DNA from: Tabrizicola flagellatus
GTDB lineage: Bacteria; Pseudomonadota; Alphaproteobacteria; Rhodobacterales; Rhodobacteraceae
Assembly: GCF_008271465.1 (NCBI RefSeq)
Contig: NZ_VMDU01000010.1
Span: 1 to 64,000, forward strand
Length of the DNA stretch: 64,000 nt
Direction: 5' to 3'
This document shows, one piece after another, positions 1 to 64,000 of the stretch. The position numbers and the translations under genes are program-made. Under the pieces are notes generated by a model that saw nothing but the letters and a program-made list of their open reading frames with translations, was not told the origin of the DNA and did no database searches. How positions within the stretch are numbered: the first letter of the stretch is position 1; the number at the start of each line of letters is the position of its first letter.

Positions 1-102
1 GTGGTTCTGGCCGTAATAGACCTGCACCCCCCGCGCCGAGATCTTCGCCGTCGCGGTGTCGGTGTGCAGCCCTGTGCGGGTCATGTCGTTCATGGCGTCC
101 AT
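1..102 (-). CDS. pstB: Phosphate ABC transporter ATP-binding protein, N-terminal fragment
   Basis: Only the first ~34 codons lie in the window; the gene runs off the left edge. The reverse strand from the ATG at 102 reads MDAMNDMTRTGL..., reaching KISARGVQVYYGQNH, the usual first beta strand of PstB ahead of the Walker A loop. ATGs at 102, 93 and 84 are in frame; the AAGGA just upstream fits the one at 93 best. It begins directly after the pstA stop (107-109), giving the conserved order pstS-pstC-pstA-pstB. PstB would hydrolyse ATP on the cytoplasmic side to drive phosphate import. Identity rests on this short match and the operon context. Confidence 0.85.
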   Translation of the reverse strand, partial: MDAMNDMTRTGLHTDTATAKISARGVQVYYGQNH

Positions 103-106
103 ATCC

Positions 107-1405
107 TTACCAGCGACGTTCGAACTTGCGGCGCAGCCAGATGGCCAGGCCGTTCATCAGGACAAGAATGGCCAGGAGCACGAGGATCGCGGCCGAGGTG
201 CGGCTGACGAAGCCCCGTTCCGGGCTGTCGGCCCAGATGTAGATCTGGGTGGGCAGCGTCGTCGCGCTTTCGAACGGAGTGGCCGGCGCCGAGGTCATGA
301 AGGCGTTCATCCCGATCAGCAGCAGCGGCGCCGTCTCGCCGATGGCCTGGGCCATGGCGATGATCGTGCCGGTCATGATGCCGGGCATGGCCAGGGGCAG
401 GACGTGGTGGAAGACGACCTGCTGGCGCGAGGCGCCGATCCCCAGCGCGGCCTCGCGGATCGAGGGCGGCACGGCCTTCAGCGCGGCGCGGGTGGCGATG
501 ATGATGGTGGGCAGCGACATCAGCGCCAGCGTCATGCCCCCGACCAGCGGCGAGCCGCGCATCAGGCCGAACCAGTTCAGGAAGACCGACAGCGCCAGGA
601 GGCCGAAGACGACCGAGGGCACGGCGGCGAGGTTGTTGATGTTCACCTCGATCAGGTCGCTGAGCCGGGTCTTGGGGGCAAATTCCTCGAGGTAGATCGC
701 GGCGCCGATGCCGACGGGCAGGGCGATGCCGAAGCAGACGAGGAGCAGGTAGAAGGTGCCGACGAAGGCGCCCTTCAGGCCGGCGAGTTCGGGAAAGCGC
801 GAGTCGGCGTTGGTGAAGAGCGCGGTATTGAAGGGGCGCGAGATCCGGCCCTCGGCCGCCAGCTTGTCGAAGGCGGCGATCTGGGCGTCGCTGACGCGGC
901 GGTTGGCCTCGGGCGTCGCGCGATCGACCAGGCCCTTGGCGAGCTGGTCGAAGGGATCGGACATCGGAACGGTGACGGCAACGGACTTGCCGATCAGCGA
1001 GGGGTCGGCGATCACCGTGTCCCGCACACGGTATTGCGCGCCGTCCGACAGCATGGCCGTGATGTCGCGCAGGGTGCGGCCTTCCAGATCCGGGAACTCG
1101 GCCGAAATGGCGCCCTGCATGACCCGGCGCCAGTTGCTGCCTGCAATGTCGTTGGCATCCACCAGCTCGGCCGGGATCGGCACGTCTAGCCGGACATGGG
1201 TCTGGGTAAAGGCCTTGTAGCCGGTGACCGTCAGCGCGGCCAGCATCAGCGCGAGGAACCCCAGCGCGAGGGTGATCGACACCAGCCCCGCACTGCGCAG
1301 CCACAGTTCGCTGCGGCGGCGGCGGCGGATCCGGTCCTGATAGTCGGGTGCCTTCCAGTCGAAGGCCCGGGCGGGCGAGGCGGGGGTATTGGTGATGTCC
1401 GACAT
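107..1405 (-). CDS. pstA: Phosphate ABC transporter permease PstA, extended form
   Basis: Inner-membrane permease that forms the phosphate channel with PstC. The 432-residue product has one N-terminal membrane segment (about 38-62), a long periplasmic insert (about 65-205) and then the canonical permease domain with the coupling loop REAALGIGAS near residues 318-326, which docks on PstB. E. coli PstA is ~296 residues; the extra ~135 N-terminal residues match the DUF3333-type extension I know from alphaproteobacteria. It lies 9 bp after pstC and 4 bp before pstB on the same strand, so it is co-transcribed. Start ATG at 1405 follows a GGGG-rich stretch; no strong alternative start. Confidence 0.95.
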   Translation of the reverse strand: MSDITNTPASPARAFDWKAPDYQDRIRRRRRSELWLRSAGLVSITLALGFLALMLAALTVTGYKAFTQTHVRLDVPIPAELVDANDIAGSNWRRVMQGAISAEFPDLEGRTLRDITAMLSDGAQYRVRDTVIADPSLIGKSVAVTVPMSDPFDQLAKGLVDRATPEANRRVSDAQIAAFDKLAAEGRISRPFNTALFTNADSRFPELAGLKGAFVGTFYLLLVCFGIALPVGIGAAIYLEEFAPKTRLSDLIEVNINNLAAVPSVVFGLLALSVFLNWFGLMRGSPLVGGMTLALMSLPTIIIATRAALKAVPPSIREAALGIGASRQQVVFHHVLPLAMPGIMTGTIIAMAQAIGETAPLLLIGMNAFMTSAPATPFESATTLPTQIYIWADSPERGFVSRTSAAILVLLAILVLMNGLAIWLRRKFERRW

Positions 1406-1414
1406 GTCCGGCCC

Positions 1415-2791
1415 CTAGTCGTAGAGTTCGCGGTACTTCCGCACGACGCGGAGCGCGAGGATGTTGATACCGAGCGTGATGACGAAGAGGAGCGAGCCGA
1501 GCGCGAAGGCGGCGAGCGTCTTGGGGTTGTCGAACTCGGTGTCGCCGATCAGCAGGGTCACGATCTGCACGGTCACGGTGGTAACCGAGTCGAGCGGGTT
1601 GATCGTCAGCTTGGCGATGATGCCGGCGGCCATGACCACGATCATCGTCTCGCCGATGGCGCGGCTGACGGCCAGGAGGATGCCGCCGACGATGCCGGGG
1701 ATCGCGGCCGGGAACAGCACCTTCATCATCGTCTCGCCCCGCGTCGCACCCAGCGCCAGCGAGCCATCCGACAGCGACCGCGGCACCGCCGACAGAGCGT
1801 CGTCGGTGAAGGAGGAGATGAACGGGATCAGCATGATCGCCATGCAGATGCCCGCCGCCAGCGCGGTGTTGGGCGACACGTCCAGCCCGGAGGACGCCCC
1901 GGCCGAGCGCAGGAAGGGAGCGACCACGAGGATCGCGAAGAAGCCATAGACGATGGTCGGCACGCCGGCGAGGATCTCGAGCAGCGGCTTGATGATGTTG
2001 CGCGCGCGGGGCGAGGCGAATTCGTTCAGGTAGATCGCCGAGAACAACCCCGTCGGCACAGCGACGATCAGCGCAATAATCATGATGACGACTGAACCGA
2101 GCACCACCGGGATCACCCCAAAGGCGCCCTGGCCGGCGACCTGGTCGGCCCGGATGGCGATCTGCGGTTCCCAGCGAAGGCCGAACAGGAATTCGCTGAC
2201 CGGCACCATGCGGAAGAACTTGATGCTTTCGAAGACCAGCGACAGGACGATCCCCAGCGTGGTGAAGATCGCGATGGTGGAACAGAAGATCATCAGCCCC
2301 AGCACGATCCGCTCGACCCCGTGGCGGGCCCGGAATTCGGCCGACACGCGGGAGCGGGAGAAGGCGATCAGGGCGATGCAGAGGACCGCGATCACCACGA
2401 CCAGCGCCAGGCGCGCCGAGGCGGTGCGCTCTGCCATGGTCTGGGCGGCGGCAAGCTTCCAGTCCTCGGGCGTGCCGAAGACCTGGCCGCGCGCAATGGA
2501 CTTGATTTCTGCCAGGACCAGCGACACAGCGCCGCTGTCGAGACCCGACAGCTTGTCCTCGGGCAGGCCGGCCAGGATCGACCGGTCGATCACCGGCCCC
2601 TGAAACGCGAGCCACAGGAGGATCACGATCAGACCGGGCACGCCGACGACAAGGGCGGAGTAGAGGCCGTGAAAGCCGGTCAGCGAGTGGAGCTTGCCAC
2701 CGCCAGCCCGGATCTGCGAGGCCGCCATGCGGTTCAAAGCATATCCCGCCAGCACGGCGACGAATAGGATGAGGAAGGCAAGACCGGTCAC
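1415..2791 (-). CDS. pstC: Phosphate ABC transporter permease PstC, extended form
   Basis: Second inner-membrane permease of the Pst high-affinity phosphate importer. The 458-residue protein has N-terminal membrane segments (about 1-20, 43-65 and 128-145), then the permease domain with the coupling-loop motif ALGATRGETMMKVLFPAAIP. It is longer than E. coli PstC (~319) because of an N-terminal region typical of alphaproteobacterial PstC. The start is GTG at 2791, preceded by GGGGA; no better ATG is nearby. It follows pstS after a 66-bp gap that holds a hairpin, and precedes pstA closely. Confidence 0.95.
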   Translation of the reverse strand: MTGLAFLILFVAVLAGYALNRMAASQIRAGGGKLHSLTGFHGLYSALVVGVPGLIVILLWLAFQGPVIDRSILAGLPEDKLSGLDSGAVSLVLAEIKSIARGQVFGTPEDWKLAAAQTMAERTASARLALVVVIAVLCIALIAFSRSRVSAEFRARHGVERIVLGLMIFCSTIAIFTTLGIVLSLVFESIKFFRMVPVSEFLFGLRWEPQIAIRADQVAGQGAFGVIPVVLGSVVIMIIALIVAVPTGLFSAIYLNEFASPRARNIIKPLLEILAGVPTIVYGFFAILVVAPFLRSAGASSGLDVSPNTALAAGICMAIMLIPFISSFTDDALSAVPRSLSDGSLALGATRGETMMKVLFPAAIPGIVGGILLAVSRAIGETMIVVMAAGIIAKLTINPLDSVTTVTVQIVTLLIGDTEFDNPKTLAAFALGSLLFVITLGINILALRVVRKYRELYD

Positions 2792-2817
2792 GACGATCCC
2801 CGTCTGGAAAGGGAATA

Positions 2818-2843
2818 GGCCCGGGAGACAGATCCCCCGGGCC
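2818..2843 (-). terminator. Intercistronic hairpin between pstS and pstC
   Basis: Perfect 8-bp stem (GGCCCGGG/CCCGGGCC) with a 10-nt loop just after the pstS stop. On the minus strand it is followed by a pyrimidine-rich but not pure-T stretch, so it is more likely a partial terminator or RNA-stabilising element that keeps pstS transcripts more abundant than pstCAB. That reading is inference from its position. Confidence 0.6.
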
Positions 2844-2857
2844 GATTGTTGCCGAGA

Positions 2858-3910
2858 TTACTTCTCGGGCGCCGCCATGTTGACGGCGTTCTTCAGGGCG
2901 TCCTGGACTTCCTTGATCTTGTCATCGGCCAGAACGACCAGGCCGCGCTCTTCCAGATAGCCGCCGGCACCCATGGCCGCGTCCGAAGCGTAGGTGGCGA
3001 GGAACTCGTTCAGCCCCGGGATCACACCGCGGTGCGCGTTCTTGACGTAGATGAACAGCGGACGCGAGATCGGGTATTCGAACGAGGCGATCGTGTCCTG
3101 GTTGGCTTCGACGCCGTTGATCTTGACGTCCTTCAGCTTGTCAAGGTTCTCGAACAGGAAGGAATAGCCGAAGATGCCCACGGCATTCGGGTCGGCCTCG
3201 AGACGCTGGACGATCAGGTTGTCGTTCTCGCCGGCTTCGACGAACAGGCCGTCCTGACGCATGCGCGAGCAGTCTTCCTCGACGAATTTCTTGTAGTCGT
3301 CTTCGGAAGCGGTTTCCTTCAGCTTCTTGGCGTAGTCGGTGGACTCGCAGCCCTTGTGCATCGCCAGTTCGACGAAGGCATCACGAGTGCCCGAGGTGGG
3401 CGGCGGGCCGTAGGCGAGGATCGCCACGTCGGGCAGCGAAGCATCGACGTCCGACCACTTCTTGTAGGGGTTGTCCACGAGGGCGCCATCAACCGGAACC
3501 TTGGCGGCAAGGGCCTTGTAGACCTGCTCGAGCGTCAGGTTCCAGTCGGTCTCGTTCGCGCGGCTGATGGCGATGGCCAGGCCATCGTAACCGATCAGGG
3601 CTTCGGTGATGTCGGTCACGCCGTTCTGGACGCAGAGTTCGTATTCCGACTTCTTCATCGCGCGCGAGGCGCCGGTGATGTCGGGGTGATCCGCGCCGAC
3701 GCCGCCGCAGAAGATCTGCATGCCGCCGCCGGTGCCGGTCGATTCGACGACCGGGGCAGCGCCGCCCTGGTTGGCGAACTCTTCGGCGACCGCCTGGGTG
3801 TAGGGAAACACGGTCGAGGACCCGACGATGCGGATCTGGTCGCGGGCTTCGGCCATCGTGGCCATGGCGGCAAGCGCCAGGACCGAAGCGGACAGGTGGA
3901 TGGTTTTCAT
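2858..3910 (-). CDS. pstS: Periplasmic phosphate-binding protein PstS
   Basis: Solute-binding protein that captures phosphate in the periplasm and delivers it to PstCA. The 350-residue product has a Sec signal peptide (1-22, ending MAEA-RDQ) followed by IRIVGSSTVFPYTQAVAEEF, the first phosphate-binding strand-loop of PstS, and a later TSGTRDAFVEL loop. It has a paired set of cysteines (about 68 and 93), as in PstS of this clade. First gene of the operon, with a promoter region of 103 bp behind it (3911-4013). Start ATG at 3910 gives a complete signal peptide. Confidence 0.97.
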   Translation of the reverse strand: MKTIHLSASVLALAAMATMAEARDQIRIVGSSTVFPYTQAVAEEFANQGGAAPVVESTGTGGGMQIFCGGVGADHPDITGASRAMKKSEYELCVQNGVTDITEALIGYDGLAIAISRANETDWNLTLEQVYKALAAKVPVDGALVDNPYKKWSDVDASLPDVAILAYGPPPTSGTRDAFVELAMHKGCESTDYAKKLKETASEDDYKKFVEEDCSRMRQDGLFVEAGENDNLIVQRLEADPNAVGIFGYSFLFENLDKLKDVKINGVEANQDTIASFEYPISRPLFIYVKNAHRGVIPGLNEFLATYASDAAMGAGGYLEERGLVVLADDKIKEVQDALKNAVNMAAPEK

Positions 3911-3995
3911 GGATGCACTCCTGCAAAACGTGCGGCCGTGGTTGGCAGCGTATGTCGGCTCTAGTCCGGTCGCATGACGCTTAGATTGCAGGATT

Positions 3996-4013
3996 GTAAA
4001 AACTGGATGACAG
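3996..4013 (-). promoter_or_regulatory. Possible PHO box upstream of pstS
   Basis: On the minus strand this reads CTGTCAT-CCAG-TTTTTAC. The first 7-mer is the exact PhoB half-site; the second is poor, so the site is a half-consensus. It lies ~90 bp upstream of pstS and directly after the stop of the GMC oxidoreductase gene, the right place for phosphate-starvation control. No other Pho-like repeat is visible in this gap. Confidence 0.4.
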
Positions 4014-5609
4014 TCAGATGGCGCGTGCCGGTCCGCGCATGGCCCGCGCGATGGTTTCGGCGATCATCATCGTGGGGGCGTTGGTGTTGCCCGCGACGAT
4101 CTGCGGCATCAGCGAGGCATCGACGACGCGAAGGCCTTCGACGCCCCGCACGCGGCCTTCGGGATCGGTGACCGAAGCGGGGTCGAGCCCCATGCGGCAG
4201 GTGCCGACCGGGTGGTAGATCGTCTCGGCCCGGGCGCGGATGAAATCCGTCAGCGCCGCGTCCGAGGTCGCGTCCGGGCCGGGCAGGGTTTCCCGGGCGA
4301 TGAAGCGGGCCAGCGGCGGCGCCTCGGTGATGCGGCGGGCGAGTTTCAGGCCGGCGAGGAGCGTCGGCAGGTCGTCGGGATGCGACAGGTAGTTGGCTGC
4401 GATCCGGGGGGCGGCCAGCGGGTCGGGGCTGGCAAGCCGGATGCGGCCCCGGCTTTTCGGCAACAGGTCGCAGACATGCAGCGTCAGCCCGTAGCCGAGC
4501 GACAGCCGGCGGCCGTGGTCGTGGAGATAGGCGGGGATGAAGTGGAATTGCAGGTTCGGCCGGTCGAGGTCGGGGTGGGAGGCCGCGAATCCCCCGGCCT
4601 CGGCCACGTTCGAGGTGAACTCGCCCGTCCCGTGGCGCAGCCAGGCCCAGGCGGCGCGGAGCGCGCGGGGCAGGAAGGAGGGCGCGATGCCGATCGCCTC
4701 GCGGCCCTTCAGCGCCGCCTGAACCACAATGTCGAGGTGGTCGGCGAGGTTGGCCCCGACCTCGGGCGCGTGGTGCAGGACCGGGATGCCCAGGGCCTGC
4801 AACTCCGCGCCGGGACCGATGCCCGACAGCATGAGAAGCTGCGGCGAGTTGATCGCCCCGCCCGACAGGATCACCTCGCCGCCCTCGGCCAGCGTCAGGC
4901 CGCGGTGGCCGAGGTCAACTCCGGTTGCGCGGCGGCCGTCGAACAGCACGCGCCGCACCTGCGCGCGGGTGAGGATCGTGAGGTTCGGCCGCCCGCGCGC
5001 GGGGTCGAGGAAGGCGCGCGCGGCGCTGAAGCGGCGGCCGTCGCGCTGGGTGACCTGGTAGAGCCCGACGCCCTCTTGCGCGGGGCCGTTGAAGTCGCGC
5101 GACTCGGGCAGCCCGCAGGCGACGCCGGCGGCCACGAAGGCGCGGCTGAGCGGGTTCGGCTGGCGGAGGTCCGAGACCGTCAGCGGCCCGCCCCGGCCGT
5201 GGAGGTCGCCGGCAAGGGTCCGGTTGTCCTCCAGCTCGCGGAAGATGCGGCTGACCTGGGGCCAGTCCCAGAGGTCGCCTGCCGCCCGCGCCCAGTCGCG
5301 GTAATCCTGAGGATGGCCGCGCATGTAGATCATCGCGTTGATCGAGGACGATCCGCCCAGCACCCGACCGCGCGGCCAGTAGAGGCGGCGGCCCGCCAGC
5401 TGCGGTTCGGGATCGGTCGCGTAGCCCCAGTTCAGCCAGCGCATGTGCGCCAGCGCGGCCAGGCCGAAGGGCATGTGGATCATCGGGTTGCGGTCGGGCG
5501 GGCCGGCCTCGACCAGGCAGACGCGGGTGGCGGGATCGGCCGACAGGCGGTTCGCCAGCACGCAGCCGGCGGAACCGGCGCCGACGATGATGTAGTGAAA
5601 GGCGGTCAT
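4014..5609 (-). CDS. GMC-family FAD-dependent alcohol/choline dehydrogenase
   Basis: Glucose-methanol-choline oxidoreductase, oxidising an alcohol with FAD. The N terminus has the dinucleotide fold YIIVGAGSAGCVLANRLS, followed by an acidic strand end (LVEAG); GGSSSINAMIYMRG is the first GMC signature and SGGAINSPQLLMLSGIGP the second. The catalytic pair is present: His in YHPVGTCRMG (near residue 466) and Asn in GNTNAPT (near 508). Length (~531) is normal. I prefer ATG at 5609; an in-frame GTG lies at 5618 and neither has a clear ribosome site. It sits directly upstream of pstS on the same strand with no betaine genes beside it, so the substrate is open. Confidence 0.92.
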   Translation of the reverse strand: MTAFHYIIVGAGSAGCVLANRLSADPATRVCLVEAGPPDRNPMIHMPFGLAALAHMRWLNWGYATDPEPQLAGRRLYWPRGRVLGGSSSINAMIYMRGHPQDYRDWARAAGDLWDWPQVSRIFRELEDNRTLAGDLHGRGGPLTVSDLRQPNPLSRAFVAAGVACGLPESRDFNGPAQEGVGLYQVTQRDGRRFSAARAFLDPARGRPNLTILTRAQVRRVLFDGRRATGVDLGHRGLTLAEGGEVILSGGAINSPQLLMLSGIGPGAELQALGIPVLHHAPEVGANLADHLDIVVQAALKGREAIGIAPSFLPRALRAAWAWLRHGTGEFTSNVAEAGGFAASHPDLDRPNLQFHFIPAYLHDHGRRLSLGYGLTLHVCDLLPKSRGRIRLASPDPLAAPRIAANYLSHPDDLPTLLAGLKLARRITEAPPLARFIARETLPGPDATSDAALTDFIRARAETIYHPVGTCRMGLDPASVTDPEGRVRGVEGLRVVDASLMPQIVAGNTNAPTMMIAETIARAMRGPARAI

Positions 5610-5713
5610 GACGGCCACCGGCGGGCGGCAGGAACGGGGACAGGGCAGGGACAGGCGCCGGGCATGGCACGATCCTGACCCGCTTTGAATTGAGGGACTA
5701 GCGCGACGTTGCG

Positions 5714-6217
5714 TCAGGCAAGCTCGGCCAGGAAGGCGGGGCAGGCGAGTTCCAGCCCCTCGGCATAGATCACCTCGTCCTCGTCGAACCGCAGCGTGAA
5801 GAGGCGGACGTTGCGGTGGGTCTCGATGCAGACGAATTCGCCGTCCGCCAGCCGCGCGGCCGGGATTGCGGCGACGGGCAGGCCATAGAGCGCCTGGGCC
5901 CGCCAGTCGCGGATCAGCACCGGCTGGCCGGGAGAGAGGAGCAGCTCCTGATCGGGCCGGTCATGGCCCATGGTCGAGGCCTTGATGCGGACGAGCGTCA
6001 CCTGCTTGCGCGCCACGACCGAGACCGAGGCCAGCCGCCGCGCGCCGGCGCGGGTGACGATGCGGTCTCCGGGGGTGAGGAATTCGACCGGGATCAGCCC
6101 GTCCAGCGTGCGCACCAGGGTTCCCGCGAGCATGCCCGGCGCTTCGGGAATTCCGGCCCCGCCTGCGGATCGAGAGAATGGTGCGTCGGCGTCCACTGTC
6201 CTGCCTTTCCCCGTCAT
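5714..6217 (-). CDS. Hint-domain (Hedgehog/intein-like) small protein
   Basis: A 167-residue protein with a Hint_2-type module: GTLVRTLDGLIPVEFLTPGDRIVTR (about residues 32-56, split here only for description) followed by a strand ending in a DQELLLSPGQPVLI core that resembles the conserved H/SPxHPV block, and a FVCIETHRNVRLFTL strand. In place of the splicing Cys there is Gly-Thr, and the block reads SPGQPV rather than SPDHPV, so self-cleavage is doubtful. Small stand-alone Hint proteins are common in Rhodobacterales and of unknown role. It is separated by 104 bp from the GMC gene and lies divergent to tRNA-Leu. Confidence 0.75.
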   Translation of the reverse strand: MTGKGRTVDADAPFSRSAGGAGIPEAPGMLAGTLVRTLDGLIPVEFLTPGDRIVTRAGARRLASVSVVARKQVTLVRIKASTMGHDRPDQELLLSPGQPVLIRDWRAQALYGLPVAAIPAARLADGEFVCIETHRNVRLFTLRFDEDEVIYAEGLELACPAFLAELA

Positions 6218-6369
6218 TTTCCGGCAAACTCGCAGGGCTTTGTGGTCCGCTTTCGATCCTGGTTCGGTGATTTCGGGGCAGATGTGGCCTGAACCCGCTG
6301 CGGTTGTGGCGCAATTTGGGCGTTTCGCCCTCGCACCCCGGCAAAGGCTTTGCTAGAAGGGCGCGGCGT

Positions 6370-6454
6370 GCGGGTGTGGCGGAACTGGCAGACGCACCGG
6401 ATTTAGGTTCCGGCGCCGCAAGGCGTGGGGGTTCAAGTCCCTTCACCCGCACCA
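6370..6454 (+). tRNA. tRNA-Leu (anticodon UAG)
   Basis: 85-nt class II tRNA. Acceptor stem GCGGGTG/CACCCGC, discriminator A, and an encoded CCA at 6452-6454. Anticodon stem CCGGA/TCCGG encloses TTTAGGT, giving anticodon TAG (UAG). A variable arm follows, then the T arm with GTTCAAGTCC. Reads CUA and probably other CUN codons. It lies alone between divergent genes. Confidence 0.97.
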
Positions 6455-6480
6455 TTCCCTTCGATCATGGGCCAATCCCG

Positions 6481-6501
6481 ATCGTGACGCAACGTCACGA
6501 T
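6481..6501. promoter_or_regulatory. Perfect palindrome, possible operator
   Basis: ATCGTGACG-CAA-CGTCACGAT: 9-bp perfect arms with a 3-nt spacer, without a T-run, 77 bp ahead of the DUF2975-type gene and 27 bp after tRNA-Leu. The form suits a dimeric regulator binding site rather than a terminator. The local HTH protein (7075-7317) is a candidate binder, but nothing in the sequence proves it. Confidence 0.45.
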
Positions 6502-6577
6502 ATGCTCGCCAGTTTCGGCTTGAACGGTCAAGGAATCAAATTTAAGATTAAGTAATGATCGAAAAATTGGAGTTTCC

Positions 6578-7072
6578 ATGCCGATCCTGACCGATGATCG
6601 ACCGGGTCCCGAGATGCAGACCCGGCGGGGTCTCTTGCCCCTGGCGCTTCAGCTGCTGGCCGTCGTTGCCGGCCTGGCGGCCCTGCCGGCGCTGATCCTG
6701 CTGGCCGGCAAAGCCTTCGAGGCGGGAAGTGTCGCGGCGCTTGGTTTCCTGCTTGTGGCGGTTACCCTGCTGTCGTGGTTCCTGTGGAGCGTGAACCGGC
6801 TTGGCCGTCTGATCCGGCGCGGAGAGGCGCTTTCCCCGCAGGCCGCCACGGCCCTGACGCATATCAGCCTGGCCACTCTGGCGCTGGGTGCGCTGCGCAG
6901 CCTTGGCGGAGCCTGGCTGGCCGGAGTGCTGGCACTTGATGCGCCAAGACTTTCCGGCCCGCCGGGCGTGCCGGACCTCATGCTGCTTCTGCTGTGCGGT
7001 GTCGTCTTGTGCGCCGCGCGGGCGATGTCCGATGCCGCGATGCTTTCGGACGACCAGGCGCATATCGTCTGA
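6578..7072 (+). CDS. DUF2975-type four-helix membrane protein
   Basis: A 164-residue integral membrane protein with four predicted helices (about residues 19-43, 53-72, 92-118, 130-147). Together with the next gene, a small Cro/C1-type HTH protein, it matches the widespread pair of DUF2975 membrane protein and YozG-like regulator. The stop is 2 bp before the ATG of the HTH gene, so both are translated from one message. Start ATG at 6578 follows TTGGAG. Function of the pair is unknown; membrane-tethered control of the regulator is a common suggestion, not shown here. Confidence 0.7.
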   Translation: MPILTDDRPGPEMQTRRGLLPLALQLLAVVAGLAALPALILLAGKAFEAGSVAALGFLLVAVTLLSWFLWSVNRLGRLIRRGEALSPQAATALTHISLATLALGALRSLGGAWLAGVLALDAPRLSGPPGVPDLMLLLLCGVVLCAARAMSDAAMLSDDQAHIV

Positions 7073-7074
7073 CC

Positions 7075-7317
7075 ATGGCCATCGTGCTGAACCTCGACGT
7101 GATGCTGGCCCGGCGCAAGATGCGTGCCCGCGAACTGGCCCGGGCGGTGGGGCTGACCGAACAGAACATTTCGGTCCTGCGGTCGGGCCGGGCGCGGGGG
7201 GTGCGGTTCTCGACGCTGGAGGCGATCTGCCGCGAGTTGGGCTGCCAGCCTGGAGACCTGCTGGAATACCGGCCCGATCTGCCAGGGCCGGAGGAAACGG
7301 GCGATCTGCCGGACTGA
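7075..7317 (+). CDS. Small Cro/C1-type HTH transcriptional regulator (YozG-like)
   Basis: 80-residue DNA-binding protein almost wholly made of one helix-turn-helix: LNLDVMLARRKMRARELARA then VGLTEQNISVLRSGRARGVRFSTLEAICRE (helices 2 and 3 at about 17-36), ending QPGDLLEY, the standard end of the XRE_3 family. ATG at 7075 is chosen over the upstream in-frame codon because it yields exactly the conserved family N terminus (MAIVLNLD) and lies just after the preceding stop. Probably autoregulates the two-gene operon, possibly through the palindrome at 6481-6501. Confidence 0.88.
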   Translation: MAIVLNLDVMLARRKMRARELARAVGLTEQNISVLRSGRARGVRFSTLEAICRELGCQPGDLLEYRPDLPGPEETGDLPD

Positions 7318-7345
7318 CCCGGCACCGCCACTCAAGGAGCGAAAG

Positions 7346-7984
7346 ATGATAATGACAGTGCTCCCGCTGCGGCGGGTCGTGACCTCCTGTGCCCTTGTCA
7401 TCGGGCTGGCGGCAACGCCGGCACCGGCTCAGGACTGGTATGCCGGTTTCGGCCTTGGCGGATCGGGCGCGCAGAGCGCATTCTCCGGCGGCGTGGGCGA
7501 GGCCGAGGCGGAATACGATCCGGGGATTGCCTTGATCGGGTTTGTCGGGCGCGAGATCGCGCCGCAGACCCGACTCGAGGCGCAGCTCTTCCATGCGTCG
7601 CTGGATGTGGCGAACATCGACAGGTCGATCGGCGCCCCGGACGGTGGACAGCTGCATTCCGGCGGTCTGTTCCTGAACCTGATCCGGGATTTTCCGACCG
7701 GCGGATCCCTGACTCCCTATGCGGGCATCGGCGTCGGAGCGGTGAACCTGCGCTATGACCTGGTGCGCGATCTTGACGGGGGGACGCTGCACCGGGACGC
7801 GGTCCGCGCGGCGGGGCAGGTCATCCTGGGGGCCTCGGTCCCGGTCAGGGACGACTGGTCGGCCTTCGGCGACCTGAGGGAAGTCTGGATGGAGGACCTA
7901 GACGGCACCACCTCGACCGGCGCGCAGGTCACGGCCGGGACGAGCACTCAGCTTCTGACGATCGGGCTGATGCGGCGCTTCTGA
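7346..7984 (+). CDS. Outer-membrane beta-barrel protein
   Basis: 212 residues with a Sec signal peptide ending PAPAQ-DWYAG (cleavage near residue 29), alternating-hydrophobic strands such as DWYAGFGLGG, LTPYAGIGVGAVNLRYDL and TQLLTIGLMRRF, and a C-terminal phenylalanine, the signal for Bam-dependent insertion. It belongs with the OmpA-like/OMP_b-brl eight-stranded porin-like proteins. Strong ribosome site AAGGAG 8 nt before ATG 7346. It follows the HTH gene after 28 bp, so may be read from the same operon. No specific substrate can be inferred. Confidence 0.82.
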   Translation: MIMTVLPLRRVVTSCALVIGLAATPAPAQDWYAGFGLGGSGAQSAFSGGVGEAEAEYDPGIALIGFVGREIAPQTRLEAQLFHASLDVANIDRSIGAPDGGQLHSGGLFLNLIRDFPTGGSLTPYAGIGVGAVNLRYDLVRDLDGGTLHRDAVRAAGQVILGASVPVRDDWSAFGDLREVWMEDLDGTTSTGAQVTAGTSTQLLTIGLMRRF

Positions 7985-8118
7985 TCCGGCTACCGCCTGC
8001 GCCGGGTCATGCCCTGCCGCCGTTTCGTCTTGCGGTTGGCGGCGTCCCTGCGTATAGGGCGGCGAGACTCCGGTATCGGCCGCCTTTTGCGGCCCAGAAT
8101 GACGTGGAAGGACGCTAG

Positions 8119-9453
8119 ATGCAGGTCACCGAGACCCTGAAAGAAGGCCTCAAGCGCGGCTACACCATCACGGTGACGGCGGCCGAACTGGACGCGAAGG
8201 TCCAGGAAAAGCTGCTGGAGGCCCAGCCCGAGGTCGAGATCAAGGGCTTCCGCAAGGGCAAGGTGCCGCTGGCGATCCTGAAGAAGCAGTTCGGCACCCG
8301 TCTTCTGGGCGACGCCATGCAGGACGCCATCGACGCGGCGATGAAGGACCATTTCGACAAGACCGGCGACCGCCCGGCGCTGCAGCCCGAGGTCAAGATG
8401 GTCGGCGGCGAGACCTGGAAGGAAGGTCAGGATGTCGTGGTCGAGATGACCTATGACGCGCTGCCGCCGATCCCCGAGGTCGATGCGTCCAAGCTGAAGC
8501 TGGAACGGCTGATCGTGAAGGCCGACGACAAGGCCATCGCCGAGGCGCTGGAGAACCTGGCGAAGTCGGCCCAGTCCTTCGAGGACCGCAAGAAGGGGTC
8601 GAAGGCCAAGGACGGCGATCAGGTGGTGATCGATTTCAAGGGCTCGGTCGATGGCGAGCTGTTCGAGGGCGGCTCGGCCGAGGATTACCCGCTGGTGCTG
8701 GGCTCCAAGTCCTTCATCCCGGGCTTCGAGGACCAGCTGGTCGGCGCCAAGGTCGGCGACGAAGTCTCGGTGAACGTTTCCTTCCCGGAAAACTATGGCG
8801 CCGCCCATCTGGCCGGCAAGGCTGCGGTCTTCGCCTGCACCGTCAAGGCGGTGAAGGAGCCGAAGCCGGCCGAGATCGACGACGAGCTGGCCAAGAAGTT
8901 CGGCGCCGAGGATCTGGCCACGCTGAAGGCCCAGATCGCCGAACGTCTGGAGGCCGAATACAAGGGTGCCGCCCGCGCGGTGCTGAAGCGGTCGCTGCTG
9001 GACCAGTTGGACGGCATGGTCAAGTTCGACCTGCCGGCGAAGCTGGTCGAGGCGGAGGCCAACCAGATCGCGCACCAGCTGTGGCATGAGGAGCATCCGC
9101 ACGAGCACGGCCACAACCACGGCACCATCGAACCGACCGACGAGCACAGGAAGCTGGCCGAGCGTCGCGTACGTCTGGGGCTTCTGCTGGCTGAAATCGG
9201 ACGCAAGGCCGAGGTCACCGTGACCGACGCCGAGATGACGCAGGCCGTCCTCGCCGCCGCCCGCCAGTATCCGGGGCAGGAGCGGCAGTTCTTCGAATTC
9301 GTGCAGAAGAACCAGCAGATGCAGCAGCAGCTGCGCGCGCCGGTGTTCGAGGACAAGGTGGTCGATCACCTCGTGGGCCTGGCCAAGGTGACCGAGAAGG
9401 AAGTCTCGAAGGAGAAGCTCCAGAAGGCCGTCGAGGCGCTGGACGAGATGTAA
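8119..9453 (+). CDS. tig: Trigger factor, ribosome-bound chaperone
   Basis: Peptidyl-prolyl isomerase chaperone acting at the ribosome exit tunnel. The 444-residue product has the ribosome-docking loop KGFRKGKVP at about 42-50, the FKBP-type PPIase domain (about 160-245, with [19 protein letters not shown]) and the C-terminal helical chaperone arms. A histidine-rich stretch ([13 protein letters not shown], about residues 321-333) in the arm region is not in the E. coli protein. Ribosome site AAGGA precedes ATG 8119. Terminates at a hairpin that lies within the 3' end of the convergent transporter gene. Confidence 0.98.
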
Positions 9454-9481
9454 GAAGCGGACCCGGGTCCGACGGGGAGGA

Positions 9482-10426
9482 TCAGGCCGCGCCTTCGGGT
9501 GCGGCCTTTTCCGTTTTGGCTTCGGCCCGGATGACCAGTAGCCCCGCGCCGATGAGCAGCGCAATGCCGGCCCAGGCGAGCACGGTCGGCAGTTGCGCCC
9601 AGAAGAGCCAGCCCCAGAGCACCCCCCAGATGATGAAGCTGTACTCGAAAGGCGCGACCGATGAGGACGGCGCGACCCGGTAGGCATAGGTCAGGAGCGA
9701 CAGGCCGACCGAGGCGATCAGCCCGCAGGCCATGAAAAGGAGAAGGTCGCTCACGGGCATCTCTTGCCAGCCGCGCGTGAGGAACGCGAGCGAGGGGTGC
9801 GTCGCGCCGTCATGCGCGCCCGAGCCGAAGACGGCGGTCAGCGCGAGAGCCGCGGCAAGGAAGGACAGGTTGCCCCAGAAGGTCATGGCTCCGGCCGTTT
9901 CCGTCCGGCCGAGGACGCGGGTGGCAAGCTGGGTCAGGGCATAGCCGAGCGCGCCGAGGACGGGCAGGAGCGCGGCGGGGTCGAAGATGCTGGCGCCGGG
10001 GTTGAAGATCATCACCATGCCGAGAAATCCGGCGGCCAGCGCGATCAGGTTCAAGGGGCCGATGCGTTCCTTGAAGACCAGGGCGGCGGCAATGGTGATG
10101 AAGAGCGGCGCGGTGAAGAACAGCGCCACGGTGTCGGCCATGGGCATCGCGGCGAGGCCCAGGTAATAGGCGGTATAGGCGGTGAAGTTCAGGAAGCCGC
10201 GCGCCAGCATCAGGGCCCAGTTCGGGGTGGTGATGGTGGTCAGCCGCCCGTCCATGAGGCGCACGATGATGAGAAGCAGCGGCACGGCGGTCAGGCTGCG
10301 GATCACCATGGCCTGATAGAGCGGATAATCGCCGGAAAGCCGCTTCAGGATCACGTCCTGAAGCGAGAAGACCGCGATCCCGACGACAAGGGCGAGGATC
10401 CCGCGCTGGGTGGCCGACAGCTGCAT
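9482..10426 (-). CDS. DMT-superfamily EamA-type exporter
   Basis: A 314-residue inner-membrane protein with about ten hydrophobic helices arranged as two EamA repeats; ADTVALFFTAPLFITIAAALVFKERIG is the typical end of the first repeat (around residues 98-125) and SSVAPFEYSFIIWGVLWGWLFW the matching part of the second. Members export amino acids, nucleosides or other metabolites, or act in S-adenosylmethionine uptake; the substrate is not evident here. Convergent with tig; its last ten codons contain the tig terminator. Start ATG at 10426. Confidence 0.88.
   Translation of the reverse strand: MQLSATQRGILALVVGIAVFSLQDVILKRLSGDYPLYQAMVIRSLTAVPLLLIIVRLMDGRLTTITTPNWALMLARGFLNFTAYTAYYLGLAAMPMADTVALFFTAPLFITIAAALVFKERIGPLNLIALAAGFLGMVMIFNPGASIFDPAALLPVLGALGYALTQLATRVLGRTETAGAMTFWGNLSFLAAALALTAVFGSGAHDGATHPSLAFLTRGWQEMPVSDLLLFMACGLIASVGLSLLTYAYRVAPSSSVAPFEYSFIIWGVLWGWLFWAQLPTVLAWAGIALLIGAGLLVIRAEAKTEKAAPEGAA
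9485..9510 (+). terminator. tig rho-independent terminator inside the EamA gene
   Basis: GGCCGCGCC-TTCG-GGTGCGGCC: 9-bp stem (one G-T pair) capped by a UUCG loop and followed by TTTTCC on the plus strand, 31 bp after the tig stop. The same bases encode the C-terminal residues of the opposing transporter. Confidence 0.8.
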
Positions 10427-10675
10427 GGGGCCACGCTAGCCGAGGCTGGGCGCACGGCTATCCTGCCGCCGACACCCGCCCGTCAAAGCGCGGCAAGCCT
10501 TGCGGCGGTCTCGGGCATCCTTCTTTTCCTGCACGCCGCGCCAGGGCCCTGCCTTCGGGTGCGGCCTGCCGCCAGGTCATCCGGGCAATGTCCTACATGC
10601 GACGGAAGCCGCCACTTGCACTCATCATGCGCCTTGGCAAGATGACCCAAGGGGTTCAGCGAGGGGACGGGCGTC
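10427..10675. other. Gene-free gap carrying scar-like fragments
   Basis: No convincing gene. It holds a near-exact 37-bp copy of the 3' end of the nucleotidyltransferase gene (10482-10518) and, at 10552-10568, a 17-bp copy of the tig terminator/EamA 3' end. Promoters for both flanking divergent genes should lie here but no clear -35/-10 pair was recognised. Confidence 0.6.
10482..10518. repeat. 37-bp direct repeat, left copy
   Basis: Matches 11508-11544 at 36 of 37 positions, same orientation, 1026 bp apart. The right copy is the authentic 3' end (last ~11 codons plus stop) of the nucleotidyltransferase gene; the left copy stands alone. Together they bracket the FkbM methyltransferase gene. 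Confidence 0.9.
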
Positions 10676-11458
10676 TTGCCGAGAACGATTGCGATCGGAA
10701 GCTGCAGTTACGCTGTCGAAGAGGGTGCCCACCGGCGCTTCTGGAAACGGGTCAACAGCGGTGCGTGGGAGCCTGAGACCTTTGCGATCTTCGATGAATA
10801 CATCGGAAAGGAGTCCCTGTTTCTTGATGTCGGCGCCTCGATCGGCCCGACCGCTCTCTATGGGGTTCAGCGCGCCGCCCGCTGCATCGCCTTTGAACCC
10901 GATCCGCTCGCCTTCGCCGAGCTTGAGGCAAACGTTGCCGCCAATCGGGGCCAGGCCTGGGTCGAGATGCTTGAACTCCATCAGTGCGCCATCAACAGCG
11001 ATGGACGGTCCTTCATTCTTGGTGGCCGCGGCGAGGGCGGGGATTCGATGTCGAGTGCCCTGTTTCCCAACCGGACAAGCCGATGGACGGTCGAAGCAAG
11101 GCGGCTTCATGATGTGTTGGCAACCGAACGGCAACCCGGCCAGCCGGTGTTCATCAAGATCGACATCGAGGGTGGCGAATACGAGTTGCTGCCCGCGATA
11201 GGCGACATCATCGCTGACTCCTTGGTGACCGCCTATGTTTCGTTTCACCCCAGAATGCTGCGCAAGTCGGTAGCTGCCACGAACGACCCGATGAAAGCTT
11301 CCGTGATCTATGTCGATCAGCACCTCTCGGTCATCGAAAGCCTGCCCTGGTCGCGCAGAATTGCGGGATCTGATGGCGCGGAAATCAAGAGGGATGCTCT
11401 TGAAGACGGGCTGAAGCGCCACTCCATGTTTCCAAGGGAGATTCTGATCCGTAGCTGA
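10676..11458 (+). CDS. FkbM-family SAM-dependent methyltransferase
   Basis: 260-residue predicted O-methyltransferase using S-adenosylmethionine, usually on sugars or polyketide hydroxyls. Motif I LFLDVGASIGPTALYG (about 48-63), the acidic strand end FEPDPLAF (73-80) and the FkbM post-motif IKIDIEGGEYELL (160-172) are all present. The start is TTG at 10676 behind GAGGGG; the family's opening block (IGSCSYAVEE..HRRFWKRVNSG) begins within ten residues, so the protein appears complete. The gene is visibly less GC-rich than its neighbours, lies alone, and is flanked by 37-bp direct repeats, all suggesting lateral arrival. No glycan genes adjoin it. Confidence 0.85.
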   Translation: MPRTIAIGSCSYAVEEGAHRRFWKRVNSGAWEPETFAIFDEYIGKESLFLDVGASIGPTALYGVQRAARCIAFEPDPLAFAELEANVAANRGQAWVEMLELHQCAINSDGRSFILGGRGEGGDSMSSALFPNRTSRWTVEARRLHDVLATERQPGQPVFIKIDIEGGEYELLPAIGDIIADSLVTAYVSFHPRMLRKSVAATNDPMKASVIYVDQHLSVIESLPWSRRIAGSDGAEIKRDALEDGLKRHSMFPREILIRS

Positions 11459-11507
11459 CCTGCCACCGGCCTTTCATCCGGCCATGACCTGGGCCCGGTG
11501 ATTGCAG

Positions 11508-11544
11508 GTCAAAGCGCGGCCAGCCTTGCGGCGGTCTCGGGCAT
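11508..11544. repeat. 37-bp direct repeat, right copy (gene 3' end)
   Basis: The native copy: it overlaps the last codons (MPETAARLAAL) and TGA of the minus-strand nucleotidyltransferase gene. One mismatch to 10482-10518. Insertion at a gene 3' end that rebuilds that end is the pattern left by site-specific integration. Confidence 0.88.
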
Positions 11545-12519
11545 GCGTTTCAGCGTCGCGCCGATATGCGCCCGCCACTGGGGGCCGCGGTCCAGCGCGT
11601 CCTCGTAGGCCTCGCGCAACTCGTCGGGCCGGTCCTCGGCCAGCGCCTCGATCAGGAGGGCGGCCTGCGCCATGTCCTTGCGCGCCTTCAGCCGGTCGGG
11701 ACCCTGGCGGCGGTCGGCGACGATCAGCTTGTGGATCGCATAGGCCTCGGGCCGGGGGATCTGGACCAGGACGCCCGAGCGGTAGAGGGCGGCGGCCTTA
11801 ATCGGTTCGGCGATAAGGTAGTTGAGGAAGTGCAGCGATTGCGCCGCAACGCCGAGCGCGGGGAGATCGCGGATGTCCTCCTCGGGGCGGAAGGACGGCG
11901 TCAGGAACTCGACCATCAGGTCGGATCGCGTCTGCCGCCACTTCCAGACCGAGCGGCTGCCCAAGGAGGGGACGGGCGCGAAATCGAGGGCGCGGAAGCC
12001 GTCGGCAAGGGGCTCTTCCACTTGGTCACCGAGGGCCAGCGACAGCCTCTCGAACTGGGCGATATCGACGTCTCCGGTCTGTGCCAGTTCGTCGCCGGGG
12101 ATCCGGATGCCAAGTTCGCCTTCGTAGAGCCGGAAGGCCTGCGTTCCGACGAGCGTGCCCCCAAGACGGAACACGCCCAGCCTTTCCATCGTCGCCAGCA
12201 GCGAGCCGATCGAGGCATCCATGCCCAGCATTCCGGCGGCGCGCAGGGTGCGGACCAGTTCCGTTCGCTTCCTGCTGCGCGCCTGCCGGTCCTGCGCAAG
12301 AGCCAGCGTCCGCCGCAGACGGTCGGCCAGTTCGGGCGTGTCCTCGCCGATGTAGGTCTTGCGCACAGTCGTGCCGACCCGGTGGACATCGTACCAGTAG
12401 GTGCGGCCATTGCGGAACTCGCGGGTCGGAGTGCCGCGGAGGTTCGAGGCCTGCTCGTCCTGCAGGCTGCGCAAGAGGTCGAGATAGGCAGAGGTTGCGA
12501 TCAGGCTGTGACGGATCAT
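11509..12519 (-). CDS. Nucleotidyltransferase-fold protein (GSU2403-like)
   Basis: 336 residues with the nucleotidyltransferase signature: GG at 120-121 (FRLGGTLVGTQAFRLY) and the metal-binding pair in TGDVDIAQF (D150, D152), followed by the mixed domain of GSU2403/NTP_transf_8-type proteins. The first ~100 residues are helical and carry FRNGRTYWYDVHRVG, typical of the family. Such proteins are annotated only as nucleotidyltransferase fold and some cluster with toxin-antitoxin genes; no partner gene is adjacent here. The start (ATG 12519) lies just 5 bp from an array of four operator half-sites, so it is almost certainly under tight repression. Its 3' end is the source of the 37-bp repeat. 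Confidence 0.8.
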   Translation of the reverse strand: MIRHSLIATSAYLDLLRSLQDEQASNLRGTPTREFRNGRTYWYDVHRVGTTVRKTYIGEDTPELADRLRRTLALAQDRQARSRKRTELVRTLRAAGMLGMDASIGSLLATMERLGVFRLGGTLVGTQAFRLYEGELGIRIPGDELAQTGDVDIAQFERLSLALGDQVEEPLADGFRALDFAPVPSLGSRSVWKWRQTRSDLMVEFLTPSFRPEEDIRDLPALGVAAQSLHFLNYLIAEPIKAAALYRSGVLVQIPRPEAYAIHKLIVADRRQGPDRLKARKDMAQAALLIEALAEDRPDELREAYEDALDRGPQWRAHIGATLKRMPETAARLAAL

Positions 12520-12523
12520 GGTT

Positions 12524-12589
12524 TGTACAACAATCTATTACTTTGTTGTACATGTCGTTTTGTGCAACAAAAGTCAAGATTGTTGTACA
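12524..12589. promoter_or_regulatory. Four-site palindromic operator TGTACAACAA/TTGTTGTACA
   Basis: Half-sites at 12524-12533 (TGTACAACAA), 12543-12552 (TTGTTGTACA), 12561-12570 (TGTGCAACAA, one change) and 12580-12589 (TTGTTGTACA). They form two inverted pairs with 9-bp spacers; half-site centres are 19, 18 and 19 bp apart. AT-rich in a GC-rich genome and set immediately upstream of the nucleotidyltransferase start, it covers the likely promoter. The binding protein is unknown. Confidence 0.85.
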
Positions 12590-12602
12590 TGGCGCCACCC
12601 GA

Positions 12603-12634
12603 AAGAAAAACCGCGCCCGGTTGCCCGGACGCGG
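12603..12634 (-). terminator. Terminator of the rpsF-rpsR-rplI operon
   Basis: CCGCGTCCGG-GCAA-CCGGGCGCGG on the minus strand: 10-bp stem with one mismatch followed by TTTTTCTTTC, 26 bp after the rplI stop. A clear rho-independent terminator. Confidence 0.88.
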
Positions 12635-12659
12635 CTTGCAAACCCCTGACGGGAAAGCC

Positions 12660-13229
12660 TTATTCTTCCGACGCGGCGGCTCCCATTTCGTCGAAGAGTT
12701 CGGCGATCTCGAATTCGGCCTGGGCTTCGGCTTCGGCAGCGAGTTCGGCGACCGACTTGCCCGAGGCCTGCAGCTCGGCCTCTTCCACCGAACGGGCGAC
12801 GTTCAGCTTGATCTTGACCGCAACCTCCGGGTGCAGACGCACGGAGACCGTGTGCAGGCCCAGTTCCTTGATCGGCTTGTCCAGCACGACCTGCGACCGA
12901 TTGACGGTGAAGCCCGCCTCGGTCGCGGCCTCGGCCGCATCGCGCGGCGTGACCGAGCCGTAGAGCGCCCCGGCGTCGGAGGCCGAGCGGATCACGATGA
13001 AGGTCTGGCCGTCGAGCTTTTCGGCCACGGCTTCGGCTTCCCGGCGGGTTTCCAGGTTGGTGGCCTCGAGCTGGGCCTTCTTCGCCTCGAATGCCTTGAT
13101 GTTGGCGTCGTTGGCGCGCAGGGCCTTGCCTTGCGGCAGGAGGAAGTTGCGGGCGTAACCGTCCTTGACGTTCACCACCTCGCCCATCTGGCCAAGCTTG
13201 GCCACACGTTCCAGAAGGATCACTTGCAT
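12660..13229 (-). CDS. rplI: 50S ribosomal protein L9
   Basis: Begins [21 protein letters not shown], followed by [15 protein letters not shown], the diagnostic L9 N-terminal domain that binds 23S rRNA, then the long connecting helix and a C-terminal domain. At 189 residues it is about 40 longer than E. coli L9; the surplus is an acidic, Ala/Glu-rich tail ([18 protein letters not shown]) common in Rhodobacterales. It is 12 bp downstream of rpsR and is followed by a terminator. Confidence 0.98.
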
Positions 13230-13241
13230 GTCAGGTGCTCC

Positions 13242-13469
13242 TTATTTCACGGCATAGGGCAGCAGGGCCAGGAAGCGGGCGCGCTTGATGGCCTGGGCCA
13301 GTTCACGCTGCTTCTTCGCCGAGACTGCGGTGATGCGGGACGGGACGATCTTGCCGCGCTCGGAGATGTAGCGCTGGAGAAGACGGGTGTCCTTGTAGTC
13401 GATGGCCGGAGCGTTGTCCCCCGAGAAGGGGCAAACCTTGCGGCGGCGGAAAAACGGCTTGTTCGCCAT
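13242..13469 (-). CDS. rpsR: 30S ribosomal protein S18
   Basis: 75 residues: [17 protein letters not shown], then [21 protein letters not shown] and [12 protein letters not shown], the full S18 pattern. S18 pairs with S6 on the 30S platform, matching the order rpsF-rpsR-rplI. Separated by 20 bp from rpsF. Start ATG at 13469. Confidence 0.99.
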
Positions 13470-13489
13470 GGTCTATTCCTTTCCTCGGA

Positions 13490-13945
13490 TCAACGACGCG
13501 GAGCGCCGAACGACGGACGCTCGCCACGGTCGGCGCCACGGTCGGGACGGTCGCCGAACGACGGACGCTCGCGGCGTTCGCCGCTGCCAAAGCCGCCACG
13601 GTCGCCGCGGTCTTCACGGTCGTCGCGCTTCTGCATCTGGACCGACGGGCCTTCGGCATGCTTGTCCACCTTGATGGTCAGCACGCGCATCACGTCGTCA
13701 TGCAGCCGCATCAGGCGTTCCATTTCCTGCACGGCCGCGGCGGGCGCGTCCGACTTCAGGAAGGCATAATGCCCCTTGCGGTTCTTGTTGATCTTGTAGG
13801 CCATCGTCTTGACGCCCCAGTACTCGTTTTCAACGACCTTGCCGCCGTTGTCCGCGAGGACGGTGGAGAAATGTTCGATCAGACCTTCGGCCTGCGCGTT
13901 GGACAGGTCCTGGCGCGCGATGAAGACATGCTCGTAAAGAGGCAT
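13490..13945 (-). CDS. rpsF: 30S ribosomal protein S6 with RG/RE-rich tail
   Basis: 151-residue S6: [20 protein letters not shown] opens the ferredoxin-like fold and [21 protein letters not shown] follows. ATG 13945 has a strong GAAGGAAG site 7 nt upstream; the longer upstream frame is not coding. The last ~45 residues are a low-complexity Arg/Gly/Asp tail with repeats of the form [22 protein letters not shown], replacing the Glu tail that RimK extends in enterobacteria. First gene of the S6-S18-L9 operon. Confidence 0.97.
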
Positions 13946-14105
13946 GCGGGCTTCCTTCGTGTCTCGGGCGGCTTCACAGGACGGGCTATGACCCTTTCCG
14001 CAGCCCGTCCACGAGAGGCATCGCCGGTTCATGGATAAGCGGAAAGGATGCGGCCTTATACAGATTGCGGCCTTGGGCGCAAGGGCTATCGGCTGCGGGC
14101 AGGGG

Positions 14106-14693
14106 TCATCCCCCGGCGGGGTCCTTCGGGCGGCGGAGTTCCCGGATCTCGCGGACGAAGGTGTAGTCGTGATAGCCCAGCCGCGCCGCAGGGTGGTAGC
14201 GGGTCGGGTCGAGCCGGCCGTTCACCAGGCAGTCGTCGCGGATGTGGATGCCGACGACCTCGCCCAGAAGGAGCTTCTCGGGGCCGATCAGGTCCACGAG
14301 CTTCACCACCTGGCATTCCAGCGTCGCGGGCGCGTCGGCCACGCGGGGGCAGTCGATGGCGACACATTCCGCCTTGGCCACGCCTGCGGCCGCGAACTCA
14401 TCGGTTCCACGGGGGTAACGGGCCGAGGTGGCGTTCATCGCCTCGAGCGCCGCTTCGGCCACGATGTTCACGGCAAAGACGCCGCTTTCCACGGCGTTGG
14501 CCATGCTGTCGCGGAAGTCGCCCGCGAACATCACCTGCGGTGGCGTGTAGCCGACGGCGTTGAAGAAGGAATAGGGGGCCAGGTTGTCCCCGGTGCCGGC
14601 GCGGGTAGAAATCCAGCCGATCGGCCGCGGGGCGACGATGGCCGAGAACGGGCTGTGGGGCAGGCCATGGCCTTCGGCGGGTCGGTAGAACAT
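14106..14693 (-). CDS. Flavin reductase-like FMN-binding split-barrel protein
   Basis: 195 residues matching the flavin reductase-like domain: [19 protein letters not shown] (about 17-35) and [18 protein letters not shown], the FMN-binding part of the split barrel, then [16 protein letters not shown]. Probably an NAD(P)H:flavin oxidoreductase or FMN-binding protein; no monooxygenase partner is adjacent. ATG 14693 is preceded by AAAGG at good distance, so the longer frame reading back through the GNAT gene is spurious. Divergent from the GNAT gene across 105 bp. Confidence 0.9.
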
Positions 14694-14798
14694 CGAGGTG
14701 CCTTTCGCAAATTGATCGTGACCCTGCGGCATGTTACGGCGCGATTCCAGTGCTTTCAGGCCAGTGGATTCGGCAAGGCCTTCGGGGGACCACGACGC

Positions 14799-15284
14799 GT
14801 GTATCGGCTTGAGGAAGAGACCGAGGATGACTGGTGGGAAGTCGAGGCGCTGTATGACCTGTGTTTTGCCCCCGGACGGACGGCCCTGTCCTCGTACCGG
14901 CTCCGCGACGGTGTGCCGACCGTGGCGCCGCTCTGCCTGACGCTGCGCGACGAGGAGGGCGCGCTGGTGGCCGTCATCCGCTACTGGCCCGCCCTGATCG
15001 GCGAGCATGACGTGCTGCTTCTGGGCCCGATTGCCGTCCACCCGACCCATCAGGGCGAGGGGTTGGGGGCGCTTCTCATCAACGAAAGCCTGGCCGAGGC
15101 GCGGCGGCTGGGCTGGGAGCGGGTCATGCTGGTCGGCGACGCGCCGTATTACAGCCGCTTCGGCTTTCGCAAGCTGGAAGGGGTGGAGATGCCGCCGCCC
15201 ACCAACCCCGACCGGATCCTGGGGCTGGAACTGAAGGCCGGGGCCTGGGAGGGCGTGCGCGGAAAGGTCACGAAGGCAACCTGA
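14799..15284 (+). CDS. GNAT-family N-acetyltransferase
   Basis: 161-residue acetyl-CoA-dependent acyltransferase. The pyrophosphate-binding loop is HPTHQGEGLGALLI (about 81-94, Q/RxxGxG/A type), preceded by LLLGPIAV (beta 4) and followed by VMLVGDAPYYSRFGFRKL, the usual beta5-alpha4 ending in Tyr and the FGF block. GTG 14799 with GGGGGA upstream fits the domain start; no ATG is closer. Substrate unknown. Short gap to the EcsC gene on the same strand. Confidence 0.9.
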   Translation: MYRLEEETEDDWWEVEALYDLCFAPGRTALSSYRLRDGVPTVAPLCLTLRDEEGALVAVIRYWPALIGEHDVLLLGPIAVHPTHQGEGLGALLINESLAEARRLGWERVMLVGDAPYYSRFGFRKLEGVEMPPPTNPDRILGLELKAGAWEGVRGKVTKAT

Positions 15285-15339
15285 GCGACCCGGCCGCGGT
15301 GGGCATTGCGCGGGGCGCCGGCGGCCCCATATCAGGGCC

Positions 15340-16089
15340 ATGGACCGCGACCTGACCGAACCGACATCCGACCTTGCTGCCGAGGTGGCCGAGCTTGCCC
15401 GTCGCTACAGGCGCGCGAACGGGCCCGTGATCCGGCTGGTCAACCGGCTGGGCGGCGCCTTCGAGGCACAGCTCTCGGCCTTGCCGGAGTCGGTCCGCAG
15501 CCAGATCGAGCGGGTGACGGCCCAGGCGCTGGAGGCGTCCTACGGCGTCGCCGCCCGGACGCCGGACCTGGGGCCGCGCGGTCCGATGGCCGCCGTGATC
15601 GCAAGCGGGGCCGCCGGCGGGGCGGGGGGGCTGCCGACGGCGGTGGCCGAACTGCCGGTGACGGTGACGCTGTTCCTGAACGCAATCCGGGCCGAGGCCC
15701 GGGCGGCGGGCTTTGATCCGAACGAGGACTGGGTGCGCGCCGAATGCCTGCAGGTGTTCTCGGCCGGAAGCCCGCTGAAGCAGGATGACGGGGTCAACAC
15801 CTCGTTCATCGGCTCGCGGCTGGCCCTGACGGGTTCGGCAGTCCAGAACCTGATCGCTGCCATCGCGCCGAAGCTTGCAGCGGTGCTGGGCCAGAAGCTC
15901 GCGGCCCAGGCGATCCCGGTCCTGGGCGCGGTATCGGGCGCCACGCTGAACGCGGCCTATCTGGCCTTCTACCGCGAGGTGGCGCGGGTGCGCTTTGCCC
16001 TGCTGAAGCTGGCCGAGGAGCACGGGACCGAGGCCGTCGAGGCCGAGTTCCGGCTTGCGGCCACGCCGCCCAAGGTGATCCGGGCCTGA
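15340..16089 (+). CDS. EcsC-family protein
   Basis: 249 residues. The central part has glycine/alanine-rich membrane-associated helices (GAAGGAGGLPTAVAELPVTVTLFLNAI), then VRAECLQVFS and the C-terminal KLAAQAIPVLGAVSGATLNAAY block, the pattern of EcsC-family proteins. B. subtilis EcsC is linked with an ABC transporter, but stand-alone alphaproteobacterial versions have no known task. It is followed by a hairpin (16095-16121) and the malonyl-CoA synthetase gene. Confidence 0.78.
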   Translation: MDRDLTEPTSDLAAEVAELARRYRRANGPVIRLVNRLGGAFEAQLSALPESVRSQIERVTAQALEASYGVAARTPDLGPRGPMAAVIASGAAGGAGGLPTAVAELPVTVTLFLNAIRAEARAAGFDPNEDWVRAECLQVFSAGSPLKQDDGVNTSFIGSRLALTGSAVQNLIAAIAPKLAAVLGQKLAAQAIPVLGAVSGATLNAAYLAFYREVARVRFALLKLAEEHGTEAVEAEFRLAATPPKVIRA

Positions 16090-16094
16090 GCAGG

Positions 16095-16121
16095 CCAAGA
16101 TTTCCAGGCGAAGGATCTTGG
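16095..16121. terminator. Hairpin between the EcsC and matB genes
   Basis: CCAAGAT...ATCTTGG, a 7-bp stem extended by CC/GG across a TT bulge, 6 bp after the EcsC stop. Resembles the first hairpin at 26842-26868 (CCAAGATCC...GGATTTGG). Lacks a T-run; may be a weak terminator or a copy of a dispersed hairpin element. Confidence 0.5.
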
Positions 16122-16173
16122 GTTTCCTCCGGCGTTGCGGATAAATGCCCGCGACGCGAGGGGGAGAGGCCGC

Positions 16174-17646
16174 ATGAGCACCGATGTCATCGTCAGGCTG
16201 AAGGAAATGGCTGCCGATCCGGCCCGGGTCTGGATTGTCGGGGGCGCCACCTATGCGGGCTTGCTGGCCGATACAGGGCGGCTGGCGAACGCGTTTCTGT
16301 CGCTCGGGCTTCGGCGGGGCGATCGGCTGCTCCTTCAGGTCGAGAAGTGCGAGGCGGTGCTGTCGCTCTACCTTGCCTGCCTGCGGGCGGGAGTGGTGTT
16401 CCTACCGGTAAACCCCGGCTACACCGTCGCCGAGACCGCGCATTTCCTGACCGATGCCGAACCGGCCCTGGCCGTCACCGAACCGGGACGGGTTGCCGAT
16501 CTGGCCGGCCTTGGCGCGCGGGTCATGGCCTTGCCCGAACTTCTGGCGCTGGCTGCGGGGCAGGGGACCGGCTTCGACGATCCGGTGCTTGGGCCGGATG
16601 ACCTGGCGGCGATCCTTTATACCTCGGGCACCACGGGTCGGTCGAAAGGCGTGATGCTGAGCCGCGAGAACCTGGCGTCGAACGCCGAGGCGCTGGTGGG
16701 GCTGTGGCGGTTCAGCGAGTCCGACGTGCTGCTGCATGCGCTGCCGGTATTCCACACGCACGGTCTGTTCGTGGCCACCAACTGCGTCCTCTATTCCGGC
16801 GCCAGCATGATCTTCCACCGCGCCTTCCAGCCCGCCGCCGTGCTGGCCGACCTGCCGCGGGCCACGGTGATGATGGGCGTGCCCACCTTCTATACGCGCC
16901 TCCTGGCAGACCCCGGCCTGAAGCGCGAGGCAACCGCGCACATGCGGCTTTTCATCTCCGGCTCGGCCCCCCTGTCGCCCGCGACCCATGCCGAATGGCA
17001 GGCCCGCACCGGGCATGCGATCCTGGAACGCTACGGGATGACCGAGACCAACATGATCACCTCGAACCCCTACGAGGGCGCGCGGCGCGCGGGAACTGTG
17101 GGCATGCCGCTGCCGGGGGTGCAGGTGCGGATCACCGGGCCGGATGGCGCCGTACTGCCGCAGGGAGAGGCCGGGGCGATCGAGGTCCGGGGGCCGAACG
17201 TGTTCAAGGGCTACTGGCGGCTGCCGGAAAAGACCGCCGAAGAGCTCCGCGACGGCTGGTTCGTCACCGGCGACATGGGGGCCTTCGATGCGGACGGCTA
17301 CCTTTCGATCCTTGGTCGCGCCAAGGACCTCGTCATCACGGGCGGGCTGAATGTCTATCCGGCCGAGGTCGAGGCGGCGCTTGACGATCTGCCGGGCGTT
17401 GCGGCCTCGGCAGTGATCGGGGTGCCGCATCCCGATTTCGGCGAGGCGGTCGTGGCGTGCCTGGTGCCCGCGCGCGGTGCGGAACTGGACGAGGAGCGAA
17501 TCCGCCTTGCCCTGCGGGACAGGTTGGCGGCTTTCAAGATCCCGAAACGGGTGCTGGTGCTGGACGAACTACCCCGCAATGCGATGGGCAAGGTCCAGAA
17601 GGCCGAGCTGCGACGCGCGCATGCCGGGCTGTTTCCGTCTGGCTGA
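16174..17646 (+). CDS. matB: Malonyl-CoA synthetase (malonate-CoA ligase) or related acyl-CoA synthetase
   Basis: 490-residue ANL-superfamily ligase making an acyl-CoA from acid, ATP and CoA via an acyl-adenylate. P-loop YTSGTTGRSKGVMLS (149-163), the A5 motif ERYGMTETN, GWFVTGDMG (A7), the hinge and GRAKDLVITGGLNVYPAEVE (A8), and the catalytic-lysine block NAMGKVQK near the C terminus are all present. LPVFHTHGLF and the A5 motif point to the MatB subgroup over medium-chain ligases. ATG 16174 follows GGGGGAGAGG. No malonyl-CoA decarboxylase gene (matA) adjoins it, so substrate is inferred from subgroup alone. Confidence 0.82.
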   Translation: MSTDVIVRLKEMAADPARVWIVGGATYAGLLADTGRLANAFLSLGLRRGDRLLLQVEKCEAVLSLYLACLRAGVVFLPVNPGYTVAETAHFLTDAEPALAVTEPGRVADLAGLGARVMALPELLALAAGQGTGFDDPVLGPDDLAAILYTSGTTGRSKGVMLSRENLASNAEALVGLWRFSESDVLLHALPVFHTHGLFVATNCVLYSGASMIFHRAFQPAAVLADLPRATVMMGVPTFYTRLLADPGLKREATAHMRLFISGSAPLSPATHAEWQARTGHAILERYGMTETNMITSNPYEGARRAGTVGMPLPGVQVRITGPDGAVLPQGEAGAIEVRGPNVFKGYWRLPEKTAEELRDGWFVTGDMGAFDADGYLSILGRAKDLVITGGLNVYPAEVEAALDDLPGVAASAVIGVPHPDFGEAVVACLVPARGAELDEERIRLALRDRLAAFKIPKRVLVLDELPRNAMGKVQKAELRRAHAGLFPSG

Positions 17647-17792
17647 CAAAGAATCCCGACGGAAAGAAGGTCAAAAATATCCGCTTGAAACAAAGGGTTG
17701 AGCGGACACGTCCGGGTCTTGTCGGAAGGGCTCCGGCGGTGCGGGGAACGGCAAGGGACGATCGGGGCCGGGCAGGAGTCCGCCTATACCTT

Positions 17793-17817
17793 AGGTTTAA
17801 TTCCCCGGAATAAACCT
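17793..17817. promoter_or_regulatory. Inverted repeat upstream of the Tat/Ser-rich gene
   Basis: AGGTTTAATTCC-CC-GGAATAAACCT: arms of 12 and 11 bases that pair fully apart from one bulged A. It sits in a locally AT-rich patch within the 280-bp gap between the ligase gene and the Tat-protein gene, about 110 bp before the latter. Could be an operator at the promoter or a short terminator for the ligase gene. Confidence 0.45.
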
Positions 17818-17926
17818 CCGGCAAGTAGCCAGGCGGGCTGTCCGGGTGCATCGATCTTTTCATCCCGGCCGTTACACATCCGTTACCTCCGGGACACGAA
17901 ACCAGCTCGGTAAAGAGGAAAAGACA

Positions 17927-18220
17927 ATGACACCGAAGACAAAGGAAGACATCCTGTCGCGCCGCAAGGCCCTGACCCGGATTGCGGCCCTTGCCCTCGG
18001 CGCCTATGCGGTGCCGGCAGTCACCACCCTGAGCGTCGCCCAGGCGAGCAGCGGATCGAGCGGCTCCAGCTCGTCCAGCGGCTCCAGCTCGTCCAGCGGG
18101 CCGAGCCGCTCGGGTGGCACGGGCGGCACGGGCGGGTCCAGCAGCTCGACCTCGCCCAGCGTCTGCTCTGGGCCGACCGACGATGACGCCGGTTGCAGCA
18201 CGACGGCGCCCAAGCCCTGA
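17927..18220 (+). CDS. Tat-targeted Ser/Gly-rich small protein, possible modified peptide
   Basis: 97 residues in three parts: a charged N terminus, a twin-arginine signal (SRRKALTRIAALALGAYAVP, residues 11-30, ending near SVAQA at 36-40), and a mature region that is almost entirely Ser, Gly and Thr (about 41-78), closed by C80-SGPTDDDAG-C90 and a short tail. ATG 17927 follows AAAGAGGAAAAG. The Tat signal implies export of something folded or modified in the cytoplasm. The next gene is an HPr-kinase-like/PqqD fusion 58 bp downstream, so this may be its substrate; phosphorylation of serines is inference. I do not recognise a named family. Confidence 0.75.
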   Translation: MTPKTKEDILSRRKALTRIAALALGAYAVPAVTTLSVAQASSGSSGSSSSSGSSSSSGPSRSGGTGGTGGSSSSTSPSVCSGPTDDDAGCSTTAPKP

Positions 18221-18235
18221 TTGCGCACCGCAGAT

Positions 18236-18261
18236 CCCTTGGCACCATGCGGTGCCAAGGG
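18236..18261. promoter_or_regulatory. Perfect intercistronic hairpin
   Basis: CCCTTGGCACC-ATGC-GGTGCCAAGGG: 11-bp perfect stem, 4-nt loop, 15 bp after the small-protein stop and 17 bp before the kinase-like gene. No T-run follows, so it is likelier an attenuator or mRNA-stabilising element giving much small protein and little enzyme, the usual expression ratio for a peptide and its modifying enzyme. Confidence 0.7.
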
Positions 18262-18278
18262 TAACAGGACGGCTCGTG

Positions 18279-19496
18279 ATGCATCAGTATGTCACCTTTC
18301 GTGGTCTGCGGGCCCCGCTGCGCCTGGAAGCGGCAGACGAGGTGCTGAGCCTCTTGCCGCAGGTTTTTGCGGGGTGGCCCTTAGAGGCCAGGACAGGCGA
18401 GGCGGGGGCCGCGCCCTTCTTTTCGATCGGCGTAGGCGAGGACGGGCTTCTGGCCTGCGAAAGCCATGTCGATGACCGCCCCGTGCGCCGGTTCGACGCG
18501 GTGAACGCCGTCTGCGACGCCGTATCGGCGATTGCCTTCGCACTGCCGGCCGAGGACGACCGGCTGATCTGCCTGCATGCGGCCGCGGTCGAAATGGCCG
18601 GGCGGCTCGTGGTCTTTCCCAATGTGCGGCGGGCAGGGAAAAGCACGCTGTCCTCGGCCCTGGCCCGGGCGGGGCATCCGCTGTTCAGCGACGATGTGCT
18701 GCCCCTGTCCTTCACCACGGACGACCTGGCCTGGGGGCTGGCCATGGGGATCGCTCCGCGCCTGCGTCTGCCGTTGCCCGGGACGATCGACCCCTTCTTC
18801 CGGGCCTGGGTGGACAGCGTGGGCGGGCCGAAGAACCGGCAGTACCAGTATCTCTGCCTGCCGGACCAGCCGGCGCATGGCGTGGTTCGCCCGCTGGGGG
18901 CTTTCGTGATCCTCGACCGGCGCGACGACCGCACCTTGCCCCGGTTGGAGCCCGTGTCGCCGGATGCGGCAATGGACGCGCTGCTGCATCAGAACTTCAC
19001 CCGCGACCGCCATTCGGGCGACGTTCTGCTGGCGATGGCCTCGGTTCTGGCCCTGCGCCCCGTGTTCCGGCTGACCTATGAAGACCTGTCCGAAGCCGTG
19101 GCCTGCCTGGAGCAGGCCTTTGAGGGCTGGCCGGATGACCTTCCCTCAGAACCAGTCAGCCCGGACCGCCACTTCCGGCTGGCAGAGTTCGGCGCGCAAC
19201 GAATGGCAGATCGCGGCATCCGGGGTCGGGTCCGGCAGCGTGCCGGCACGGTCGCGGCCGAGATCGGCGGCACCCTCTATCTTGCCGATGCCGAGGGGCA
19301 GGCGATCCACCGGATGGACGCGATGGCGGCGCTGATCTGGGAACTTCTGGCCGACCCTGCATTGCCGGAGGACATTGTCGCCGACCTGGCCGAGGCCTTT
19401 CCCGACACGCCGCGCGCCCGGATAGCCGCCGATCTGGAGGCCCTGATCGACAGGCTGGCGCGGGAAGCCCTGATCGACCCGGACACCGAGGGCTGA
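18279..19496 (+). CDS. HPr-kinase-like protein fused to a PqqD/RRE domain
   Basis: 405 residues. The N-terminal ~290 resemble HPr(Ser) kinase-like enzymes: a nucleotide-binding loop FPNVRRAGKSTL (113-124, the first P-loop Gly replaced), an upstream H100 in ICLHAAAV, and HPLFSDDVLPL (133-143) with the acidic pair that in HprK binds metal and serves as base. The C-terminal ~85 (about 316-400) form a PqqD-type winged helix, including YLADAEGQAIHRMDAMAALIW and LIDRLAREALID. PqqD/RRE domains grip leader peptides in RiPP systems, and HprK-like enzymes phosphorylate lasso peptides, so this looks like a peptide kinase carrying its own recognition domain. ATG 18279 with AGGAC upstream. Linked to the preceding Tat peptide. 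Confidence 0.78.
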   Translation: MHQYVTFRGLRAPLRLEAADEVLSLLPQVFAGWPLEARTGEAGAAPFFSIGVGEDGLLACESHVDDRPVRRFDAVNAVCDAVSAIAFALPAEDDRLICLHAAAVEMAGRLVVFPNVRRAGKSTLSSALARAGHPLFSDDVLPLSFTTDDLAWGLAMGIAPRLRLPLPGTIDPFFRAWVDSVGGPKNRQYQYLCLPDQPAHGVVRPLGAFVILDRRDDRTLPRLEPVSPDAAMDALLHQNFTRDRHSGDVLLAMASVLALRPVFRLTYEDLSEAVACLEQAFEGWPDDLPSEPVSPDRHFRLAEFGAQRMADRGIRGRVRQRAGTVAAEIGGTLYLADAEGQAIHRMDAMAALIWELLADPALPEDIVADLAEAFPDTPRARIAADLEALIDRLAREALIDPDTEG

Positions 19497-19505
19497 ACCG
19501 GCGGG

Positions 19506-21749
19506 TCAGGTCTTGAGCGTCGCAAGCCAGTCCATCAGCAGCGGCCTGGCGCTTTCGGCGCCCTCTGCCCGGGCCCGGTCGATCACCTTGCGCGCCTCGG
19601 TCAGATCGACCCGGCGCAGCAGCGCCTTGACAGGCCCCACCGAGGCCGGTCGCATCGAGAGGGTCCGGAAGCCGATCGCGGCGAGCGCCAGCGCCTCGAT
19701 CGGCCGGCCCGCGTCCTCGCCGCAGAAGGAGAGGGGGGTGCCCGTCTCGGCGCAGCGGGCGACGACCTGTTCCAGGAAGGACAGGAAAGAGAGGTTCAGC
19801 GTGTCGTAGCGGCGGCGGACGAGTTCGTTCTCGCGGTCGGCGGCGAAGAAGAACTGTTTCAGGTCGTTGCCGCCGACCGAGACGAAATCCGTCAGCTCGA
19901 AGAAGCTTTTTGGCGCGAAGGCCAGCGAGGGCGTCTCCATCATCGCGCCGATCTCGATCCGTTCGGGGACCGGGTGGCCAAGCGACTTTTCGCGGTGCAG
20001 TTCGCGCAATGCGTAGGAGCGCGCCTGCTGGAATTCGCTCATCTCGGTGACGAGGGGAAACATCACGGTCAGGGGCCGGCCCTTCGCGGCACGGATCAGC
20101 GCCTGTAGCTGCATGCGCAGGACGCCGGGTTTGTCGAGGCCCACCCGGACCGCCCGCCAGCCCATGGCGGGGTTCGGTTCCTCGGGCGGCTTCATGTAGG
20201 GCAGCACCTTGTCCGAACCGATGTCGAGCGTGCGGAAGGCCACGCGCTTGCCCTTGGCCGCGTCCATGACGCGGGCATAGAGCGCGGCAAGCTCGGCCCG
20301 TTGCGGCATCCTGGAGCGGATCAGGAATTGCAGTTCGGTGCGGAACAGGCCCACCCCGTCGGCGCCCGAGCCTTCAAGACTGGGCAGGTCGGCCATGAGG
20401 CCCGCGTTCATGTGCAACGAGATCGTCGTGCCGCAGAGCGTGGTCGCAGGAAGGTTGCGCAGGCTGGCATAGCGCTTCTGCGCCTCGGCCTGCATGGCGA
20501 TCTTGTCGCGGAAGGCGCGGGCGACGGTCTCCTCGGGGCGCAGGTGCACGATGCCCTGGTCGCCATCGACGAGGATCGGGTCGCCGTTCAGCGCCTCGGC
20601 CACGATGCGGTCGGCGTTTATGACCAGGGGTATGGCCAGCGCCCGCGCGACGACGGCGGCATGGCTGCCGACGGACCCCTCCTCCAGCACCACGCCCTTC
20701 AGCTTGCGGCCGTAGTCGAGAAGTTCCGCCGGGCCGATGTTGCGCGCAACGAGGACCGGGTTGTCCGGCATCTCGGCGCCGGTGTCCTGCCCCTGGCCTG
20801 TCAGGATGCGGAGGAGACGGTTCGACAGGTCGTCGAGGTCCTGCAACCTTTCGCGCAGATAGGGGTCGGGCACCTGTTCCATCCGCGCGCGGGCGGCGGA
20901 CTGTTCCTTTTCCACCGCCGCCTCGGCCGAGAGGCCGCGCATGATGTCTTCCTCCATCCGGCGCAGCCATCCGCGGGAATGAGCGAACATCCGGTAGGCT
21001 TCCAGCACCTGCTTCTGTTCCTTGTCCAGCTGCTGGGCCTCAAGAAGGTCGTCGATCGAGACGCGCAACTCGCCCACGGCGGCGCGGATGCGGTCGATCT
21101 CGGTCAATGGGTCGTCGGCCACGGGGTTCGTCACCACGACGCGGGGCTCGTGCAGCCAGACCCGCCCCTCGGCCGCGCCTTCCTGGCCCGAGCTGCCGCG
21201 GATCATCACCGGCTGCTTGTGCAGCGCCCGCATGGCGCCATCGCCCGAGGTGAAGGCGCCAAGCTCGGTCATCTCGGCCAGCACCATGGCCACCACGTCC
21301 AGCGCGTAGATCTCGTCCTCGGAAAACTGCCGCGCGGTCTTGGACTGGACGACCAGCACGCCCAGCTTTTCGCCGACCCGCTGGATCGGCACGCCGAGGA
21401 AGGAGGAGAAGAGTTCCTCTCCGGTTTCCGGCATGTAGCGGAAACCCCTTTCGTTCGGGGCGTCGGCGGTGTTGACCGGCTGGCCGGTGCGGGCGACGCG
21501 GCCGACGAGACCCTCGCCCAGCTTCATCCGGGTCTGGTGGACGGCTTCCTTCTTCAGCCCCTCGGTCGCGCAAAGCTCCAGCGTCTCGGGGTCGCGGAAA
21601 AGGTAGATCGAGCAGACCTCGGTCCCCATGCTGTCGGCGATGAGATGGGTGATGCGGTCCAGCCGGTCCTGTCCCTCGCCCGACATGGACAGCACGTCGC
21701 GCAGGCGACGCAGAAGCTTGCGGCTTTCGCTTTCACTCCGGTCCGGCAT
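19506..21749 (-). CDS. ptsP: PTS-Ntr enzyme I (phosphoenolpyruvate-protein phosphotransferase)
   Basis: 747-residue EI-Ntr, first enzyme of the nitrogen-related PTS, which passes phosphate from PEP to NPr and on to EIIA-Ntr. A GAF sensor domain occupies about 27-165 (TEVCSIYLFRDPE, ERGFRYMPETGEELFSSFLGVP). The PTS part has the phospho-acceptor His363 in EEGSVGSHAAVVARAL, then the PEP-binding barrel with GVGLFRTELQFL, DIGSDK, MMETPS and SFCGEDAGRP containing the catalytic Cys. Downstream of a small membrane protein and lysC on the same strand; the lysC-ptsP neighbourhood is common in alphaproteobacteria. Confidence 0.96.
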   Translation of the reverse strand: MPDRSESESRKLLRRLRDVLSMSGEGQDRLDRITHLIADSMGTEVCSIYLFRDPETLELCATEGLKKEAVHQTRMKLGEGLVGRVARTGQPVNTADAPNERGFRYMPETGEELFSSFLGVPIQRVGEKLGVLVVQSKTARQFSEDEIYALDVVAMVLAEMTELGAFTSGDGAMRALHKQPVMIRGSSGQEGAAEGRVWLHEPRVVVTNPVADDPLTEIDRIRAAVGELRVSIDDLLEAQQLDKEQKQVLEAYRMFAHSRGWLRRMEEDIMRGLSAEAAVEKEQSAARARMEQVPDPYLRERLQDLDDLSNRLLRILTGQGQDTGAEMPDNPVLVARNIGPAELLDYGRKLKGVVLEEGSVGSHAAVVARALAIPLVINADRIVAEALNGDPILVDGDQGIVHLRPEETVARAFRDKIAMQAEAQKRYASLRNLPATTLCGTTISLHMNAGLMADLPSLEGSGADGVGLFRTELQFLIRSRMPQRAELAALYARVMDAAKGKRVAFRTLDIGSDKVLPYMKPPEEPNPAMGWRAVRVGLDKPGVLRMQLQALIRAAKGRPLTVMFPLVTEMSEFQQARSYALRELHREKSLGHPVPERIEIGAMMETPSLAFAPKSFFELTDFVSVGGNDLKQFFFAADRENELVRRRYDTLNLSFLSFLEQVVARCAETGTPLSFCGEDAGRPIEALALAAIGFRTLSMRPASVGPVKALLRRVDLTEARKVIDRARAEGAESARPLLMDWLATLKT

Positions 21750-21907
21750 CGGGCACCCTTGCGATTGTTTCCGCCCTTAGATCATACGACGCGATCAAGG
21801 GGAACTGGGCTGATGCCGCGCCGCGGTCCTGCGCTCAACTTGCCCGGCATATGGGCGTGGATCGGCCCTGGCGCACCCGGACAGTCAGAAGGTGCCCCAC
21901 GTTCCCG

Positions 21908-22240
21908 TCAGTTGCCATCACGGCCGCGATTGACCTTGGACGTCGAGACCGGAGGGGTCCTGCGGGCGCGTGCGGTCCCGATTGCGCCGAGGAGGGCCCC
22001 TATGATCCCGACAGCCAGGCTCATCACAAGGTAGCCCAGCTCGACCAGGCCGTTACCGTAGCCAACCGTTATGTCGAGGAGCAGATTGCGGAAGAGCCAG
22101 ACCCAGAAGACCGGAAGGGGCAGGACCAGGATCGCACCGAGGACGCGCAGCACCACACCGGGTCCGCGCTGGAACAGTCCGCTCAGACCGGCAGCAACCA
22201 CGACGATCGAGAGGATGCCCGCGGCGATGACTATGGCCAT
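21908..22240 (-). CDS. Small hydrophobic membrane protein
   Basis: 110 residues with three strongly hydrophobic segments (about 2-24, 30-50 and 67-88) and a basic, polar C-terminal tail. It begins 8 bp after the lysC stop on the same strand, so is probably co-transcribed, and is 158 bp ahead of ptsP. The nearest ribosome-site-like AAGG is rather distant, which weakens the start. No family recognised. Confidence 0.6.
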   Translation of the reverse strand: MAIVIAAGILSIVVVAAGLSGLFQRGPGVVLRVLGAILVLPLPVFWVWLFRNLLLDITVGYGNGLVELGYLVMSLAVGIIGALLGAIGTARARRTPPVSTSKVNRGRDGN

Positions 22241-22248
22241 GGCCGTGT

Positions 22249-23505
22249 TCAGGCCTTGTCGAGCTCGAAGGCGTCGTGCAGGGCCTGGACAGCAAGTTCC
22301 ATGTACTTGCGGTCGATCAGGACCGAGATCTTGATCTCGGAGGTGGTGATGACCTTGATGTTCACGTTCTCGGCCGCAAGCGCCGCGAACATCCGGGCGG
22401 CCACGCCCACCTGGCTGCGCATCCCGATGCCCACGACCGAGACCTTGGCGACATCGGTGTCGGTCACCAGCGAGCTGAAGGCAAACTTGCCCGCCGCCGC
22501 CGCCTCCTCGATGGCCTTCTTCGCGCGGTCCACCTGGTTGGTGGGCAGGCTGAAGGTCATGTCGGTATGGGCGCGCTTGTCGTCGGGGTTGTCGAGTTCG
22601 CTGATGTTCTGGACGATCATGTCCACGTTCACGCCCGCATCGGCGAGCGCGCCGAAGATCGCCGCGGCGACGCCGGGGCGGTCCTCGACCTTCAGAAGCG
22701 TCATCTTCGCCTCGTCGCGGGAATAGGCGACGCCGGACACAACTTTCGATTCCATGATTTCATCCTCGTCGCAGACCAGGGTCCCAGAATTGTCGGTGAC
22801 CTCCTCGAAGGAAGAGACCACCCGCAGCCGCACCTTGTAGCGCATCGCCAGCTCTACCGAGCGGGTCTGCAGCACCTTGGCGCCAAGGCTGGCCAGTTCC
22901 AGCATCTCCTCGAAGGCGATCTTGTCCAGCTTGCGCGCCTTGGGGCTGATGCGGGGGTCTGTGGTATAGACGCCATCGACATCGGTGTAGATGTCGCAGC
23001 GTTCGGCCCCGAAGGCGGCGGCGAAGGCCACGGCCGTGGTGTCGCTGCCGCCACGGCCGAGCGTGGTGATCCGGCCCTCGGGCGAGAGGCCCTGGAAGCC
23101 CGCCACGACGGCGACCTTGAAGCCTTCGCGGAACTTGGCGTCGATGTTGTCGCGCGGGATCGACACGAAGCGCGCCGCGCCATGGGCGGAGGTCGTGTTG
23201 ATCGGCACCTGCCAGCCCTGCCAGGACCGCGCGGGGATGCCCATCTCCTGCAGCCGCAGCGCCATGAGGCCGGCGGTCACGTTCTCGCCCGAGGAGACCA
23301 CCGCGTCATATTCGCGCGCATCATAGAGCTTCGATGTCTGTTCGACCCAGCCCACCAGCTCGTTGGTCTTGCCGGACATGGCGCTGACGATGACGATCAC
23401 GTCATAGCCGCGCTCGACCTCGGCCTGCACCTTCTTCGCGGCGTTCTCGATCCGCGCGAGGTCGGCGACCGAGGTTCCCCCGAATTTCATCACCAGAAGC
23501 GGCAT
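22249..23505 (-). CDS. lysC: Aspartate kinase
   Basis: Cytoplasmic enzyme phosphorylating aspartate, first step toward lysine, threonine and methionine. KFGGTSVADL (about 7-16) is the kinase signature; GFQGLSPEGRITTLGRGGSDTT and YTDVDGVYTTDPR are the catalytic and nucleotide loops. Two ACT domains follow (VEDRPGVAAAIFGALADAGV and VSVVGIGMRSQVGVAARMF), so feedback regulation is expected. ATG 23505 with GGGAGG upstream gives 418 residues; a TTG four codons earlier is less likely. Purine gene purD is upstream across a hairpin-filled gap. Confidence 0.97.
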   Translation of the reverse strand: MPLLVMKFGGTSVADLARIENAAKKVQAEVERGYDVIVIVSAMSGKTNELVGWVEQTSKLYDAREYDAVVSSGENVTAGLMALRLQEMGIPARSWQGWQVPINTTSAHGAARFVSIPRDNIDAKFREGFKVAVVAGFQGLSPEGRITTLGRGGSDTTAVAFAAAFGAERCDIYTDVDGVYTTDPRISPKARKLDKIAFEEMLELASLGAKVLQTRSVELAMRYKVRLRVVSSFEEVTDNSGTLVCDEDEIMESKVVSGVAYSRDEAKMTLLKVEDRPGVAAAIFGALADAGVNVDMIVQNISELDNPDDKRAHTDMTFSLPTNQVDRAKKAIEEAAAAGKFAFSSLVTDTDVAKVSVVGIGMRSQVGVAARMFAALAAENVNIKVITTSEIKISVLIDRKYMELAVQALHDAFELDKA

Positions 23506-23819
23506 GGTCCCTCCCAAGGGCCCGTCTCAGATCCCCGCGCCTCATATGCAAGCGCCGATGCAGGTGCAAGACCCGCCGGGGCCGAATTGCGGCGCGGATG
23601 TGCGACGCCTTTCCTCCCTTCGTGGGCCTGCGCCTCCTCCTCCTTGCGGCATGGCCCCTCGAAGCTGCGGCGAGGCCATGCCTCACCTCCGGCGGGAGTC
23701 CTGGGTGAAGGGCAAAGCCACTTGCCCTTTCCCAAATACTCAGGGGAGCAGGAGTGGCAGCGCCCCCCGTCCGCCGAGGAGGAGGCGCAAGCCGACGACG
23801 AGAGGTAAGGCCTGCGGCG
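23506..23819. other. Gene-free gap with several hairpins between purD and lysC
   Basis: No gene is supported. Contents: a hairpin GGCATGG...CCATGCC (23648-23682) with an inner CCTCG/CGAGG stem; a hairpin AAGGGCAA-AGCCAC-TTGCCCTT (23708-23729) that on the minus strand would end purD transcripts; and a purine-rich stretch (23778-23810, GAGGAGGCGCAAGCC then GACGACGAG) resembling the right arm of the elements at 30829 and 59180. The lysC promoter must also lie here. Confidence 0.6.
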
Positions 23820-25097
23820 TCAGCCGCGCCTTTCGGTCAGCGCCCGCCAGCCGATGTCGCGCCGGCAGAAGCCGCCGGGCCAGTCGATCGCATCGACCAA
23901 GGCATAGGCCGCGTCGCGCGCCGCGCGCAGGGTCTCGCCCCGGGCGGTCACGTTCAGCACCCGTCCCCCGGTCGCGACGATCCGGCCGTCGCGCTCGGCA
24001 GTGCCGGCGTGGAAGACCATGTGCCGGCTGTCCTCGGGCAGTTCCTCAAGGCCCCGGATCTGGCTGCCCTTCGCATAGGCGCCGGGATAGCCCGCGCTGG
24101 CCATGACCACGGTCAGCGCATGGTCGTCGGCCCAGTTGACGCGGGCCTCGGCCAGCCTCCCCTCGGCGCAGGCGAGCATCAGGTCCAGCGCTTGCGCGCC
24201 GAGCCGCATCATCAGGACCTGGGTCTCCGGGTCGCCGAAGCGGCAATTGTATTCCACCAGCCGCGCCCGCCCATCCGCGATCATCAGGCCGGCATAGAGC
24301 ACACCCTGGTAGGGCGTGCCGCGCTGGGCCATTTCGCGGATCGTGGGCAGGACGATCTCGTCCATGGCCTGACGCTGGATCGCCTCGGTCAGGACTGGCG
24401 CGGGGGAGTAGGCGCCCATTCCGCCGGTGTTCGGGCCGGTGTCGCCCTCGCCCACGCGCTTGTGGTCCTGAGCGGTGCCGATGGGAAGGGCGTGGGAGCC
24501 GTCGGTGAGGACGAAGAAGCTCGCCTCTTCGCCCGGCATGAATTCCTCGATCACCACCTCGGCCCCGGCCGAGCCGAATTCGCCGCCGAACATGTCGTCG
24601 ATGGCGGCCAGCGCCTCGGCCTCGGTCATCGCCACGATCACGCCCTTGCCTGCCGCCAGACCGTCGGCCTTGACCACGATCGGCGCGCCCCGGGCGCGAA
24701 CATGGGCTTTCGCGGGTTCGGCTGCGGTAAAGCGGGCCCAGGCGGCGGTGGGGGCGCCGCAGGCGGCGCAGATTTCCTTGGTGAAGGCCTTCGATGCCTC
24801 CAGCCGGGCCGCGGCGGCAGAGGGGCCGAAGGTGAGAAGGCCCGCGGCGCGGGTGGCATCGGCCACGCCGGCAGCCAGCGGGGCCTCGGGGCCGACGATC
24901 ACGAAGTCGATGGCGTTCTCTTCGCAGAAGCCCACCACCGCCGCGCCGTCGAGGATGTCGAGATCGGCGCATTCGGCGAGCATCGCGATGCCTGCATTGC
25001 CGGGCGCGACGATCAGCCGGTCGCATTTGGGGTTCTGCTTCACTGCCCAGGCCAGCGCATGTTCCCGCCCGCCCGAGCCCAGGATCAGGATGTTCAT
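23820..25097 (-). CDS. purD: Phosphoribosylamine-glycine ligase
   Basis: 425-residue GAR synthetase joining glycine to phosphoribosylamine in purine synthesis. Starts MNILILGSGGREHALAWA, the defining N-terminal motif; the ATP-grasp domain follows (IVVKADGLAAGKGVIVA, then GMGAYSPAP and YNCRFGDPETQ with metal ligands). ATG 25097 is chosen over an upstream extension because it begins exactly at this motif. Divergent from xseA with only 64 bp between, which must hold both promoters. Confidence 0.98.
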   Translation of the reverse strand: MNILILGSGGREHALAWAVKQNPKCDRLIVAPGNAGIAMLAECADLDILDGAAVVGFCEENAIDFVIVGPEAPLAAGVADATRAAGLLTFGPSAAAARLEASKAFTKEICAACGAPTAAWARFTAAEPAKAHVRARGAPIVVKADGLAAGKGVIVAMTEAEALAAIDDMFGGEFGSAGAEVVIEEFMPGEEASFFVLTDGSHALPIGTAQDHKRVGEGDTGPNTGGMGAYSPAPVLTEAIQRQAMDEIVLPTIREMAQRGTPYQGVLYAGLMIADGRARLVEYNCRFGDPETQVLMMRLGAQALDLMLACAEGRLAEARVNWADDHALTVVMASAGYPGAYAKGSQIRGLEELPEDSRHMVFHAGTAERDGRIVATGGRVLNVTARGETLRAARDAAYALVDAIDWPGGFCRRDIGWRALTERRG

Positions 25098-25161
25098 GGC
25101 CGCGCCCCCGCTTGGAAGTTCCCTCGCGGCGTCATAGGGTCGGGGGCGACGGAGGGCAAGC

Positions 25162-26724
25162 ATGGACCTTTTCGAGGACGGACCCGCGCCGCAGGGCAAC
25201 CAGCCGGAATACACGGTCTCCGAGCTTTCGGGCGCGGTCAAGCGGGTGATCGAGGGGGAGTTCGGCCTTGTCCGGGTCAGGGGCGAGGTGGGGCGGGTCA
25301 GCCGGCCGGCCTCGGGGCACCTTTACTTCGACCTTAAGGATGACCGCGCGGTGATCGCGGCGGTCAGCTGGAAGGGGCAGGTCGCGCGCATGCAGGTGCG
25401 GCCCGAGGAGGGGATGGAGGTCGTGGCCACGGGCCGGATGACCACCTTTCCGGGCCAGTCCAAGTATCAGCTGATCGTCGAGGACGTGGCCCCGGCGGGG
25501 GCGGGCGCGCTGATGGCGATGCTGGAGAAGCGCAAGGCCGCGCTGGGGGCCGAGGGGCTGTTCGACCCGACGCGGAAGAAGCCGATCCCCTACTTGCCGC
25601 AGGTGATCGGGGTGGTGACTTCTCCCAGCGGGGCGGTGATCCGGGACATCCTGCACCGTCTGCGCGACCGCTTTCCCCGGCATGTGCTGGTCTGGCCGGT
25701 GGCGGTGCAGGGCCAGTCCTGCGCGGCCGAAGTCGCGGCGGCGATCCGGGGCTTCAACGCGATCGAGCCCGGGGGGCCGATCCCGCGCCCCGACGTGCTG
25801 ATCGTGGCGCGGGGCGGCGGGTCCCTGGAGGATCTGTGGGGGTTCAACGAGGAAGTGGTGGTGCGCGCGGCGGCGGCCTCGCGGATCCCGCTGATCTCGG
25901 CCGTGGGGCACGAGACGGACACGACGCTGATCGACTACGCCGCCGACCTGCGCGCGCCCACGCCCACGGCGGCGGCAGAGCTGGCGGTGCCGGTGCGGCT
26001 GGAGCTGCTGGCGACGCTGGAGGCGCTGGGTGCGCGGCTGGTGCGGGGCGTCGGGCAGGGCGTGGTGCAGCGGCGGCAGCGGTTGCGGGACCTGAGCCGC
26101 GCGCTGCCCCGAGTGGAGACGCTGGTCGCCTCGCCCCGGCAGCGGCTGGATGCGGGGACGATGCGGCTTGGGTCGGCGCTGGGGCTGGCGGTCGCGAAGA
26201 AGCACCGGGAGTTCGACCGGGTGGCGGGGCGGTTGCAGCCCGGCGCGCTGCGGGGGCTTCTGGCGCGGCAGGGGGACCAGTTGTCGGCCAGGGGAGAGCG
26301 GCTGGCCCGTGCGATCCTTCTCAGACTGGAGCGGCGGGGCGAGCGGCTGGAGGGCCTCGCGGCGCGGCTGGCGCCCGCGCTGGCGCGGCTTCTGGGCGAG
26401 GCGGGGCGGAAGGTGTCCGACGGGCGGCGCGACCTGTCGCGGCTGGGCGAGCGCATGGACGCGGCCATGGACCAGCGGTTCCGGCGGTTGGCGGACCGGC
26501 TGGAGGCGCTGGACCGGACCCGGGTCACGCTGGGCTACCACGAGACGCTGAAGCGGGGTTATGCGGTCGTCCGGGGGGATGGGGCGGTCGTCACCTCGAA
26601 GGCGGCGGCGGAGGGGGCGGCGGCGCTGGAGATCGAATTCGCCGACGGGCGGCTTGCGGTCGGCAACCGTCCCGCGCGGCGGGCGAGGGGCGAGGGCGAC
26701 GGCGGGCAGGGCAGCCTGTTCTGA
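25162..26724 (+). CDS. xseA: Exodeoxyribonuclease VII large subunit
   Basis: 520-residue catalytic subunit of ExoVII, which degrades single-stranded DNA. OB-fold near the N terminus (YTVSELSGAVKRVIEGEFG, RVSRPASGHLYFDLKDD), then the nuclease core with IGVVTSPSGAVIRDILHRL, ARGGGSLEDLWGFNEE and ISAVGHETDTTLIDYAAD, and a long coiled-coil C-terminal region rich in Arg and Leu. Longer than the E. coli protein (456), the excess being in the coiled coil. The small subunit xseB is not in the window. Confidence 0.97.
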   Translation: MDLFEDGPAPQGNQPEYTVSELSGAVKRVIEGEFGLVRVRGEVGRVSRPASGHLYFDLKDDRAVIAAVSWKGQVARMQVRPEEGMEVVATGRMTTFPGQSKYQLIVEDVAPAGAGALMAMLEKRKAALGAEGLFDPTRKKPIPYLPQVIGVVTSPSGAVIRDILHRLRDRFPRHVLVWPVAVQGQSCAAEVAAAIRGFNAIEPGGPIPRPDVLIVARGGGSLEDLWGFNEEVVVRAAAASRIPLISAVGHETDTTLIDYAADLRAPTPTAAAELAVPVRLELLATLEALGARLVRGVGQGVVQRRQRLRDLSRALPRVETLVASPRQRLDAGTMRLGSALGLAVAKKHREFDRVAGRLQPGALRGLLARQGDQLSARGERLARAILLRLERRGERLEGLAARLAPALARLLGEAGRKVSDGRRDLSRLGERMDAAMDQRFRRLADRLEALDRTRVTLGYHETLKRGYAVVRGDGAVVTSKAAAEGAAALEIEFADGRLAVGNRPARRARGEGDGGQGSLF

Positions 26725-26841
26725 GCCCCTGTCCACGCGGGACATGCCGGTGGACCTTCGCCGACTCAATGGGTTGGCCGTGGGCGTTCAGGTTCTGTTG
26801 ACGAAGACGAGCCAAGGCGCGACCGGTGCGGACCGGGGGCG

Positions 26842-26910
26842 GCCAAGATCCTTGAGCAAGGATTTGGCAGATTTCTTGCTTTAGAAATCTGGTGGCCCGG
26901 GGGGCCAGGT
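26842..26910. terminator. Cluster of three hairpins between convergent genes
   Basis: Three adjacent stem-loops: GCCAAGATCCTT-GAGC-AAGGATTTGGC (26842-26868, one bulge), CAGATTTCT-TGCTTT-AGAAATCTG (26868-26891, 9-bp perfect stem), and TGGCC-CGGGG-GGCCA just after. They lie between xseA (plus) and the last secreted paralogue (minus), so may end transcription from both sides. The gap 26725-26917 holds nothing else recognisable. Confidence 0.65.
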
Positions 26911-26917
26911 TGCGGGG

Positions 26918-27316
26918 TCAGACCCCGAACCAGCCTTCGCAGGTCACGACCTCGGGCGAAGGGAAAAGCTGGATCGGCGCGGTGGTCCGGTCGCCGTCGA
27001 GCCAGGCCGCGAGCGCGCTGCCCCGGTCGTGGTAGGTCCAGCAAAAGGGCGTGTCGATGCCCTTGTAGTCGAAACAGATCATCTGGCCCTGCGCCCGCCA
27101 GCGACCTTCGAGGCACCGCTCGGCATCGCGCCAGATCGCCCTGCGGCCGGGAAGGAAGGTTTCCACCCCGTAGCGGCCGGTCTCGTCATGGGTGTCGAAG
27201 GTGCGGCCCTGCACGAAACGCTCGAACGCCTCGGCCGACAGCGGCGGGTCGGCGGGCTCGGCCCGGGCCGGAAGGGCGAGCAGCAGAGCAGCGGCAAGCA
27301 GGACTGCGGGCCGCAT
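26918..27316 (-). CDS. Secreted four-cysteine protein, paralogue 5 of 5
   Basis: 132 residues with a Sec signal peptide (ends ARAEP near residue 20). Shares the array's core: a GRYGVETFLPGRR block, then C68...W73...C81-F-x-Y...C92-W and a last Cys at 126. It is the most diverged member: the C-terminal PGPD tail is replaced by EGWFGV. Its ATG overlaps the stop of paralogue 4 (TGATG), so translation is coupled. Last gene of the run, ahead of the hairpin cluster. No family recognised; a small periplasmic or secreted disulphide protein is the visible picture. Confidence 0.82.
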   Translation of the reverse strand: MRPAVLLAAALLLALPARAEPADPPLSAEAFERFVQGRTFDTHDETGRYGVETFLPGRRAIWRDAERCLEGRWRAQGQMICFDYKGIDTPFCWTYHDRGSALAAWLDGDRTTAPIQLFPSPEVVTCEGWFGV

Positions 27317-27708
27317 CAGCTGCCGACCTCGGGGCCGGGGCAGGCGGGGGGATCGGGGGTAACGGCGACGGTCACGGGCGGGGTTCCGGGCGGGCTTGTG
27401 GTATAGGCCGCGTCGAAGCCCGTGGCGCTGCGGGTGATGATCCAGCAGTCGGGCTCGACATCGGTTTCATACTTGAAGCAGATCGCGGGACCGTCGGCAT
27501 ACCAGTGGCCCAGGGTGCAATCCTCGCCCACCGCCGCCCAGCGGACGCGGCGGCCGGGCAGATACTGTTCCAGACCATAGACCATGCCGGACTCCGACCA
27601 GGACATGCTGCGGCCGAGGGTGAGGGCGTCGAACTCGTCCGCCGTGACCGGGTCCCCGGCGAAGGCCGGGGTCGCGGCGAGCAGGGCGGGCAGGAGTAAG
27701 GCGCGCAT
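27316..27708 (-). CDS. Secreted four-cysteine protein, paralogue 4 of 5
   Basis: 130 residues; signal peptide ends TPAFAG near 17-18. Core MVYGLEQYLPGRRVRW, C64...HWY...ICF (C77), C88-W, and C123 in ACPGPEVGS. Cys spacing (64, 77, 88, 123) is identical to paralogue 1. ATG 27708 is preferred to one 15 bp upstream because it sits directly after the previous gene's TAG (TAGCATG) and gives a standard signal peptide. Function unknown. Confidence 0.85.
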   Translation of the reverse strand: MRALLLPALLAATPAFAGDPVTADEFDALTLGRSMSWSESGMVYGLEQYLPGRRVRWAAVGEDCTLGHWYADGPAICFKYETDVEPDCWIITRSATGFDAAYTTSPPGTPPVTVAVTPDPPACPGPEVGS

Positions 27709-27709
27709 G

Positions 27710-28108
27710 CTAGACCCCGACATCCGGGCCGGGGCAGGCGAGGGGGGAGGCGGCCTCGGTCACCTCTTGCGGAGGCGCGTCAGGGCTGGAGAGGGGCTGG
27801 GCCAGCACCCTGTCGCCCTCGCGCCAGTAGTGCCAGCAGTGCAGACCGTCGCGCGCGGGGTAAACGAAGCAGATCGCATCGCCCTGCGGAAACCAGCTGC
27901 CGTCGAGACAGGGGCCGCCCGCATCGGCATCGCGGACGCGGCGGCCCTCGAAATAGGCCTCGGACCCCCAGACCTGCCCGTCCGTCGCATAGTCGAGCGT
28001 CTTGCCGAGGGAGAAGCGGTCGAATTCCTCGGCCGTCATCAGGGTGCGGGCGACGAGGGGCTGGGCCAGATGCGGGGCAAGGATCAGGCAGGCGAGGGCC
28101 GCGCGCAT
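27710..28108 (-). CDS. Secreted four-cysteine protein, paralogue 3 of 5
   Basis: 132 residues; signal-like N terminus (MRAALACLILAPHLAQPLVA) followed by LMTAEEFDRFSLGKTLDY. Core VWGSEAYFEGRRVR, then C67, C80 in AICFVY, C91-W, and C125 in ACPGPDVGV. The preceding stop TGA is 2 bp before this ATG. It carries the full family pattern and no frame damage, so it should be a functional gene. Role unknown. Confidence 0.85.
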   Translation of the reverse strand: MRAALACLILAPHLAQPLVARTLMTAEEFDRFSLGKTLDYATDGQVWGSEAYFEGRRVRDADAGGPCLDGSWFPQGDAICFVYPARDGLHCWHYWREGDRVLAQPLSSPDAPPQEVTEAASPLACPGPDVGV

Positions 28109-28110
28109 GG

Positions 28111-28545
28111 TCAGACGCCGAGATCCGGGCCGGGGCAGGGCAGGGGCGTGCTGTCGGCGGAGGTCTCGTAAAGCTCCTGCCCCGGTGCGGCCTCGGTCGA
28201 AAGCGCGACAAGGGCGCCGTCCTTGAGCCAGAAGGTCCAGCAGGCGGGTGTCGGGTCGTCCTCGTAGACGAAGCAGATATCCTGCCCCGAGGGATACCAG
28301 ATGCCATACTGGCAGGTGTCGGCGGTCACGCTCCAACGGACCTTGCGGTCGGCGAGGTATTCCTCAATCCCGAAGAGAAGCCCGTGCTGGTGGTAGGTCA
28401 CGGTCTTTCCGGTGACATGGGCCTCGAACTCCTCGGCGGAGATCGGGGCGCCGAGGGAGAGGGCCATATCGCCGGCGGGCGGGTTGTCGGCCAGCGCCAG
28501 CGCGGGCAGCAGCGCGAGGGCGAGAAAGGCGGCGGCGCGGCACAT
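28111..28545 (-). CDS. Secreted four-cysteine protein, paralogue 2 of 5
   Basis: 144 residues, the longest member; signal peptide ends ALALADN near 19-21. Core LLFGIEEYLADRKVRW, C78...GIWYPSGQDICFVYEDDP (C91), C102-W, and C137 in CPGPDLGV. Very close to paralogue 1 around GIWY..D.ICF.YE.DPTPACW, showing the most recent duplication in the array. ATG 28545 lies 4 bp after the previous stop. Confidence 0.86.
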   Translation of the reverse strand: MCRAAAFLALALLPALALADNPPAGDMALSLGAPISAEEFEAHVTGKTVTYHQHGLLFGIEEYLADRKVRWSVTADTCQYGIWYPSGQDICFVYEDDPTPACWTFWLKDGALVALSTEAAPGQELYETSADSTPLPCPGPDLGV

Positions 28546-28549
28546 GGCG

Positions 28550-28942
28550 TCAGACGCCCAGGTCCGGCCCGGCGCAGGGCAGGGGGCCGCCGTCGCGCGA
28601 GGATTCGAGGATCTCCCAGCCGCCGCCCTCGCCCATGTAGCGACCGCGGATCTTGCCGTTCTCCAGGAAGTAGAGCCAGCAGGCGGGTGTCGGGTCGCGT
28701 TCGTATTCGAAGCAGATCTGGTCGTCCTTCTGATACCAGATGCCGTAGATGCAGAGGTCGCCCTCGAAGGCCCAGCGGACGCGGCGGCCTTCGAGGTATT
28801 CCTCGGTGCCAAAGAGCCCGCCACCGTAGTCGTAGGTGATCGTGTCGCCGCGGGTGGCGGCGTCGAACTGCTCGGCGTTCAGGGGTGTTTCGGCAAGGGC
28901 CGGCGTGGCGGCAAGGATCAGGGCAAGGGTGGTGGGGCGCAT
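28550..28942 (-). CDS. Secreted four-cysteine protein, paralogue 1 of 5
   Basis: 130 residues; signal peptide MRPTTLALILAATPALA-E. Mature part has LNAEQFDAATRGDTITYDYG, LFGTEEYLEGRRVRW, C64-IYGIWYQKDDQI-C77, C88-W and the C-terminal CAGPDLGV (C123). First of five tandem minus-strand genes, 54 bp after the AlkB-like oxygenase gene, so probably in one operon with it. The pattern (strand pairs around G-x-W and ICF.Y) suggests a small beta-barrel-like fold with two disulphides; that is inference. No family recognised. Confidence 0.86.
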   Translation of the reverse strand: MRPTTLALILAATPALAETPLNAEQFDAATRGDTITYDYGGGLFGTEEYLEGRRVRWAFEGDLCIYGIWYQKDDQICFEYERDPTPACWLYFLENGKIRGRYMGEGGGWEILESSRDGGPLPCAGPDLGV

Positions 28943-28996
28943 GTCGGGCTCCGTGACTTCGCGGGGAGAGTGCCAGAGGCGGCGCGGCTTGACCAG

Positions 28997-30070
28997 TCAA
29001 GCCGCCGTGTCCGGGGCTGCGGAAGAGGGTCGGATTTCCCGACAGCGGGCGAGATGGGGCGCCATGGCGCGGCGCCAGGCGCGGGGGGCGAGTGCAAGAG
29101 CGCAGGCGAGCGGCAGGGGCCAGGGCAGGCGCGGGGCGTCCCCGGGCGCGGGCAGGGCGAGGGCGGGGAAGGGGCGCGCGGGGTGGACATGGTGGTCGGA
29201 ATGGCGCGGGGCGTTGAGCATCATGGCCGAGGAGAACCAGTGCGCGGTGTTCCAGCTGTGCGCGGGGCCGACGGGTTCCAGCCGCCCGTCGGGACGGCGG
29301 GCGCGGGTCAGGCCGTAGTGCTGGACGTAGTCGGACAGCAGGATCTGGCTTTGCGCATGCAGCGCGAGGCCGGTCCAGGTTAGCAGTCCCGGCAGGCCGG
29401 CGATGAGCGTGGCGAGCGTCAGCGCGGCCAGCCCGATCGCCAGGTAGGCGGCGTAGGGGTGCAGGCCAGGGCGGGCCGCGCCCTTGCGCAGCGCGGTTTC
29501 CGCGCGGGCGCCTTCGCGGAAGCTGCCGATCCAGGCGCGGCGGGCGAAACGGTAGAAGCTTTCGCCCGCGCGGGCGGTGTTGGGGTCGTCGCGGCTTGCG
29601 ACATGGCGGTGGTGGACGAGGCGGTGGGCGCTGGCGTGCTGGCCGAAGAGGAGGGCGGCATAGACCGTGGCGCCGAGCCGGAAGAGCGCCCGGCGCGGCC
29701 GGTGGATCAGCTCGTGCGCGGCCGGATGCGCGACCTGGCCGAGCCAGAAGCCCGCCGCGAAGAACAGGAGCACCCGCTGGCCGGGCGTGAGGACCGAGGC
29801 GCCGGCCACGCCCCAGGTGGCGAGCGGCAAGAGGGTGAGCGCGCCGATCCCGGTGGCGATCAGCAGGGCGTCGGCCGCGGGAAACTCGTCGCCCTCGGCC
29901 TGGCCGGCGGTCAGCGGGATGAGCTGGTCGAGGATCACGGTCAGCACCGCCATGTAGAGGAACCCCGCCCAGAGCCAGCCCGGCCCGAGGGCAAGGCCGA
30001 GCCCGATCAGCGCCAGCGGGCTGAGGGCTGCAAGGGCGAAGGCGGCAAGGGGCAGGGGGCGGGCTTGCAT
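28997..30070 (-). CDS. AlkB-type alkane 1-monooxygenase/fatty acid desaturase-like membrane protein
   Basis: 357-residue non-haem di-iron membrane oxygenase. Several transmembrane helices and the histidine clusters HPAAHELIH, HRLVHHRH and RHSDHHVHP, plus SDYVQHYGL, which together match AlkB better than plain desaturases (AlkB has DYxEHYGL and LQRHSDHH). It would use rubredoxin-delivered electrons to hydroxylate an alkyl chain, but no rubredoxin gene is adjacent. ATG 30070. Divergent from the lysoplasmalogenase gene, and upstream of the secreted paralogue array on the same strand. Confidence 0.88.
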   Translation of the reverse strand: MQARPLPLAAFALAALSPLALIGLGLALGPGWLWAGFLYMAVLTVILDQLIPLTAGQAEGDEFPAADALLIATGIGALTLLPLATWGVAGASVLTPGQRVLLFFAAGFWLGQVAHPAAHELIHRPRRALFRLGATVYAALLFGQHASAHRLVHHRHVASRDDPNTARAGESFYRFARRAWIGSFREGARAETALRKGAARPGLHPYAAYLAIGLAALTLATLIAGLPGLLTWTGLALHAQSQILLSDYVQHYGLTRARRPDGRLEPVGPAHSWNTAHWFSSAMMLNAPRHSDHHVHPARPFPALALPAPGDAPRLPWPLPLACALALAPRAWRRAMAPHLARCREIRPSSAAPDTAA

Positions 30071-30117
30071 CGGATCGGTCGGCGGTCAAGTCTGGCGCGG
30101 GTGGCGTGGAGGGAGTG

Positions 30118-30822
30118 ATGCCGGACAGGTTGGGCGAAATGCTGGCCATTGCAACAGCCATCCTGTCGCTGGCTGCGGCGGTGGTCTTCTGGCTGGGCTT
30201 TGCCACGCGCGAGGTGAAGGGGGCGACGGGGGCGGCGGTCAAGACGGCCTCGACGGGCCTGCTGGCGGTGCTGGCACTGGGACAGGCGGCGACGCTGGCG
30301 CCGGGCGGCTCGTTCTGGCTGGTGCCCCTCGGGCTGGCGCTGGGGACACTGGGCGACCTGATGCTGGCGCTGGGCGGGATCGGGCGGTTCCTGGCCGGGG
30401 TGGCGGCCTTCGGGCTGGGGCATCTGGCCTATGCCGGCGGGTTCCTCTGGCGGGGCGCGGAGCTGGGGTTCGATGGGATCTCGGCGGGGGAGGGGCTGGC
30501 GCTGGCGGTTCTGGCAGCCCTGCTGGTCTCGACCGAGGTCTGGCTCGCGCCGCGCACGGGCGACCTGCGGCAGCCGGTGAGGGGCTATGTCGGGCTGATC
30601 GGGCTGATGGGGGCGGCGGCGCTGGTGCTGCCCGCGCATGCCGGGCAGGGCGTCTTGCGGGCGGGGGCGGGGCTGTTCATCCTGTCGGACCTGCTGCTGG
30701 CGCTGCAACTCTTCGTGGTGAAGGATGCGGGCTGGCGGCGGCGGCTGGCGCTGACGCTCTGGCCCGCCTACTGGGCGGGGCAGGCGCTGATCCTGTGGGG
30801 GTCGGTTCTTTACGCGGGCTGA
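30118..30822 (+). CDS. YhhN/TMEM86-family lysoplasmalogenase-like membrane protein
   Basis: 234 residues, about eight transmembrane helices. LGLALGTLGDLMLALGG (near residues 67-83) with its conserved Asp, FGLGHLAYAGGFLW and, late on, GLFILSDLLLALQLF match the YhhN/TMEM86 family, whose animal members hydrolyse the vinyl ether of lysoplasmalogens. ATG 30118 is preferred over a GTG 12 bp earlier because GGAGGGA precedes it at the right distance. Bacterial substrate unknown; divergent from the AlkB-like gene. Confidence 0.82.
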   Translation: MPDRLGEMLAIATAILSLAAAVVFWLGFATREVKGATGAAVKTASTGLLAVLALGQAATLAPGGSFWLVPLGLALGTLGDLMLALGGIGRFLAGVAAFGLGHLAYAGGFLWRGAELGFDGISAGEGLALAVLAALLVSTEVWLAPRTGDLRQPVRGYVGLIGLMGAAALVLPAHAGQGVLRAGAGLFILSDLLLALQLFVVKDAGWRRRLALTLWPAYWAGQALILWGSVLYAG

Positions 30823-30828
30823 GGGGTG

Positions 30829-30905
30829 GCGGCTCGTCGTCGACTTCGTCGCTCCTCGCGGGGTGCGCCTCAGCGATGAGGAGCCGCAGGCGAACGAAGA
30901 GCCGC
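30829..30905. repeat. Double-hairpin intergenic element, copy A
   Basis: Outer arms GCGGCTCGTCGT and (reverse) GAACGAAGAGCCGC pair with few mismatches; inner arms GCTCCTC (30851-30857) and GAGGAGC (30878-30884) pair perfectly. Fills the gap after the lysoplasmalogenase gene. Related elements lie at 41922-41985 and 59180-59245, sharing GAGGAG..GCC.AGGCG.ACGA.GAGC. Confidence 0.65.
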
Positions 30906-30977
30906 GGTCGGTCCTCCGGCCTTCCAAAGCCGGGCCAAAGCGACTAGGTGAAGGAAAACAGCCCGGGGGTGCCGCCC

Positions 30978-32162
30978 ATGTCGTTCTTCAGCAAGCTCAA
31001 GGAGCGGATGTTCCGGTCCTCGAACCGGATCGGCGAGGGGCTGGAGGCGCTGGTCGCCGAGGGGGCCGAGGACCCGAAGGACCCGCCGCGCGAGCTTCCG
31101 GAGCCCGCGCCGGAACTGCCCGAGCCTTCGCCGCCGGAACTGCCCGAGCCCGCCGCACCGGACCTGCCCGAGCCCACGCCGCCGGAACTGCCCGAACCCG
31201 AGCTGCCGATGCCCGAGGACCCCGCGCCCATGGACCGGGCCCGAGCCGCGGCCGCGCCCCAATCCGCGCCGCAGGCGAAGCCCGGCCTTCTGGGCCGGCT
31301 GTTCGGGCGGGCCCAGGCCGAAGAGCCGCGCCGGGTGCTGGACGACGCGATGCTGGAAAGCCTGGAGGAGCTGTTGATCCAGGCCGACATGGGGGTGGAG
31401 ACCGCCGTGCGCGTCACCGCCAACATCGCGGAGGGCCGCTTCGGGCGGAAGATCTCCACCCGCGAGTTGCGGGCGGCACTGGCCGCAGAGGTCGCGCGGA
31501 TCATGGAACCCGTGGCGCGGCCGATGCCGATCTATCCGCAGAAGCCGCAGGTCGTGCTGGTAGTGGGGGTGAACGGATCGGGCAAGACCACGACGATCGG
31601 CAAGCTGGCCAGCCAGTTCAAGGCGGCGGGCAAGCAGGTCGTGATCGCCGCCGGCGACACCTTCCGCGCCGCGGCGGTGGAGCAGTTGCAGATCTGGGGC
31701 AAGCGCGCGGGTGTGCCGGTGCTGACCGCGCCCGAGGGCAGCGACCCGGCGAGCCTGGCCTTCGACGCGCTGACCAGGGCCCGGGCCGAGGGCGCGGACC
31801 TTCTGATGATCGACACGGCGGGGCGGTTGCAGAACCGGGCCGACCTGATGGAGGAACTGGCCAAGATCGTCCGCGTCATCCGCAAGGTCGATCCGACCGC
31901 ACCGCACAATACGCTGCTGGTGCTGGACGCCACCACCGGCCAGAACGCGCTGACCCAGGTCGAGATCTTCCGCAAGATCGCCGATGTCTCGGGCCTCGTG
32001 ATGACCAAGCTCGACGGCACGGCCAAGGGCGGCGTGCTGGTGGCGCTGGCCGACCGCTTCGGCCTGCCGATCCACGCGATCGGGGTGGGCGAGCAGATCG
32101 ACGACCTGGCCCCCTTCGACCCCGAGGAGTTCGCGCGCGCCCTGGTCGGGGCCGAGGCATGA
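30978..32162 (+). CDS. ftsY: Signal recognition particle receptor FtsY
   Basis: 394-residue SRP receptor GTPase docking ribosome-SRP complexes at the inner membrane. NG domain: GVNGSGKTTTIGKLA (G1, about 197-211), AAGDTFRAAAVEQL, DTAGRLQNRADLM (G3) and TKLDGTAKGG (G4). The acidic A domain (about 30-85) holds five near-regular LPEP units. ATG 30978 (MSFFSKLKERM) gives the amphipathic membrane-binding helix expected at FtsY N termini; an upstream in-frame start does not. Its TGA overlaps the next gene's ATG. Confidence 0.97.
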   Translation: MSFFSKLKERMFRSSNRIGEGLEALVAEGAEDPKDPPRELPEPAPELPEPSPPELPEPAAPDLPEPTPPELPEPELPMPEDPAPMDRARAAAAPQSAPQAKPGLLGRLFGRAQAEEPRRVLDDAMLESLEELLIQADMGVETAVRVTANIAEGRFGRKISTRELRAALAAEVARIMEPVARPMPIYPQKPQVVLVVGVNGSGKTTTIGKLASQFKAAGKQVVIAAGDTFRAAAVEQLQIWGKRAGVPVLTAPEGSDPASLAFDALTRARAEGADLLMIDTAGRLQNRADLMEELAKIVRVIRKVDPTAPHNTLLVLDATTGQNALTQVEIFRKIADVSGLVMTKLDGTAKGGVLVALADRFGLPIHAIGVGEQIDDLAPFDPEEFARALVGAEA

Positions 32163-33085
32163 TCCGGGGCGCGGCCCTGGCCCTGATGCTGGCGGGGCCG
32201 GCCCTGGCCGAGGGCGAGGCGGGGCTGTGCGGTCAGGTCTGGGCGCGGGTGGCAGAGGGGCTTTCGCCGTACGGCGCGGTCCGGCAGGAGGCCGTCGCGC
32301 AGGAGGGCGACTGGTGCGTGGTGGGCGGGCCGGTCCTTGACCTCGACGGCCAGTATCTGCCGGACTGGCACATGGACCGGCTGCGGTTCCGCGGCAGCGC
32401 GCTGCCCTGGCTGGTGGACGGGTCGGTCCTGCCCGAGGGGCTTGAGGTCGCGGTCGAGGGGCTGCGGCTGGTGGTCCAGACCGGCAATGCGCAGTTCGAT
32501 TGGCTTTACGCGGCGCAGGCGCGGGCGAACCGGATCGCGGCCGAAGCCTCGCTGGCCTGGGATCCCGCGGCAAGGGTGTTGCGGCTGGAGGGGCTGGGCA
32601 TCGACTTCCCCGGCGCCAATGCCCTGGACCTGCGCGCCACGGTGGCGGGGGTGGACCTGTCCTCGACCGGGGCAATGCAGATGTCGGCGACGGGCTTTGC
32701 GCTGACAGGAGCGGAGTTGCGGATCGAGACCCACGGGCTGTTCGAGAGCTACCTTCTGATGCCGCTGGGGGCGGCCCTGCTGCCCTACGAGGGCGACATG
32801 GACGCGGCGGCCGAGCGGCTGCGGGCCGGGATTATGGCGCTGGTTGCCGACCTGCCCGAGGCGAGCGTTCCGCCGGCAAGCAAGGCGGCTCTGGCGGCGC
32901 TGGTCGGGGAACTGCCGAACCCGGCGGGGGTGCTGGAGTTGTCGCTGCGGGCCGATCCGGGCCTTGGGCCGGTGCGGTTCGGCGGCTATGCGCTGACCGG
33001 GATGCCCGCGACGCTGGCCGAGGCCGCGCCGCTTTTCCGGGGCGTGGCGCTTGACGCAAGCTGGACGCATGCAGATGCGCCTTAG
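32159..33085 (+). CDS. Secreted hypothetical protein, FtsY-downstream paralogue 1
   Basis: 308 residues; signal peptide MIRGAALALMLAGPALA-E. Mature part has two N-terminal Cys (LCGQVW and WCVVGGP), then long beta-rich sequence, and a C-terminal helix-containing part (IMALVADLPEASVPPASKAALAALVGELP). ATG 32159 overlaps the ftsY stop (ATGA). The next gene encodes a diverged homologue sharing the WCV block and MALVA-LPEA...LP block, so the pair arose by duplication. Unknown function; likely periplasmic. Confidence 0.8.
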   Translation: MIRGAALALMLAGPALAEGEAGLCGQVWARVAEGLSPYGAVRQEAVAQEGDWCVVGGPVLDLDGQYLPDWHMDRLRFRGSALPWLVDGSVLPEGLEVAVEGLRLVVQTGNAQFDWLYAAQARANRIAAEASLAWDPAARVLRLEGLGIDFPGANALDLRATVAGVDLSSTGAMQMSATGFALTGAELRIETHGLFESYLLMPLGAALLPYEGDMDAAAERLRAGIMALVADLPEASVPPASKAALAALVGELPNPAGVLELSLRADPGLGPVRFGGYALTGMPATLAEAAPLFRGVALDASWTHADAP

Positions 33086-33953
33086 GCTTGCGCTGGTTCT
33101 TGCCCTGGCGGCAGGGCCGGGTGCGGCCGAGACGCCGGTTCCCTGCGCCGGGATGCCTGAGGCGCTGCGGGACCTTTCGGGCCTGACGGTCAGCGCCCCG
33201 CCCGCGGCGATGGCGGGCGGCTGGTGCGTGCTGGACGGGGCGCGGCTGACGGGGGCGGGTGTCCCGACCGTCGCCGCCGGCAGGCTGCGGGCCAGGGCGG
33301 GGGCCGAGGGGGCGGAGGTCCTGTCGCTGGAGGTCGAGGGGCAGGGCCTGCGCCTTGCGCCCGGGCTTCAGGAGCGGGACCTGCCGGGCTGGCTGCGCGA
33401 TCTTCTGCGGTTGCAGACGGCGGACCTGCGGCTGGCGCTGCGCCGGGATCCCGGAGAGGATCGGCTTATGGTTGACGAGGCTCGGCTGGAACTGTCGGGG
33501 GGCAGCGCGCTGCGGCTGTCGGCGGAGGCTTCCGGGGCAGGGCTGTCGGCGCGTGATCTGCCGTCGGGCCGGCTGCATCGGTTGCGGCTCGACTGGCGGA
33601 GCGACGGGCGGAGCCTGCGCCCGGCCCTGGCGGCCTGGGGCGCGGCGGTGGAGCCGGGAGCCGAGGGCGGCGCGGCGGTCGAAGTGGCGCGCGGGGCGCT
33701 GATGGCACTTGTCGCCGCCCTGCCCGAGGCGGCGCTGGGCGAGGCCGGGCGGACGGAACTGGAGGCAGCGGTGCGGGCCCTGCCGCAGGGACGGGGGCGG
33801 CTGGTTGCAGAGCTGGTCGCCGAGAGGGGGATCGGCGCGGCCGAGCTGGGGCTTCTGGCCCTGTCGCGCGACCCCGCAAGCCCCGAGGCGCTGGCGCGGC
33901 TTCTGGCCGGCAGCCGGCTGGAGATCGACTGGCAGCCCGGGATCGTGCCATGA
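33069..33953 (+). CDS. Secreted hypothetical protein, FtsY-downstream paralogue 2
   Basis: 294 residues; signal peptide ends AAGPGAAE near residue 19-21. GGWCVLDGARLTG mirrors the WCV block of the preceding protein, and LMALVAALPEAALGEAGRTEL mirrors its C-terminal block. Starts at ATG 33069 (or 33075), inside the last codons of paralogue 1, so coupling is likely. Arg/Ala/Leu-rich and very high GC. It ends 34 bp before the YciB gene. Function unknown. Confidence 0.78.
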   Translation: MQMRLRLALVLALAAGPGAAETPVPCAGMPEALRDLSGLTVSAPPAAMAGGWCVLDGARLTGAGVPTVAAGRLRARAGAEGAEVLSLEVEGQGLRLAPGLQERDLPGWLRDLLRLQTADLRLALRRDPGEDRLMVDEARLELSGGSALRLSAEASGAGLSARDLPSGRLHRLRLDWRSDGRSLRPALAAWGAAVEPGAEGGAAVEVARGALMALVAALPEAALGEAGRTELEAAVRALPQGRGRLVAELVAERGIGAAELGLLALSRDPASPEALARLLAGSRLEIDWQPGIVP

Positions 33954-33987
33954 GCGCGACGGACGCGAAGGAAGGACGGATGAGGCG

Positions 33988-34596
33988 ATGGCGGATAGGA
34001 AGATCAACCCGATTCTCAAGCAGGTGCTGGAGCTGGGGCCGACCCTGGTCTTCTTCTTGATCTACATGCGGATCAAGGATCAGACCTACACGCTGGGCGG
34101 GACCGAGTATTCCGGCTTCATTGTGGCGGCGCTGATCCTGGTTCCGCTGCTTCTTGCCGCAATTTTCGCGCTATGGTTGTTGACCGGCGCGATCAGCCGG
34201 ATGCAGATCTTCGTCGCGGTGATGGTCGTGGTCTTCGGGGGCCTGACCGCCTGGTTCAACGACGAGCGGTTCTTCAAGATGAAGACGACGATCGTCTATG
34301 GCACCTTCGCGGCGATCCTGGGCGCGGGGCTTCTGCGCGGCAAGAGCCTCTTGCAATGGGTGATGGCCGAGGCTTTGCCAATGAAACCCGAGGGTTGGAT
34401 GATCCTGACCCGGCGGCTGACGTGGATGTTCGCCGCTCTTGCCGTTGCGAACGAGATCATCTGGCGCACGCAATCGACGGAATTGTGGGTCAAGCTGGAG
34501 ACCTTTGCCATGCCCGCGGCGCTGTTCCTGTTCCTGATGGTCCAGTTCATGACGCTGCAACGTTTCATGATCGAGGAGCCCGAGGACAAATCCTGA
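33988..34596 (+). CDS. yciB: YciB/septation protein A (IspZ-like)
   Basis: 202-residue inner-membrane protein with about five to six helices. KINPILKQVLELGPTLVFFLIY and the later LTRRLTWMFAALAVANEIIWR are the hallmark blocks of YciB/IspZ. Family members affect septation and envelope integrity. ATG 33988 follows a GATGAGG stretch. Its location after ftsY and two secreted proteins suggests a shared envelope operon. Confidence 0.93.
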   Translation: MADRKINPILKQVLELGPTLVFFLIYMRIKDQTYTLGGTEYSGFIVAALILVPLLLAAIFALWLLTGAISRMQIFVAVMVVVFGGLTAWFNDERFFKMKTTIVYGTFAAILGAGLLRGKSLLQWVMAEALPMKPEGWMILTRRLTWMFAALAVANEIIWRTQSTELWVKLETFAMPAALFLFLMVQFMTLQRFMIEEPEDKS

Positions 34597-34693
34597 CGAA
34601 CGGCACAGGATTGCCCCGCAAGGGTCCGGGTTCTGCCCCAGCTCTGCCTTGATGCGCCGCTAGACCGGAGGGCAAGCGAAAGGGAGTTGACCC

Positions 34694-35329
34694 ATGCACC
34701 GCACGCCGTTCGATCTGGTCCGCCTGTTCCTGAGCCTGTTCCAGGATCTGCCTCCCCTGTCGCGGTCGCTCTATCTGCCAGGCGCGGTGCTTCTGGTGGC
34801 TTATCCGGTGCTTTCGGTGGCCTACGGGCCGGATCATGCCGGCGAGGCCTTCGCTACAGCCTTCATGGCGGCGCTGGCGGTGCGGATCGGGATGGGCTTC
34901 GAGGGCATGGTGCGGCGGCTTCTGACCCGCTACACGGTCGGGCAGGCGGTGACCTTCGCGCTGGCCTTCGCCGGCCTGCCGCTTCTTGTGCTGGCGCTGG
35001 CGGACGATCCGCTCTGGTGCCAGCGGATCCAGAGCCTGTTCTACGTGGTGATCGGCGGTGTCTTCCTGCAGGACGTCCTGAACAACCGCACGGCAACTGC
35101 AGCAAGCTTCTGGCCCGACGCGGAAATGCGCGACCACCTGCCGAACCTGACCCGCATGATGGTGATCTACAACTTCGCCTTCCTGCTGATGAACGAGACG
35201 ATGATCCGCATTGCCGATCCGTCCTACTGGCTGCTGTTCTGGGCCGTGCTGCCGATCATCGGCCACACGATCCTGCGCGCCATGGTGCTGACGGTCATCA
35301 ACCTCGACGACAACGGCCATCGGGCTTGA
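34694..35329 (+). CDS. Hypothetical multi-pass membrane protein
   Basis: 211 residues with about five hydrophobic segments (about 25-43, 52-66, 84-102, 116-130 and 170-196) and FWPDAEMRDHLPNLTRMMVIYNFAFLLMNE in the middle (quoted in two parts: a charged loop ending RMM, then a helix). ATG 34694 lies after GGGAG. Followed by a good terminator at 35386-35409, so it ends the ftsY-yciB gene run. Not assigned to a family. Confidence 0.75.
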   Translation: MHRTPFDLVRLFLSLFQDLPPLSRSLYLPGAVLLVAYPVLSVAYGPDHAGEAFATAFMAALAVRIGMGFEGMVRRLLTRYTVGQAVTFALAFAGLPLLVLALADDPLWCQRIQSLFYVVIGGVFLQDVLNNRTATAASFWPDAEMRDHLPNLTRMMVIYNFAFLLMNETMIRIADPSYWLLFWAVLPIIGHTILRAMVLTVINLDDNGHRA

Positions 35330-35385
35330 GCCCGACCGTCCGGGAATTTTCCAGCAAGACCTTTTTCCCCAAGGACTTTTGCCAA

Positions 35386-35409
35386 GGGCGCCGCGAGGCG
35401 CCCTTTCCT
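35386..35409 (+). terminator. Rho-independent terminator
   Basis: GGGCGCC-GCGA-GGCGCCC, 7-bp perfect stem (9 with flanking AA/TT), then TTTCCTTTCC on the plus strand, 56 bp after the membrane protein stop. Confidence 0.85.
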
Positions 35410-35466
35410 TTCCGTCGGGCAAGGCGCGTTGCGTCGTTCGATCGGCTTGTGGGTGCGTGTCGGCAG

Positions 35467-36375
35467 CTAGGCCGCAGGCAGGCCCGAACCCAGGTCCATG
35501 CCGCGCGCGCCGAGGATGAGGCGCGACCAGCGCCGGCCGGGACGGTAGAGCGGCAGGTCCCTGGCCGAGAGCCGTCCCTCGATCAGGGCGCGGTATAGCG
35601 CGATGGTGCCGGGGCGCAGGTAGGGCGACCAGTGGCAAATCCGCCGCGGCGGGTCCGACAGGACATGGCCGAGCCCCGCCAAGGCCTGCAACGTGCGGGG
35701 CTGGTCGATCCAGAGGTCGTGCCAGTTCGGGCGGCTGCGCCCGAGGCCCTGGCCGATCGAGGTGCGCAGGCCGAGGTGGATGCCCCATTCGAAACAGGCG
35801 TCGAACAGGTCGTTCTCGCGCGTGGTGACGTTGATGACCTCGACCGACCGGCCCGCGGGCGTGTCGAGCGCAGAGAGCGCGACGCGCCGGGTTTCCGCCG
35901 CCGCGAGCAGGATCATCCGGTGGATGTGCCCGGCCGGGACGAGCGGCAGGGCGGCCAGCGCGACGCGCGCGCCCATGGAATGGGCGATGGCCTGGATCCC
36001 GCGCCCGGTCAGGTCGTGGACAGTGCGAGCGATCTCGGCCAGCGCGGGTCCCGTCCAGCCGGCCCGCAGGTGGGCGCGCCATGGGTCGCATTTCGCGCTC
36101 CACCCCAGCGCGATGCCAAGGGCCGAGCGGCCGTCGAGGCCGAGGTGACGGGGCCAGCTGACCGCGCGCCGGTCGCCCGGCGGCGGGTCGAGCGACAGGA
36201 TCGAGCCATGCGGGCAATCCCCGGCAAAGCCCGGGGCATAGCGCCAGCCGTGGATCATCACGACGATCGGGGCGCTGGCTGACAGGGCGGCCAGCTTGCG
36301 CGCCAGCCGGTCGCGGTCGAGGCTCAGGCCGCGGGGGCCCATGTCGGCTCGGATCGGACGGGGATCGTCGGTCAT
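35467..36375 (-). CDS. Alpha/beta-hydrolase (DUF900-like)
   Basis: 302 residues. VVMIHGWRYAPG holds the oxyanion-side HG pair, and IAHSMGARVALAAL (near residues 140-153) is the nucleophile elbow GxSxG variant A-H-S-M-G with the catalytic Ser. The overall arrangement resembles DUF900-type hydrolases. ATG 36375 selected: the frame upstream overlaps the riboswitch region and is not coding. Substrate unknown. It is divergent from the metZ riboswitch region. Confidence 0.82.
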   Translation of the reverse strand: MTDDPRPIRADMGPRGLSLDRDRLARKLAALSASAPIVVMIHGWRYAPGFAGDCPHGSILSLDPPPGDRRAVSWPRHLGLDGRSALGIALGWSAKCDPWRAHLRAGWTGPALAEIARTVHDLTGRGIQAIAHSMGARVALAALPLVPAGHIHRMILLAAAETRRVALSALDTPAGRSVEVINVTTRENDLFDACFEWGIHLGLRTSIGQGLGRSRPNWHDLWIDQPRTLQALAGLGHVLSDPPRRICHWSPYLRPGTIALYRALIEGRLSARDLPLYRPGRRWSRLILGARGMDLGSGLPAA

Positions 36376-36512
36376 GACCTGTCTCGAACTGCTCGCTTGT
36401 CCGCCTTCTGCCGCGGGGTGGCAACGGGGCGGTGACGCAGCGATGACCGGCAGATGACAGCCTGCGGCTGTGGCAGCTTGACCACAGCGGGGTGCGGGCG
36501 TATCAGGCGGCC

Positions 36513-36570
36513 CGTGGCGCTTTGTTACCGGATTGCGGGCCACGTTAAACAAGCCGCTAAAGAGGTGAGG
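36513..36570 (+). ncRNA. SAM-II riboswitch aptamer
   Basis: P1 stem CGTGGC (36513-36518) pairs with GCCACG (36539-36544). The loop contains TTGTTACCGGATTGC, matching the conserved SAM-II L1 (TTTAACCG-ATTGC), and the 3' tail GTTAAACAAGCCGCTAAAGAGG matches TGATAAA..GCTAAAAAGG that forms the second pseudoknot helix. It lies 63 bp ahead of metZ, a standard SAM-II target in alphaproteobacteria. SAM binding should lower metZ expression. Confidence 0.9.
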
Positions 36571-36576
36571 GGGATC

Positions 36577-36609
36577 GCCCCGGCACCTTTGGGTTTGCCG
36601 GGGCTTTTT
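36577..36609 (+). terminator. Terminator in the metZ leader (riboswitch expression platform)
   Basis: GCCCCGGCA (36577-36585) pairs with TGCCGGGGC (36596-36604), 9-bp perfect stem, followed by TTTTT. It lies between the SAM-II aptamer and the metZ ATG, so transcription attenuation is the simplest mechanism; most SAM-II examples act on the ribosome site instead. Confidence 0.85.
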
Positions 36610-36632
36610 CTTGGCCGGGGGGCCGCCGCGAG

Positions 36633-37817
36633 ATGACGAAGGACTGGAAGACCCGCACGCAGCTGGTGCACGAGGGCAGCCGTCGCAGCCAGTATGGCGA
36701 GATGGCCGAGGCGATCTTCCTGACGCAGGGCTTCGTCTATCCCACCGCCGAGGCCGCCGAGGCGCGGTTCATCAAGGCGGGCGAGGACGAGTTCATCTAT
36801 GCCCGCTACGGCAACCCCACCACCCGGATGTTCGAGGACCGCATCGCGGCGCTGGAGGGCACGGAGGACGCCTTCGCCACGGCCTCCGGCATGGCGGCGG
36901 TTTCGGGCGCGCTGATGTCGGCCTTGCGGGCGGGGGACCATGTGGTCAGCGCGCGGGCGCTGTTCGGGTCCTGCCTCTATGTGCTGGAAGAGGTGCTGGG
37001 AAAGTTCGGCGTGCGCGTGACCTTCGTCGATGGCGCCGACCTCGGCCAGTGGCGGGCGGCGGTCACGCCGGGGACGAAGGCGGTGTTCTTCGAATCGATG
37101 TCGAACCCGACGCTGGAGCTGGTGGATATCCGCGGGGTGAGTGAGATCGCCCATGGCGTCGGCGCGCTGGTGATCTGCGACAACGTGTTCGCCACGCCGA
37201 TCTTTTCCCGCGCGGTCGAGCAGGGCGCCGATGTGGTGGTCTATTCCACCACGAAGCACATCGACGGGCAGGGGCGCGCCCTGGGCGGGGTGGTCTGCGG
37301 CAGCCGCGAGTTCATCCGCAAGACGCTTGAACCCTACATGAAGCACACCGGGGGCAGCATGTCCCCCTTCACCGCCTGGATGCACCTGAACGGCATGGCG
37401 ACGCTGGACCTGCGCTGCCGGGCGATGGCCGATACCGCGCTGGCCGTGGCGCGGGCGCTGGAGGGGCATCCGCAGGTGACGAAGGTGATCTATCCGGGGC
37501 TCGAAAGCCATCCGCAGCACGCGCTGGCCATGGTGCAGATGGGGTCGGGCGGCACGCTCGTCACCTTCGAGGTGAAGGGCGGGAAGGAGGCGGCCTTCCG
37601 CTTCATGAATGCGCTGGAAATTGCCAGGATTTCCAACAACCTGGGCGACGCCAAGACCATCGCCACGCATCCCGCGACGACGACGCATCAGCGGCTGCCG
37701 CAGGACCAGAAGGACGCCCTCGGCATCACCCCCGGCCTGATCCGCCTGTCCCTGGGGCTGGAGGATGCGGACGACCTGATCGCCGACCTGACGCGCGCGC
37801 TGGGGGCCTCGGTCTGA
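36633..37817 (+). CDS. metZ: O-succinylhomoserine sulfhydrylase
   Basis: 394-residue PLP enzyme of the Cys/Met metabolism family that forms homocysteine from an activated homoserine and sulphide. YARYGNPTTRMFEDRIAALEG, ICDNVFATPIF (D183) and YSTTKHIDGQGRALGG with the Schiff-base Lys208 are present. The MetZ subgroup is inferred from the N-terminal LVHEGSRRSQYGEMAEAIFL and the SAM-II leader. O-acetylhomoserine use cannot be excluded. ATG 36633; ribosome site is weak, as expected under riboswitch control. Confidence 0.93.
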   Translation: MTKDWKTRTQLVHEGSRRSQYGEMAEAIFLTQGFVYPTAEAAEARFIKAGEDEFIYARYGNPTTRMFEDRIAALEGTEDAFATASGMAAVSGALMSALRAGDHVVSARALFGSCLYVLEEVLGKFGVRVTFVDGADLGQWRAAVTPGTKAVFFESMSNPTLELVDIRGVSEIAHGVGALVICDNVFATPIFSRAVEQGADVVVYSTTKHIDGQGRALGGVVCGSREFIRKTLEPYMKHTGGSMSPFTAWMHLNGMATLDLRCRAMADTALAVARALEGHPQVTKVIYPGLESHPQHALAMVQMGSGGTLVTFEVKGGKEAAFRFMNALEIARISNNLGDAKTIATHPATTTHQRLPQDQKDALGITPGLIRLSLGLEDADDLIADLTRALGASV

Positions 37818-37833
37818 GGCGCCGCCCGGCCTG

Positions 37834-37956
37834 TCAGCCCGGCGCGCAGGCCACCAGCGAGAAGGCCTTGTCGAACCGGGCGTCTTTCAATGCAGCCTGA
37901 AGCCGGTCCGACAGGAACAGCGCCCACGTCCAGCCGGGTCCATCCAGACTTGGGGG
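37834..37956 (-). pseudogene. Truncated, frameshifted copy of the immunity-like gene
   Basis: The minus strand ends ALFLSDRLQAALKDARFDKA then FSLVACAPG-stop, homologous to the C terminus of the adjacent pseudogene (ALFLAPALVEALKTAKRAQHFSLMPCAAS). At DNA level both share TCTGGATGGA then GCGCTGTTCCT, but this copy is one base shorter between them, so its WMDP segment is out of frame. No 5' portion remains. A decaying tandem duplicate. Confidence 0.7.
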
Positions 37957-38047
37957 CCCGCCGAAAAGCCGGGTGACCGGACTTCGACCGGCTAGTCCTT
38001 TCCCCGGGTCGTACATCGGCAGGGTTCGGATTGTATTCTCTGGTGCG

Positions 38048-38809
38048 TCAGCCGGTGCTTGCCGCACAGGGCATGAGCGAGAAATGCTGCGCGCGCTTTG
38101 CCGTCTTCAGGGCTTCCACCAGCGCCGGGGCAAGGAACAGCGCACGATACACGCGAGGATCCATCCAGAGTGCCGGTCCCCGGGCAGCGGCCGGATCGGC
38201 AAAGTACTGGCGCGGCTGATCGCGGGTTTCTTAGTGGAACATGCGAAGATCGGGTGCCGCGTGCGGATCGGGCATTATTACCGATGTCGAGCGTTCCAGA
38301 TCAAGGGTCGGCCGCCTGTTGCACACATGGAACAGGTCGTATTGGTCCGAAAGGACGGTCGCGTGATCGCCGTCCACAAGCTCGACCGGCACGATCCTGC
38401 AATCGCCCAAATCGAAAGACCGGAAGATCTCGGCGACACTCCGATGCATGACCAGCCAGCCGTTGCCGAGCACCGGCGGAAGCGGGCCCTTGAGTCCGAC
38501 CGACGCAGGGAGCCACCAGCGGCGGGGCAGCCAATCCTCTGGAACGTCCTGTCCGTAGGCGCCGGCCCTCGCCGCCTGGCCGATGTGATCGGGCATCGCT
38601 GGCGGCTGCGCCTTTCGGAGATCGTGCGGGACGGGTGCGAAGAGGCCCTGGCGTCTTGAGTTCACAAGAGCGCCGCTCAGCCAGACAACAGCGTCGGCAT
38701 CGACAATCCTGCGCGGCGGTGTGACGTTTGCTCCGTCGGGCTTCGCTGGAGGCGTGAATCTCAGGAACTCGCGGAACGCGGTCCTGACGCCGGACTTCTT
38801 GCCGAACAT
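38048..38809 (-). pseudogene. Imm11/DUF1629-like immunity gene interrupted by an in-frame stop
   Basis: From ATG 38809 (MFGKKSGVRTAFREFLRF) the frame reads about 192 codons, including AVVWLSGALVNSRRQGLF, NGWLVMHRSVAEIFRSFDL and YDLFHVCNRRPTLDLERS, then hits TAA at 38231-38233 after LRMFH. The same frame then continues for 60 more codons with family-like sequence (PALWMDPRVYRALFLAPALVEALK) to TGA at 38048-38050. Nonsense mutation is the plain reading. The layout resembles Imm11 proteins of polymorphic toxin systems, from memory; no toxin gene is adjacent. A sequencing error at the TAA would restore a 252-residue gene. Confidence 0.65.
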
Positions 38810-39326
38810 CTGTTGCCACCCCCATCTTCTTGTTCGGACACCAGTCCAACATTGCAATCCAGCATTTTCGTGACGTTCACAGTAGTGCAGCACCCGCCGA
38901 TCCGGTCAACGCGTCCGGGGCATTTGCCGGAGCCATCGTCCCGGTTTCGTCTGAGTTTGCGTGCCGGTCGTCACACCGGTTTCATCTTGAAATGCCGGCG
39001 CCTCTGTCGCTTGGCCGTCCAAGATGCAGAACCGTGGGTGGCGCTGCACGCATCGATTCCTGCGGGACCGTTACGGATGGGGCTGTGCCGGACAATCCCG
39101 GATGTGTGCCATCGTCTCGCCTCCGGCCTGGGCGGCATCCGGTTGCGCCGTGACGCAAATCGTGGCGCCCGGGTCGCAATCCCCGCTTGTGCGGCGCGCG
39201 GAAATGCCTATCTGATGGGGGCCTGCCCCGGACCAGGGTGATCCGGCGGCGGGATCTGCTCGTAAGACATTCCGGAAATTGACGGCGCCTGCCCGAGGGC
39301 CGCGCCCGAACCGAAAGGACCTGCCC
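38810..39326. other. Gene-free 517-bp gap upstream of folE2
   Basis: No open frame here looks like a protein: those present on either strand lack domain sense and good ribosome sites. Base composition is more even than in flanking genes. Probably eroded accessory DNA left with the immunity-like pseudogene, plus the folE2 promoter at its right end. Confidence 0.55.
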
Positions 39327-40412
39327 ATGAACATCCACACCCCCGAGATCGACCGTCTTCCCACCCGGGAAGAGGCAGAGGCGGCGCTGGCCGTGCTGCG
39401 GCAATGGGCAGGCAAGGTGTCGGACGAGGACATCGCCCGGCTGGATTCCGCCGTGGGCTTCCTGCTGCCAGGCCAGGGCTATCCGGCGCTGTCGCGCATC
39501 TATCCGGAGGCCTTCCGCCCCGATGCGGGCTATCTGCGCGCCATGCCCGACCTGCAGAACGGCCCTGCCAGCCTGATCCGGGGCGCGAAGGCGCGGATCC
39601 AGCATGTCGGCATCTCGAACTTCCGCCTGCCGATCCGCTACGCCACCCGCGACGGCGCGTCCCTCGTGCTGGAGACCAGCGTGACCGGTACGGTCAGCCT
39701 CGAGGCCGAGAAGAAGGGCATCAACATGAGCCGCATCATGCGGTCCTTCTATGCCCATGCCGAGAAGGAGTTCTCCTTCGGCGTGATCGAGGCGGCGCTG
39801 GACGACTACAAGGCCGATCTCGGCAGCTTCGACGCGCGCATCCAGATGCGGCTGTCCTTCCCGATGCAGATGGTCAGCCTGCGGTCGGATCTGACCGGTT
39901 GGCAGTACTACGACATCGCGCTGGAACTGGTCGAGACCGCCGGTGTGCGCAAGCGGATCGTGCATCTGGACTATGTCTACAGCTCGACCTGCCCGTGCAG
40001 CCTGGAACTGTCGGAACATGCCCGGATGGAGCGCGGCCAGCTGGCGACGCCGCATTCGCAGCGCTCGGTGGCGCGGCTGTCGGTCGAACTGACCGGCGAG
40101 ATGGCGATCGAGGACCTGGTCGAGCTCGCGCGCGGCGCGGTCGTGACCGAGACCCAGGTCATGGTCAAGCGCGAGGACGAACAGGCCTTTGCGGAACTGA
40201 ACGCCGCCAACCCGATCTTCGTCGAGGACGCGGCGCGGCTGTTCTGCGAGGCGCTGCGGGCCGATCCGCGCATCGGCGACTTCCGGGTGGTGGCGAGCCA
40301 TCAGGAGAGCCTGCACAGCCACGACGCGATCAGCCTTCTGACCGAGGGCGAGACCTTCGCGGCCGAAAGCCTGGACCCGCATCTGTTCCGCACAATGATC
40401 CACGCCCGCTGA
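39327..40412 (+). CDS. folE2: GTP cyclohydrolase I, FolE2 (type IB)
   Basis: 361 residues; first step of tetrahydrofolate synthesis from GTP by the alternative, COG1469 enzyme. VGISNFRLPIRY, TGTVSLEAEKKGINMSRIMRSFY and the metal/active-site segment YVYSSTCPCSLELSEHA followed by TPHSQRS are the family's signatures. ATG 39327 is preceded by AAAGGA and gives the natural N terminus. folB and folP are also in this window (51-53 kb) but not adjacent. Confidence 0.96.
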   Translation: MNIHTPEIDRLPTREEAEAALAVLRQWAGKVSDEDIARLDSAVGFLLPGQGYPALSRIYPEAFRPDAGYLRAMPDLQNGPASLIRGAKARIQHVGISNFRLPIRYATRDGASLVLETSVTGTVSLEAEKKGINMSRIMRSFYAHAEKEFSFGVIEAALDDYKADLGSFDARIQMRLSFPMQMVSLRSDLTGWQYYDIALELVETAGVRKRIVHLDYVYSSTCPCSLELSEHARMERGQLATPHSQRSVARLSVELTGEMAIEDLVELARGAVVTETQVMVKREDEQAFAELNAANPIFVEDAARLFCEALRADPRIGDFRVVASHQESLHSHDAISLLTEGETFAAESLDPHLFRTMIHAR

Positions 40413-40458
40413 CGGGTGGATTGACCAAAGGCGCGGGGCCGCGTAGCCATGCCCAACC

Positions 40459-41907
40459 ATGGTTGACTTCCGCCCCGTCGCCTATGTCATCGGCCGCATC
40501 CTGATCGTCCTGGCGATCCTGATGCTGGCCCCGGCCATCATCGACTGGCGCGCGGGGCTGGAGAACGGGCATGCCTACCTTGCCTCGGCCGCGCTGACCG
40601 GCGTCACGGGCGCGGCGCTGACGCTGTCCACCGGCAACGCGCTGGGTCAGGCGCTGGACACGCGGCAGGCCTATCTCCTTACCGCCGGCATCTGGTTCCT
40701 CGTGCCTTTCTTCGGCGCGCTGCCGTTCTGGATCGGCGCGCCGGGGCTGAGCCTCCTGAACGCCTATTTCGAGGCGGTCTCGGGCATCACAACCACCGGT
40801 GCCTCGGTCATCACGGGCCTCGCGGAACAGCCGCAGAGCGTGAACCTCTGGCGCGGAATGCTGAACTGGCTGGGGGGCCTCGGCATCGCCTTCATCGCGA
40901 TGATCTTCCTGCCGCTGATGCGGATCGGGGGCATGCAGTTCTTCCGGACCGAAGGCTTCGACACATTCGGCAAGGTGCTGCCGCGGGCGACCGACATCGC
41001 CAAGCAGCTTCTGATCGTCTATCTGGCGCTGACGGTGTTGACGATGACCGTCTATGCCATGCTCGGCATGCCGGCCTTCGAGGCGGTCGTGCATGGCATG
41101 ACCACGGTCGCGACGGGCGGCTTTTCCACCAACGATGCCTCGTTTTCCGTCTATGCCCCGCCGGTCCACTATGCCGGGGCGCTGTTCATGTTCCTCGCCA
41201 GCCTGCCCTACATCCGCTATGTGCAGCTGATGAACGGAACCGCGCTGCCGCTGTGGCAGGATGCCCAGGTCCGCGCCTACGCCCGCTGGCTGGGAATGGC
41301 CGTGCTGGCGGTGGCGATCTGGCGGGCGTGGACGACGAACACCGGCTTCGAGCAGGCCTTCCGCGAAAGCCTGTTCAACCTGGCCTCCATCATGTCCTCG
41401 ACCGGCTACGGCGCGGGCAGCTTCGCCGGCTGGGGCGGGTTCATGCTGGTCGTGGCTTTCGTGGTCGGGGTGATCGGGGCCTGTTCAGGCTCGTCGGCGG
41501 CGGGGCTGTCTGTGTTCCGGGTGCAGCTGGTGATCGCCGTCCTCGGCCGCGAGATCCGGCGGATCGGCAGCCCCTCCAGCGTCGATCCGATCCGCTACCA
41601 GGGGCGCGCGGTCGAGGACGACGTGCTGAACGCGCTGATCCTTTTCGTGTCGAGCTTCATCCTGATCCTCGGCGTGATGAGCGTGGCGATGACGCTGATC
41701 GGGGTGGACACGGTTTCGGCCCTGTTCGCGGTCTGGACCGCGCTGGGCAACATTGGCTACGGCTTCGGCCCCCTGGTCGAGCGCACCGGCACCTTCATCG
41801 ACTTTCCACCCGGCGCCATCGCGATCATGACGCTGTGCATGATCCTGGGCCGCCTTGGCCTGTTGGCAATTCTGGTAATGGTGCTGCCGAGCTTCTGGCG
41901 GCGGTAG
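40459..41907 (+). CDS. trkH: TrkH-family potassium uptake protein
   Basis: 482-residue K+ translocating membrane subunit. Four pore-loop repeats are recognisable, with selectivity-filter-like segments SGITTTGASVITGL, HGMTTVATGGFSTND, ASIMSSTGYGAGSF and WTALGNIGYGFGP. IRYQGRAVEDDVLNALILF is the family's cytoplasmic loop. The partner TrkA is not in the window. Convergent with the pseudo-protease gene across a repeat element. Confidence 0.94.
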   Translation: MVDFRPVAYVIGRILIVLAILMLAPAIIDWRAGLENGHAYLASAALTGVTGAALTLSTGNALGQALDTRQAYLLTAGIWFLVPFFGALPFWIGAPGLSLLNAYFEAVSGITTTGASVITGLAEQPQSVNLWRGMLNWLGGLGIAFIAMIFLPLMRIGGMQFFRTEGFDTFGKVLPRATDIAKQLLIVYLALTVLTMTVYAMLGMPAFEAVVHGMTTVATGGFSTNDASFSVYAPPVHYAGALFMFLASLPYIRYVQLMNGTALPLWQDAQVRAYARWLGMAVLAVAIWRAWTTNTGFEQAFRESLFNLASIMSSTGYGAGSFAGWGGFMLVVAFVVGVIGACSGSSAAGLSVFRVQLVIAVLGREIRRIGSPSSVDPIRYQGRAVEDDVLNALILFVSSFILILGVMSVAMTLIGVDTVSALFAVWTALGNIGYGFGPLVERTGTFIDFPPGAIAIMTLCMILGRLGLLAILVMVLPSFWRR

Positions 41908-41921
41908 TGCGCTGACCACCC

Positions 41922-41985
41922 CTCCTCGTGCGACTGCGTCTTCTCGTCGGGGGGCGCCGCGCCGAGGGACGAGGTCCCCGAGGAG
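41922..41985. repeat. Double-hairpin intergenic element, copy C
   Basis: Outer arms CTCCTCG (41922-41928) and CGAGGAG (41979-41985), inner arms CTCGTC (41943-41948) and GACGAG (41968-41973). Fills the trkH/protease convergent gap. Same nested architecture as copies A and B, with lower primary-sequence similarity. Confidence 0.55.
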
Positions 41986-41997
41986 CAGCGGCCCTGG

Positions 41998-43758
41998 TTA
42001 GTCCCAGCAGGAGACCAGCGCCGTGATCCCGGTGGCGGTCTCGGACAGGGCTGAAGGCGAAAGCGGCGCGGTCGAGGAGGTGGCCGCCGGCGTGATCCCG
42101 GTCGGGCCCAGAAGCCGGGTAATCTCGGCGGCCGATAGAGCGAAGGCTACCCCCGCAGGCATCAGTTTGCCGTCCCGGGGCTGCGGCGGCAGCAACATGC
42201 CCAGGACGCTGCCGGACGTGTCAAGAACCGCGCCTCCGGCATCGCCGGGCAGGGATTGCAACGCCAGGCGGGAAAGCGCGGTCTCACCGTTCAGTCCGGT
42301 TGCATCCTCGAAGGTGCCGAAGGTGATGACCGGGGCGGGCAGGCGGTCCTCGTAGGAATAGCCGGGCACCGCGATCTCGGACCCGGGCCTGGTCGAGGCG
42401 GTTGCGAAGCCCGCGACGGCGCGTGGCGACAGTGCGGCGTTGGGAGTCAGGACCGCCAGGCCGGTGGTTGCGTCCGCAAGCCTGACGGTCGCCTCGGTCG
42501 TGCGGTCGATGGTGACGCGGGTGCAGCCCTCGACCGCCTCGGTCGTGGTGACGACCGCGCCGTCCGGGGTGACGAAGAAGCCGGTTCGGCTGAGCCGCGG
42601 TTTCCGGACTTCGAGCCCCGCGAGGAGCCCGGCGCGGGTCTCGGCGCCCATCGGCGCCATGCCGGGATCAAGCACCGAAGCGCCATCGGGCGAGAAGCTG
42701 TCCTCGATCGCCTTGACGATCCGGGCGTCGCGGGCCGCATTGCCGGGGGTGGAGATCAGCATCCAGCCCTTGATCCGCCCGCCCTTCAGCTGTGCCGAGA
42801 TCGTGGTGTCCACCTTGGCCGAGGTGCCGCGGATGCGGAAGCCGCGTTCGTTGCGCTCGCGCGGGCCGTCGAGCGGCACCTGCTCCAGCGTCTGGAGCAC
42901 ATCGTAAAGCCCGTACAGCGCGGCCTGGTCGCCCGGCTGCGAGATCAGCACGATCTTCGGGGCATCCGGGGTTTTCCCGCGGTAGTGAACGAAGGGCGGC
43001 TCGTAATGGTCGAATTCGACCAGGCCCAACGGCAGCGTGACGGTGATGCCGGATTCGGCCTCGACCACCTCGGTGAAGCCGAAGGCCGCGCGTTCGGCGG
43101 ACCAGGCGTCCAGGAGTGCCCGGCGCTGGCGGGTGGTCAGGATGCCGGTGGGCTCCAGCCCCTGCGCCTCTTGCCAGGCGGCCATCGAGTTGCGGGTGCC
43201 GGGACCGAAGGCGCCGTCGATGGCGCTGGTGTAGAAGCCGAACCATTGCAGCGCGGATTGGAGCTCGCGCCGTTCCTCGGGTGTCAGCAGCGCCTCGCTG
43301 TCGCGGGCCTCCTGGCGGGTCTCGTCGGGCAGGGAGACGGGGTCCGGTGCGGGGGCGGGCTCGGCAGGTGATGCTGCCGGCTCGGAAGCGGTCAGTGCTT
43401 CGGGGATCGCGAGGGCCGCCCCGTCCTCGGGGTAGAACCGGTCGCCATAGCGGGCGCCATCGGCAACGAAACTGTCGGACGGGATGCGGCGGTCGCGCTT
43501 GAGAAGTCCCAGACGGATCGGCGCCTCGTCCTCGGGGTAGGGGCCGAGTGCGATGCCATACCAGCCCGACCCGAGGGCAAAGCCGACGGTTTCAGGGAAT
43601 TCGGACGCATAGGCGCGTGCGCGGTCGAGCGCCGTGGCAAGGTCGGGATGCGCCTCGACCTGGACCCAGACCCGGCCCTCCTGCGCGTCTGCGTGCCGGG
43701 CGGGCGCAAGGCTCAGCGCGGCGAGGAGAAGGGCAACAAACGCAAAAGGTCTGAACAT
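41998..43758 (-). CDS. SPOR/peptidoglycan-binding protein with an inactive trypsin-like domain
   Basis: 586 residues: signal peptide ([20 protein letters not shown]), a SPOR-like repeat (about 28-75, [19 protein letters not shown]), a linker rich in Ala/Pro/Glu, a PG_binding_1 domain (about 160-215, [20 protein letters not shown] then [14 protein letters not shown]), a middle domain, and a C-terminal trypsin-like domain (about 385-550). All three catalytic positions look replaced: [10 protein letters not shown] has Glu407 where His stands in NAHVVEGC, TTGLAVL has Gly433 for Asp, and GDAGGAVLD has Ala507 for Ser. So a periplasmic, wall-associated pseudo-protease. ATG 43758 gives the signal peptide; a start 45 bp earlier does not. 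Confidence 0.85.
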
Positions 43759-43932
43759 GAACGGGTCCCGAAGCCGGTAGAGGATCGCGCCGACATTAGC
43801 CATGGAGCGCGCCGCGGCAAGGGCGAACCGGCGCGGATCAGGTCACGATTGCGCAGGTTCTTTCCGGAATTGACCCTATCCTGCCCGCCGGATAGGGAAG
43901 GCGCGAGTTTCGCCGCTGTCCCGGGGTCCCCG

Positions 43933-44862
43933 ATGTCCGACGCCACCTCGACCACGCCCAGAAGTTTCCAGGAGATCATCCTGCGGCTCCAGAGCTACTG
44001 GGCCGGACAGGGCTGCGCCGTGCTGCAACCCTATGACATGGAGGTCGGCGCGGGCACCTTCCACCCGGCGACCACGCTGCGCAGCCTTGGCACGAAGCCC
44101 TGGGCCGCGGCCTATGTCCAGCCCTCGCGCCGGCCGACGGACGGGCGCTATGGCGAGAACCCGAACCGGCTGCAGCACTATTACCAGTATCAGGTCATCA
44201 TCAAGCCGAGCCCGGGGAACCTGCAGGAGCTTTACCTCGGCAGCCTTGCCGCCATCGGCATCGACCTGGCCCTGCACGACATCCGCTTTGTCGAGGACGA
44301 CTGGGAAAGCCCGACGCTGGGCGCCTGGGGCCTGGGCTGGGAGGTCTGGTGCGACGGGATGGAGGTCAGCCAGTTCACCTATTTCCAGCAGGTCGGCGGG
44401 CATGACTGCAAGCCGGTGTCGGGCGAACTGACCTACGGGCTGGAACGGCTGGCGATGTATGTCATGGGCATCGACCATGTGATGGACATGCCGTTCAACG
44501 ACCCGGACGCGCCGATCCCGCTGACCTACGGCGACATCTTCCGCCAGACGGAAGAGGAATACAGCCGCCACAACTTCGACGGTGCCACGACCGAGATGCT
44601 GTTGCGGCATTTCGAGGATGCCGAAGCCGAATGCGAACGTCTGCTCGCTTTCCCCGCCGAGGACCCGAAATCGGGCAAGCGCATCGTCATGGCCCATCCC
44701 GCCTATGACCAGACGATCAAGGCGAGCCACCTGTTCAACCTTCTGGACGCGCGGGGCGTGATCAGCGTGACCGAACGGCAGGCCTATATCGGCCGGGTGC
44801 GGGCCTTGGCGAAGAAATGCGCCGATGCCTTCCGGCAGACCGAGGCGGGGGCGGATCAGTGA
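43933..44862 (+). CDS. glyQ: Glycine-tRNA ligase alpha subunit
   Basis: 309 residues. [20 protein letters not shown] and [20 protein letters not shown] are the strongly conserved N-terminal motifs; [20 protein letters not shown] and [19 protein letters not shown] complete the catalytic core of the class II alpha-2 beta-2 enzyme. ATG 43933 is the natural start. Ends in GTGA overlapping the next gene. Confidence 0.98.
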
Positions 44863-45335
44863 ATGCGGGCAAGATCATCGTGGGGGCCATCGTGATCGTC
44901 GCCCTGATCGCCGGCGGGTTCCTGTGGTACACCGCCGAACGCGCCTATTACGAGCCCGTGGCCTTCCAGCCCGGTGCCGAGATCCGGCTGGTTCCCGTCG
45001 CCGGCGGCCCGCCCGAGGCGATCGTGGTCAACGGGATCGAGGGGATCGACGCGGCCTCCTCGCCGATCAAGTTCCGCGCCTGTTTCACCACGCCGCTGAG
45101 CCTGGCCATGCTGAGCGAGACCTACCGGATCTACGAGGGCGCCGAGCCCTTGGTCGCGCCGTCGAACTTCCCGTGTTTCGATGCCGCCGCCATCGGCCGG
45201 GCGCTGGAGACCGGCGAGGCGCTGGCCTTCCTCTCCGAACCCGAGATCCACCCCGGCGTGGACCGCGTCGTCGCGGTCTTTCCCGATGGCCGCGCCTATG
45301 CCTGGCAGCAGACCAACGCCTCTCTGAAGGACTGA
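44859..45335 (+). CDS. Small membrane-anchored protein between glyQ and glyS (DUF6446-like)
   Basis: 158 residues with one N-terminal transmembrane helix ([20 protein letters not shown], about 5-24), followed by [15 protein letters not shown] and a globular part with two Cys ([14 protein letters not shown] and [12 protein letters not shown]), probably periplasmic. GTG 44859 overlaps the glyQ stop and glyS begins 2 bp after its TGA, so it is embedded in the synthetase operon. From memory this resembles DUF6446, found at the same place in Rhodobacterales. Function unknown. Confidence 0.8.
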
Positions 45336-45337
45336 CC

Positions 45338-47422
45338 ATGCCCGACCTGCTGATCGAGCTTTTCTCCGAGGAAATCCCGGCGCGGATGCAGGGCAGGGCC
45401 CGCGACGACCTGCGCAAGCTGGTCACCGACGGGCTGGTCGAGGCCGGGCTGACCTATGCCTCTGCCGGAGCCTTCTCCACCCCGCGCCGGCTGGTCCTGT
45501 CGGTCGAAGGGCTGACGACCGAAAGCCGCCCGGTGCGGGAAGAGCGCAAGGGTCCGGCCACAAGCGCGCCGCAGCAGGCGATCGAGGGCTTCCTGCGGTC
45601 CACCGGCCTGACGCTGGACCAGCTGGAACGGCGGGCGGACAGGAAGGGCGAGACCTTCTATGCCGTGATCGAGAAGCCCGGCCGCAAGGCGCCCGAGATC
45701 GTGGCCGAGGTTCTGGACGCCGCTATCCGCAATTTTCCCTGGCCGAAGTCGATGCGCTGGGGCTCGGGGTCCTTGCGGTGGGTGCGGCCGTTGCAGTCGA
45801 TCCTGTGCATCCTGTCGGACGAGGGCGGGGCGCATGTCGTGCCGATGGAAGTTGATGGCATCAAGGCCGGCAACACGACCGAGGGCCACCGCTTCATGGG
45901 CAACGGGCGTTTCGTGGTCACGGGCTTCGACGACTATGTGGTCAAGCTGAAGCGCGCGAAGGTGGTGCTGGACAGCGCCGAGCGCGAGGCGGCGATCTGG
46001 CAGGGCGCGCAGAACCTGGCCTTCGCCGCCGGAATGGAGGTCGTGCCCGACCCCGGCCTCCTGGCCGAGGTTGCCGGGCTTGTCGAATGGCCGGTGCCGC
46101 TGATGGGGCGGATCGCGGACGATTTCCTGTCGCTGCCGCCCGAGGTGTTGCAGACCTCGATGAAGGAGCACCAGAAGTTCTTCTCGGTGCGGAACCCCAA
46201 GACCGGGCGGATCGAGGGCTTCGTGACGGTGGCCAACATCGAGGCCCCGGACGGCGGCGCGGTGATCCTGAAGGGGAACCAGAAGGTGCTGGCCGCCCGC
46301 CTGTCGGACGCGAAGTTCTTCTGGGAGAACGACCTGCGGGTGGCGAAGGCCGGGATGGGCGAGTGGGCCGAGGGGCTGAAGGCCGTGACCTTCCACGCGA
46401 AACTCGGGTCTCAGGCCGAGCGGGTGGAGCGGATCGCCGCTTTGGCTCGGGAGATTGCGCCCCTGGTCGGGGCCGATCCCGACGACGCCGAGAAGGCTGC
46501 GCGGATCGCCAAGCTGGACCTGCGGTCGGCGATGGTGGGCGAGTTCCCCGAGTTGCAGGGCGTGATGGGCCGATACTATGCGCTGGCGGCGGGGGAGAAG
46601 CCAGCGGTCGCCGACGCCGCGCGGGATCACTGGCGGCCGAAGGGGGAGGGTGACTCGGTGCCGTCCGAGCCGGTCTCGGTCGCCGTGGCGCTGGCCGACA
46701 AGATCGACACGCTGACCGGGTTCTGGGCCATCGACGAAAAGCCGACGGGGTCGAAGGATCCCTTCGCGCTACGCCGGGCGGCGTTGGGGGTGATCCGGCT
46801 GGTGCTGGGGAATGGGGTGCGGGCCTCGCTGGCAGAGATCGTGGCCTGGGGCATCGCCCGGCACGCGGCGGCCGGTCCGCATGGGATGTCGGCCGCGCTC
46901 GACCTCCTGGCTTTCTTCCATGATCGCCTCAAGGTGTATCTCAGGGATCAGGGAATCCGCCACGATGTCATCGACGCATGCCTCGCCATGCCGGGCAGCG
47001 ATGATCTGCTGCTGCTGGTCAGGCGCGCGACGGCCTTGAGCGCGACTCTAAAGACCGAGGACGGGTCGAACCTGTTGCAGGGCTTCAAGCGGGCGAACAA
47101 CATCCTGGCTCAGGCGGAAGCGAAGGACGGGGTCGAATACTCTTTCGGCGCGGATGTGAAGTTTGCCGAGACCGAGGAGGAGCGGGCGCTCTTTGCGGCG
47201 CTCGACACCGCCGAGGCGGCGATCGCCCCGGCCATGGCGCAGGAGGATTTCGCCGCCGCCATGGCCGCGATGGCTGCCCTCCGCGGGCCGATCGACGCCT
47301 TCTTCACCGCCGTGCAGGTGAACAGCGACAATCCGGTGGTGCGGCGCAACCGGCTGAACCTTCTGCACCGCATCCGGGCGGTCTGTTCCGGCGTCGCCGA
47401 CCTGAGCCGCATCGAGGGCTGA
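45338..47422 (+). CDS. glyS: Glycine-tRNA ligase beta subunit
   Basis: 694 residues. MPDLLIELFSEEIPARMQ is the conserved start; FPWPKSMRWGSGSLRWVRPL, ALADKIDTLTGFWAIDEKPTG (metal-binding HD-like region) and DPFALRRAALGVIRL follow, with an anticodon-binding helical domain at the C terminus. Works with GlyQ to charge tRNA-Gly. Followed by a block of GC-rich palindromes. Confidence 0.98.
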   Translation: MPDLLIELFSEEIPARMQGRARDDLRKLVTDGLVEAGLTYASAGAFSTPRRLVLSVEGLTTESRPVREERKGPATSAPQQAIEGFLRSTGLTLDQLERRADRKGETFYAVIEKPGRKAPEIVAEVLDAAIRNFPWPKSMRWGSGSLRWVRPLQSILCILSDEGGAHVVPMEVDGIKAGNTTEGHRFMGNGRFVVTGFDDYVVKLKRAKVVLDSAEREAAIWQGAQNLAFAAGMEVVPDPGLLAEVAGLVEWPVPLMGRIADDFLSLPPEVLQTSMKEHQKFFSVRNPKTGRIEGFVTVANIEAPDGGAVILKGNQKVLAARLSDAKFFWENDLRVAKAGMGEWAEGLKAVTFHAKLGSQAERVERIAALAREIAPLVGADPDDAEKAARIAKLDLRSAMVGEFPELQGVMGRYYALAAGEKPAVADAARDHWRPKGEGDSVPSEPVSVAVALADKIDTLTGFWAIDEKPTGSKDPFALRRAALGVIRLVLGNGVRASLAEIVAWGIARHAAAGPHGMSAALDLLAFFHDRLKVYLRDQGIRHDVIDACLAMPGSDDLLLLVRRATALSATLKTEDGSNLLQGFKRANNILAQAEAKDGVEYSFGADVKFAETEEERALFAALDTAEAAIAPAMAQEDFAAAMAAMAALRGPIDAFFTAVQVNSDNPVVRRNRLNLLHRIRAVCSGVADLSRIEG

Positions 47423-47454
47423 TCTTCCGCGAAGACGCCGCAGGCAGGGGCTCT

Positions 47455-47549
47455 TCCCTCCCCCCTTCGTGGGGGAGGGAGAGGGTGGGGGGCCTGTCGC
47501 GACGCCCCCCACCCCCATCCCCTCCCCACGAGGGGGAGGGGAGGCGCTT
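47455..47549. repeat. Nested GC-rich palindromes after glyS
   Basis: Three complementary blocks: CTCCCCCC-TTCGT-GGGGGAG, then GGTGGGGGG...CCCCCCACC around a CTGTCGCGACG centre, then CCCCTCCCC-ACGA-GGGGGAGGGG. Left and right blocks are also complementary to each other. A dispersed repeat of this C-run/G-run type is common between genes in alphaproteobacteria; it may act as the glyS terminator. Confidence 0.75.
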
Positions 47550-47598
47550 GGGTCCTCCGGTTCGCGCATCGCCCAAGGATTCGTCACACGGCTGACAT

Positions 47599-47614
47599 GT
47601 CACGCTTGCGTGAC
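47599..47614. promoter_or_regulatory. Perfect palindrome upstream of the PPDK-like gene
   Basis: GTCACGC-TT-GCGTGAC, 7-bp arms, 42 bp before the ATG. No T-run. Position and symmetry suit an operator; it shares the GTCACG/CGTGAC core of the palindrome at 6481-6501. Confidence 0.4.
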
Positions 47615-47656
47615 GGTCCTTTCGGCGTATGCTGCGCCTGAACATCGGGTGCCGCA

Positions 47657-50203
47657 GTGCAGAAACACGATCCCATCGCCGAATTCGCCCGGATCACGCC
47701 CTCGGCGCAGATCGCGACGGCGACGCATGGCTGGCGGGCGAAATGCCTGCAGCGGCTGGTGCGGCTGGACCTGCCGGTGCCGAAGTCGGTGGCGCTGCCG
47801 GCCTCGACCGTGCGAGCCATCGCGGCCGGTCACGGGGTGGATGTGCAGGGGATCCTCGACCATTTCGGTGACGGGCCGCTGATCAGCGTCCGCCCCAGCC
47901 CCGCCAACCCCGACTGGGGCGGGCCGGCGACGATCCTGAACATCGGGCTGAACGCCAAGCGCCATGCCCGGCTGGCCGAGACGCATGGCGAGACGGCGGC
48001 GGATGCGCTGTATCTGCGCTTCGTCCAGGCCTACGCGATCCACGTCGCACGGCTGGACCCCGACGTGTTCGACGGGCTGAAGCCGGGGCCGGGGGCGTTG
48101 AAGGAGGCCCTGCGCGACTACGAGGTCGAGACCGACGAACCCTTCCCGCAGGATCCCGCGCGCCAGCTGGCCGAGGTCTTGCGGTCGATGGCGCGTGCCT
48201 GGGAAGGCACCTCGGCCCGCCTGTTGCGCCAGGCCAAGGGCGCGCCCGAGGATGCGGCGCTGGGCCTGGTCGTGCAGGAGATGGCGCAGGGAATCGGGCA
48301 GGGGATCAGCGGGTCGGGCGTGATCCAGTTCGTCGATCCGGTCACCGGTCTGGCGCAGATCACCGGGCGCTACCTGGGGCAAAGCCAGGGCCGCGACGCG
48401 CTGAAGACGACCGAGGCGCTGTATCTGACCCGCGACCCGCGCGGGCCCTCGCTGGAGGACGTGGCGCCCGAGATCTTCGCCACGCTGGTCGAATACGGTG
48501 CCACCTGCCGCACCCGCCTGCGCGAGGAGATGCAGATCGAGTTCACCATCGAGGACGGCCGGCTTGCGGTGCTCGACGCGGTGAAGGTGCAGAGGTCGGC
48601 CCGGGCGGGCCTGCGGATCGCCGTGGCGCTGGCCGAGGACGGGATCATCCCGAAGGAAGAGGCCGTCCTGCGGGTCGAGCCCCGCGCCTTGTCCGAGCTT
48701 CTCCACCACCAGGTCGATCCGCGCGGGGAACGCGACGTGATCGCGCGGGGCATCGCGGCCTCGCCCGGCGCGGCGACGGGGGTTCTGGTCTTTTCCTCGA
48801 GCGCGGCGCAGGCAGCGGCGGCGCGGGGCGAGGCCTGCATCCTCGTCCGCCGCGAGACCGCGCCCGAGGACATCCGCGGCATGCATTCGGCGGTGGCGGT
48901 GCTGACGGAACGCGGCGGCATGACCAGCCATGCGGCGGTGATCGCGCGCGGGCTGGGGCTGCCCTGCGTGGTGGGGGCCTCGGACCTGCGGCTGGATGTC
49001 CGCGACCGCAAGATGGTCGCGGCGGATGGGCGGGTCTTCCGCGAGGGCGACTTGGTGACCCTGGACGGCTCCAAGGGCGAGGCGCTGGCCGGCGCGGCCG
49101 AGATGCTGCCCCCGGCGCTGGACGACAGTTTCCGCCGGCTGCTCTCCTGGGCCGACGAGGTGCGCGACATCGGGGTGCGCGCCAATGCCGACACGCCCTC
49201 GGACGCCGAGACCGCTCGCAAGTTCGAGGCCGAGGGCATCGGCCTGTGCCGCACGGAACACATGTTCTTCGACGAGGACCGTCTGGTCGTCATGCGCGAG
49301 ATGATCTTCGCCGATGCGCCGGGCGACCGGGCGGCGGCGCTGGCGCGGCTTTTGCCGATGCAGCGGGCGGATTTCGTGCAGCTATTTGAAATCATGCAGG
49401 GATTGCCGGTCTGCATCCGTCTGTTCGACCCGCCGCTGCACGAATTCCTGCCCCAGACGCGCGAGGGCCTGCGCGAGCTGGCCGAGGCGCTGGACCGCCC
49501 GCTGTCCGAAGTCACCCGCCGGGCCGAGGCGCTGACCGAAGTGAACCCCATGCTGGGGATGCGCGGGGTGCGGCTGGGGGTGGTTCTGCCGGAAATCTAC
49601 GACATGCAGGCGCAGGCGATCTTCGAGGCGACGCTGGAATCGGCCCGCCGCGGCGCCCCGGTCGTGCCCGAGATCATGATTCCGCTGGTCAGCGCCCGCC
49701 GCGAGGTGGAGCTGATCAAGACCCGGATCGACGCCGTCGCCGCCATGGTGCGCACCAGGGCTGGAGCCGGTTTCGACTTCAAGCTGGGTGTCATGGTCGA
49801 AACCCCGCGCGCGGCGCTGCGAGCGGGCGACATCGCCCAGCATGCGGCCTTCCTCTCCTTCGGCACCAACGACCTGACGCAGATGACCTATGGCCTGAGC
49901 CGCGACGACGCGGGGCGGTTCATGAACACCTATGTCCGGCAGGGCGTCTTCCCCGAGGATCCCTTCCACATCCTCGACGTGGACGGGGTGGGAGAGCTGT
50001 TGCACATCGGGGCCGAGCGGGGCCGCAAGACACGGAAAGATCTGACACTTTCGATCTGCGGCGAACACGGCGGCAACCCGGAATCCATCGATTTCTGCCG
50101 CCGCGCCGGGTTCGACTATGTCTCCTGCTCGCCCTACCGGGTGCCCATGGCCCGGCTGGCCGCGGCGCACCTTGCGCTGGCAGATCGAAAGAAAACCGTT
50201 TAA
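47657..50203 (+). CDS. PPDK-like PEP-binding protein with degenerate ATP-binding half
   Basis: 848 residues aligned with pyruvate phosphate dikinase. The swivelling phosphohistidine domain is intact (His425 in ERGGMTSHAAVIARGLG) and so is the PEP/pyruvate barrel: GIGLCRTEHMFF, RLFDPPLHEFLP, NPMLGMRGVRLG, MVETPRAAL, FGTNDLTQMTYG and the acid-base Cys801 in SICGEHGGNPES. The N-terminal ATP-grasp half is eroded: the GGKGANL loop is missing, SVRSGA is SVRPSPA, and GEYL.NAQGEDVV reads GRYLGQSQGRDAL. So PEP binding looks possible, ATP/Pi chemistry doubtful. Annotating it ppdK without comment would mislead. Confidence 0.85.
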   Translation: MQKHDPIAEFARITPSAQIATATHGWRAKCLQRLVRLDLPVPKSVALPASTVRAIAAGHGVDVQGILDHFGDGPLISVRPSPANPDWGGPATILNIGLNAKRHARLAETHGETAADALYLRFVQAYAIHVARLDPDVFDGLKPGPGALKEALRDYEVETDEPFPQDPARQLAEVLRSMARAWEGTSARLLRQAKGAPEDAALGLVVQEMAQGIGQGISGSGVIQFVDPVTGLAQITGRYLGQSQGRDALKTTEALYLTRDPRGPSLEDVAPEIFATLVEYGATCRTRLREEMQIEFTIEDGRLAVLDAVKVQRSARAGLRIAVALAEDGIIPKEEAVLRVEPRALSELLHHQVDPRGERDVIARGIAASPGAATGVLVFSSSAAQAAAARGEACILVRRETAPEDIRGMHSAVAVLTERGGMTSHAAVIARGLGLPCVVGASDLRLDVRDRKMVAADGRVFREGDLVTLDGSKGEALAGAAEMLPPALDDSFRRLLSWADEVRDIGVRANADTPSDAETARKFEAEGIGLCRTEHMFFDEDRLVVMREMIFADAPGDRAAALARLLPMQRADFVQLFEIMQGLPVCIRLFDPPLHEFLPQTREGLRELAEALDRPLSEVTRRAEALTEVNPMLGMRGVRLGVVLPEIYDMQAQAIFEATLESARRGAPVVPEIMIPLVSARREVELIKTRIDAVAAMVRTRAGAGFDFKLGVMVETPRAALRAGDIAQHAAFLSFGTNDLTQMTYGLSRDDAGRFMNTYVRQGVFPEDPFHILDVDGVGELLHIGAERGRKTRKDLTLSICGEHGGNPESIDFCRRAGFDYVSCSPYRVPMARLAAAHLALADRKKTV

Positions 50204-50381
50204 GAACAATTAATTGTAGCGAATTCTTAAGTATTTTCGGCGGTATTTCGCTCATGCAGCATGGATTTTCGTTGTAATTCTGCAACAGTGGTGGACCCGC
50301 CCCGCCGCCTCGCCTAACTGCCCCGCTGCTTGGCCCAAGGCGGGGGAACTTCCGCCGGGAAACCAAAGACGGAAGAGCAGA
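50204..50381. promoter_or_regulatory. AT-rich promoter region ahead of the cell-wall hydrolase gene
   Basis: The first ~90 bp are markedly AT-rich (for instance GAACAATTAATTGTAGCG, containing the palindrome CAATTAATTG) against a GC-rich background, as expected of a strong promoter or protein-binding region. No exact -35/-10 pair can be fixed by eye. Confidence 0.4.
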
Positions 50382-51005
50382 ATGATACGCAACCTAGCGA
50401 CGCTGGCGCTGGCCCTGGGCCTGGCGATCGGCCCGGCAATGGCGGAGACCGGCTGGAAGGCCAGCATGTTCGGATTGACGCCCATTCCGGCCTCTTACGG
50501 CACCGAGCTGAAGCGGCTTCCCGCCCCCGATCTTTCGGCCACGCTGCCCGCCGATGCCCTGACCGGGGGCATCACCGAGGACTGGCTGATGGCCCAGCCC
50601 GCGCCTTCGGGCGATGCCGAGTGGCAATGCCTGACCGAGGCGCTGTACTTCGAGGCGCGCGGCGAAAGCCTGGAAGGCCAGATCGCCGTGGCCGAGGTGA
50701 TCCTGAACCGGAAGGACAGCCCGCTTTACCCGCGCACGGTCTGCGGCGTGGTCAAGCAGCGCGTGGGCAACGACTGCCAGTTCTCCTATGTCTGCAACGG
50801 CCGCACGAAGATGCGCGAGCGCGAGGCGGCGGACCTTGCCGGCCGGATCGCCCGCGCCATGCTGGACGGGGCGCCGCGCCGGCTGACCGAAGGGGCGACC
50901 CATTTCCATACAAGGGGCGTGAGGCCCGGCTGGTCCAAGCGCTTTCCCCGCACCGCCTCGATCGGGGCGCATGTGTTCTACCGCCAGCCCGGCTCGCGCG
51001 GGTGA
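50382..51005 (+). CDS. SleB/CwlJ-type cell wall hydrolase
   Basis: 207 residues: signal peptide (ends GPAMAE near 21), a ~60-residue linker, and a Hydrolase_2 domain (about 80-200). CLTEALYFEARGESLEGQIAVAEVILNR contains the catalytic Glu of these lysozyme-like amidase/transglycosylase domains (quoted as two adjoining strands), and YPRTVCGVVKQ, CQFSYVCNG follow with conserved Cys. It would trim peptidoglycan in the periplasm. Stands alone between the PPDK-like gene and folB. Confidence 0.9.
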   Translation: MIRNLATLALALGLAIGPAMAETGWKASMFGLTPIPASYGTELKRLPAPDLSATLPADALTGGITEDWLMAQPAPSGDAEWQCLTEALYFEARGESLEGQIAVAEVILNRKDSPLYPRTVCGVVKQRVGNDCQFSYVCNGRTKMREREAADLAGRIARAMLDGAPRRLTEGATHFHTRGVRPGWSKRFPRTASIGAHVFYRQPGSRG

Positions 51006-51091
51006 TGTCGCCAATCGCGGCTTCCCCGACGCCTTCCCGCTTGGCCCGCGCGCCGCGCGTGGTATGAGGGGCCGAACGGCGGAGGACCCCG

Positions 51092-51994
51092 ATGAGCGAC
51101 ATAGAGCTGGCTTTCGCCCATCCCGAGGATCGGGCCGAGGCATCCGCCGGGGCGGCCCCGCGCGACCGGATCAGCCTGCGCGACCACATCGTCGAGGCCG
51201 AGATCGGCGCCTTCCAGAAGGAACGCGGCCACAAGCAGCGCCTTCGCTTCAACGTGGTGGTCGAGGTGCGCCCGGTGACCGGGCCGCTTGAGGACGACGT
51301 GGACCGGATCCTGTCCTACGACCGTATCACCGAGGCCATCGCCGCCGAACTCGCCGCCGAGCGGCTGAACCTTCTGGAGACGCTGGCCGAGCGGGTGGCG
51401 GAACGGATCCTGGCAGAACCCGCCGCGATGCGGGTCTTCATCCGCATCGAGAAGCTCGACATCGGCCCCTATGCCCTTGGGGTGGAGATCGCCCGCTCGC
51501 GCGCCGAGATCCCGGTGCAGCGGGCCGGGCGCGACGGGATGGAGGCGGTGCACCCGCTGGTCGTTCATCTGGACAATGCCACGATCCAGGCGCCGGACCT
51601 GTCGGCGCGGCTGGATGCGCTGCAGGCCGAGGGGCTGCCGATGATCCTGACCGTGGGCCTGCCGGACCTTGCCCGCCCGGTGACCGGGCACAAGCCGACC
51701 CAGCGCCGGGTGGACCTCCTGGCGATCGAGCAGAACGCCTGGACGCTCGCCGCGCGCGACCCGCGCTGCGTGGTGGTGGCGACGCGGACCGAGATCGACT
51801 GGGCGATGAAGCGCGGGCAGACGGTGGTCTGGGCGCCCTCGAAACTGGTGTTGGACGCGGTGGATGGGCCGAAGGGGACCGATCCGGTGGGCCTGGCGCT
51901 GTGGCTTGCGGAAACGATGTCGGCCACGGCGCTGGTTGTTCACGGTGAGGTTGCAGTCCCGGCGGGAAGCCGCGTTCCGGTGCGGCGGGCCTGA
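51092..51994 (+). CDS. folB: Dihydroneopterin aldolase with an extra C-terminal domain
   Basis: 300 residues, more than twice the usual ~120. Residues ~24-140 are FolB: ISLRDHIVEAEIGAFQKERG, ILSYDRITEAI, LNLLETLAERVAERIL and VFIRIEKLDI, i.e. the tunnelling-fold enzyme that cleaves dihydroneopterin. Residues ~145-300 are an additional domain (HPLVVHLDNATIQAPD, GLPMILTVGLPDLARP, RRVDLLAIEQNAWTLAARDP) that I cannot name. folP follows after 45 bp and glmM overlaps folP, making a folate/peptidoglycan-precursor operon. Confidence 0.9.
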   Translation: MSDIELAFAHPEDRAEASAGAAPRDRISLRDHIVEAEIGAFQKERGHKQRLRFNVVVEVRPVTGPLEDDVDRILSYDRITEAIAAELAAERLNLLETLAERVAERILAEPAAMRVFIRIEKLDIGPYALGVEIARSRAEIPVQRAGRDGMEAVHPLVVHLDNATIQAPDLSARLDALQAEGLPMILTVGLPDLARPVTGHKPTQRRVDLLAIEQNAWTLAARDPRCVVVATRTEIDWAMKRGQTVVWAPSKLVLDAVDGPKGTDPVGLALWLAETMSATALVVHGEVAVPAGSRVPVRRA

Positions 51995-52039
51995 GGCTTC
52001 CCCCTTGAAAAGCCGGCGGGCTTCGGCCACTCCGGGGCC

Positions 52040-53059
52040 ATGGAATACTTTCGCCCGATTGCGATGACCGATCCGGCCCGGCCTGCCGGAGCCTTCGCGC
52101 TGGCCGGCGGCTGGTGCTGGTTCGACCGGGTCGAGGTTCTGTCGCGCGCGGCGCAGGGCCGGATCATCCCGGCCTCCGAAGTGCCTGCGCCGGTCCTGCA
52201 CCGCCTGACTGCACCGCGCCCCGCCTTTGCCGGGCTGACGCTGGACCGCCCGCGCCTGATGGGCATCCTGAACGTGACGCCCGACAGTTTCTCGGACGGG
52301 GGCCGGTTCCTTGCACCCGAGGCGGCGCTGGCGCAGGCGCAAGCCATGGCCGCGGGGGCCGAGATCATCGACGTGGGCGGCGAAAGCACCCGCCCCGGCG
52401 CCGCCGAAGTGCCAGCGGAGGAAGAGATCGCCCGCACCGCCCCGGTGATCCGGACCTTGCGGGATGGCGGGCTGGGCGCACCCATCAGCATCGACACCCG
52501 CAAGGCGCTGGTGGCCGAGGCGGCGCTGGCGGCGGGGGCGAGCATCGTCAACGATGTCTCGGCTTTCGATTTCGACCCGACACTGGGGCCGCTGGTCTCC
52601 AGGTTGTCGGCCCCCGTCGTGCTGATGCATGCCCAGGGCGTGCCGGCGACGATGCAGGACAATCCGCTCTACGGCGACGTGCTTCTGGATGTCTATGACG
52701 CTCTGGCCCAGCGGCTGGCACGGGCCGAGGCGCTGGGGATCGACCGGACGCGGATAGTGCTCGACCCCGGCATCGGCTTCGGCAAGACGCAGGCCCACAA
52801 TCTTGCGCTGATCCGCGGGCTGTCGCTGTTTCACGGCCTGGGCTGTGCGATCCTGATGGGAACGTCGCGCAAGCGCTTCATCGGCGCGATCGGCCGGGCC
52901 GAGGCGCCCGAGACTCGCGCGCCGGGCTCGATTGCCACTGCGCTGGCCGGGGTGGCGCAGGGGGTGCAGGTCCTGCGCGTGCATGACGTGGCCGAGACGC
53001 GGCAGGCGCTGCGACTGTGGCAGGCGCTGAACACCGATCATCTGGAGGACGAGGCATGA
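52040..53059 (+). CDS. folP: Dihydropteroate synthase
   Basis: 339 residues; joins p-aminobenzoate to the pterin, the sulphonamide target. [61 protein letters not shown] and [10 protein letters not shown] are all present in order. A ~70-residue N-terminal extension ([18 protein letters not shown]) precedes the barrel. Its TGA overlaps the glmM ATG. Confidence 0.97.
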
Positions 53060-54399
53060 GCCGCAAGCTTTTCGGCACCGATGGCGTGAGGGGCAGGGCA
53101 AACAGCTGGCCGATGACGGCGGAGCTGGCCTTGAAACTGGGCGCGGCGGCGGGGCGCTATTTCCGCCGCGACGGATCGGGCGCGCATCGGGTGGTGATCG
53201 GCAAGGACACGCGGCTGTCCGGCTACATGCTGGAGAACGCGCTGACCGCGGGGTTCTGTTCCACGGGCATGAACGTGCTGCTTCTGGGCCCGGTGCCGAC
53301 ACCGGCGGTAGGGTTCCTGACCAAGTCGATGCGGGCCGATGTCGGCGTGATGATCTCGGCCAGCCACAACCCGCACCAGGACAACGGGATCAAGTTCTTC
53401 GGCCCGGACGGCTTCAAGCTGTCGGATGCCGCCGAGGCAGAGATCGAAGCGATGATCGAGGGCGAAATCGCCCCCGCAAAGCCGGAAAACATCGGCCGTG
53501 CCAAGCGGATCGAGGACGGGCGCGGCAGATACGAGGAGTTCGTCAAGACGAGCTTCCCGACCGGCCTGCGGCTGGACGGGCTGAAGGTGGTGGTGGACTG
53601 CGCGAACGGGGCGGCCTACCGCACCGCGCCCGAGGTGCTGTGGGAGCTGGGCGCCGAAGTCATCCCGATCGGGACGGCGCCGAACGGAACCAACATCAAT
53701 GACCGCTGCGGCTCGACCCATACCGACACGGCGGCCGAGGCGGTGGTGGCCCATGGCGCGCATGTGGGCCTCGCGCTGGATGGCGATGCCGACCGGATCA
53801 TGATCCTGGACGAGACCGGCCGGGTGGCGGACGGGGATCAGATCATGGCGCTCCTGGCGGCGCGCTGGGCGGACGAGGGACGCTTGCAGGGCGGGGCGCT
53901 GGTCGCGACGGTGATGTCGAACCTGGGGCTGGAGCGGTTCCTCGCGGCCCGCGGCCTTCGGCTGGAGCGGACGGCGGTCGGCGACCGCTATGTGGTGGAA
54001 CGGATGCGGGAGGGCGGCTTCAACCTGGGCGGCGAGCAGTCGGGCCACATCGTGATGACCGACTATGCCACCACCGGTGACGGGCTTGTGGCCGGCTTGC
54101 AGTTCCTGGCCGAGATGGTGCGCACCGGCAGGCCCGCATCGGAGCTGACCCGCAGCTTCGAGACGGTGCCGCAGCTTCTGAAGAACGTCCGCTTTTCGGC
54201 CGGAGCGCGGCCCCTGGACGTCGCCTCGGTCCGGCAGGTGATCGAGGGCGCCGAGCGGCGGATCGAGGGGCGGGGGCGGATCCTGATCCGCAAGTCGGGA
54301 ACCGAGCCGCTGATCCGGGTGATGGCCGAATGCGAGGACGAGGCGCTGCTGGTCGCGGTGGTGGACGAGATCGTGGGCGCGGTGGAAGCGGCGGTCTGA
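53056..54399 (+). CDS. glmM: Phosphoglucosamine mutase
   Basis: 447 residues; converts glucosamine-6-phosphate to the 1-phosphate for UDP-GlcNAc. [14 protein letters not shown] at the N terminus, the phosphoserine loop [17 protein letters not shown] with Ser103, the metal loop [23 protein letters not shown] and the phosphate-binding [12 protein letters not shown] near the end. ATG 53056 overlaps folP (ATGA), as commonly seen for folP-glmM. Confidence 0.98.
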
Positions 54400-54573
54400 G
54401 CCGGGACTGTCCACGGTGGACATTTCCGGATTTCAAAACAAAGTCAAGGCTTTGTGATTTTCCATTAACCTGGTCTTAAGCTTTTTCGCGCAAGCCTCCC
54501 TCCGGCTTTCCGGCCTTGCGCGGGGATGGCGGGGCGGGCAGGATCCGGGGCCATGCAACGACGGGAGGAGCGG

Positions 54574-55386
54574 ATGATGCATGATCGTGCGGGGGCGCTG
54601 GCGCTGGCGGCGGTGGTCTGGGCCGCGGCGGCTCTGGCCGAGGAGCGGCAGGTCGCCGGCCACCAGGTGACGGTCGCCGAGGACGGGATGGGCGGCGCCG
54701 CGCTGGTCGTCGATGGCGAGGTCCTGCACGAGAACGGCGTGATCTTCCTGGACGAGGCCGCGCAGGCGTTGGGCGGGCTGAGCGTGCTGACCGGGATTGC
54801 GGGATCGGGCGGAAATGCCTGCGGCGCGGCGCCCTTCGTGCTGGCGCTGCCAGAGGGCGGCAAGGCAGGGCTTTACGGCCCTCTGGAGGGCTGCCGGGAG
54901 TTCGCGCTGGAAGTCAGGCCCGATTCGCTGGTCTTCTCCACCGAACCGCTGCCCTCGGAGCCCGGCGAGGTCTGGACCTGGACCCCGGCGGAGGGGTTCG
55001 TCCAGGGGCCGCCGGTGGCCTTCGGGGGCACCTCGGGCTGGGAGGCTTTCGACAGCCTGGCCGGGCAGCACCCGGTCGAGGCGCTGAAGCTGACCCCGGT
55101 CCTCGAGGCGCTGCAGGCGGGCCTCGGGCCGGATTATGCGGCCTTTGCCGAGCGGATCTCGGATCTCGGCTCGGGCGATCTGACGGCGAAGGGCTATCTG
55201 GGCCAGGCCTGCCTGAAATACAGTTGCGAGACGGACTGGGCGATCCTCTATCTGGACCCGGCCAGCCAGGGTGTCTTTGCCAGCTGGGCCGTCGCGGGCG
55301 AGGACGGCGTTCGGTTCTGGCCGCAGGATCGTGCGCTGTGGCCGCCCGAGGCCATGGTGGCCCTTCCGGGCGGACCAGAGGACTGA
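54574..55386 (+). CDS. Secreted hypothetical protein
   Basis: 270 residues; signal peptide MMHDRAGALALAAVVWAAAALAE. The N-terminal part (HQVTVAEDGMGGAALVVDGEVLHE, two strands) resembles repeat strands of periplasmic beta proteins; later segments have paired Cys (GNACGAAP, LEGCREF, GQACLKYSC). ATG 54574 (or 54577) follows GGGAGGAG. Alone between glmM and the minus-strand glycosyltransferase-like gene; no family recognised. Confidence 0.72.
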   Translation: MMHDRAGALALAAVVWAAAALAEERQVAGHQVTVAEDGMGGAALVVDGEVLHENGVIFLDEAAQALGGLSVLTGIAGSGGNACGAAPFVLALPEGGKAGLYGPLEGCREFALEVRPDSLVFSTEPLPSEPGEVWTWTPAEGFVQGPPVAFGGTSGWEAFDSLAGQHPVEALKLTPVLEALQAGLGPDYAAFAERISDLGSGDLTAKGYLGQACLKYSCETDWAILYLDPASQGVFASWAVAGEDGVRFWPQDRALWPPEAMVALPGGPED

Positions 55387-55469
55387 GACGGAGAGGCAAC
55401 GAGCCGGTCCGGGGCAGCCGCCGGTCCGGGCGACGGCTCTGCCGGTGGGCGGTGCGCAAGATCGGGCGC

Positions 55470-56255
55470 TCAGCCCGGCCGGCCCTGAGGTTTCGGCGCC
55501 AGGGCGTAGTCGCCGCGATAGGCGAGCCGGCCATGGTGCGTGATCTGCGCGGTTTCGTGGCACCAGATCTCGCCGCCGCAGCCCTCGATCCAGCGGCGGC
55601 AGAACGAGGTGTCCTCGCCGTGCATGACCGCCCCGCCGCGCCCGCGCAGGTGGCTGAAGAAATCGTGGAAATCGGCGCCCGGATAGCCCGGGCCGTTGAA
55701 GCCGGGCACGGGCAGGGCCACCCCGGCCGCGACCATCCGTTCCGGCACGGCGCGGCGGATCAGCATGAACCCGGTGCCCGCGCCCGGCACCTTGCGGAAG
55801 CCGCCCCGGACCTCGAAGGGCCAGGGCTCGCCCGTCTCGAACACATCGGCGACGTTGTAGCGCAGCGTCTCGGCCAGAAGGTCGGCGGTCGAGGCGCGCT
55901 CGGCCACGGGCTTTGCGGCCTCGCGTTCGATGGCGGCGCGGAACTGCTGCCAGCGCATCTGGCGCTGGGGGTAGGCCGCGACGGTGAAATCGGCGTCGAA
56001 GGCGAGGAGGTCGAAGAACAGCTGCGGCTGATAGCTCATGTCGCTGTCCAGAAGCAGCGCATGGGTGAACTGCTTGTCGGCCAGGAAGCAGGAGACGAGG
56101 TAATTGCGCGAGATCACCAGGTCGGACCATTCGTAGGTCTTGAGCGCGAAGGGGATGCCGCGACGTTGCAGCGCCTGGGTCAGGCCCAGCAGGCTGTGGA
56201 CGGCGGGGGTGTCGATCTGCCCGCCGGTGGGCATCAGGATCATCAGGGTGGTCAT
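55470..56255 (-). CDS. Glycosyltransferase-like (GT-A type) protein
   Basis: 261 residues. After MTTLMILMPTGGQIDT come SRNYLVSCFLADKQFTHALL, LLDSDMSYQPQLFFDLL (a DxD-type metal site, DSD), AAYPQRQMRW, AGTGFMLIRRAV and GEDTSFCRRW, the pattern of GT-A-fold enzymes of the glycosyltransferase-2/Anp1 kind. ATG 56255 gives the domain's first strand at once. No other glycan genes adjoin it. Donor and acceptor unknown. Confidence 0.7.
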   Translation of the reverse strand: MTTLMILMPTGGQIDTPAVHSLLGLTQALQRRGIPFALKTYEWSDLVISRNYLVSCFLADKQFTHALLLDSDMSYQPQLFFDLLAFDADFTVAAYPQRQMRWQQFRAAIEREAAKPVAERASTADLLAETLRYNVADVFETGEPWPFEVRGGFRKVPGAGTGFMLIRRAVPERMVAAGVALPVPGFNGPGYPGADFHDFFSHLRGRGGAVMHGEDTSFCRRWIEGCGGEIWCHETAQITHHGRLAYRGDYALAPKPQGRPG

Positions 56256-56427
56256 GCGTCGGGCGCTCGCCTTCGGGTGGCCAAGGGTTCGCGGCACGGC
56301 CGGGACTTGTCAAGGCGGGCCATGGGCGAGCGATGGGGGGCGCGATGGGGGAGGGAACCCGAAGCCGGCGGCGCCGTTGACCCGGTGACGGGCACCGATG
56401 GGGTGCCCCTGACCCATGGAGGCCAAG

Positions 56428-56658
56428 ATGATTGATGGTGCCATCGTGCCGTTCCTGTCGCTGTTCACCCTGCTGGCGGTGGCCGTGCTGGCGCTGATCT
56501 CGAAGGAGCGGACCAGGGAGAGGATGCGCGACCCGCATGCGCCGGTCTCGACCCTGGCGAAGGACGGGAAGTATGGCGGCGTGGCGTTCCTCCTGCCGCT
56601 GGAGGTGCGCGTGCGGCGGGTGGAGATGCTGCGGCGCCGGGGCGTGCCGCTGGTCTAG
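56428..56658 (+). CDS. Small single-pass membrane protein
   Basis: 76 residues: one hydrophobic helix (about 5-24, VPFLSLFTLLAVAVLALIS) then a basic cytoplasmic-type tail (KERTRERMRDPHAP...RRVEMLRRRG). ATG 56428 has AGG at the right distance; an ATG 12 bp upstream is also possible. Its end overlaps the end of the opposing gene by 4 bp. Unknown function. Confidence 0.6.
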   Translation: MIDGAIVPFLSLFTLLAVAVLALISKERTRERMRDPHAPVSTLAKDGKYGGVAFLLPLEVRVRRVEMLRRRGVPLV

Positions 56659-56966
56659 CGCAGCGCCTGCCAGCCGTCGCTGCAGCCGAGGCGGGTGAAC
56701 CGCTGGGTGCAGGTGACGAGGCCGCCGTCGGGCAGGGCGAAGACGAGGCTGAAGCCGAACATCGTGCCCTGTCCGGCGAGCCCGCGCGCTTCGCCCGGCA
56801 GCGGCGCGCGGCCGCTGGGCTGGACGGGGATGGTCGCGCCGTCGCGGGCAAGGCCGGTGATCGGGCGGCTGGCGAGGTCGTTCAGGGCCATCGAGGCCCC
56901 GACATTGGTCAGGACGAACCACAGGATCGCCAGGGCGATCAGGGCTAAGGGGATCCATCTGCGCAT
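56655..56966 (-). CDS. Small membrane-anchored hypothetical protein
   Basis: 103 residues: a signal-anchor helix (MRRWIPLALIALAILWFVLT) followed by a periplasmic-type segment with GTMFGFSLVFALPDGGLVTC and a second Cys in RLGCSDGW, close enough to form a disulphide. ATG 56966 chosen to begin at the basic start of the helix. Convergent with, and touching, the small gene at 56428. No family recognised. Confidence 0.65.
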   Translation of the reverse strand: MRRWIPLALIALAILWFVLTNVGASMALNDLASRPITGLARDGATIPVQPSGRAPLPGEARGLAGQGTMFGFSLVFALPDGGLVTCTQRFTRLGCSDGWQALR

Positions 56967-57023
56967 CTTCGGCCTACCGTCTCTCTGCTCCGGTAAAGCC
57001 CGGCGCGCGGCCGGGGGCAACGA

Positions 57024-57050
57024 AAAAGGGCGCCCGCGGGGCGCCCTTTT
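57024..57050 (-). terminator. ilvC terminator
   Basis: 12-bp perfect stem (AAAAGGGCGCCC/GGGCGCCCTTTT) with a 3-nt loop, 20 bp past the ilvC stop; the minus strand continues with T. The A/T flanks make it usable in both directions. Confidence 0.92.
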
Positions 57051-57069
57051 CCTTGCCGTGAGGACGCGA

Positions 57070-58164
<1,095 letters not shown>

Positions 58165-58219
58165 TTACCGGCAGATGTGCGAAGGATCATTCCTGTAAGC
58201 GCCGTTCAACGGAAAATTC

Positions 58220-58678
58220 ATGCAGATAGACGACACCGACCGCCGCATCCTGCGCCACTGGCTTGCCGAGCCGGGGCTGGAGCGTGCAGTGCTGGCCGAG
58301 CGTGCGGGCGTGACGCCGGCGACGCTGTGGCGCAGGCTCGACCGGCTGCGGGCGGGCGGGGTGATACGGTCGGAGGGCGCGCGGATCGACTGGCGAGCCC
58401 TGGGCTATGCGGTCGAGGTCAGCTTGCGCTTCACGCTGGACAAGACCAACCCGCGCGCCTTCGACGAGTTCATCGCGGCGGCGCGCGAGGTGCCCGAGGT
58501 GATCGGGATCGAGACCTTCCTCGGCCGGGTGGACGTGCGGCTGAACGTGATCGCCCGCGACATGGGCCACTGGACCGGCATCTACCGCGACCGGATCCTG
58601 ACCCTGCCGCATATCGCCGAGGTCGAGGCGCTGATGCTGGTGGCGACGATCAAGGAGACGGGGGGGCTTCCGTTGTGA
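58220..58678 (+). CDS. Lrp/AsnC-family regulator, first of an overlapping pair
   Basis: 152 residues: winged HTH (IDDTDRRILRHWLAEPGLER then LAERAGVTPATLWRRLDRL, recognition helix about 34-45) and an RAM/ligand-binding domain (VSLRFTLDKTNPRAFDEFI, GIETFLGRVDVRLNVIARDM). Shorter C-terminal half of ordinary Lrp length. ATG 58220. Its TGA overlaps the GTG of the next Lrp paralogue (GTGA), so both are made together. Lies divergent to ilvC. Confidence 0.93.
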   Translation: MQIDDTDRRILRHWLAEPGLERAVLAERAGVTPATLWRRLDRLRAGGVIRSEGARIDWRALGYAVEVSLRFTLDKTNPRAFDEFIAAAREVPEVIGIETFLGRVDVRLNVIARDMGHWTGIYRDRILTLPHIAEVEALMLVATIKETGGLPL

Positions 58679-59157
58679 TCGATCTCGACGACACCGACCG
58701 GGCGATCCTGCGGGCTCTGGCGGCGGACGGCACGCTGTCGGCCGGCGAGCTGGGGCGGCGGCTCGGCCTGTCGCAGCCGGCGGCCTGGCGGCGGGTGCGG
58801 CGGCTTGAGGAGGCGGGGGTCTTGCAGGGGCTGGCGGTCGAGGTGGACCGCGAGGCGCTGGGCTTCGGGGTCACGGTATTCCTCGGTGTGAAGCTGGCCA
58901 CGAAAGGCCGGGTGAGCCTTGAGGATTTCGAGCGCGCGGTGCAGGCCATTCCCGAGGTGCAGGTGGTGCAGCATGTGCTGGGCCTGTTCGACTATCGCCT
59001 GCGGGTCGTGGCCCGCGACATCGCGGATTTCGAGCGCGTGCTGCGGCGGCGGATCATGACGCTGCCGGGGGTGGGCAACGTCGAGGCCAACGTGCTTCTG
59101 ACCGAGGAACGTCGCCCCGGACCCCTGGGCGTGGCGGAAACGGTCGGGAAAGCGTGA
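58675..59157 (+). CDS. Lrp/AsnC-family regulator, second of an overlapping pair
   Basis: 160 residues: LDDTDRAILRALAADGTLSA, HTH LGRRLGLSQPAAWRRVRRLE, then VTVFLGVKLATKGRVSLEDF and VLGLFDYRLRVVARDIADFE. Starts with GTG 58675 in the stop of its partner; no separate promoter space. Homologous to, but clearly diverged from, its neighbour, which suggests a heteromeric regulator or split duties. Amino-acid effector unknown. Confidence 0.92.
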   Translation: MIDLDDTDRAILRALAADGTLSAGELGRRLGLSQPAAWRRVRRLEEAGVLQGLAVEVDREALGFGVTVFLGVKLATKGRVSLEDFERAVQAIPEVQVVQHVLGLFDYRLRVVARDIADFERVLRRRIMTLPGVGNVEANVLLTEERRPGPLGVAETVGKA

Positions 59158-59179
59158 TCTTTGGCGGCTAGGGTCGGGG

Positions 59180-59245
59180 CCGCTCCTCGTCGCATTTCAT
59201 GCGCTCGTCGCTGGCGAGGAGAAGCCGAAGGCGCACGACGAGCGG
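59180..59245. repeat. Double-hairpin intergenic element, copy B
   Basis: Outer arms CCGCTC (59180-59185) and GAGCGG (59240-59245) extended by GTCG/CGAC; inner arms CTCGTCGC and GCGAGGAG pair at 7 of 8. Right half GAGGAGAAGCCGAAGGCGC then ACGACGAGC closely matches copy A. Ends 15 bp before the enolase-family gene ATG, so it lies in its leader. Confidence 0.65.
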
Positions 59246-59260
59246 AACCCGGGAGAGGCC

Positions 59261-60364
59261 ATGAAGATCGCGAAGCTGGAAACCTTCGATACGCAATACG
59301 TCTGCTTCGTGAAGGTCACGGCGGATACCGGCGATGTGGGCTGGGGCCAGTGTTCGACCTATCAGGCCGACATCACTGCGGAAATCTTCCACCGGCAGGT
59401 CGCGCCTTATGCTCTCGGCACGGCGGTCGAGGACCTGGAGGACACGCTGCGCCGCATCTTCGAGCGCGAGCACAAGTTCCCGGGCAGCTACCTGCGCCGC
59501 GCACAGGCGGGGCTGGACACCGCGGTCTGGGACCTGCGCGGCAAGGCCCTGGGCAAGCCGGTGGTGGAGCTTCTGGGCGGCACGCCCGGCCGGGTGCGGG
59601 CCTATGCGTCGTCGATGAAGCGCGACATCACGCCCGAGGCCGAGGCGGAGCGTTTCCTGCGCCTGCGCGAGGCGCATGGCTTCACCGCCTTCAAGTGGCG
59701 TGTGGGCGCGGAAGTGGGGCGCGACCAGGACGAATGGCCGGGACGCACCGAGGCGATAATTCCAATTGTTTCCAGGGCACTAGGCGATGATGTTGAGAAA
59801 CTTGTTGATGGCAATTCCTGCTATTCCCCGGCCCGCGCCATCGAGGTCGGCCGGATGCTGGAAGACCACGGCATCGGCCATTTCGAGGAACCCTGTCCCT
59901 ATTGGGAGGTGGACCAGACCGCCGAAGTCCGCGCCGCGCTGACCCTCGACGTGGCGGGCGGCGAGCAGGATTGCGAGTTTACCGCCTGGCAGCTGGCGAT
60001 CGAACACAAGGCGGTGGACATCCTGCAGCCCGACATCATGTATCTGGGCGGGATCTATCGCACGCTGGAGGTCTGCCGGATGGGTCAGGCGGCCGGCCTG
60101 CCGATCACCCCCCATGCGGCGAACCTGGGCCTGGTGACGCTTTGCACGATGCACCTTTTGCGCGCGATCCCGAACCCCGGCAAATACCTTGAGTTTTCCA
60201 TCGAGGGGCTAGACTACTATCCGTGGCAGCAGGGCCTGTTCCTGAACGATCCCTACCGGATCGAGGACGGCCATGCCACGGTGACGGAGGCCCCCGGCTG
60301 GGGGGTGGAGATCAACCCCGACTGGCTGGCCCGCGCCCGCCACAAGGTTTCGGAAAGGACCTGA
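59261..60364 (+). CDS. Enolase-superfamily dehydratase/racemase (mandelate racemase-like)
   Basis: 367 residues with the enolase capping domain and barrel. Metal ligands are D183 (LVDGNS), E209 (FEEPCP) and E235 (GGEQD); a basic K145-x-R147 (AFKWRVG) stands on the second barrel strand and H285 (PHAANLG) on the seventh, so the catalytic set looks complete for proton abstraction from a carboxylate. Substrate not predictable. The next gene, a class V aminotransferase, begins 1 bp after its stop, pointing to one catabolic pathway. A 72-bp stretch (59756-59827) is only 42% G+C, unlike the rest of the gene. Confidence 0.88.
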   Translation: MKIAKLETFDTQYVCFVKVTADTGDVGWGQCSTYQADITAEIFHRQVAPYALGTAVEDLEDTLRRIFEREHKFPGSYLRRAQAGLDTAVWDLRGKALGKPVVELLGGTPGRVRAYASSMKRDITPEAEAERFLRLREAHGFTAFKWRVGAEVGRDQDEWPGRTEAIIPIVSRALGDDVEKLVDGNSCYSPARAIEVGRMLEDHGIGHFEEPCPYWEVDQTAEVRAALTLDVAGGEQDCEFTAWQLAIEHKAVDILQPDIMYLGGIYRTLEVCRMGQAAGLPITPHAANLGLVTLCTMHLLRAIPNPGKYLEFSIEGLDYYPWQQGLFLNDPYRIEDGHATVTEAPGWGVEINPDWLARARHKVSERT

Positions 60365-60365
60365 G

Positions 60366-61490
60366 ATGCCCGGATTGCACGCGCACATCGACCCCGAGGG
60401 ACTGGAGGAGTTTTCGGTCGTCTTCACCGACCGCTCGCTCAATCACATGTCGGCCCGGTTCCAGGGGGTGATGCGCGATGTCTCGGGCCTTCTGAAGGAG
60501 GTCTACAAGGGCTCCGCCGTGGCTTTGGTGCCGGGGGGCGGGACCTATGCGATGGAGGCCGTGGCGCGGCAGTTCGGCAAGGGCCGGGTGCTGATCGTCC
60601 GCAACGGCTGGTTCAGCTATCGCTGGACACAGATCTTCGAGGCGGGCGGGTTCGCGGCCGAGACGACGGTGGTCATGGCCCGGCAGACCGGCAACGACGC
60701 CCGCGCGCCTTACGCCCCGCCGCCGATCGAGGAGGTGGTGGCGAAGATCCACGAGGTCCGCCCCGAGGCGGTCTTCGCCCCGCATGTCGAGACTTCGGCG
60801 GGGATCATCCTGCCCGACGACTATATCGCCAAGATGGCGGCGGCGGCGCATGAAGTGGGCGCGCTGATGGTGCTGGACTGCATCGCCTCGGGCTGCGTCT
60901 GGGTGGACATGGCCGCGACCGGGGTCGATGTGCTGATCTCGGCGCCGCAGAAGGGGTGGTCGGCCTCTCCCAGCGCGGGCGTGGTGGTGCTGTCGCCGGC
61001 GGGAGAGGCGCGGCTGGCAGAGACCACGTCGAACTCCTTCGCGCTGGACCTGAGGAAGTGGCGCGCGATCATGGAGGCCTACGAGAAGGGCGGCCACGCC
61101 TATCATGCAACGATGCCGACGGATGCGATTGTCGGCTTCCGCGATGCGATGGTCGAGACGAAGGCGATGGGGTTCGAGGCCGCCAAGGCCGCGCAATGGG
61201 CGCTGGGTCGGGCGGTCCGGGCCATGCTGGCCGAGAAGGGGGTTCCGTCCGTGGCCGCCGAAGGCTTCCAGGCTCCGGGGGTGGTGGTGAGCTATACCTC
61301 CGACCCGGATATTCAGAACGGCGCGAAGTTCCGGGCCGAAGGCTTGCAGATCGCGGCCGGGGTGCCCTTGCAGGTCGGCGAGGGGCCGGAGTTCAGGACG
61401 TTCCGGCTGGGTCTCTTCGGGCTGGACAAGCTGAAGGATGTGGACGCGACGGTCGCGCGGTTGAAGCGGGCGGTCGACGCGGTGCTTTGA
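60366..61490 (+). CDS. Class V aminotransferase (alanine-glyoxylate type)
   Basis: 374-residue PLP enzyme. VALVPGGGTYAMEAVARQF (cofactor phosphate loop), HVETSAGIILP, LMVLDCIASG (D171) and the Schiff-base lysine K196 in ISAPQKGWSASPSAGVV are as in the serine-pyruvate/alanine-glyoxylate group. ATG 60366 is 1 bp after the enolase-family gene stop, so co-translated. Likely works on the amino or keto product linked with that enzyme. Followed by a terminator. Confidence 0.9.
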   Translation: MPGLHAHIDPEGLEEFSVVFTDRSLNHMSARFQGVMRDVSGLLKEVYKGSAVALVPGGGTYAMEAVARQFGKGRVLIVRNGWFSYRWTQIFEAGGFAAETTVVMARQTGNDARAPYAPPPIEEVVAKIHEVRPEAVFAPHVETSAGIILPDDYIAKMAAAAHEVGALMVLDCIASGCVWVDMAATGVDVLISAPQKGWSASPSAGVVVLSPAGEARLAETTSNSFALDLRKWRAIMEAYEKGGHAYHATMPTDAIVGFRDAMVETKAMGFEAAKAAQWALGRAVRAMLAEKGVPSVAAEGFQAPGVVVSYTSDPDIQNGAKFRAEGLQIAAGVPLQVGEGPEFRTFRLGLFGLDKLKDVDATVARLKRAVDAVL

Positions 61491-61495
61491 CGACA

Positions 61496-61525
61496 CACAG
61501 GCCGGAAGGGAGCATCCGGCCTGTG
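61496..61525 (+). terminator. Terminator after the aminotransferase gene
   Basis: CACAGGCCGGA...TCCGGCCTGTG: 11-bp perfect stem with an 8-nt loop, 6 bp after the stop. Only CGTTTC follows, so it may serve both convergent genes without a long T-run. Confidence 0.75.
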
Positions 61526-61548
61526 CGTTTCAGCAGTCACGCTGACGA

Positions 61549-61800
61549 TCACTGGGCGTTGGACAGGATCGCCTTGACGGCGCCGGCCGGGTTGTCGCCC
61601 GCGCCGAGGTTGTCCGAGCTGGCGAACAGCGAGACGATCTGGGCATATTGCGAATTGCTCAGGTTCGACAGGTCGGCATCGGGGATCCAGGCCAGGATCT
61701 GTGACTGGATGGCCGAGGAGAGCTGCACCGGAGCCTGCTGGGCAAAGGCGCCCGTGGCGGTCGCGGCAACGAGAGCAGTGACGAGTGCAAAGCTTTTCAT
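61549..61800 (-). CDS. Small exported protein
   Basis: 83 residues: signal peptide MKSFALVTALVAATATGAFA-Q and a 62-residue mature part (VQLSSAIQSQILAWIPDADL, SNLSNSQYAQIVSLFAS) that is helical and free of Cys. ATG 61800 is preceded by AAGGAA at 8 nt, so the start is secure; the upstream frame is not coding. No family recognised; possibly a small periplasmic stress or signalling protein, but nothing shows that. Confidence 0.75.
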   Translation of the reverse strand: MKSFALVTALVAATATGAFAQQAPVQLSSAIQSQILAWIPDADLSNLSNSQYAQIVSLFASSDNLGAGDNPAGAVKAILSNAQ

Positions 61801-62057
61801 TTTGGATTCCTTCCGGTTTTTCGGATCCCGCCCTTCGTCTGGCGGTGAGCGATATGTGGGGTGGCGGGGCCGGAAAGTGAAATCACGGAGCGGTCGCGGC
61901 ACCTCGCCCATCTGTGATGCGCCGTGCATCTTGCAGGCGCGATGCGCGGAAATCCTGAAGGATCAGCGCCTCGTCAGTGCCTTTTCGCTCACATGTTACC
62001 GAAGTTTCATGCGGTTTGACAAAGGTGCGTCTGCTATGTGCAAGAGCGCACAGACGG

Positions 62058-63284
62058 TCAGAGCGGCTTTGCCGTAGGGGCCTGGTGGCCAACCCCAAGG
62101 CCCGCACGCATCAGCATCTGCCGCACGGGGCGTACGGAATACAGCGCATCCAGCGCCTTTGCGCGCAGGTCGCGCAAGGCTGGCGCCCCGACCATCGAGG
62201 CGCGGTTCAGAAGGTCGATCCCGGTCACGCGGGCGCGCACCTCGAGGTGGCGCTGGCGGTGGTAGGCCTCGGTGACGGCAGGCTGTCCCGGATCGTCGCG
62301 GTGCGACTCGGCCAGAGCCAGCAGCGCGGCCAGGTCGGCGAGGCTCATGTTCAGGCCCTGTGCGCCGATCGGCGGGACGACATGCGCGGCCTCGGCGATG
62401 AGCGCGGCGCGGGGGCCGGAGAGCCGGTCGGCGATCTGGCTGATGATCGGCCAGACGGACCGGCGCGAGATCAGGGTCAACGGCCCGAGGACATGGGCAG
62501 ATCGGGAGGTCATCTCGGCCTCGAACGCCGGGACGGGAAGCGTGGCCAGGCGGGCGATCTCGGGGCCTCTGTCCATCCAGACGACGGCCGAGGCCGGGCG
62601 GCCGTCGCGGTCGGGCAGGGGGACGAGCGTGAAGGGGCCGCCGGTGCGGTGCACCTCGGTCGAGACGTTCTGGTGCGGCAGATCATGGGCCACGGCGAAG
62701 GCCAGCGCCTTCTGGCCGTAGCGGATGGTTTGCGCTGCGATCCCGAGGGCTTCGCGCACCGGAGACGTTCTGCCGTCTGCGCCGACCACCAGCCGGGCCG
62801 AGACCTGCGTGCCATCGGTCAGGGTGACCAGGGCTTCCGCCTCGCGCGGCAGCATGCGGGCGAAACCGACACCGGGGCGGAAGCTGACGTTCGGCAATTC
62901 GGCAAGGCGCGCCACCATCTCGCGCCGGAGAAGCCAGTTCGGCAGGTTCCAGCCGAAGGGCGCGTCCGAGATGTCGGCGGCGTCGAAGTCGCGCGTCAGG
63001 CGCGCCTCGGGCTCGGGTCCGCCGGCGTCGATGATGCGCATGACTTGCAGCGGCGCGGCATGGGGATCGAGGCGCGACCAGAGCCCGGCGGCCTGCAGCA
63101 CCGGGATCGAGGGTTGCAGGAAGGCCGTGGTGCGCAGGTCGGCGCCGTCGTCGTCGGCGGCGGTCACCGGGGGGGCGGGATCGACGCAGATCACGCGGAA
63201 CCCGGCCGAGCCGAAGGCGCAGGCGGCCGTCAGCCCGGCCACGCCGCCGCCGGAAATCAGGATGTCGGTGGTTTCGCGCATCAT
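62058..63284 (-). CDS. UbiH/UbiF/VisC-family FAD monooxygenase
   Basis: 408 residues; aromatic-ring hydroxylase of the ubiquinone-synthesis family. ILISGGGVAGLTAACAFGSAG (FAD fold, about 8-28), LVVGADGRTSPVREALGI (the DG motif), and LIAEAAHVVPPIGAQGLNMSLADLAAL (FAD ribityl-binding, where the usual GDAAH reads AEAAH). The replaced Gly-Asp of GDAAH is unusual and may affect FAD binding. ATG 63284 has AAGGGGG upstream. Which UbiH/F/L subtype it is cannot be decided here. Confidence 0.9.
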   Translation of the reverse strand: MMRETTDILISGGGVAGLTAACAFGSAGFRVICVDPAPPVTAADDDGADLRTTAFLQPSIPVLQAAGLWSRLDPHAAPLQVMRIIDAGGPEPEARLTRDFDAADISDAPFGWNLPNWLLRREMVARLAELPNVSFRPGVGFARMLPREAEALVTLTDGTQVSARLVVGADGRTSPVREALGIAAQTIRYGQKALAFAVAHDLPHQNVSTEVHRTGGPFTLVPLPDRDGRPASAVVWMDRGPEIARLATLPVPAFEAEMTSRSAHVLGPLTLISRRSVWPIISQIADRLSGPRAALIAEAAHVVPPIGAQGLNMSLADLAALLALAESHRDDPGQPAVTEAYHRQRHLEVRARVTGIDLLNRASMVGAPALRDLRAKALDALYSVRPVRQMLMRAGLGVGHQAPTAKPL

Positions 63285-63345
63285 GGCCCCCTTCGCGTCA
63301 CCAGCATAGGTCAGCACGCTGCGGGGGGCCAGTGGACAGGTCGTC

Positions 63346-63597
63346 TCAGGGCCGCGCGAGGATCACGAGGATGACGAACATCACCGGCACGAAGCCGACC
63401 GCCGTCAGCACCAGCGCGGGCAGGCCCCAGGTCTTGATCGCCAGGACAAGGGCGGTCAGGGCGATCACGAACAGGTAGAAGAGGCTGTCGGCCTCGCGTT
63501 CGATGTCGCGGATCACGCGACCGATGACGGGAAGGCTGCGGGCGATGCGGCCGGGCAGGGATGGGCGGCGGGCGAGGTCGGTGGTGGCAAGGGTCAT
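63346..63597 (-). CDS. Small two-helix membrane protein
   Basis: 83 residues with a basic N terminus (RRPSLPGRIARSLPVIGRVI), an acidic stretch (DIEREADSLF) and two hydrophobic helices (about 39-56 and 60-81). It is 61 bp ahead of the UbiH-family gene on the same strand. No family recognised. Confidence 0.65.
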   Translation of the reverse strand: MTLATTDLARRPSLPGRIARSLPVIGRVIRDIEREADSLFYLFVIALTALVLAIKTWGLPALVLTAVGFVPVMFVILVILARP

Positions 63598-63667
63598 CGG
63601 GCGTCCTGTGCTGTTGTATCCGGCTGCTATTTAGGGCAGCCGCGCGGCGAGGGGATGTGACCGGTTG

Positions 63668-64000
63668 TCACTCCGCAAGTCGGGCCAGGAAGGCGGCGAG
63701 GTCGTCGGTGTGGTGGTGGATGTGGTCCGCGGGCTCGGGTGCCGGCGCGACATGGACGGTCCGCATCCCGAGGCCATGCGGGACGGCGAGGTTGCGGCTG
63801 TCGTCCTCGAACATCGCGCCGCGCGCGGGGTCGAGGCCGTCGCGGGCAAAGACGGTGGCGAAGGCCTGCGCATCCGGCTTGGGGTGGAAATCGGCATGCT
63901 CGACGCCGTAGATCGCGTCGAACAGGCCGGCGAGGCCACGGGCGGCCAGGACCTTCTCGGCATAGGGCGCGCAGGCGTTGGTATAGATGATCCGGCGGCC
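63668..64000 (-). CDS. HAD-family pyrimidine 5'-nucleotidase, C-terminal part
   Basis: The last 110 codons of a minus-strand gene that runs off the right edge. RRIIYTNACAPYAEKVLAARG contains HAD motif II (Thr in YTN), HPKPDAQAF motif III (Lys), and FEDDSRNLAVPHGLGMRTVH motif IV (DD). This order and spacing match pyrimidine 5'-nucleotidases of the YjjG/Phm8 kind found near argB or dapD in Rhodobacterales. The N-terminal DxDxT is outside the window. Confidence 0.88.
   Translation of the reverse strand, partial: GRRIIYTNACAPYAEKVLAARGLAGLFDAIYGVEHADFHPKPDAQAFATVFARDGLDPARGAMFEDDSRNLAVPHGLGMRTVHVAPAPEPADHIHHHTDDLAAFLARLAE

Follow-up and report, generated by a model that had tools for sequence, protein, structure and literature searches.

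Analysis of a 64,000-nt window, the whole stretch of DNA considered here, revealed that a small gene for a serine-rich protein with a twin-arginine leader and the gene that follows it, encoding a fusion of an HprK-like kinase to a PqqD-type RRE domain, form one conserved system that is kept across many Alphaproteobacteria (Table 1). The explanation that fits best, and that we consider fairly likely, is a RiPP-like phosphopeptide system in which the Tat signal serves as the leader. No curated family for the leader/fusion pair was found, and our literature search returned no paper describing it.

Table 1. Position in the window and supporting evidence for the features of the locus.
Feature	Position	Strand	Evidence
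Inverted repeat GGTTTA-N11-TAAACC, candidate operator	17794..17816	.	shared with 11 close relatives
Small Tat-leader, Ser-rich precursor gene, 97 aa	17927..18220	+	directly 5' of fusion in 24/24 fusion-bearing family genomes
RR signal peptide/putative RRE leader, residues 1-40, ending A38-Q-A40	17927..18046	+	invariant columns in 18/18 aligned leaders
Y-A-V-P-A-V, YxxPx(hydrophobic) motif, predicted RRE ligand	18005..18022	+	87/88 leaders vs 0/41 controls
Ser/Gly/Thr tract (residues 41-79), putative phospho-acceptor region	18047..18163	+	
C-x9-C end of core (C80-x9-C90)	18164..18196	+	
Intergenic perfect hairpin, 11-bp stem	18236..18261	+	stem in L054 keeps 11 bp, two compensated pair changes
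HprK-like kinase/PqqD-type RRE fusion gene, 405 aa	18279..19496	+	
Kinase half, residues 1-285	18279..19133	+	H100, AGKS 119-122, DD 138-139, R161, R163 invariant (22 sequences)
PqqD-type RRE domain, residues 336-399	19284..19475	+	PF05402 E 9.7e-12; best PDB match TbiB1

Leader and fusion occurred in the same 24 of 295 family genomes and were adjacent in all 24; in one of these (G132) the adjacent leader had the second-best score, with the best-scoring leader lying ~2.8 kb from the fusion. Across a class sample of 385 genomes, the leader was found in 33 of the 34 with a kinase-length match versus 2 of the 351 others. The one genome with the kinase only was G478, and the two with the leader only, G666 and G407, had kinase matches of just 64 and 50 residues, respectively; G397, which carries no leader, had a kinase match (5.2e-22) just under the cut-off. 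Conservation of the pairing across genera indicates that the pair is not due to chance, and p-values are nominal because the sampled genomes are related rather than independent; 7 of the 24 leader-bearing genomes in the family and 14 of the 33 in the class supplied rows to the leader models. The fetched flank contained a leader gene at 18 of 29 class kinase loci, upstream at 17, and at L193 the leader gene was downstream, between two kinase matches of G310. Every genome of the other 11 loci, three of which (L201, L203 and L210) had at most 506 bp of upstream DNA, has a leader elsewhere, and none of these unlinked leaders contributed to the leader model.

The initial annotation had paired the fusion with the small gene, so that homologues of the fusion without it would speak against that reading. 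We looked for such cases among 46 named loci, the relatives of an 8-row subset (A2) of the 22-row alignment A1, one of which (L099) is a 153-bp match only. A leader gene lay 48-238 bp before the matched region in 42 of the 45 others, as well as upstream in 24 of 24 cases in the family, and the reading was not refuted. The remaining three loci abut contig ends, with no sequence before L065 and the tail of a Gly-rich repeat frame before L094 and L097.

The 97-residue product of the small gene has the RR signal (S-R-R at residues 11-13), the Ser/Gly/Thr tract and the two terminal cysteines originally described. R12, R13, Y27, P30, A38 and A40 are invariant columns in 18 of 18 aligned leaders, and the RR pair is invariant in both 18/18 and 21/21 aligned leaders, rows that had been chosen for the leader. 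Given a Tyr 13-15 residues after the second Arg, which was the precondition of the count, and after removal of seven entries that were fragments or wrong-start readings of genes already represented, 87 of the 88 distinct leader proteins had Pro at Y+3 and all 88 had Leu, Met, Phe, Val or Ile at Y+5. None of 41 control Tat signals had YxxPx(hydrophobic) at this fixed place. The controls comprised 30 PF10518 loci, 6 weak leader matches from other genomes and 5 of 8 weak leader matches from the window's own genome (three were omitted; L132 and L165 are the same protein). YxxP was flagged by script in five controls, in all of which it lay, by eye, more than 25 residues after RR; the leader search models themselves contain Y and P, so YxxP is favoured among matches.

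The leader also has the sequence hallmarks of a Tat substrate, namely a twin-arginine motif, a hydrophobic stretch and Tat machinery in the same genome (TatC, E 7.2e-64), although, as a point against, the window protein had no listed match to the Pfam model TAT_signal (PF10518) with E up to 1. An ordinary Tat signal was rejected: the leader model has only one strong match in the genome of the window (E 6.9e-20, the next being 0.0145), and presence of the leader tracks the enzyme.

The C-terminal domain of the fusion scored 45.5 bits against PF05402 (cut-off 23.4). Its best PDB match was the lasso RRE TbiB1 (E 5.5e-7 with the A1 profile and 1.8e-6 with the A3 profile), with TfuB1 and other PqqD-family chains also among the nearest, and in the model of the fusion strands precede three helices at residues 318-395, the winged-helix RRE arrangement. 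By family match and order of modelled elements, the domain is a predicted leader-binding RRE of the PqqD type. The recognition motif published for lasso/PqqD-type RREs, in the available text of PMC13381572 and in section 7 of PMC12710340, resembles YxxPx(hydrophobic) of the leader, which has Met, a residue absent from the published list, at Y+5 in 20 of 88 cases. This resemblance, together with TbiB1 being nearest to the C-terminal domain, suggests that the export signal probably doubles as a RiPP leader held by the RRE of the fusion. For a RiPP precursor, whose leader would be recognised by the modifying enzyme and then removed, the sequence offers a putative leader motif, an RRE in the partner enzyme and a predicted A-x-A cleavage site. 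In a read-through model, residues 31-36, right after YAAPA, are predicted to turn into a strand (block pLDDT 75), and the Ser tract is still predicted to be disordered (30-37). The proposal that a kinase and a recognition domain are paired with a small peptide is supported for the pairing, the recognition domain and a plausible recognition motif.

As judged from its sequence and predicted structure, the kinase half retains the fold of the HprK/PEPCK superfamily and its His, GK[S/T] and DD motifs. The 405-residue architecture, an HPr-kinase-like N-terminal half and a PqqD-type C-terminal domain, was as first described, with AGKST at 119-123 and the "SDD" pair at S137-D138-D139. Both Asp residues, D138 and D139, are unchanged across the 22 aligned relatives, and the H...GK[S/T]...DD pattern is kept in all 59 kinases examined. 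The P-loop lacks its first Gly in the fused clade (NVRRAGKST in the window), which may indicate altered nucleotide use. In the predicted structure of the fusion (pLDDT 92.9), the modelled N-terminal half (residues 1-347 compared) matched PEPCK with Z up to 15.0 among the matches listed; no HprK chain was among the 50 VIA-align matches listed, and Foldseek matched HprK chains more weakly (E 1.2e-4 to 7.1e-4, low TM-scores). By sequence, the A1 profile, built from the 22-row alignment, matches HPr kinases, and no HPr kinase reached E 0.01 with the A3 profile. The structural match to HPr kinase proposed for this half was checked in this way and withstood the check as an HprK/PEPCK fold, with PEPCK the stronger match and HprK the weaker.

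HprK-related kinase A (TIGR04352) is the nearest curated family, with a local match around the P-loop and DD (residues 86-142, E 7.3e-14), but membership was rejected because 51.5 bits is well under the cut-off of 200; seven of eight class kinases matched the same model at 30 to 53 bits, also far under it. Identity as a canonical HPr(Ser) kinase/phosphorylase (TIGR00679) was rejected, as no match was listed for the fusion at E up to 1. In the kinase tree, bootstrap support is unsettled and L179, which lacks the RRE, is a long branch, so we make no claim about evolutionary order.

Core sequences are not conserved among relatives, whereas the leader is, and the trait most often shared by these otherwise dissimilar cargos is a core that contains Ser. 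Over 65 cores (one row with N letters left out, some PepSY-type rows filed as small included), Ser pairs at a lag of 3 numbered 895 versus 409 expected (z 34.6), and in cores of the fused clade Ser recurs at every third residue despite their variability; repeat expansion in GC-rich DNA could partly be the source. Two Cys are present, at variable spacing, in 51 of the 65. Relatives with few Ser exist, including L229, with no Ser near the signal, and L094, with a Gly/Thr core. PepSY-type proteins and S8 peptidases carry the same leader at their N terminus, a rough split by script assigning the leader proteins as 66 small, 19 PepSY and 3 protease. L179 adjoins a Ser-repeat protein whose RR signal has no YxxP.

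We infer from sequence, models and analogy that the fusion phosphorylates the small protein, in a sequence of four steps. The first, binding of YxxPx(hydrophobic) in the signal peptide by the cytoplasmic PqqD-type RRE, is a prediction strongly supported by sequence. The tethered HprK-like half would then phosphorylate Ser immediately downstream of the signal, at one position in relatives with short cores and at many evenly spaced positions in Rhodobacteraceae, as suggested by its fold, its catalytic residues and its characterised relatives: PadeK and PsmK phosphorylate Ser of precursor peptides (PMC9266682), and LppK phosphorylates Ser3 of its core (PMC13381572). With its signal peptide masked by the RRE, the precursor would be retained until modification and release, and would then be exported by Tat and cut at A-x-A. 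Finally, the phosphorylated, often two-Cys product might conceivably act outside the cytoplasmic membrane under extracytoplasmic-sensing control; the regulation-type neighbours differ by clade, with two-component-like genes in one, sigma-factor genes in another and a single dedicated dyad in that of the window.

TorD/DmsD-type chaperones carry out Tat proofreading for redox enzymes, and the fusion could be mainly such a chaperone, its RRE holding the signal peptide and its nucleotide-binding half timing release of unmodified cargo. A putative RRE ligand inside the signal peptide, the atypical P-loop, a conserved leader on very variable cores and its presence on larger proteins (PepSY-type, S8 peptidase) would all suit this role. 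Nevertheless, we consider it unlikely, since those relatives of the kinase half that have been characterised act as kinases on precursor peptides (PMC9266682, PMC13381572), the catalytic motifs are kept in 59 of 59 kinases, and Ser-containing cores recur in unlike cargos, with the RRE-less L179 still beside a Ser-repeat protein. It is quite improbable that the phosphate is instead an intermediate for an unlinked enzyme, for example in nucleotidylation or glycosylation of phosphoserine, so that the final product is no phosphopeptide: PsmK/PsmN and LppN provide precedents (PMC9266682, PMC13381572), but among neighbour clusters shared by 5 or more of the 46 loci none was read as a nucleotidyl- or glycosyltransferase, these clusters deriving from a home-made gene caller with possible wrong frames in GC-rich DNA. 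That the HprK-like half phosphorylates a cytoplasmic regulator (HPr or a PTS protein), the small protein being a mere neighbour, is very improbable, because the PtsP-like gene (19506-21749, assigned by reading its sequence) that adjoins the fusion, in this window as in Tabrizicola relatives, forms a cluster in close relatives only (9 of 46 loci), whereas the leader accompanies the enzyme nearly everywhere, even unlinked, and an RRE domain fits a peptide substrate.

The proposed phosphopeptide system is best labelled RiPP-like and Tat-exported. In paeninodin-type lasso systems the kinases (PadeK, ThcoK and PsmK, termed HprK-like in PMC13381572) likewise act on a precursor Ser before leader removal (PMC9266682), and a PqqD-type RRE and a YxxP leader motif are present (PMC13381572; PMC12710340). 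The present system differs from these as follows: the RRE, discrete in lasso B1, is joined to the kinase or encoded next to it; neither a lasso cyclase nor B2 was read near the genes; an RR signal peptide serves as the leader; and the core is either a long Ser repeat or a short peptide, often with two Cys. A lasso cluster was rejected for the window, as no cyclase or B2 peptidase was read among its ORFs at 12-27 kb, nor among the neighbour clusters that recur in 5 or more of the 46 loci. Genes reading like lasso cyclase/B2, as predicted with the same home-made caller, do appear at L174 and L177. The LPP system of Bacillota (LppA/LppB/LppK, 2026) shares an RRE and an HprK-like kinase that places several phosphates on core Ser3, and a signal-peptidase-like cleavage, but it comprises a SpI-like peptidase (LppS) together with an export pump, an NTP transferase and a discrete RRE, and the available text mentions no Tat signal (PMC13381572). 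In bufferins and other MNIO-modified RiPPs a secretion signal similarly replaces the classical leader, and the authors cite preliminary results that it takes part in recognition (PMC12452194). Those systems differ in using Sec rather than Tat, MNIO chemistry and a DUF2063-type partner described, in section 7 of PMC12710340, as having no specific RRE-binding motif.

A more far-reaching reading is tentative and, in our judgement, somewhat doubtful: Tat-exported phosphopeptides would be class-wide, the 40-residue element being both Tat signal and RRE leader and the RRE-kinase a gatekeeper, with nothing exported unphosphorylated. The Rhodobacteraceae cargo would be periodic poly-Ser (SxP, SAA, SGS), densely phosphorylated and possibly a metal-binding polymer, a bacterial counterpart of phosvitin/SR-type phosphoproteins, and PepSY-type proteins and S8 peptidases would also be marked in trans by the same enzyme. 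If true, RiPP leader recognition, Tat quality control and extracellular phosphoproteins, fields that rarely meet, would be joined, and RR plus 13 residues plus Y-x-x-P, with a kinase and an RRE, would be a bioinformatic handle for kinase substrates genome-wide, predicting full-size protein substrates too. How a secretion signal serves as a modification leader without premature export, a signal-as-leader question raised for Sec in PMC12452194, would become directly testable.

The hairpin between the two genes is exact, beginning 15 nt after the small-gene stop with an 11-bp stem (CCCTTGGCACC-ATGC-GGTGCCAAGGG), and the intergenic folding energy has a z of -3.7 versus 60 base-composition shuffles. 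An intrinsic terminator was rejected because no T-run follows. Stems of 10 bp or more are found in 5 of the 11 close relatives and 4 of the other 31 loci, which lends slight support to the effect first proposed for it, high peptide and low enzyme levels. Upstream of the small gene, a dyad begins 133 bp before the start codon, with 110 bp between. Its half-sites and 11-bp spacing are the same in the window and in 11 of 11 close relatives (L054-L064), and the 31 further loci that have a leader gene upstream lack it. The start of the region in the initial annotation (17793) coincides with the edge of this conserved dyad, which went unmentioned there. The dyad is the sole copy in the 3.6 Mb genome, with 0 in a reversed control.

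Analysis of the gene pair in the window bore out exactly the small gene and the fusion proposed in the initial annotation, a 97-residue RR-signal Ser/Gly protein followed by a 405-residue HprK-like/PqqD protein, together with the PqqD-type C domain of the latter (Pfam PqqD, residues 336-399, E 9.7e-12) and an 11-bp hairpin 15 nt 3' of the small gene's stop. The small gene is covered by none of the NCBIfam or Pfam models; in the fusion, the PqqD domain alone passes a cut-off among them, the sole NCBIfam match, HprK_rel_A, being local and sub-threshold. Six plasmid records annotate the fusion as 'PqqD family protein'. In the open-licence papers searched, none was found for HprK combined with PqqD, nor for RiPP and leader peptide together with Tat signal peptide; titles and abstract openings retrieved for twin-arginine, RiPP and precursor peptide held nothing on this system, and the word 'kinase' is absent from the main text of two RRE surveys.

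Coordinates of features in the window and in fetched relative loci (L-numbers)
Locus	Feature	Position	Remark
Window	GGTTTA-N11-TAAACC dyad	17794-17816	begins 133 bp upstream of small gene
Window	Small gene	17927-18220 (+)	
Window	HprK-like/PqqD fusion	18279-19496 (+)	
Window	PtsP-like gene	19506-21749	convergent with fusion
L068	PepSY-type protein	11155-11796	YxxP Tat leader
L138	PepSY-type protein or S8 subtilisin-like peptidase	654-2036	YxxP Tat leader
L095	PepSY-type protein or S8 subtilisin-like peptidase	8183-9457	YxxP Tat leader
L179	HprK-like kinase	7223-8593	RRE-less

The fusion and the leader, an RR/Tat signal carrying the motif YxxPx(hydrophobic), proved to be tightly paired. A protein search with the fusion gave a match at E <=1e-3 in 42 of 295 Rhodobacteraceae genomes. 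In 24 of the 42, the window's own genome among them, the match was the fusion proper: 22 matches are nearly full length (one of these covers residues 56-400), one is split into two pieces and one is truncated where a contig ends. The leader model A4 (41 positions; 18 rows, seven from the 24 fusion-bearing genomes) matched 35 of the 295 genomes at E <=1e-3, and by best E they separate into a group of 24 (2.9e-11 or below) and a group of 11 (1.5e-6 or weaker). The 24 strong-leader genomes are the same 24 that carry the fusion, and by coordinates the leader lies directly upstream of the fusion in each. Similarly, a leader gene precedes the matched region by 48-238 bp in 42 of 46 named loci, which are mostly from Rhodobacteraceae but extend, among others, to a gill-symbiont record and a gammaproteobacterial MAG. 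The remaining four are contig ends (L065, L094 and L097, the last two immediately preceded by the tail of a Gly-rich repeat frame) or a mere 153-bp match (L099). A second leader gene lies downstream in 21 of the 46.

Across the class, a fusion-profile search of 385 alphaproteobacterial genomes revealed both fused and split forms, the latter with a kinase of ~275-335 residues that in most loci adjoins a PqqD protein of ~90 residues. The fetched flank held a leader gene in 18 of 29 class loci examined, upstream in 17; of the other 11, five stand beside RegB/RegA-like genes (by reading) and three have little upstream DNA. A leader model built from linked leaders only (A5; 21 rows, 14 from the class sample) matched 35 of the 385 genomes at E <=1e-6, including all 11 kinase genomes without a flanking leader. 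With kinases defined by a kinase-length match at E <=1e-25 (34 genomes), 33 genomes have both, one the kinase only (G478), two the leader only (G407, G666) and 349 neither, for a Fisher p of nominally 3e-44, given that related genomes are not independent and the cut-offs were chosen after seeing the lists. Nineteen of the 33 gave no row to A5 and 14 gave one; G397, whose kinase match (5.2e-22) ranks first beneath the cut-off, has no leader. Some 37-41 kb separate kinase and unlinked leaders in G502, G591, G321 and G589; elsewhere such leaders, often in tandem, are farther away or on another contig. We regard the leader/kinase pairing and the leader motif as firmly established.

In 88 distinct leader proteins (alternative starts collapsed), Pro occupies Y+3 in 87, the exception being an unlinked gene in G206, and Y+5 holds L (37), M (20), F (17), V (11) or I (3); Met is absent from the residue list of the published lasso/PqqD RRE motif. 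YxxP is missing from the corresponding position in all 41 control Tat signals, most of which come from the genomes that also supplied leaders. Because Y and P are part of the leader models, detection is biased toward YxxP; even so, a YxxP leader gene was present at every fusion locus whose upstream DNA was long enough, so few YxxP-less partners can have been overlooked there. The best PDB profile matches of the C domain are TbiB1, TfuB1 and two further PqqD-family chains, and the RRE domain likely binds the signal peptide. A telling, if single and divergent, case is L179, where an RRE-less kinase neighbours a Ser-repeat protein that has an RR signal without YxxP. In L055 (Tabrizicola aquatica), small gene and fusion share a frame with a single stop between them. 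A model of this read-through chain, with the stop read as Gly and an alignment of 14 fusion rows and another 17 rows of natural pairs, predicted a strand at LTTLSV, right after YAAPA (block pLDDT 75), helix at residues 2-21 (blocks 61 and 65) and a disordered Ser tract (pLDDT 30-37). Lasso leaders pair with an RRE strand and a strand needs a partner, so the new strand predicted in this single model would agree with leader docking on the RRE.

In the kinase half, residues invariant among 22 aligned fusions include H100, A119-G-K-S122, D138, D139, R161 and R163, and H...GK[S/T]...DD is present in all 59 kinases of the tree set. The confident predicted model (mean pLDDT 92.9, pTM 0.91) resembles ATP-dependent PEPCK (Z 15.0, 272 residues, rmsd 4.5), with a weaker likeness to HprK chains (TM-score 0.28-0.57 when normalised by target length; Foldseek E 1.2e-4 to 7.1e-4). 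Of two fusion-alignment profiles, A1 matches HPr kinase 3tqf by sequence (E 7.9e-5) and A3 reaches no HPr kinase at E 0.01. In the fused clade the P-loop is without its first Gly (the usual form is PNxRRAGKS), which makes it harder to equate the kinase half simply with HprK. Characterised kinase relatives are reported to phosphorylate Ser of precursor peptides, sometimes one Ser repeatedly (PMC13381572, PMC9266682). By reading, Rhodobacteraceae loci L174 and L177 resemble clusters for phosphorylated lasso peptides: both have HprK-like kinases and genes similar to asparagine synthetase, accompanied by a PqqD gene in L174 and a YEAPxL small ORF in L177.

The cores of 65 small leader proteins are low-complexity, with Ser making up 0.28 of all residues and recurring at lags 3, 6 and 9 far above shuffles (lag 3: 895 pairs vs 409, z 34.6). 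Repeat types vary among relatives (SGS, SAA, SEP, SRP, TRP), and in split unlinked systems the core is short, often bearing another Cys in addition to a PSPC or FPSxC close to the start. The commonest shared feature is a Ser at position 1 or 2 after A-x-A (59 of 65), not universal (exception, L229). Ser is probably phosphorylated before Tat export. As an anecdote, VTPC in leader-only G407 corresponds to STPC in its kinase-bearing congener G673. The same YxxP leader fronts the PepSY-type protein of L068 (PF03413, E 2.4e-5), two further PepSY-type proteins (one scoring 0.084 with PF03413, the other unmatched) and also S8 peptidases (E 5.2e-24, 9.6e-25), suggesting that full-size proteins may be substrates.

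Response-regulator-like and histidine-kinase-like genes, named by reading, recur downstream of the PepSY gene, in clusters covering 19 and 22 of the 46 named loci; one or two genes of each cluster lie elsewhere or on the opposite strand. Two Paracoccus plasmids and a Shinella plasmid carry, in this order, a divergent sigma-factor gene, an S8 peptidase, a small hypothetical protein (listed in all but one) and a 'PqqD family protein'. In L200, L202, L206, L207 and L212 the HprK-like kinase lies directly downstream of RegB/RegA-like genes, a PqqD gene adjoins most, and leader peptides, often in tandem, are tens of kb away. By reading, neither two-component-like nor sigma-factor genes are adjacent in the window's clade. 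The dyad upstream of the small gene is present in 12 of 12 loci (the window and the 11 close relatives L054-L064, where it begins 125-141 bp upstream) and in none of the 31 other loci that have a leader gene upstream. It occurs once in the whole own genome and is a candidate dedicated operator. In five of the 11 relatives the intergenic hairpin retains a stem of 10 bp or more, with compensated changes in L054. The PtsP-like gene neighbours the fusion in Tabrizicola-group relatives only.
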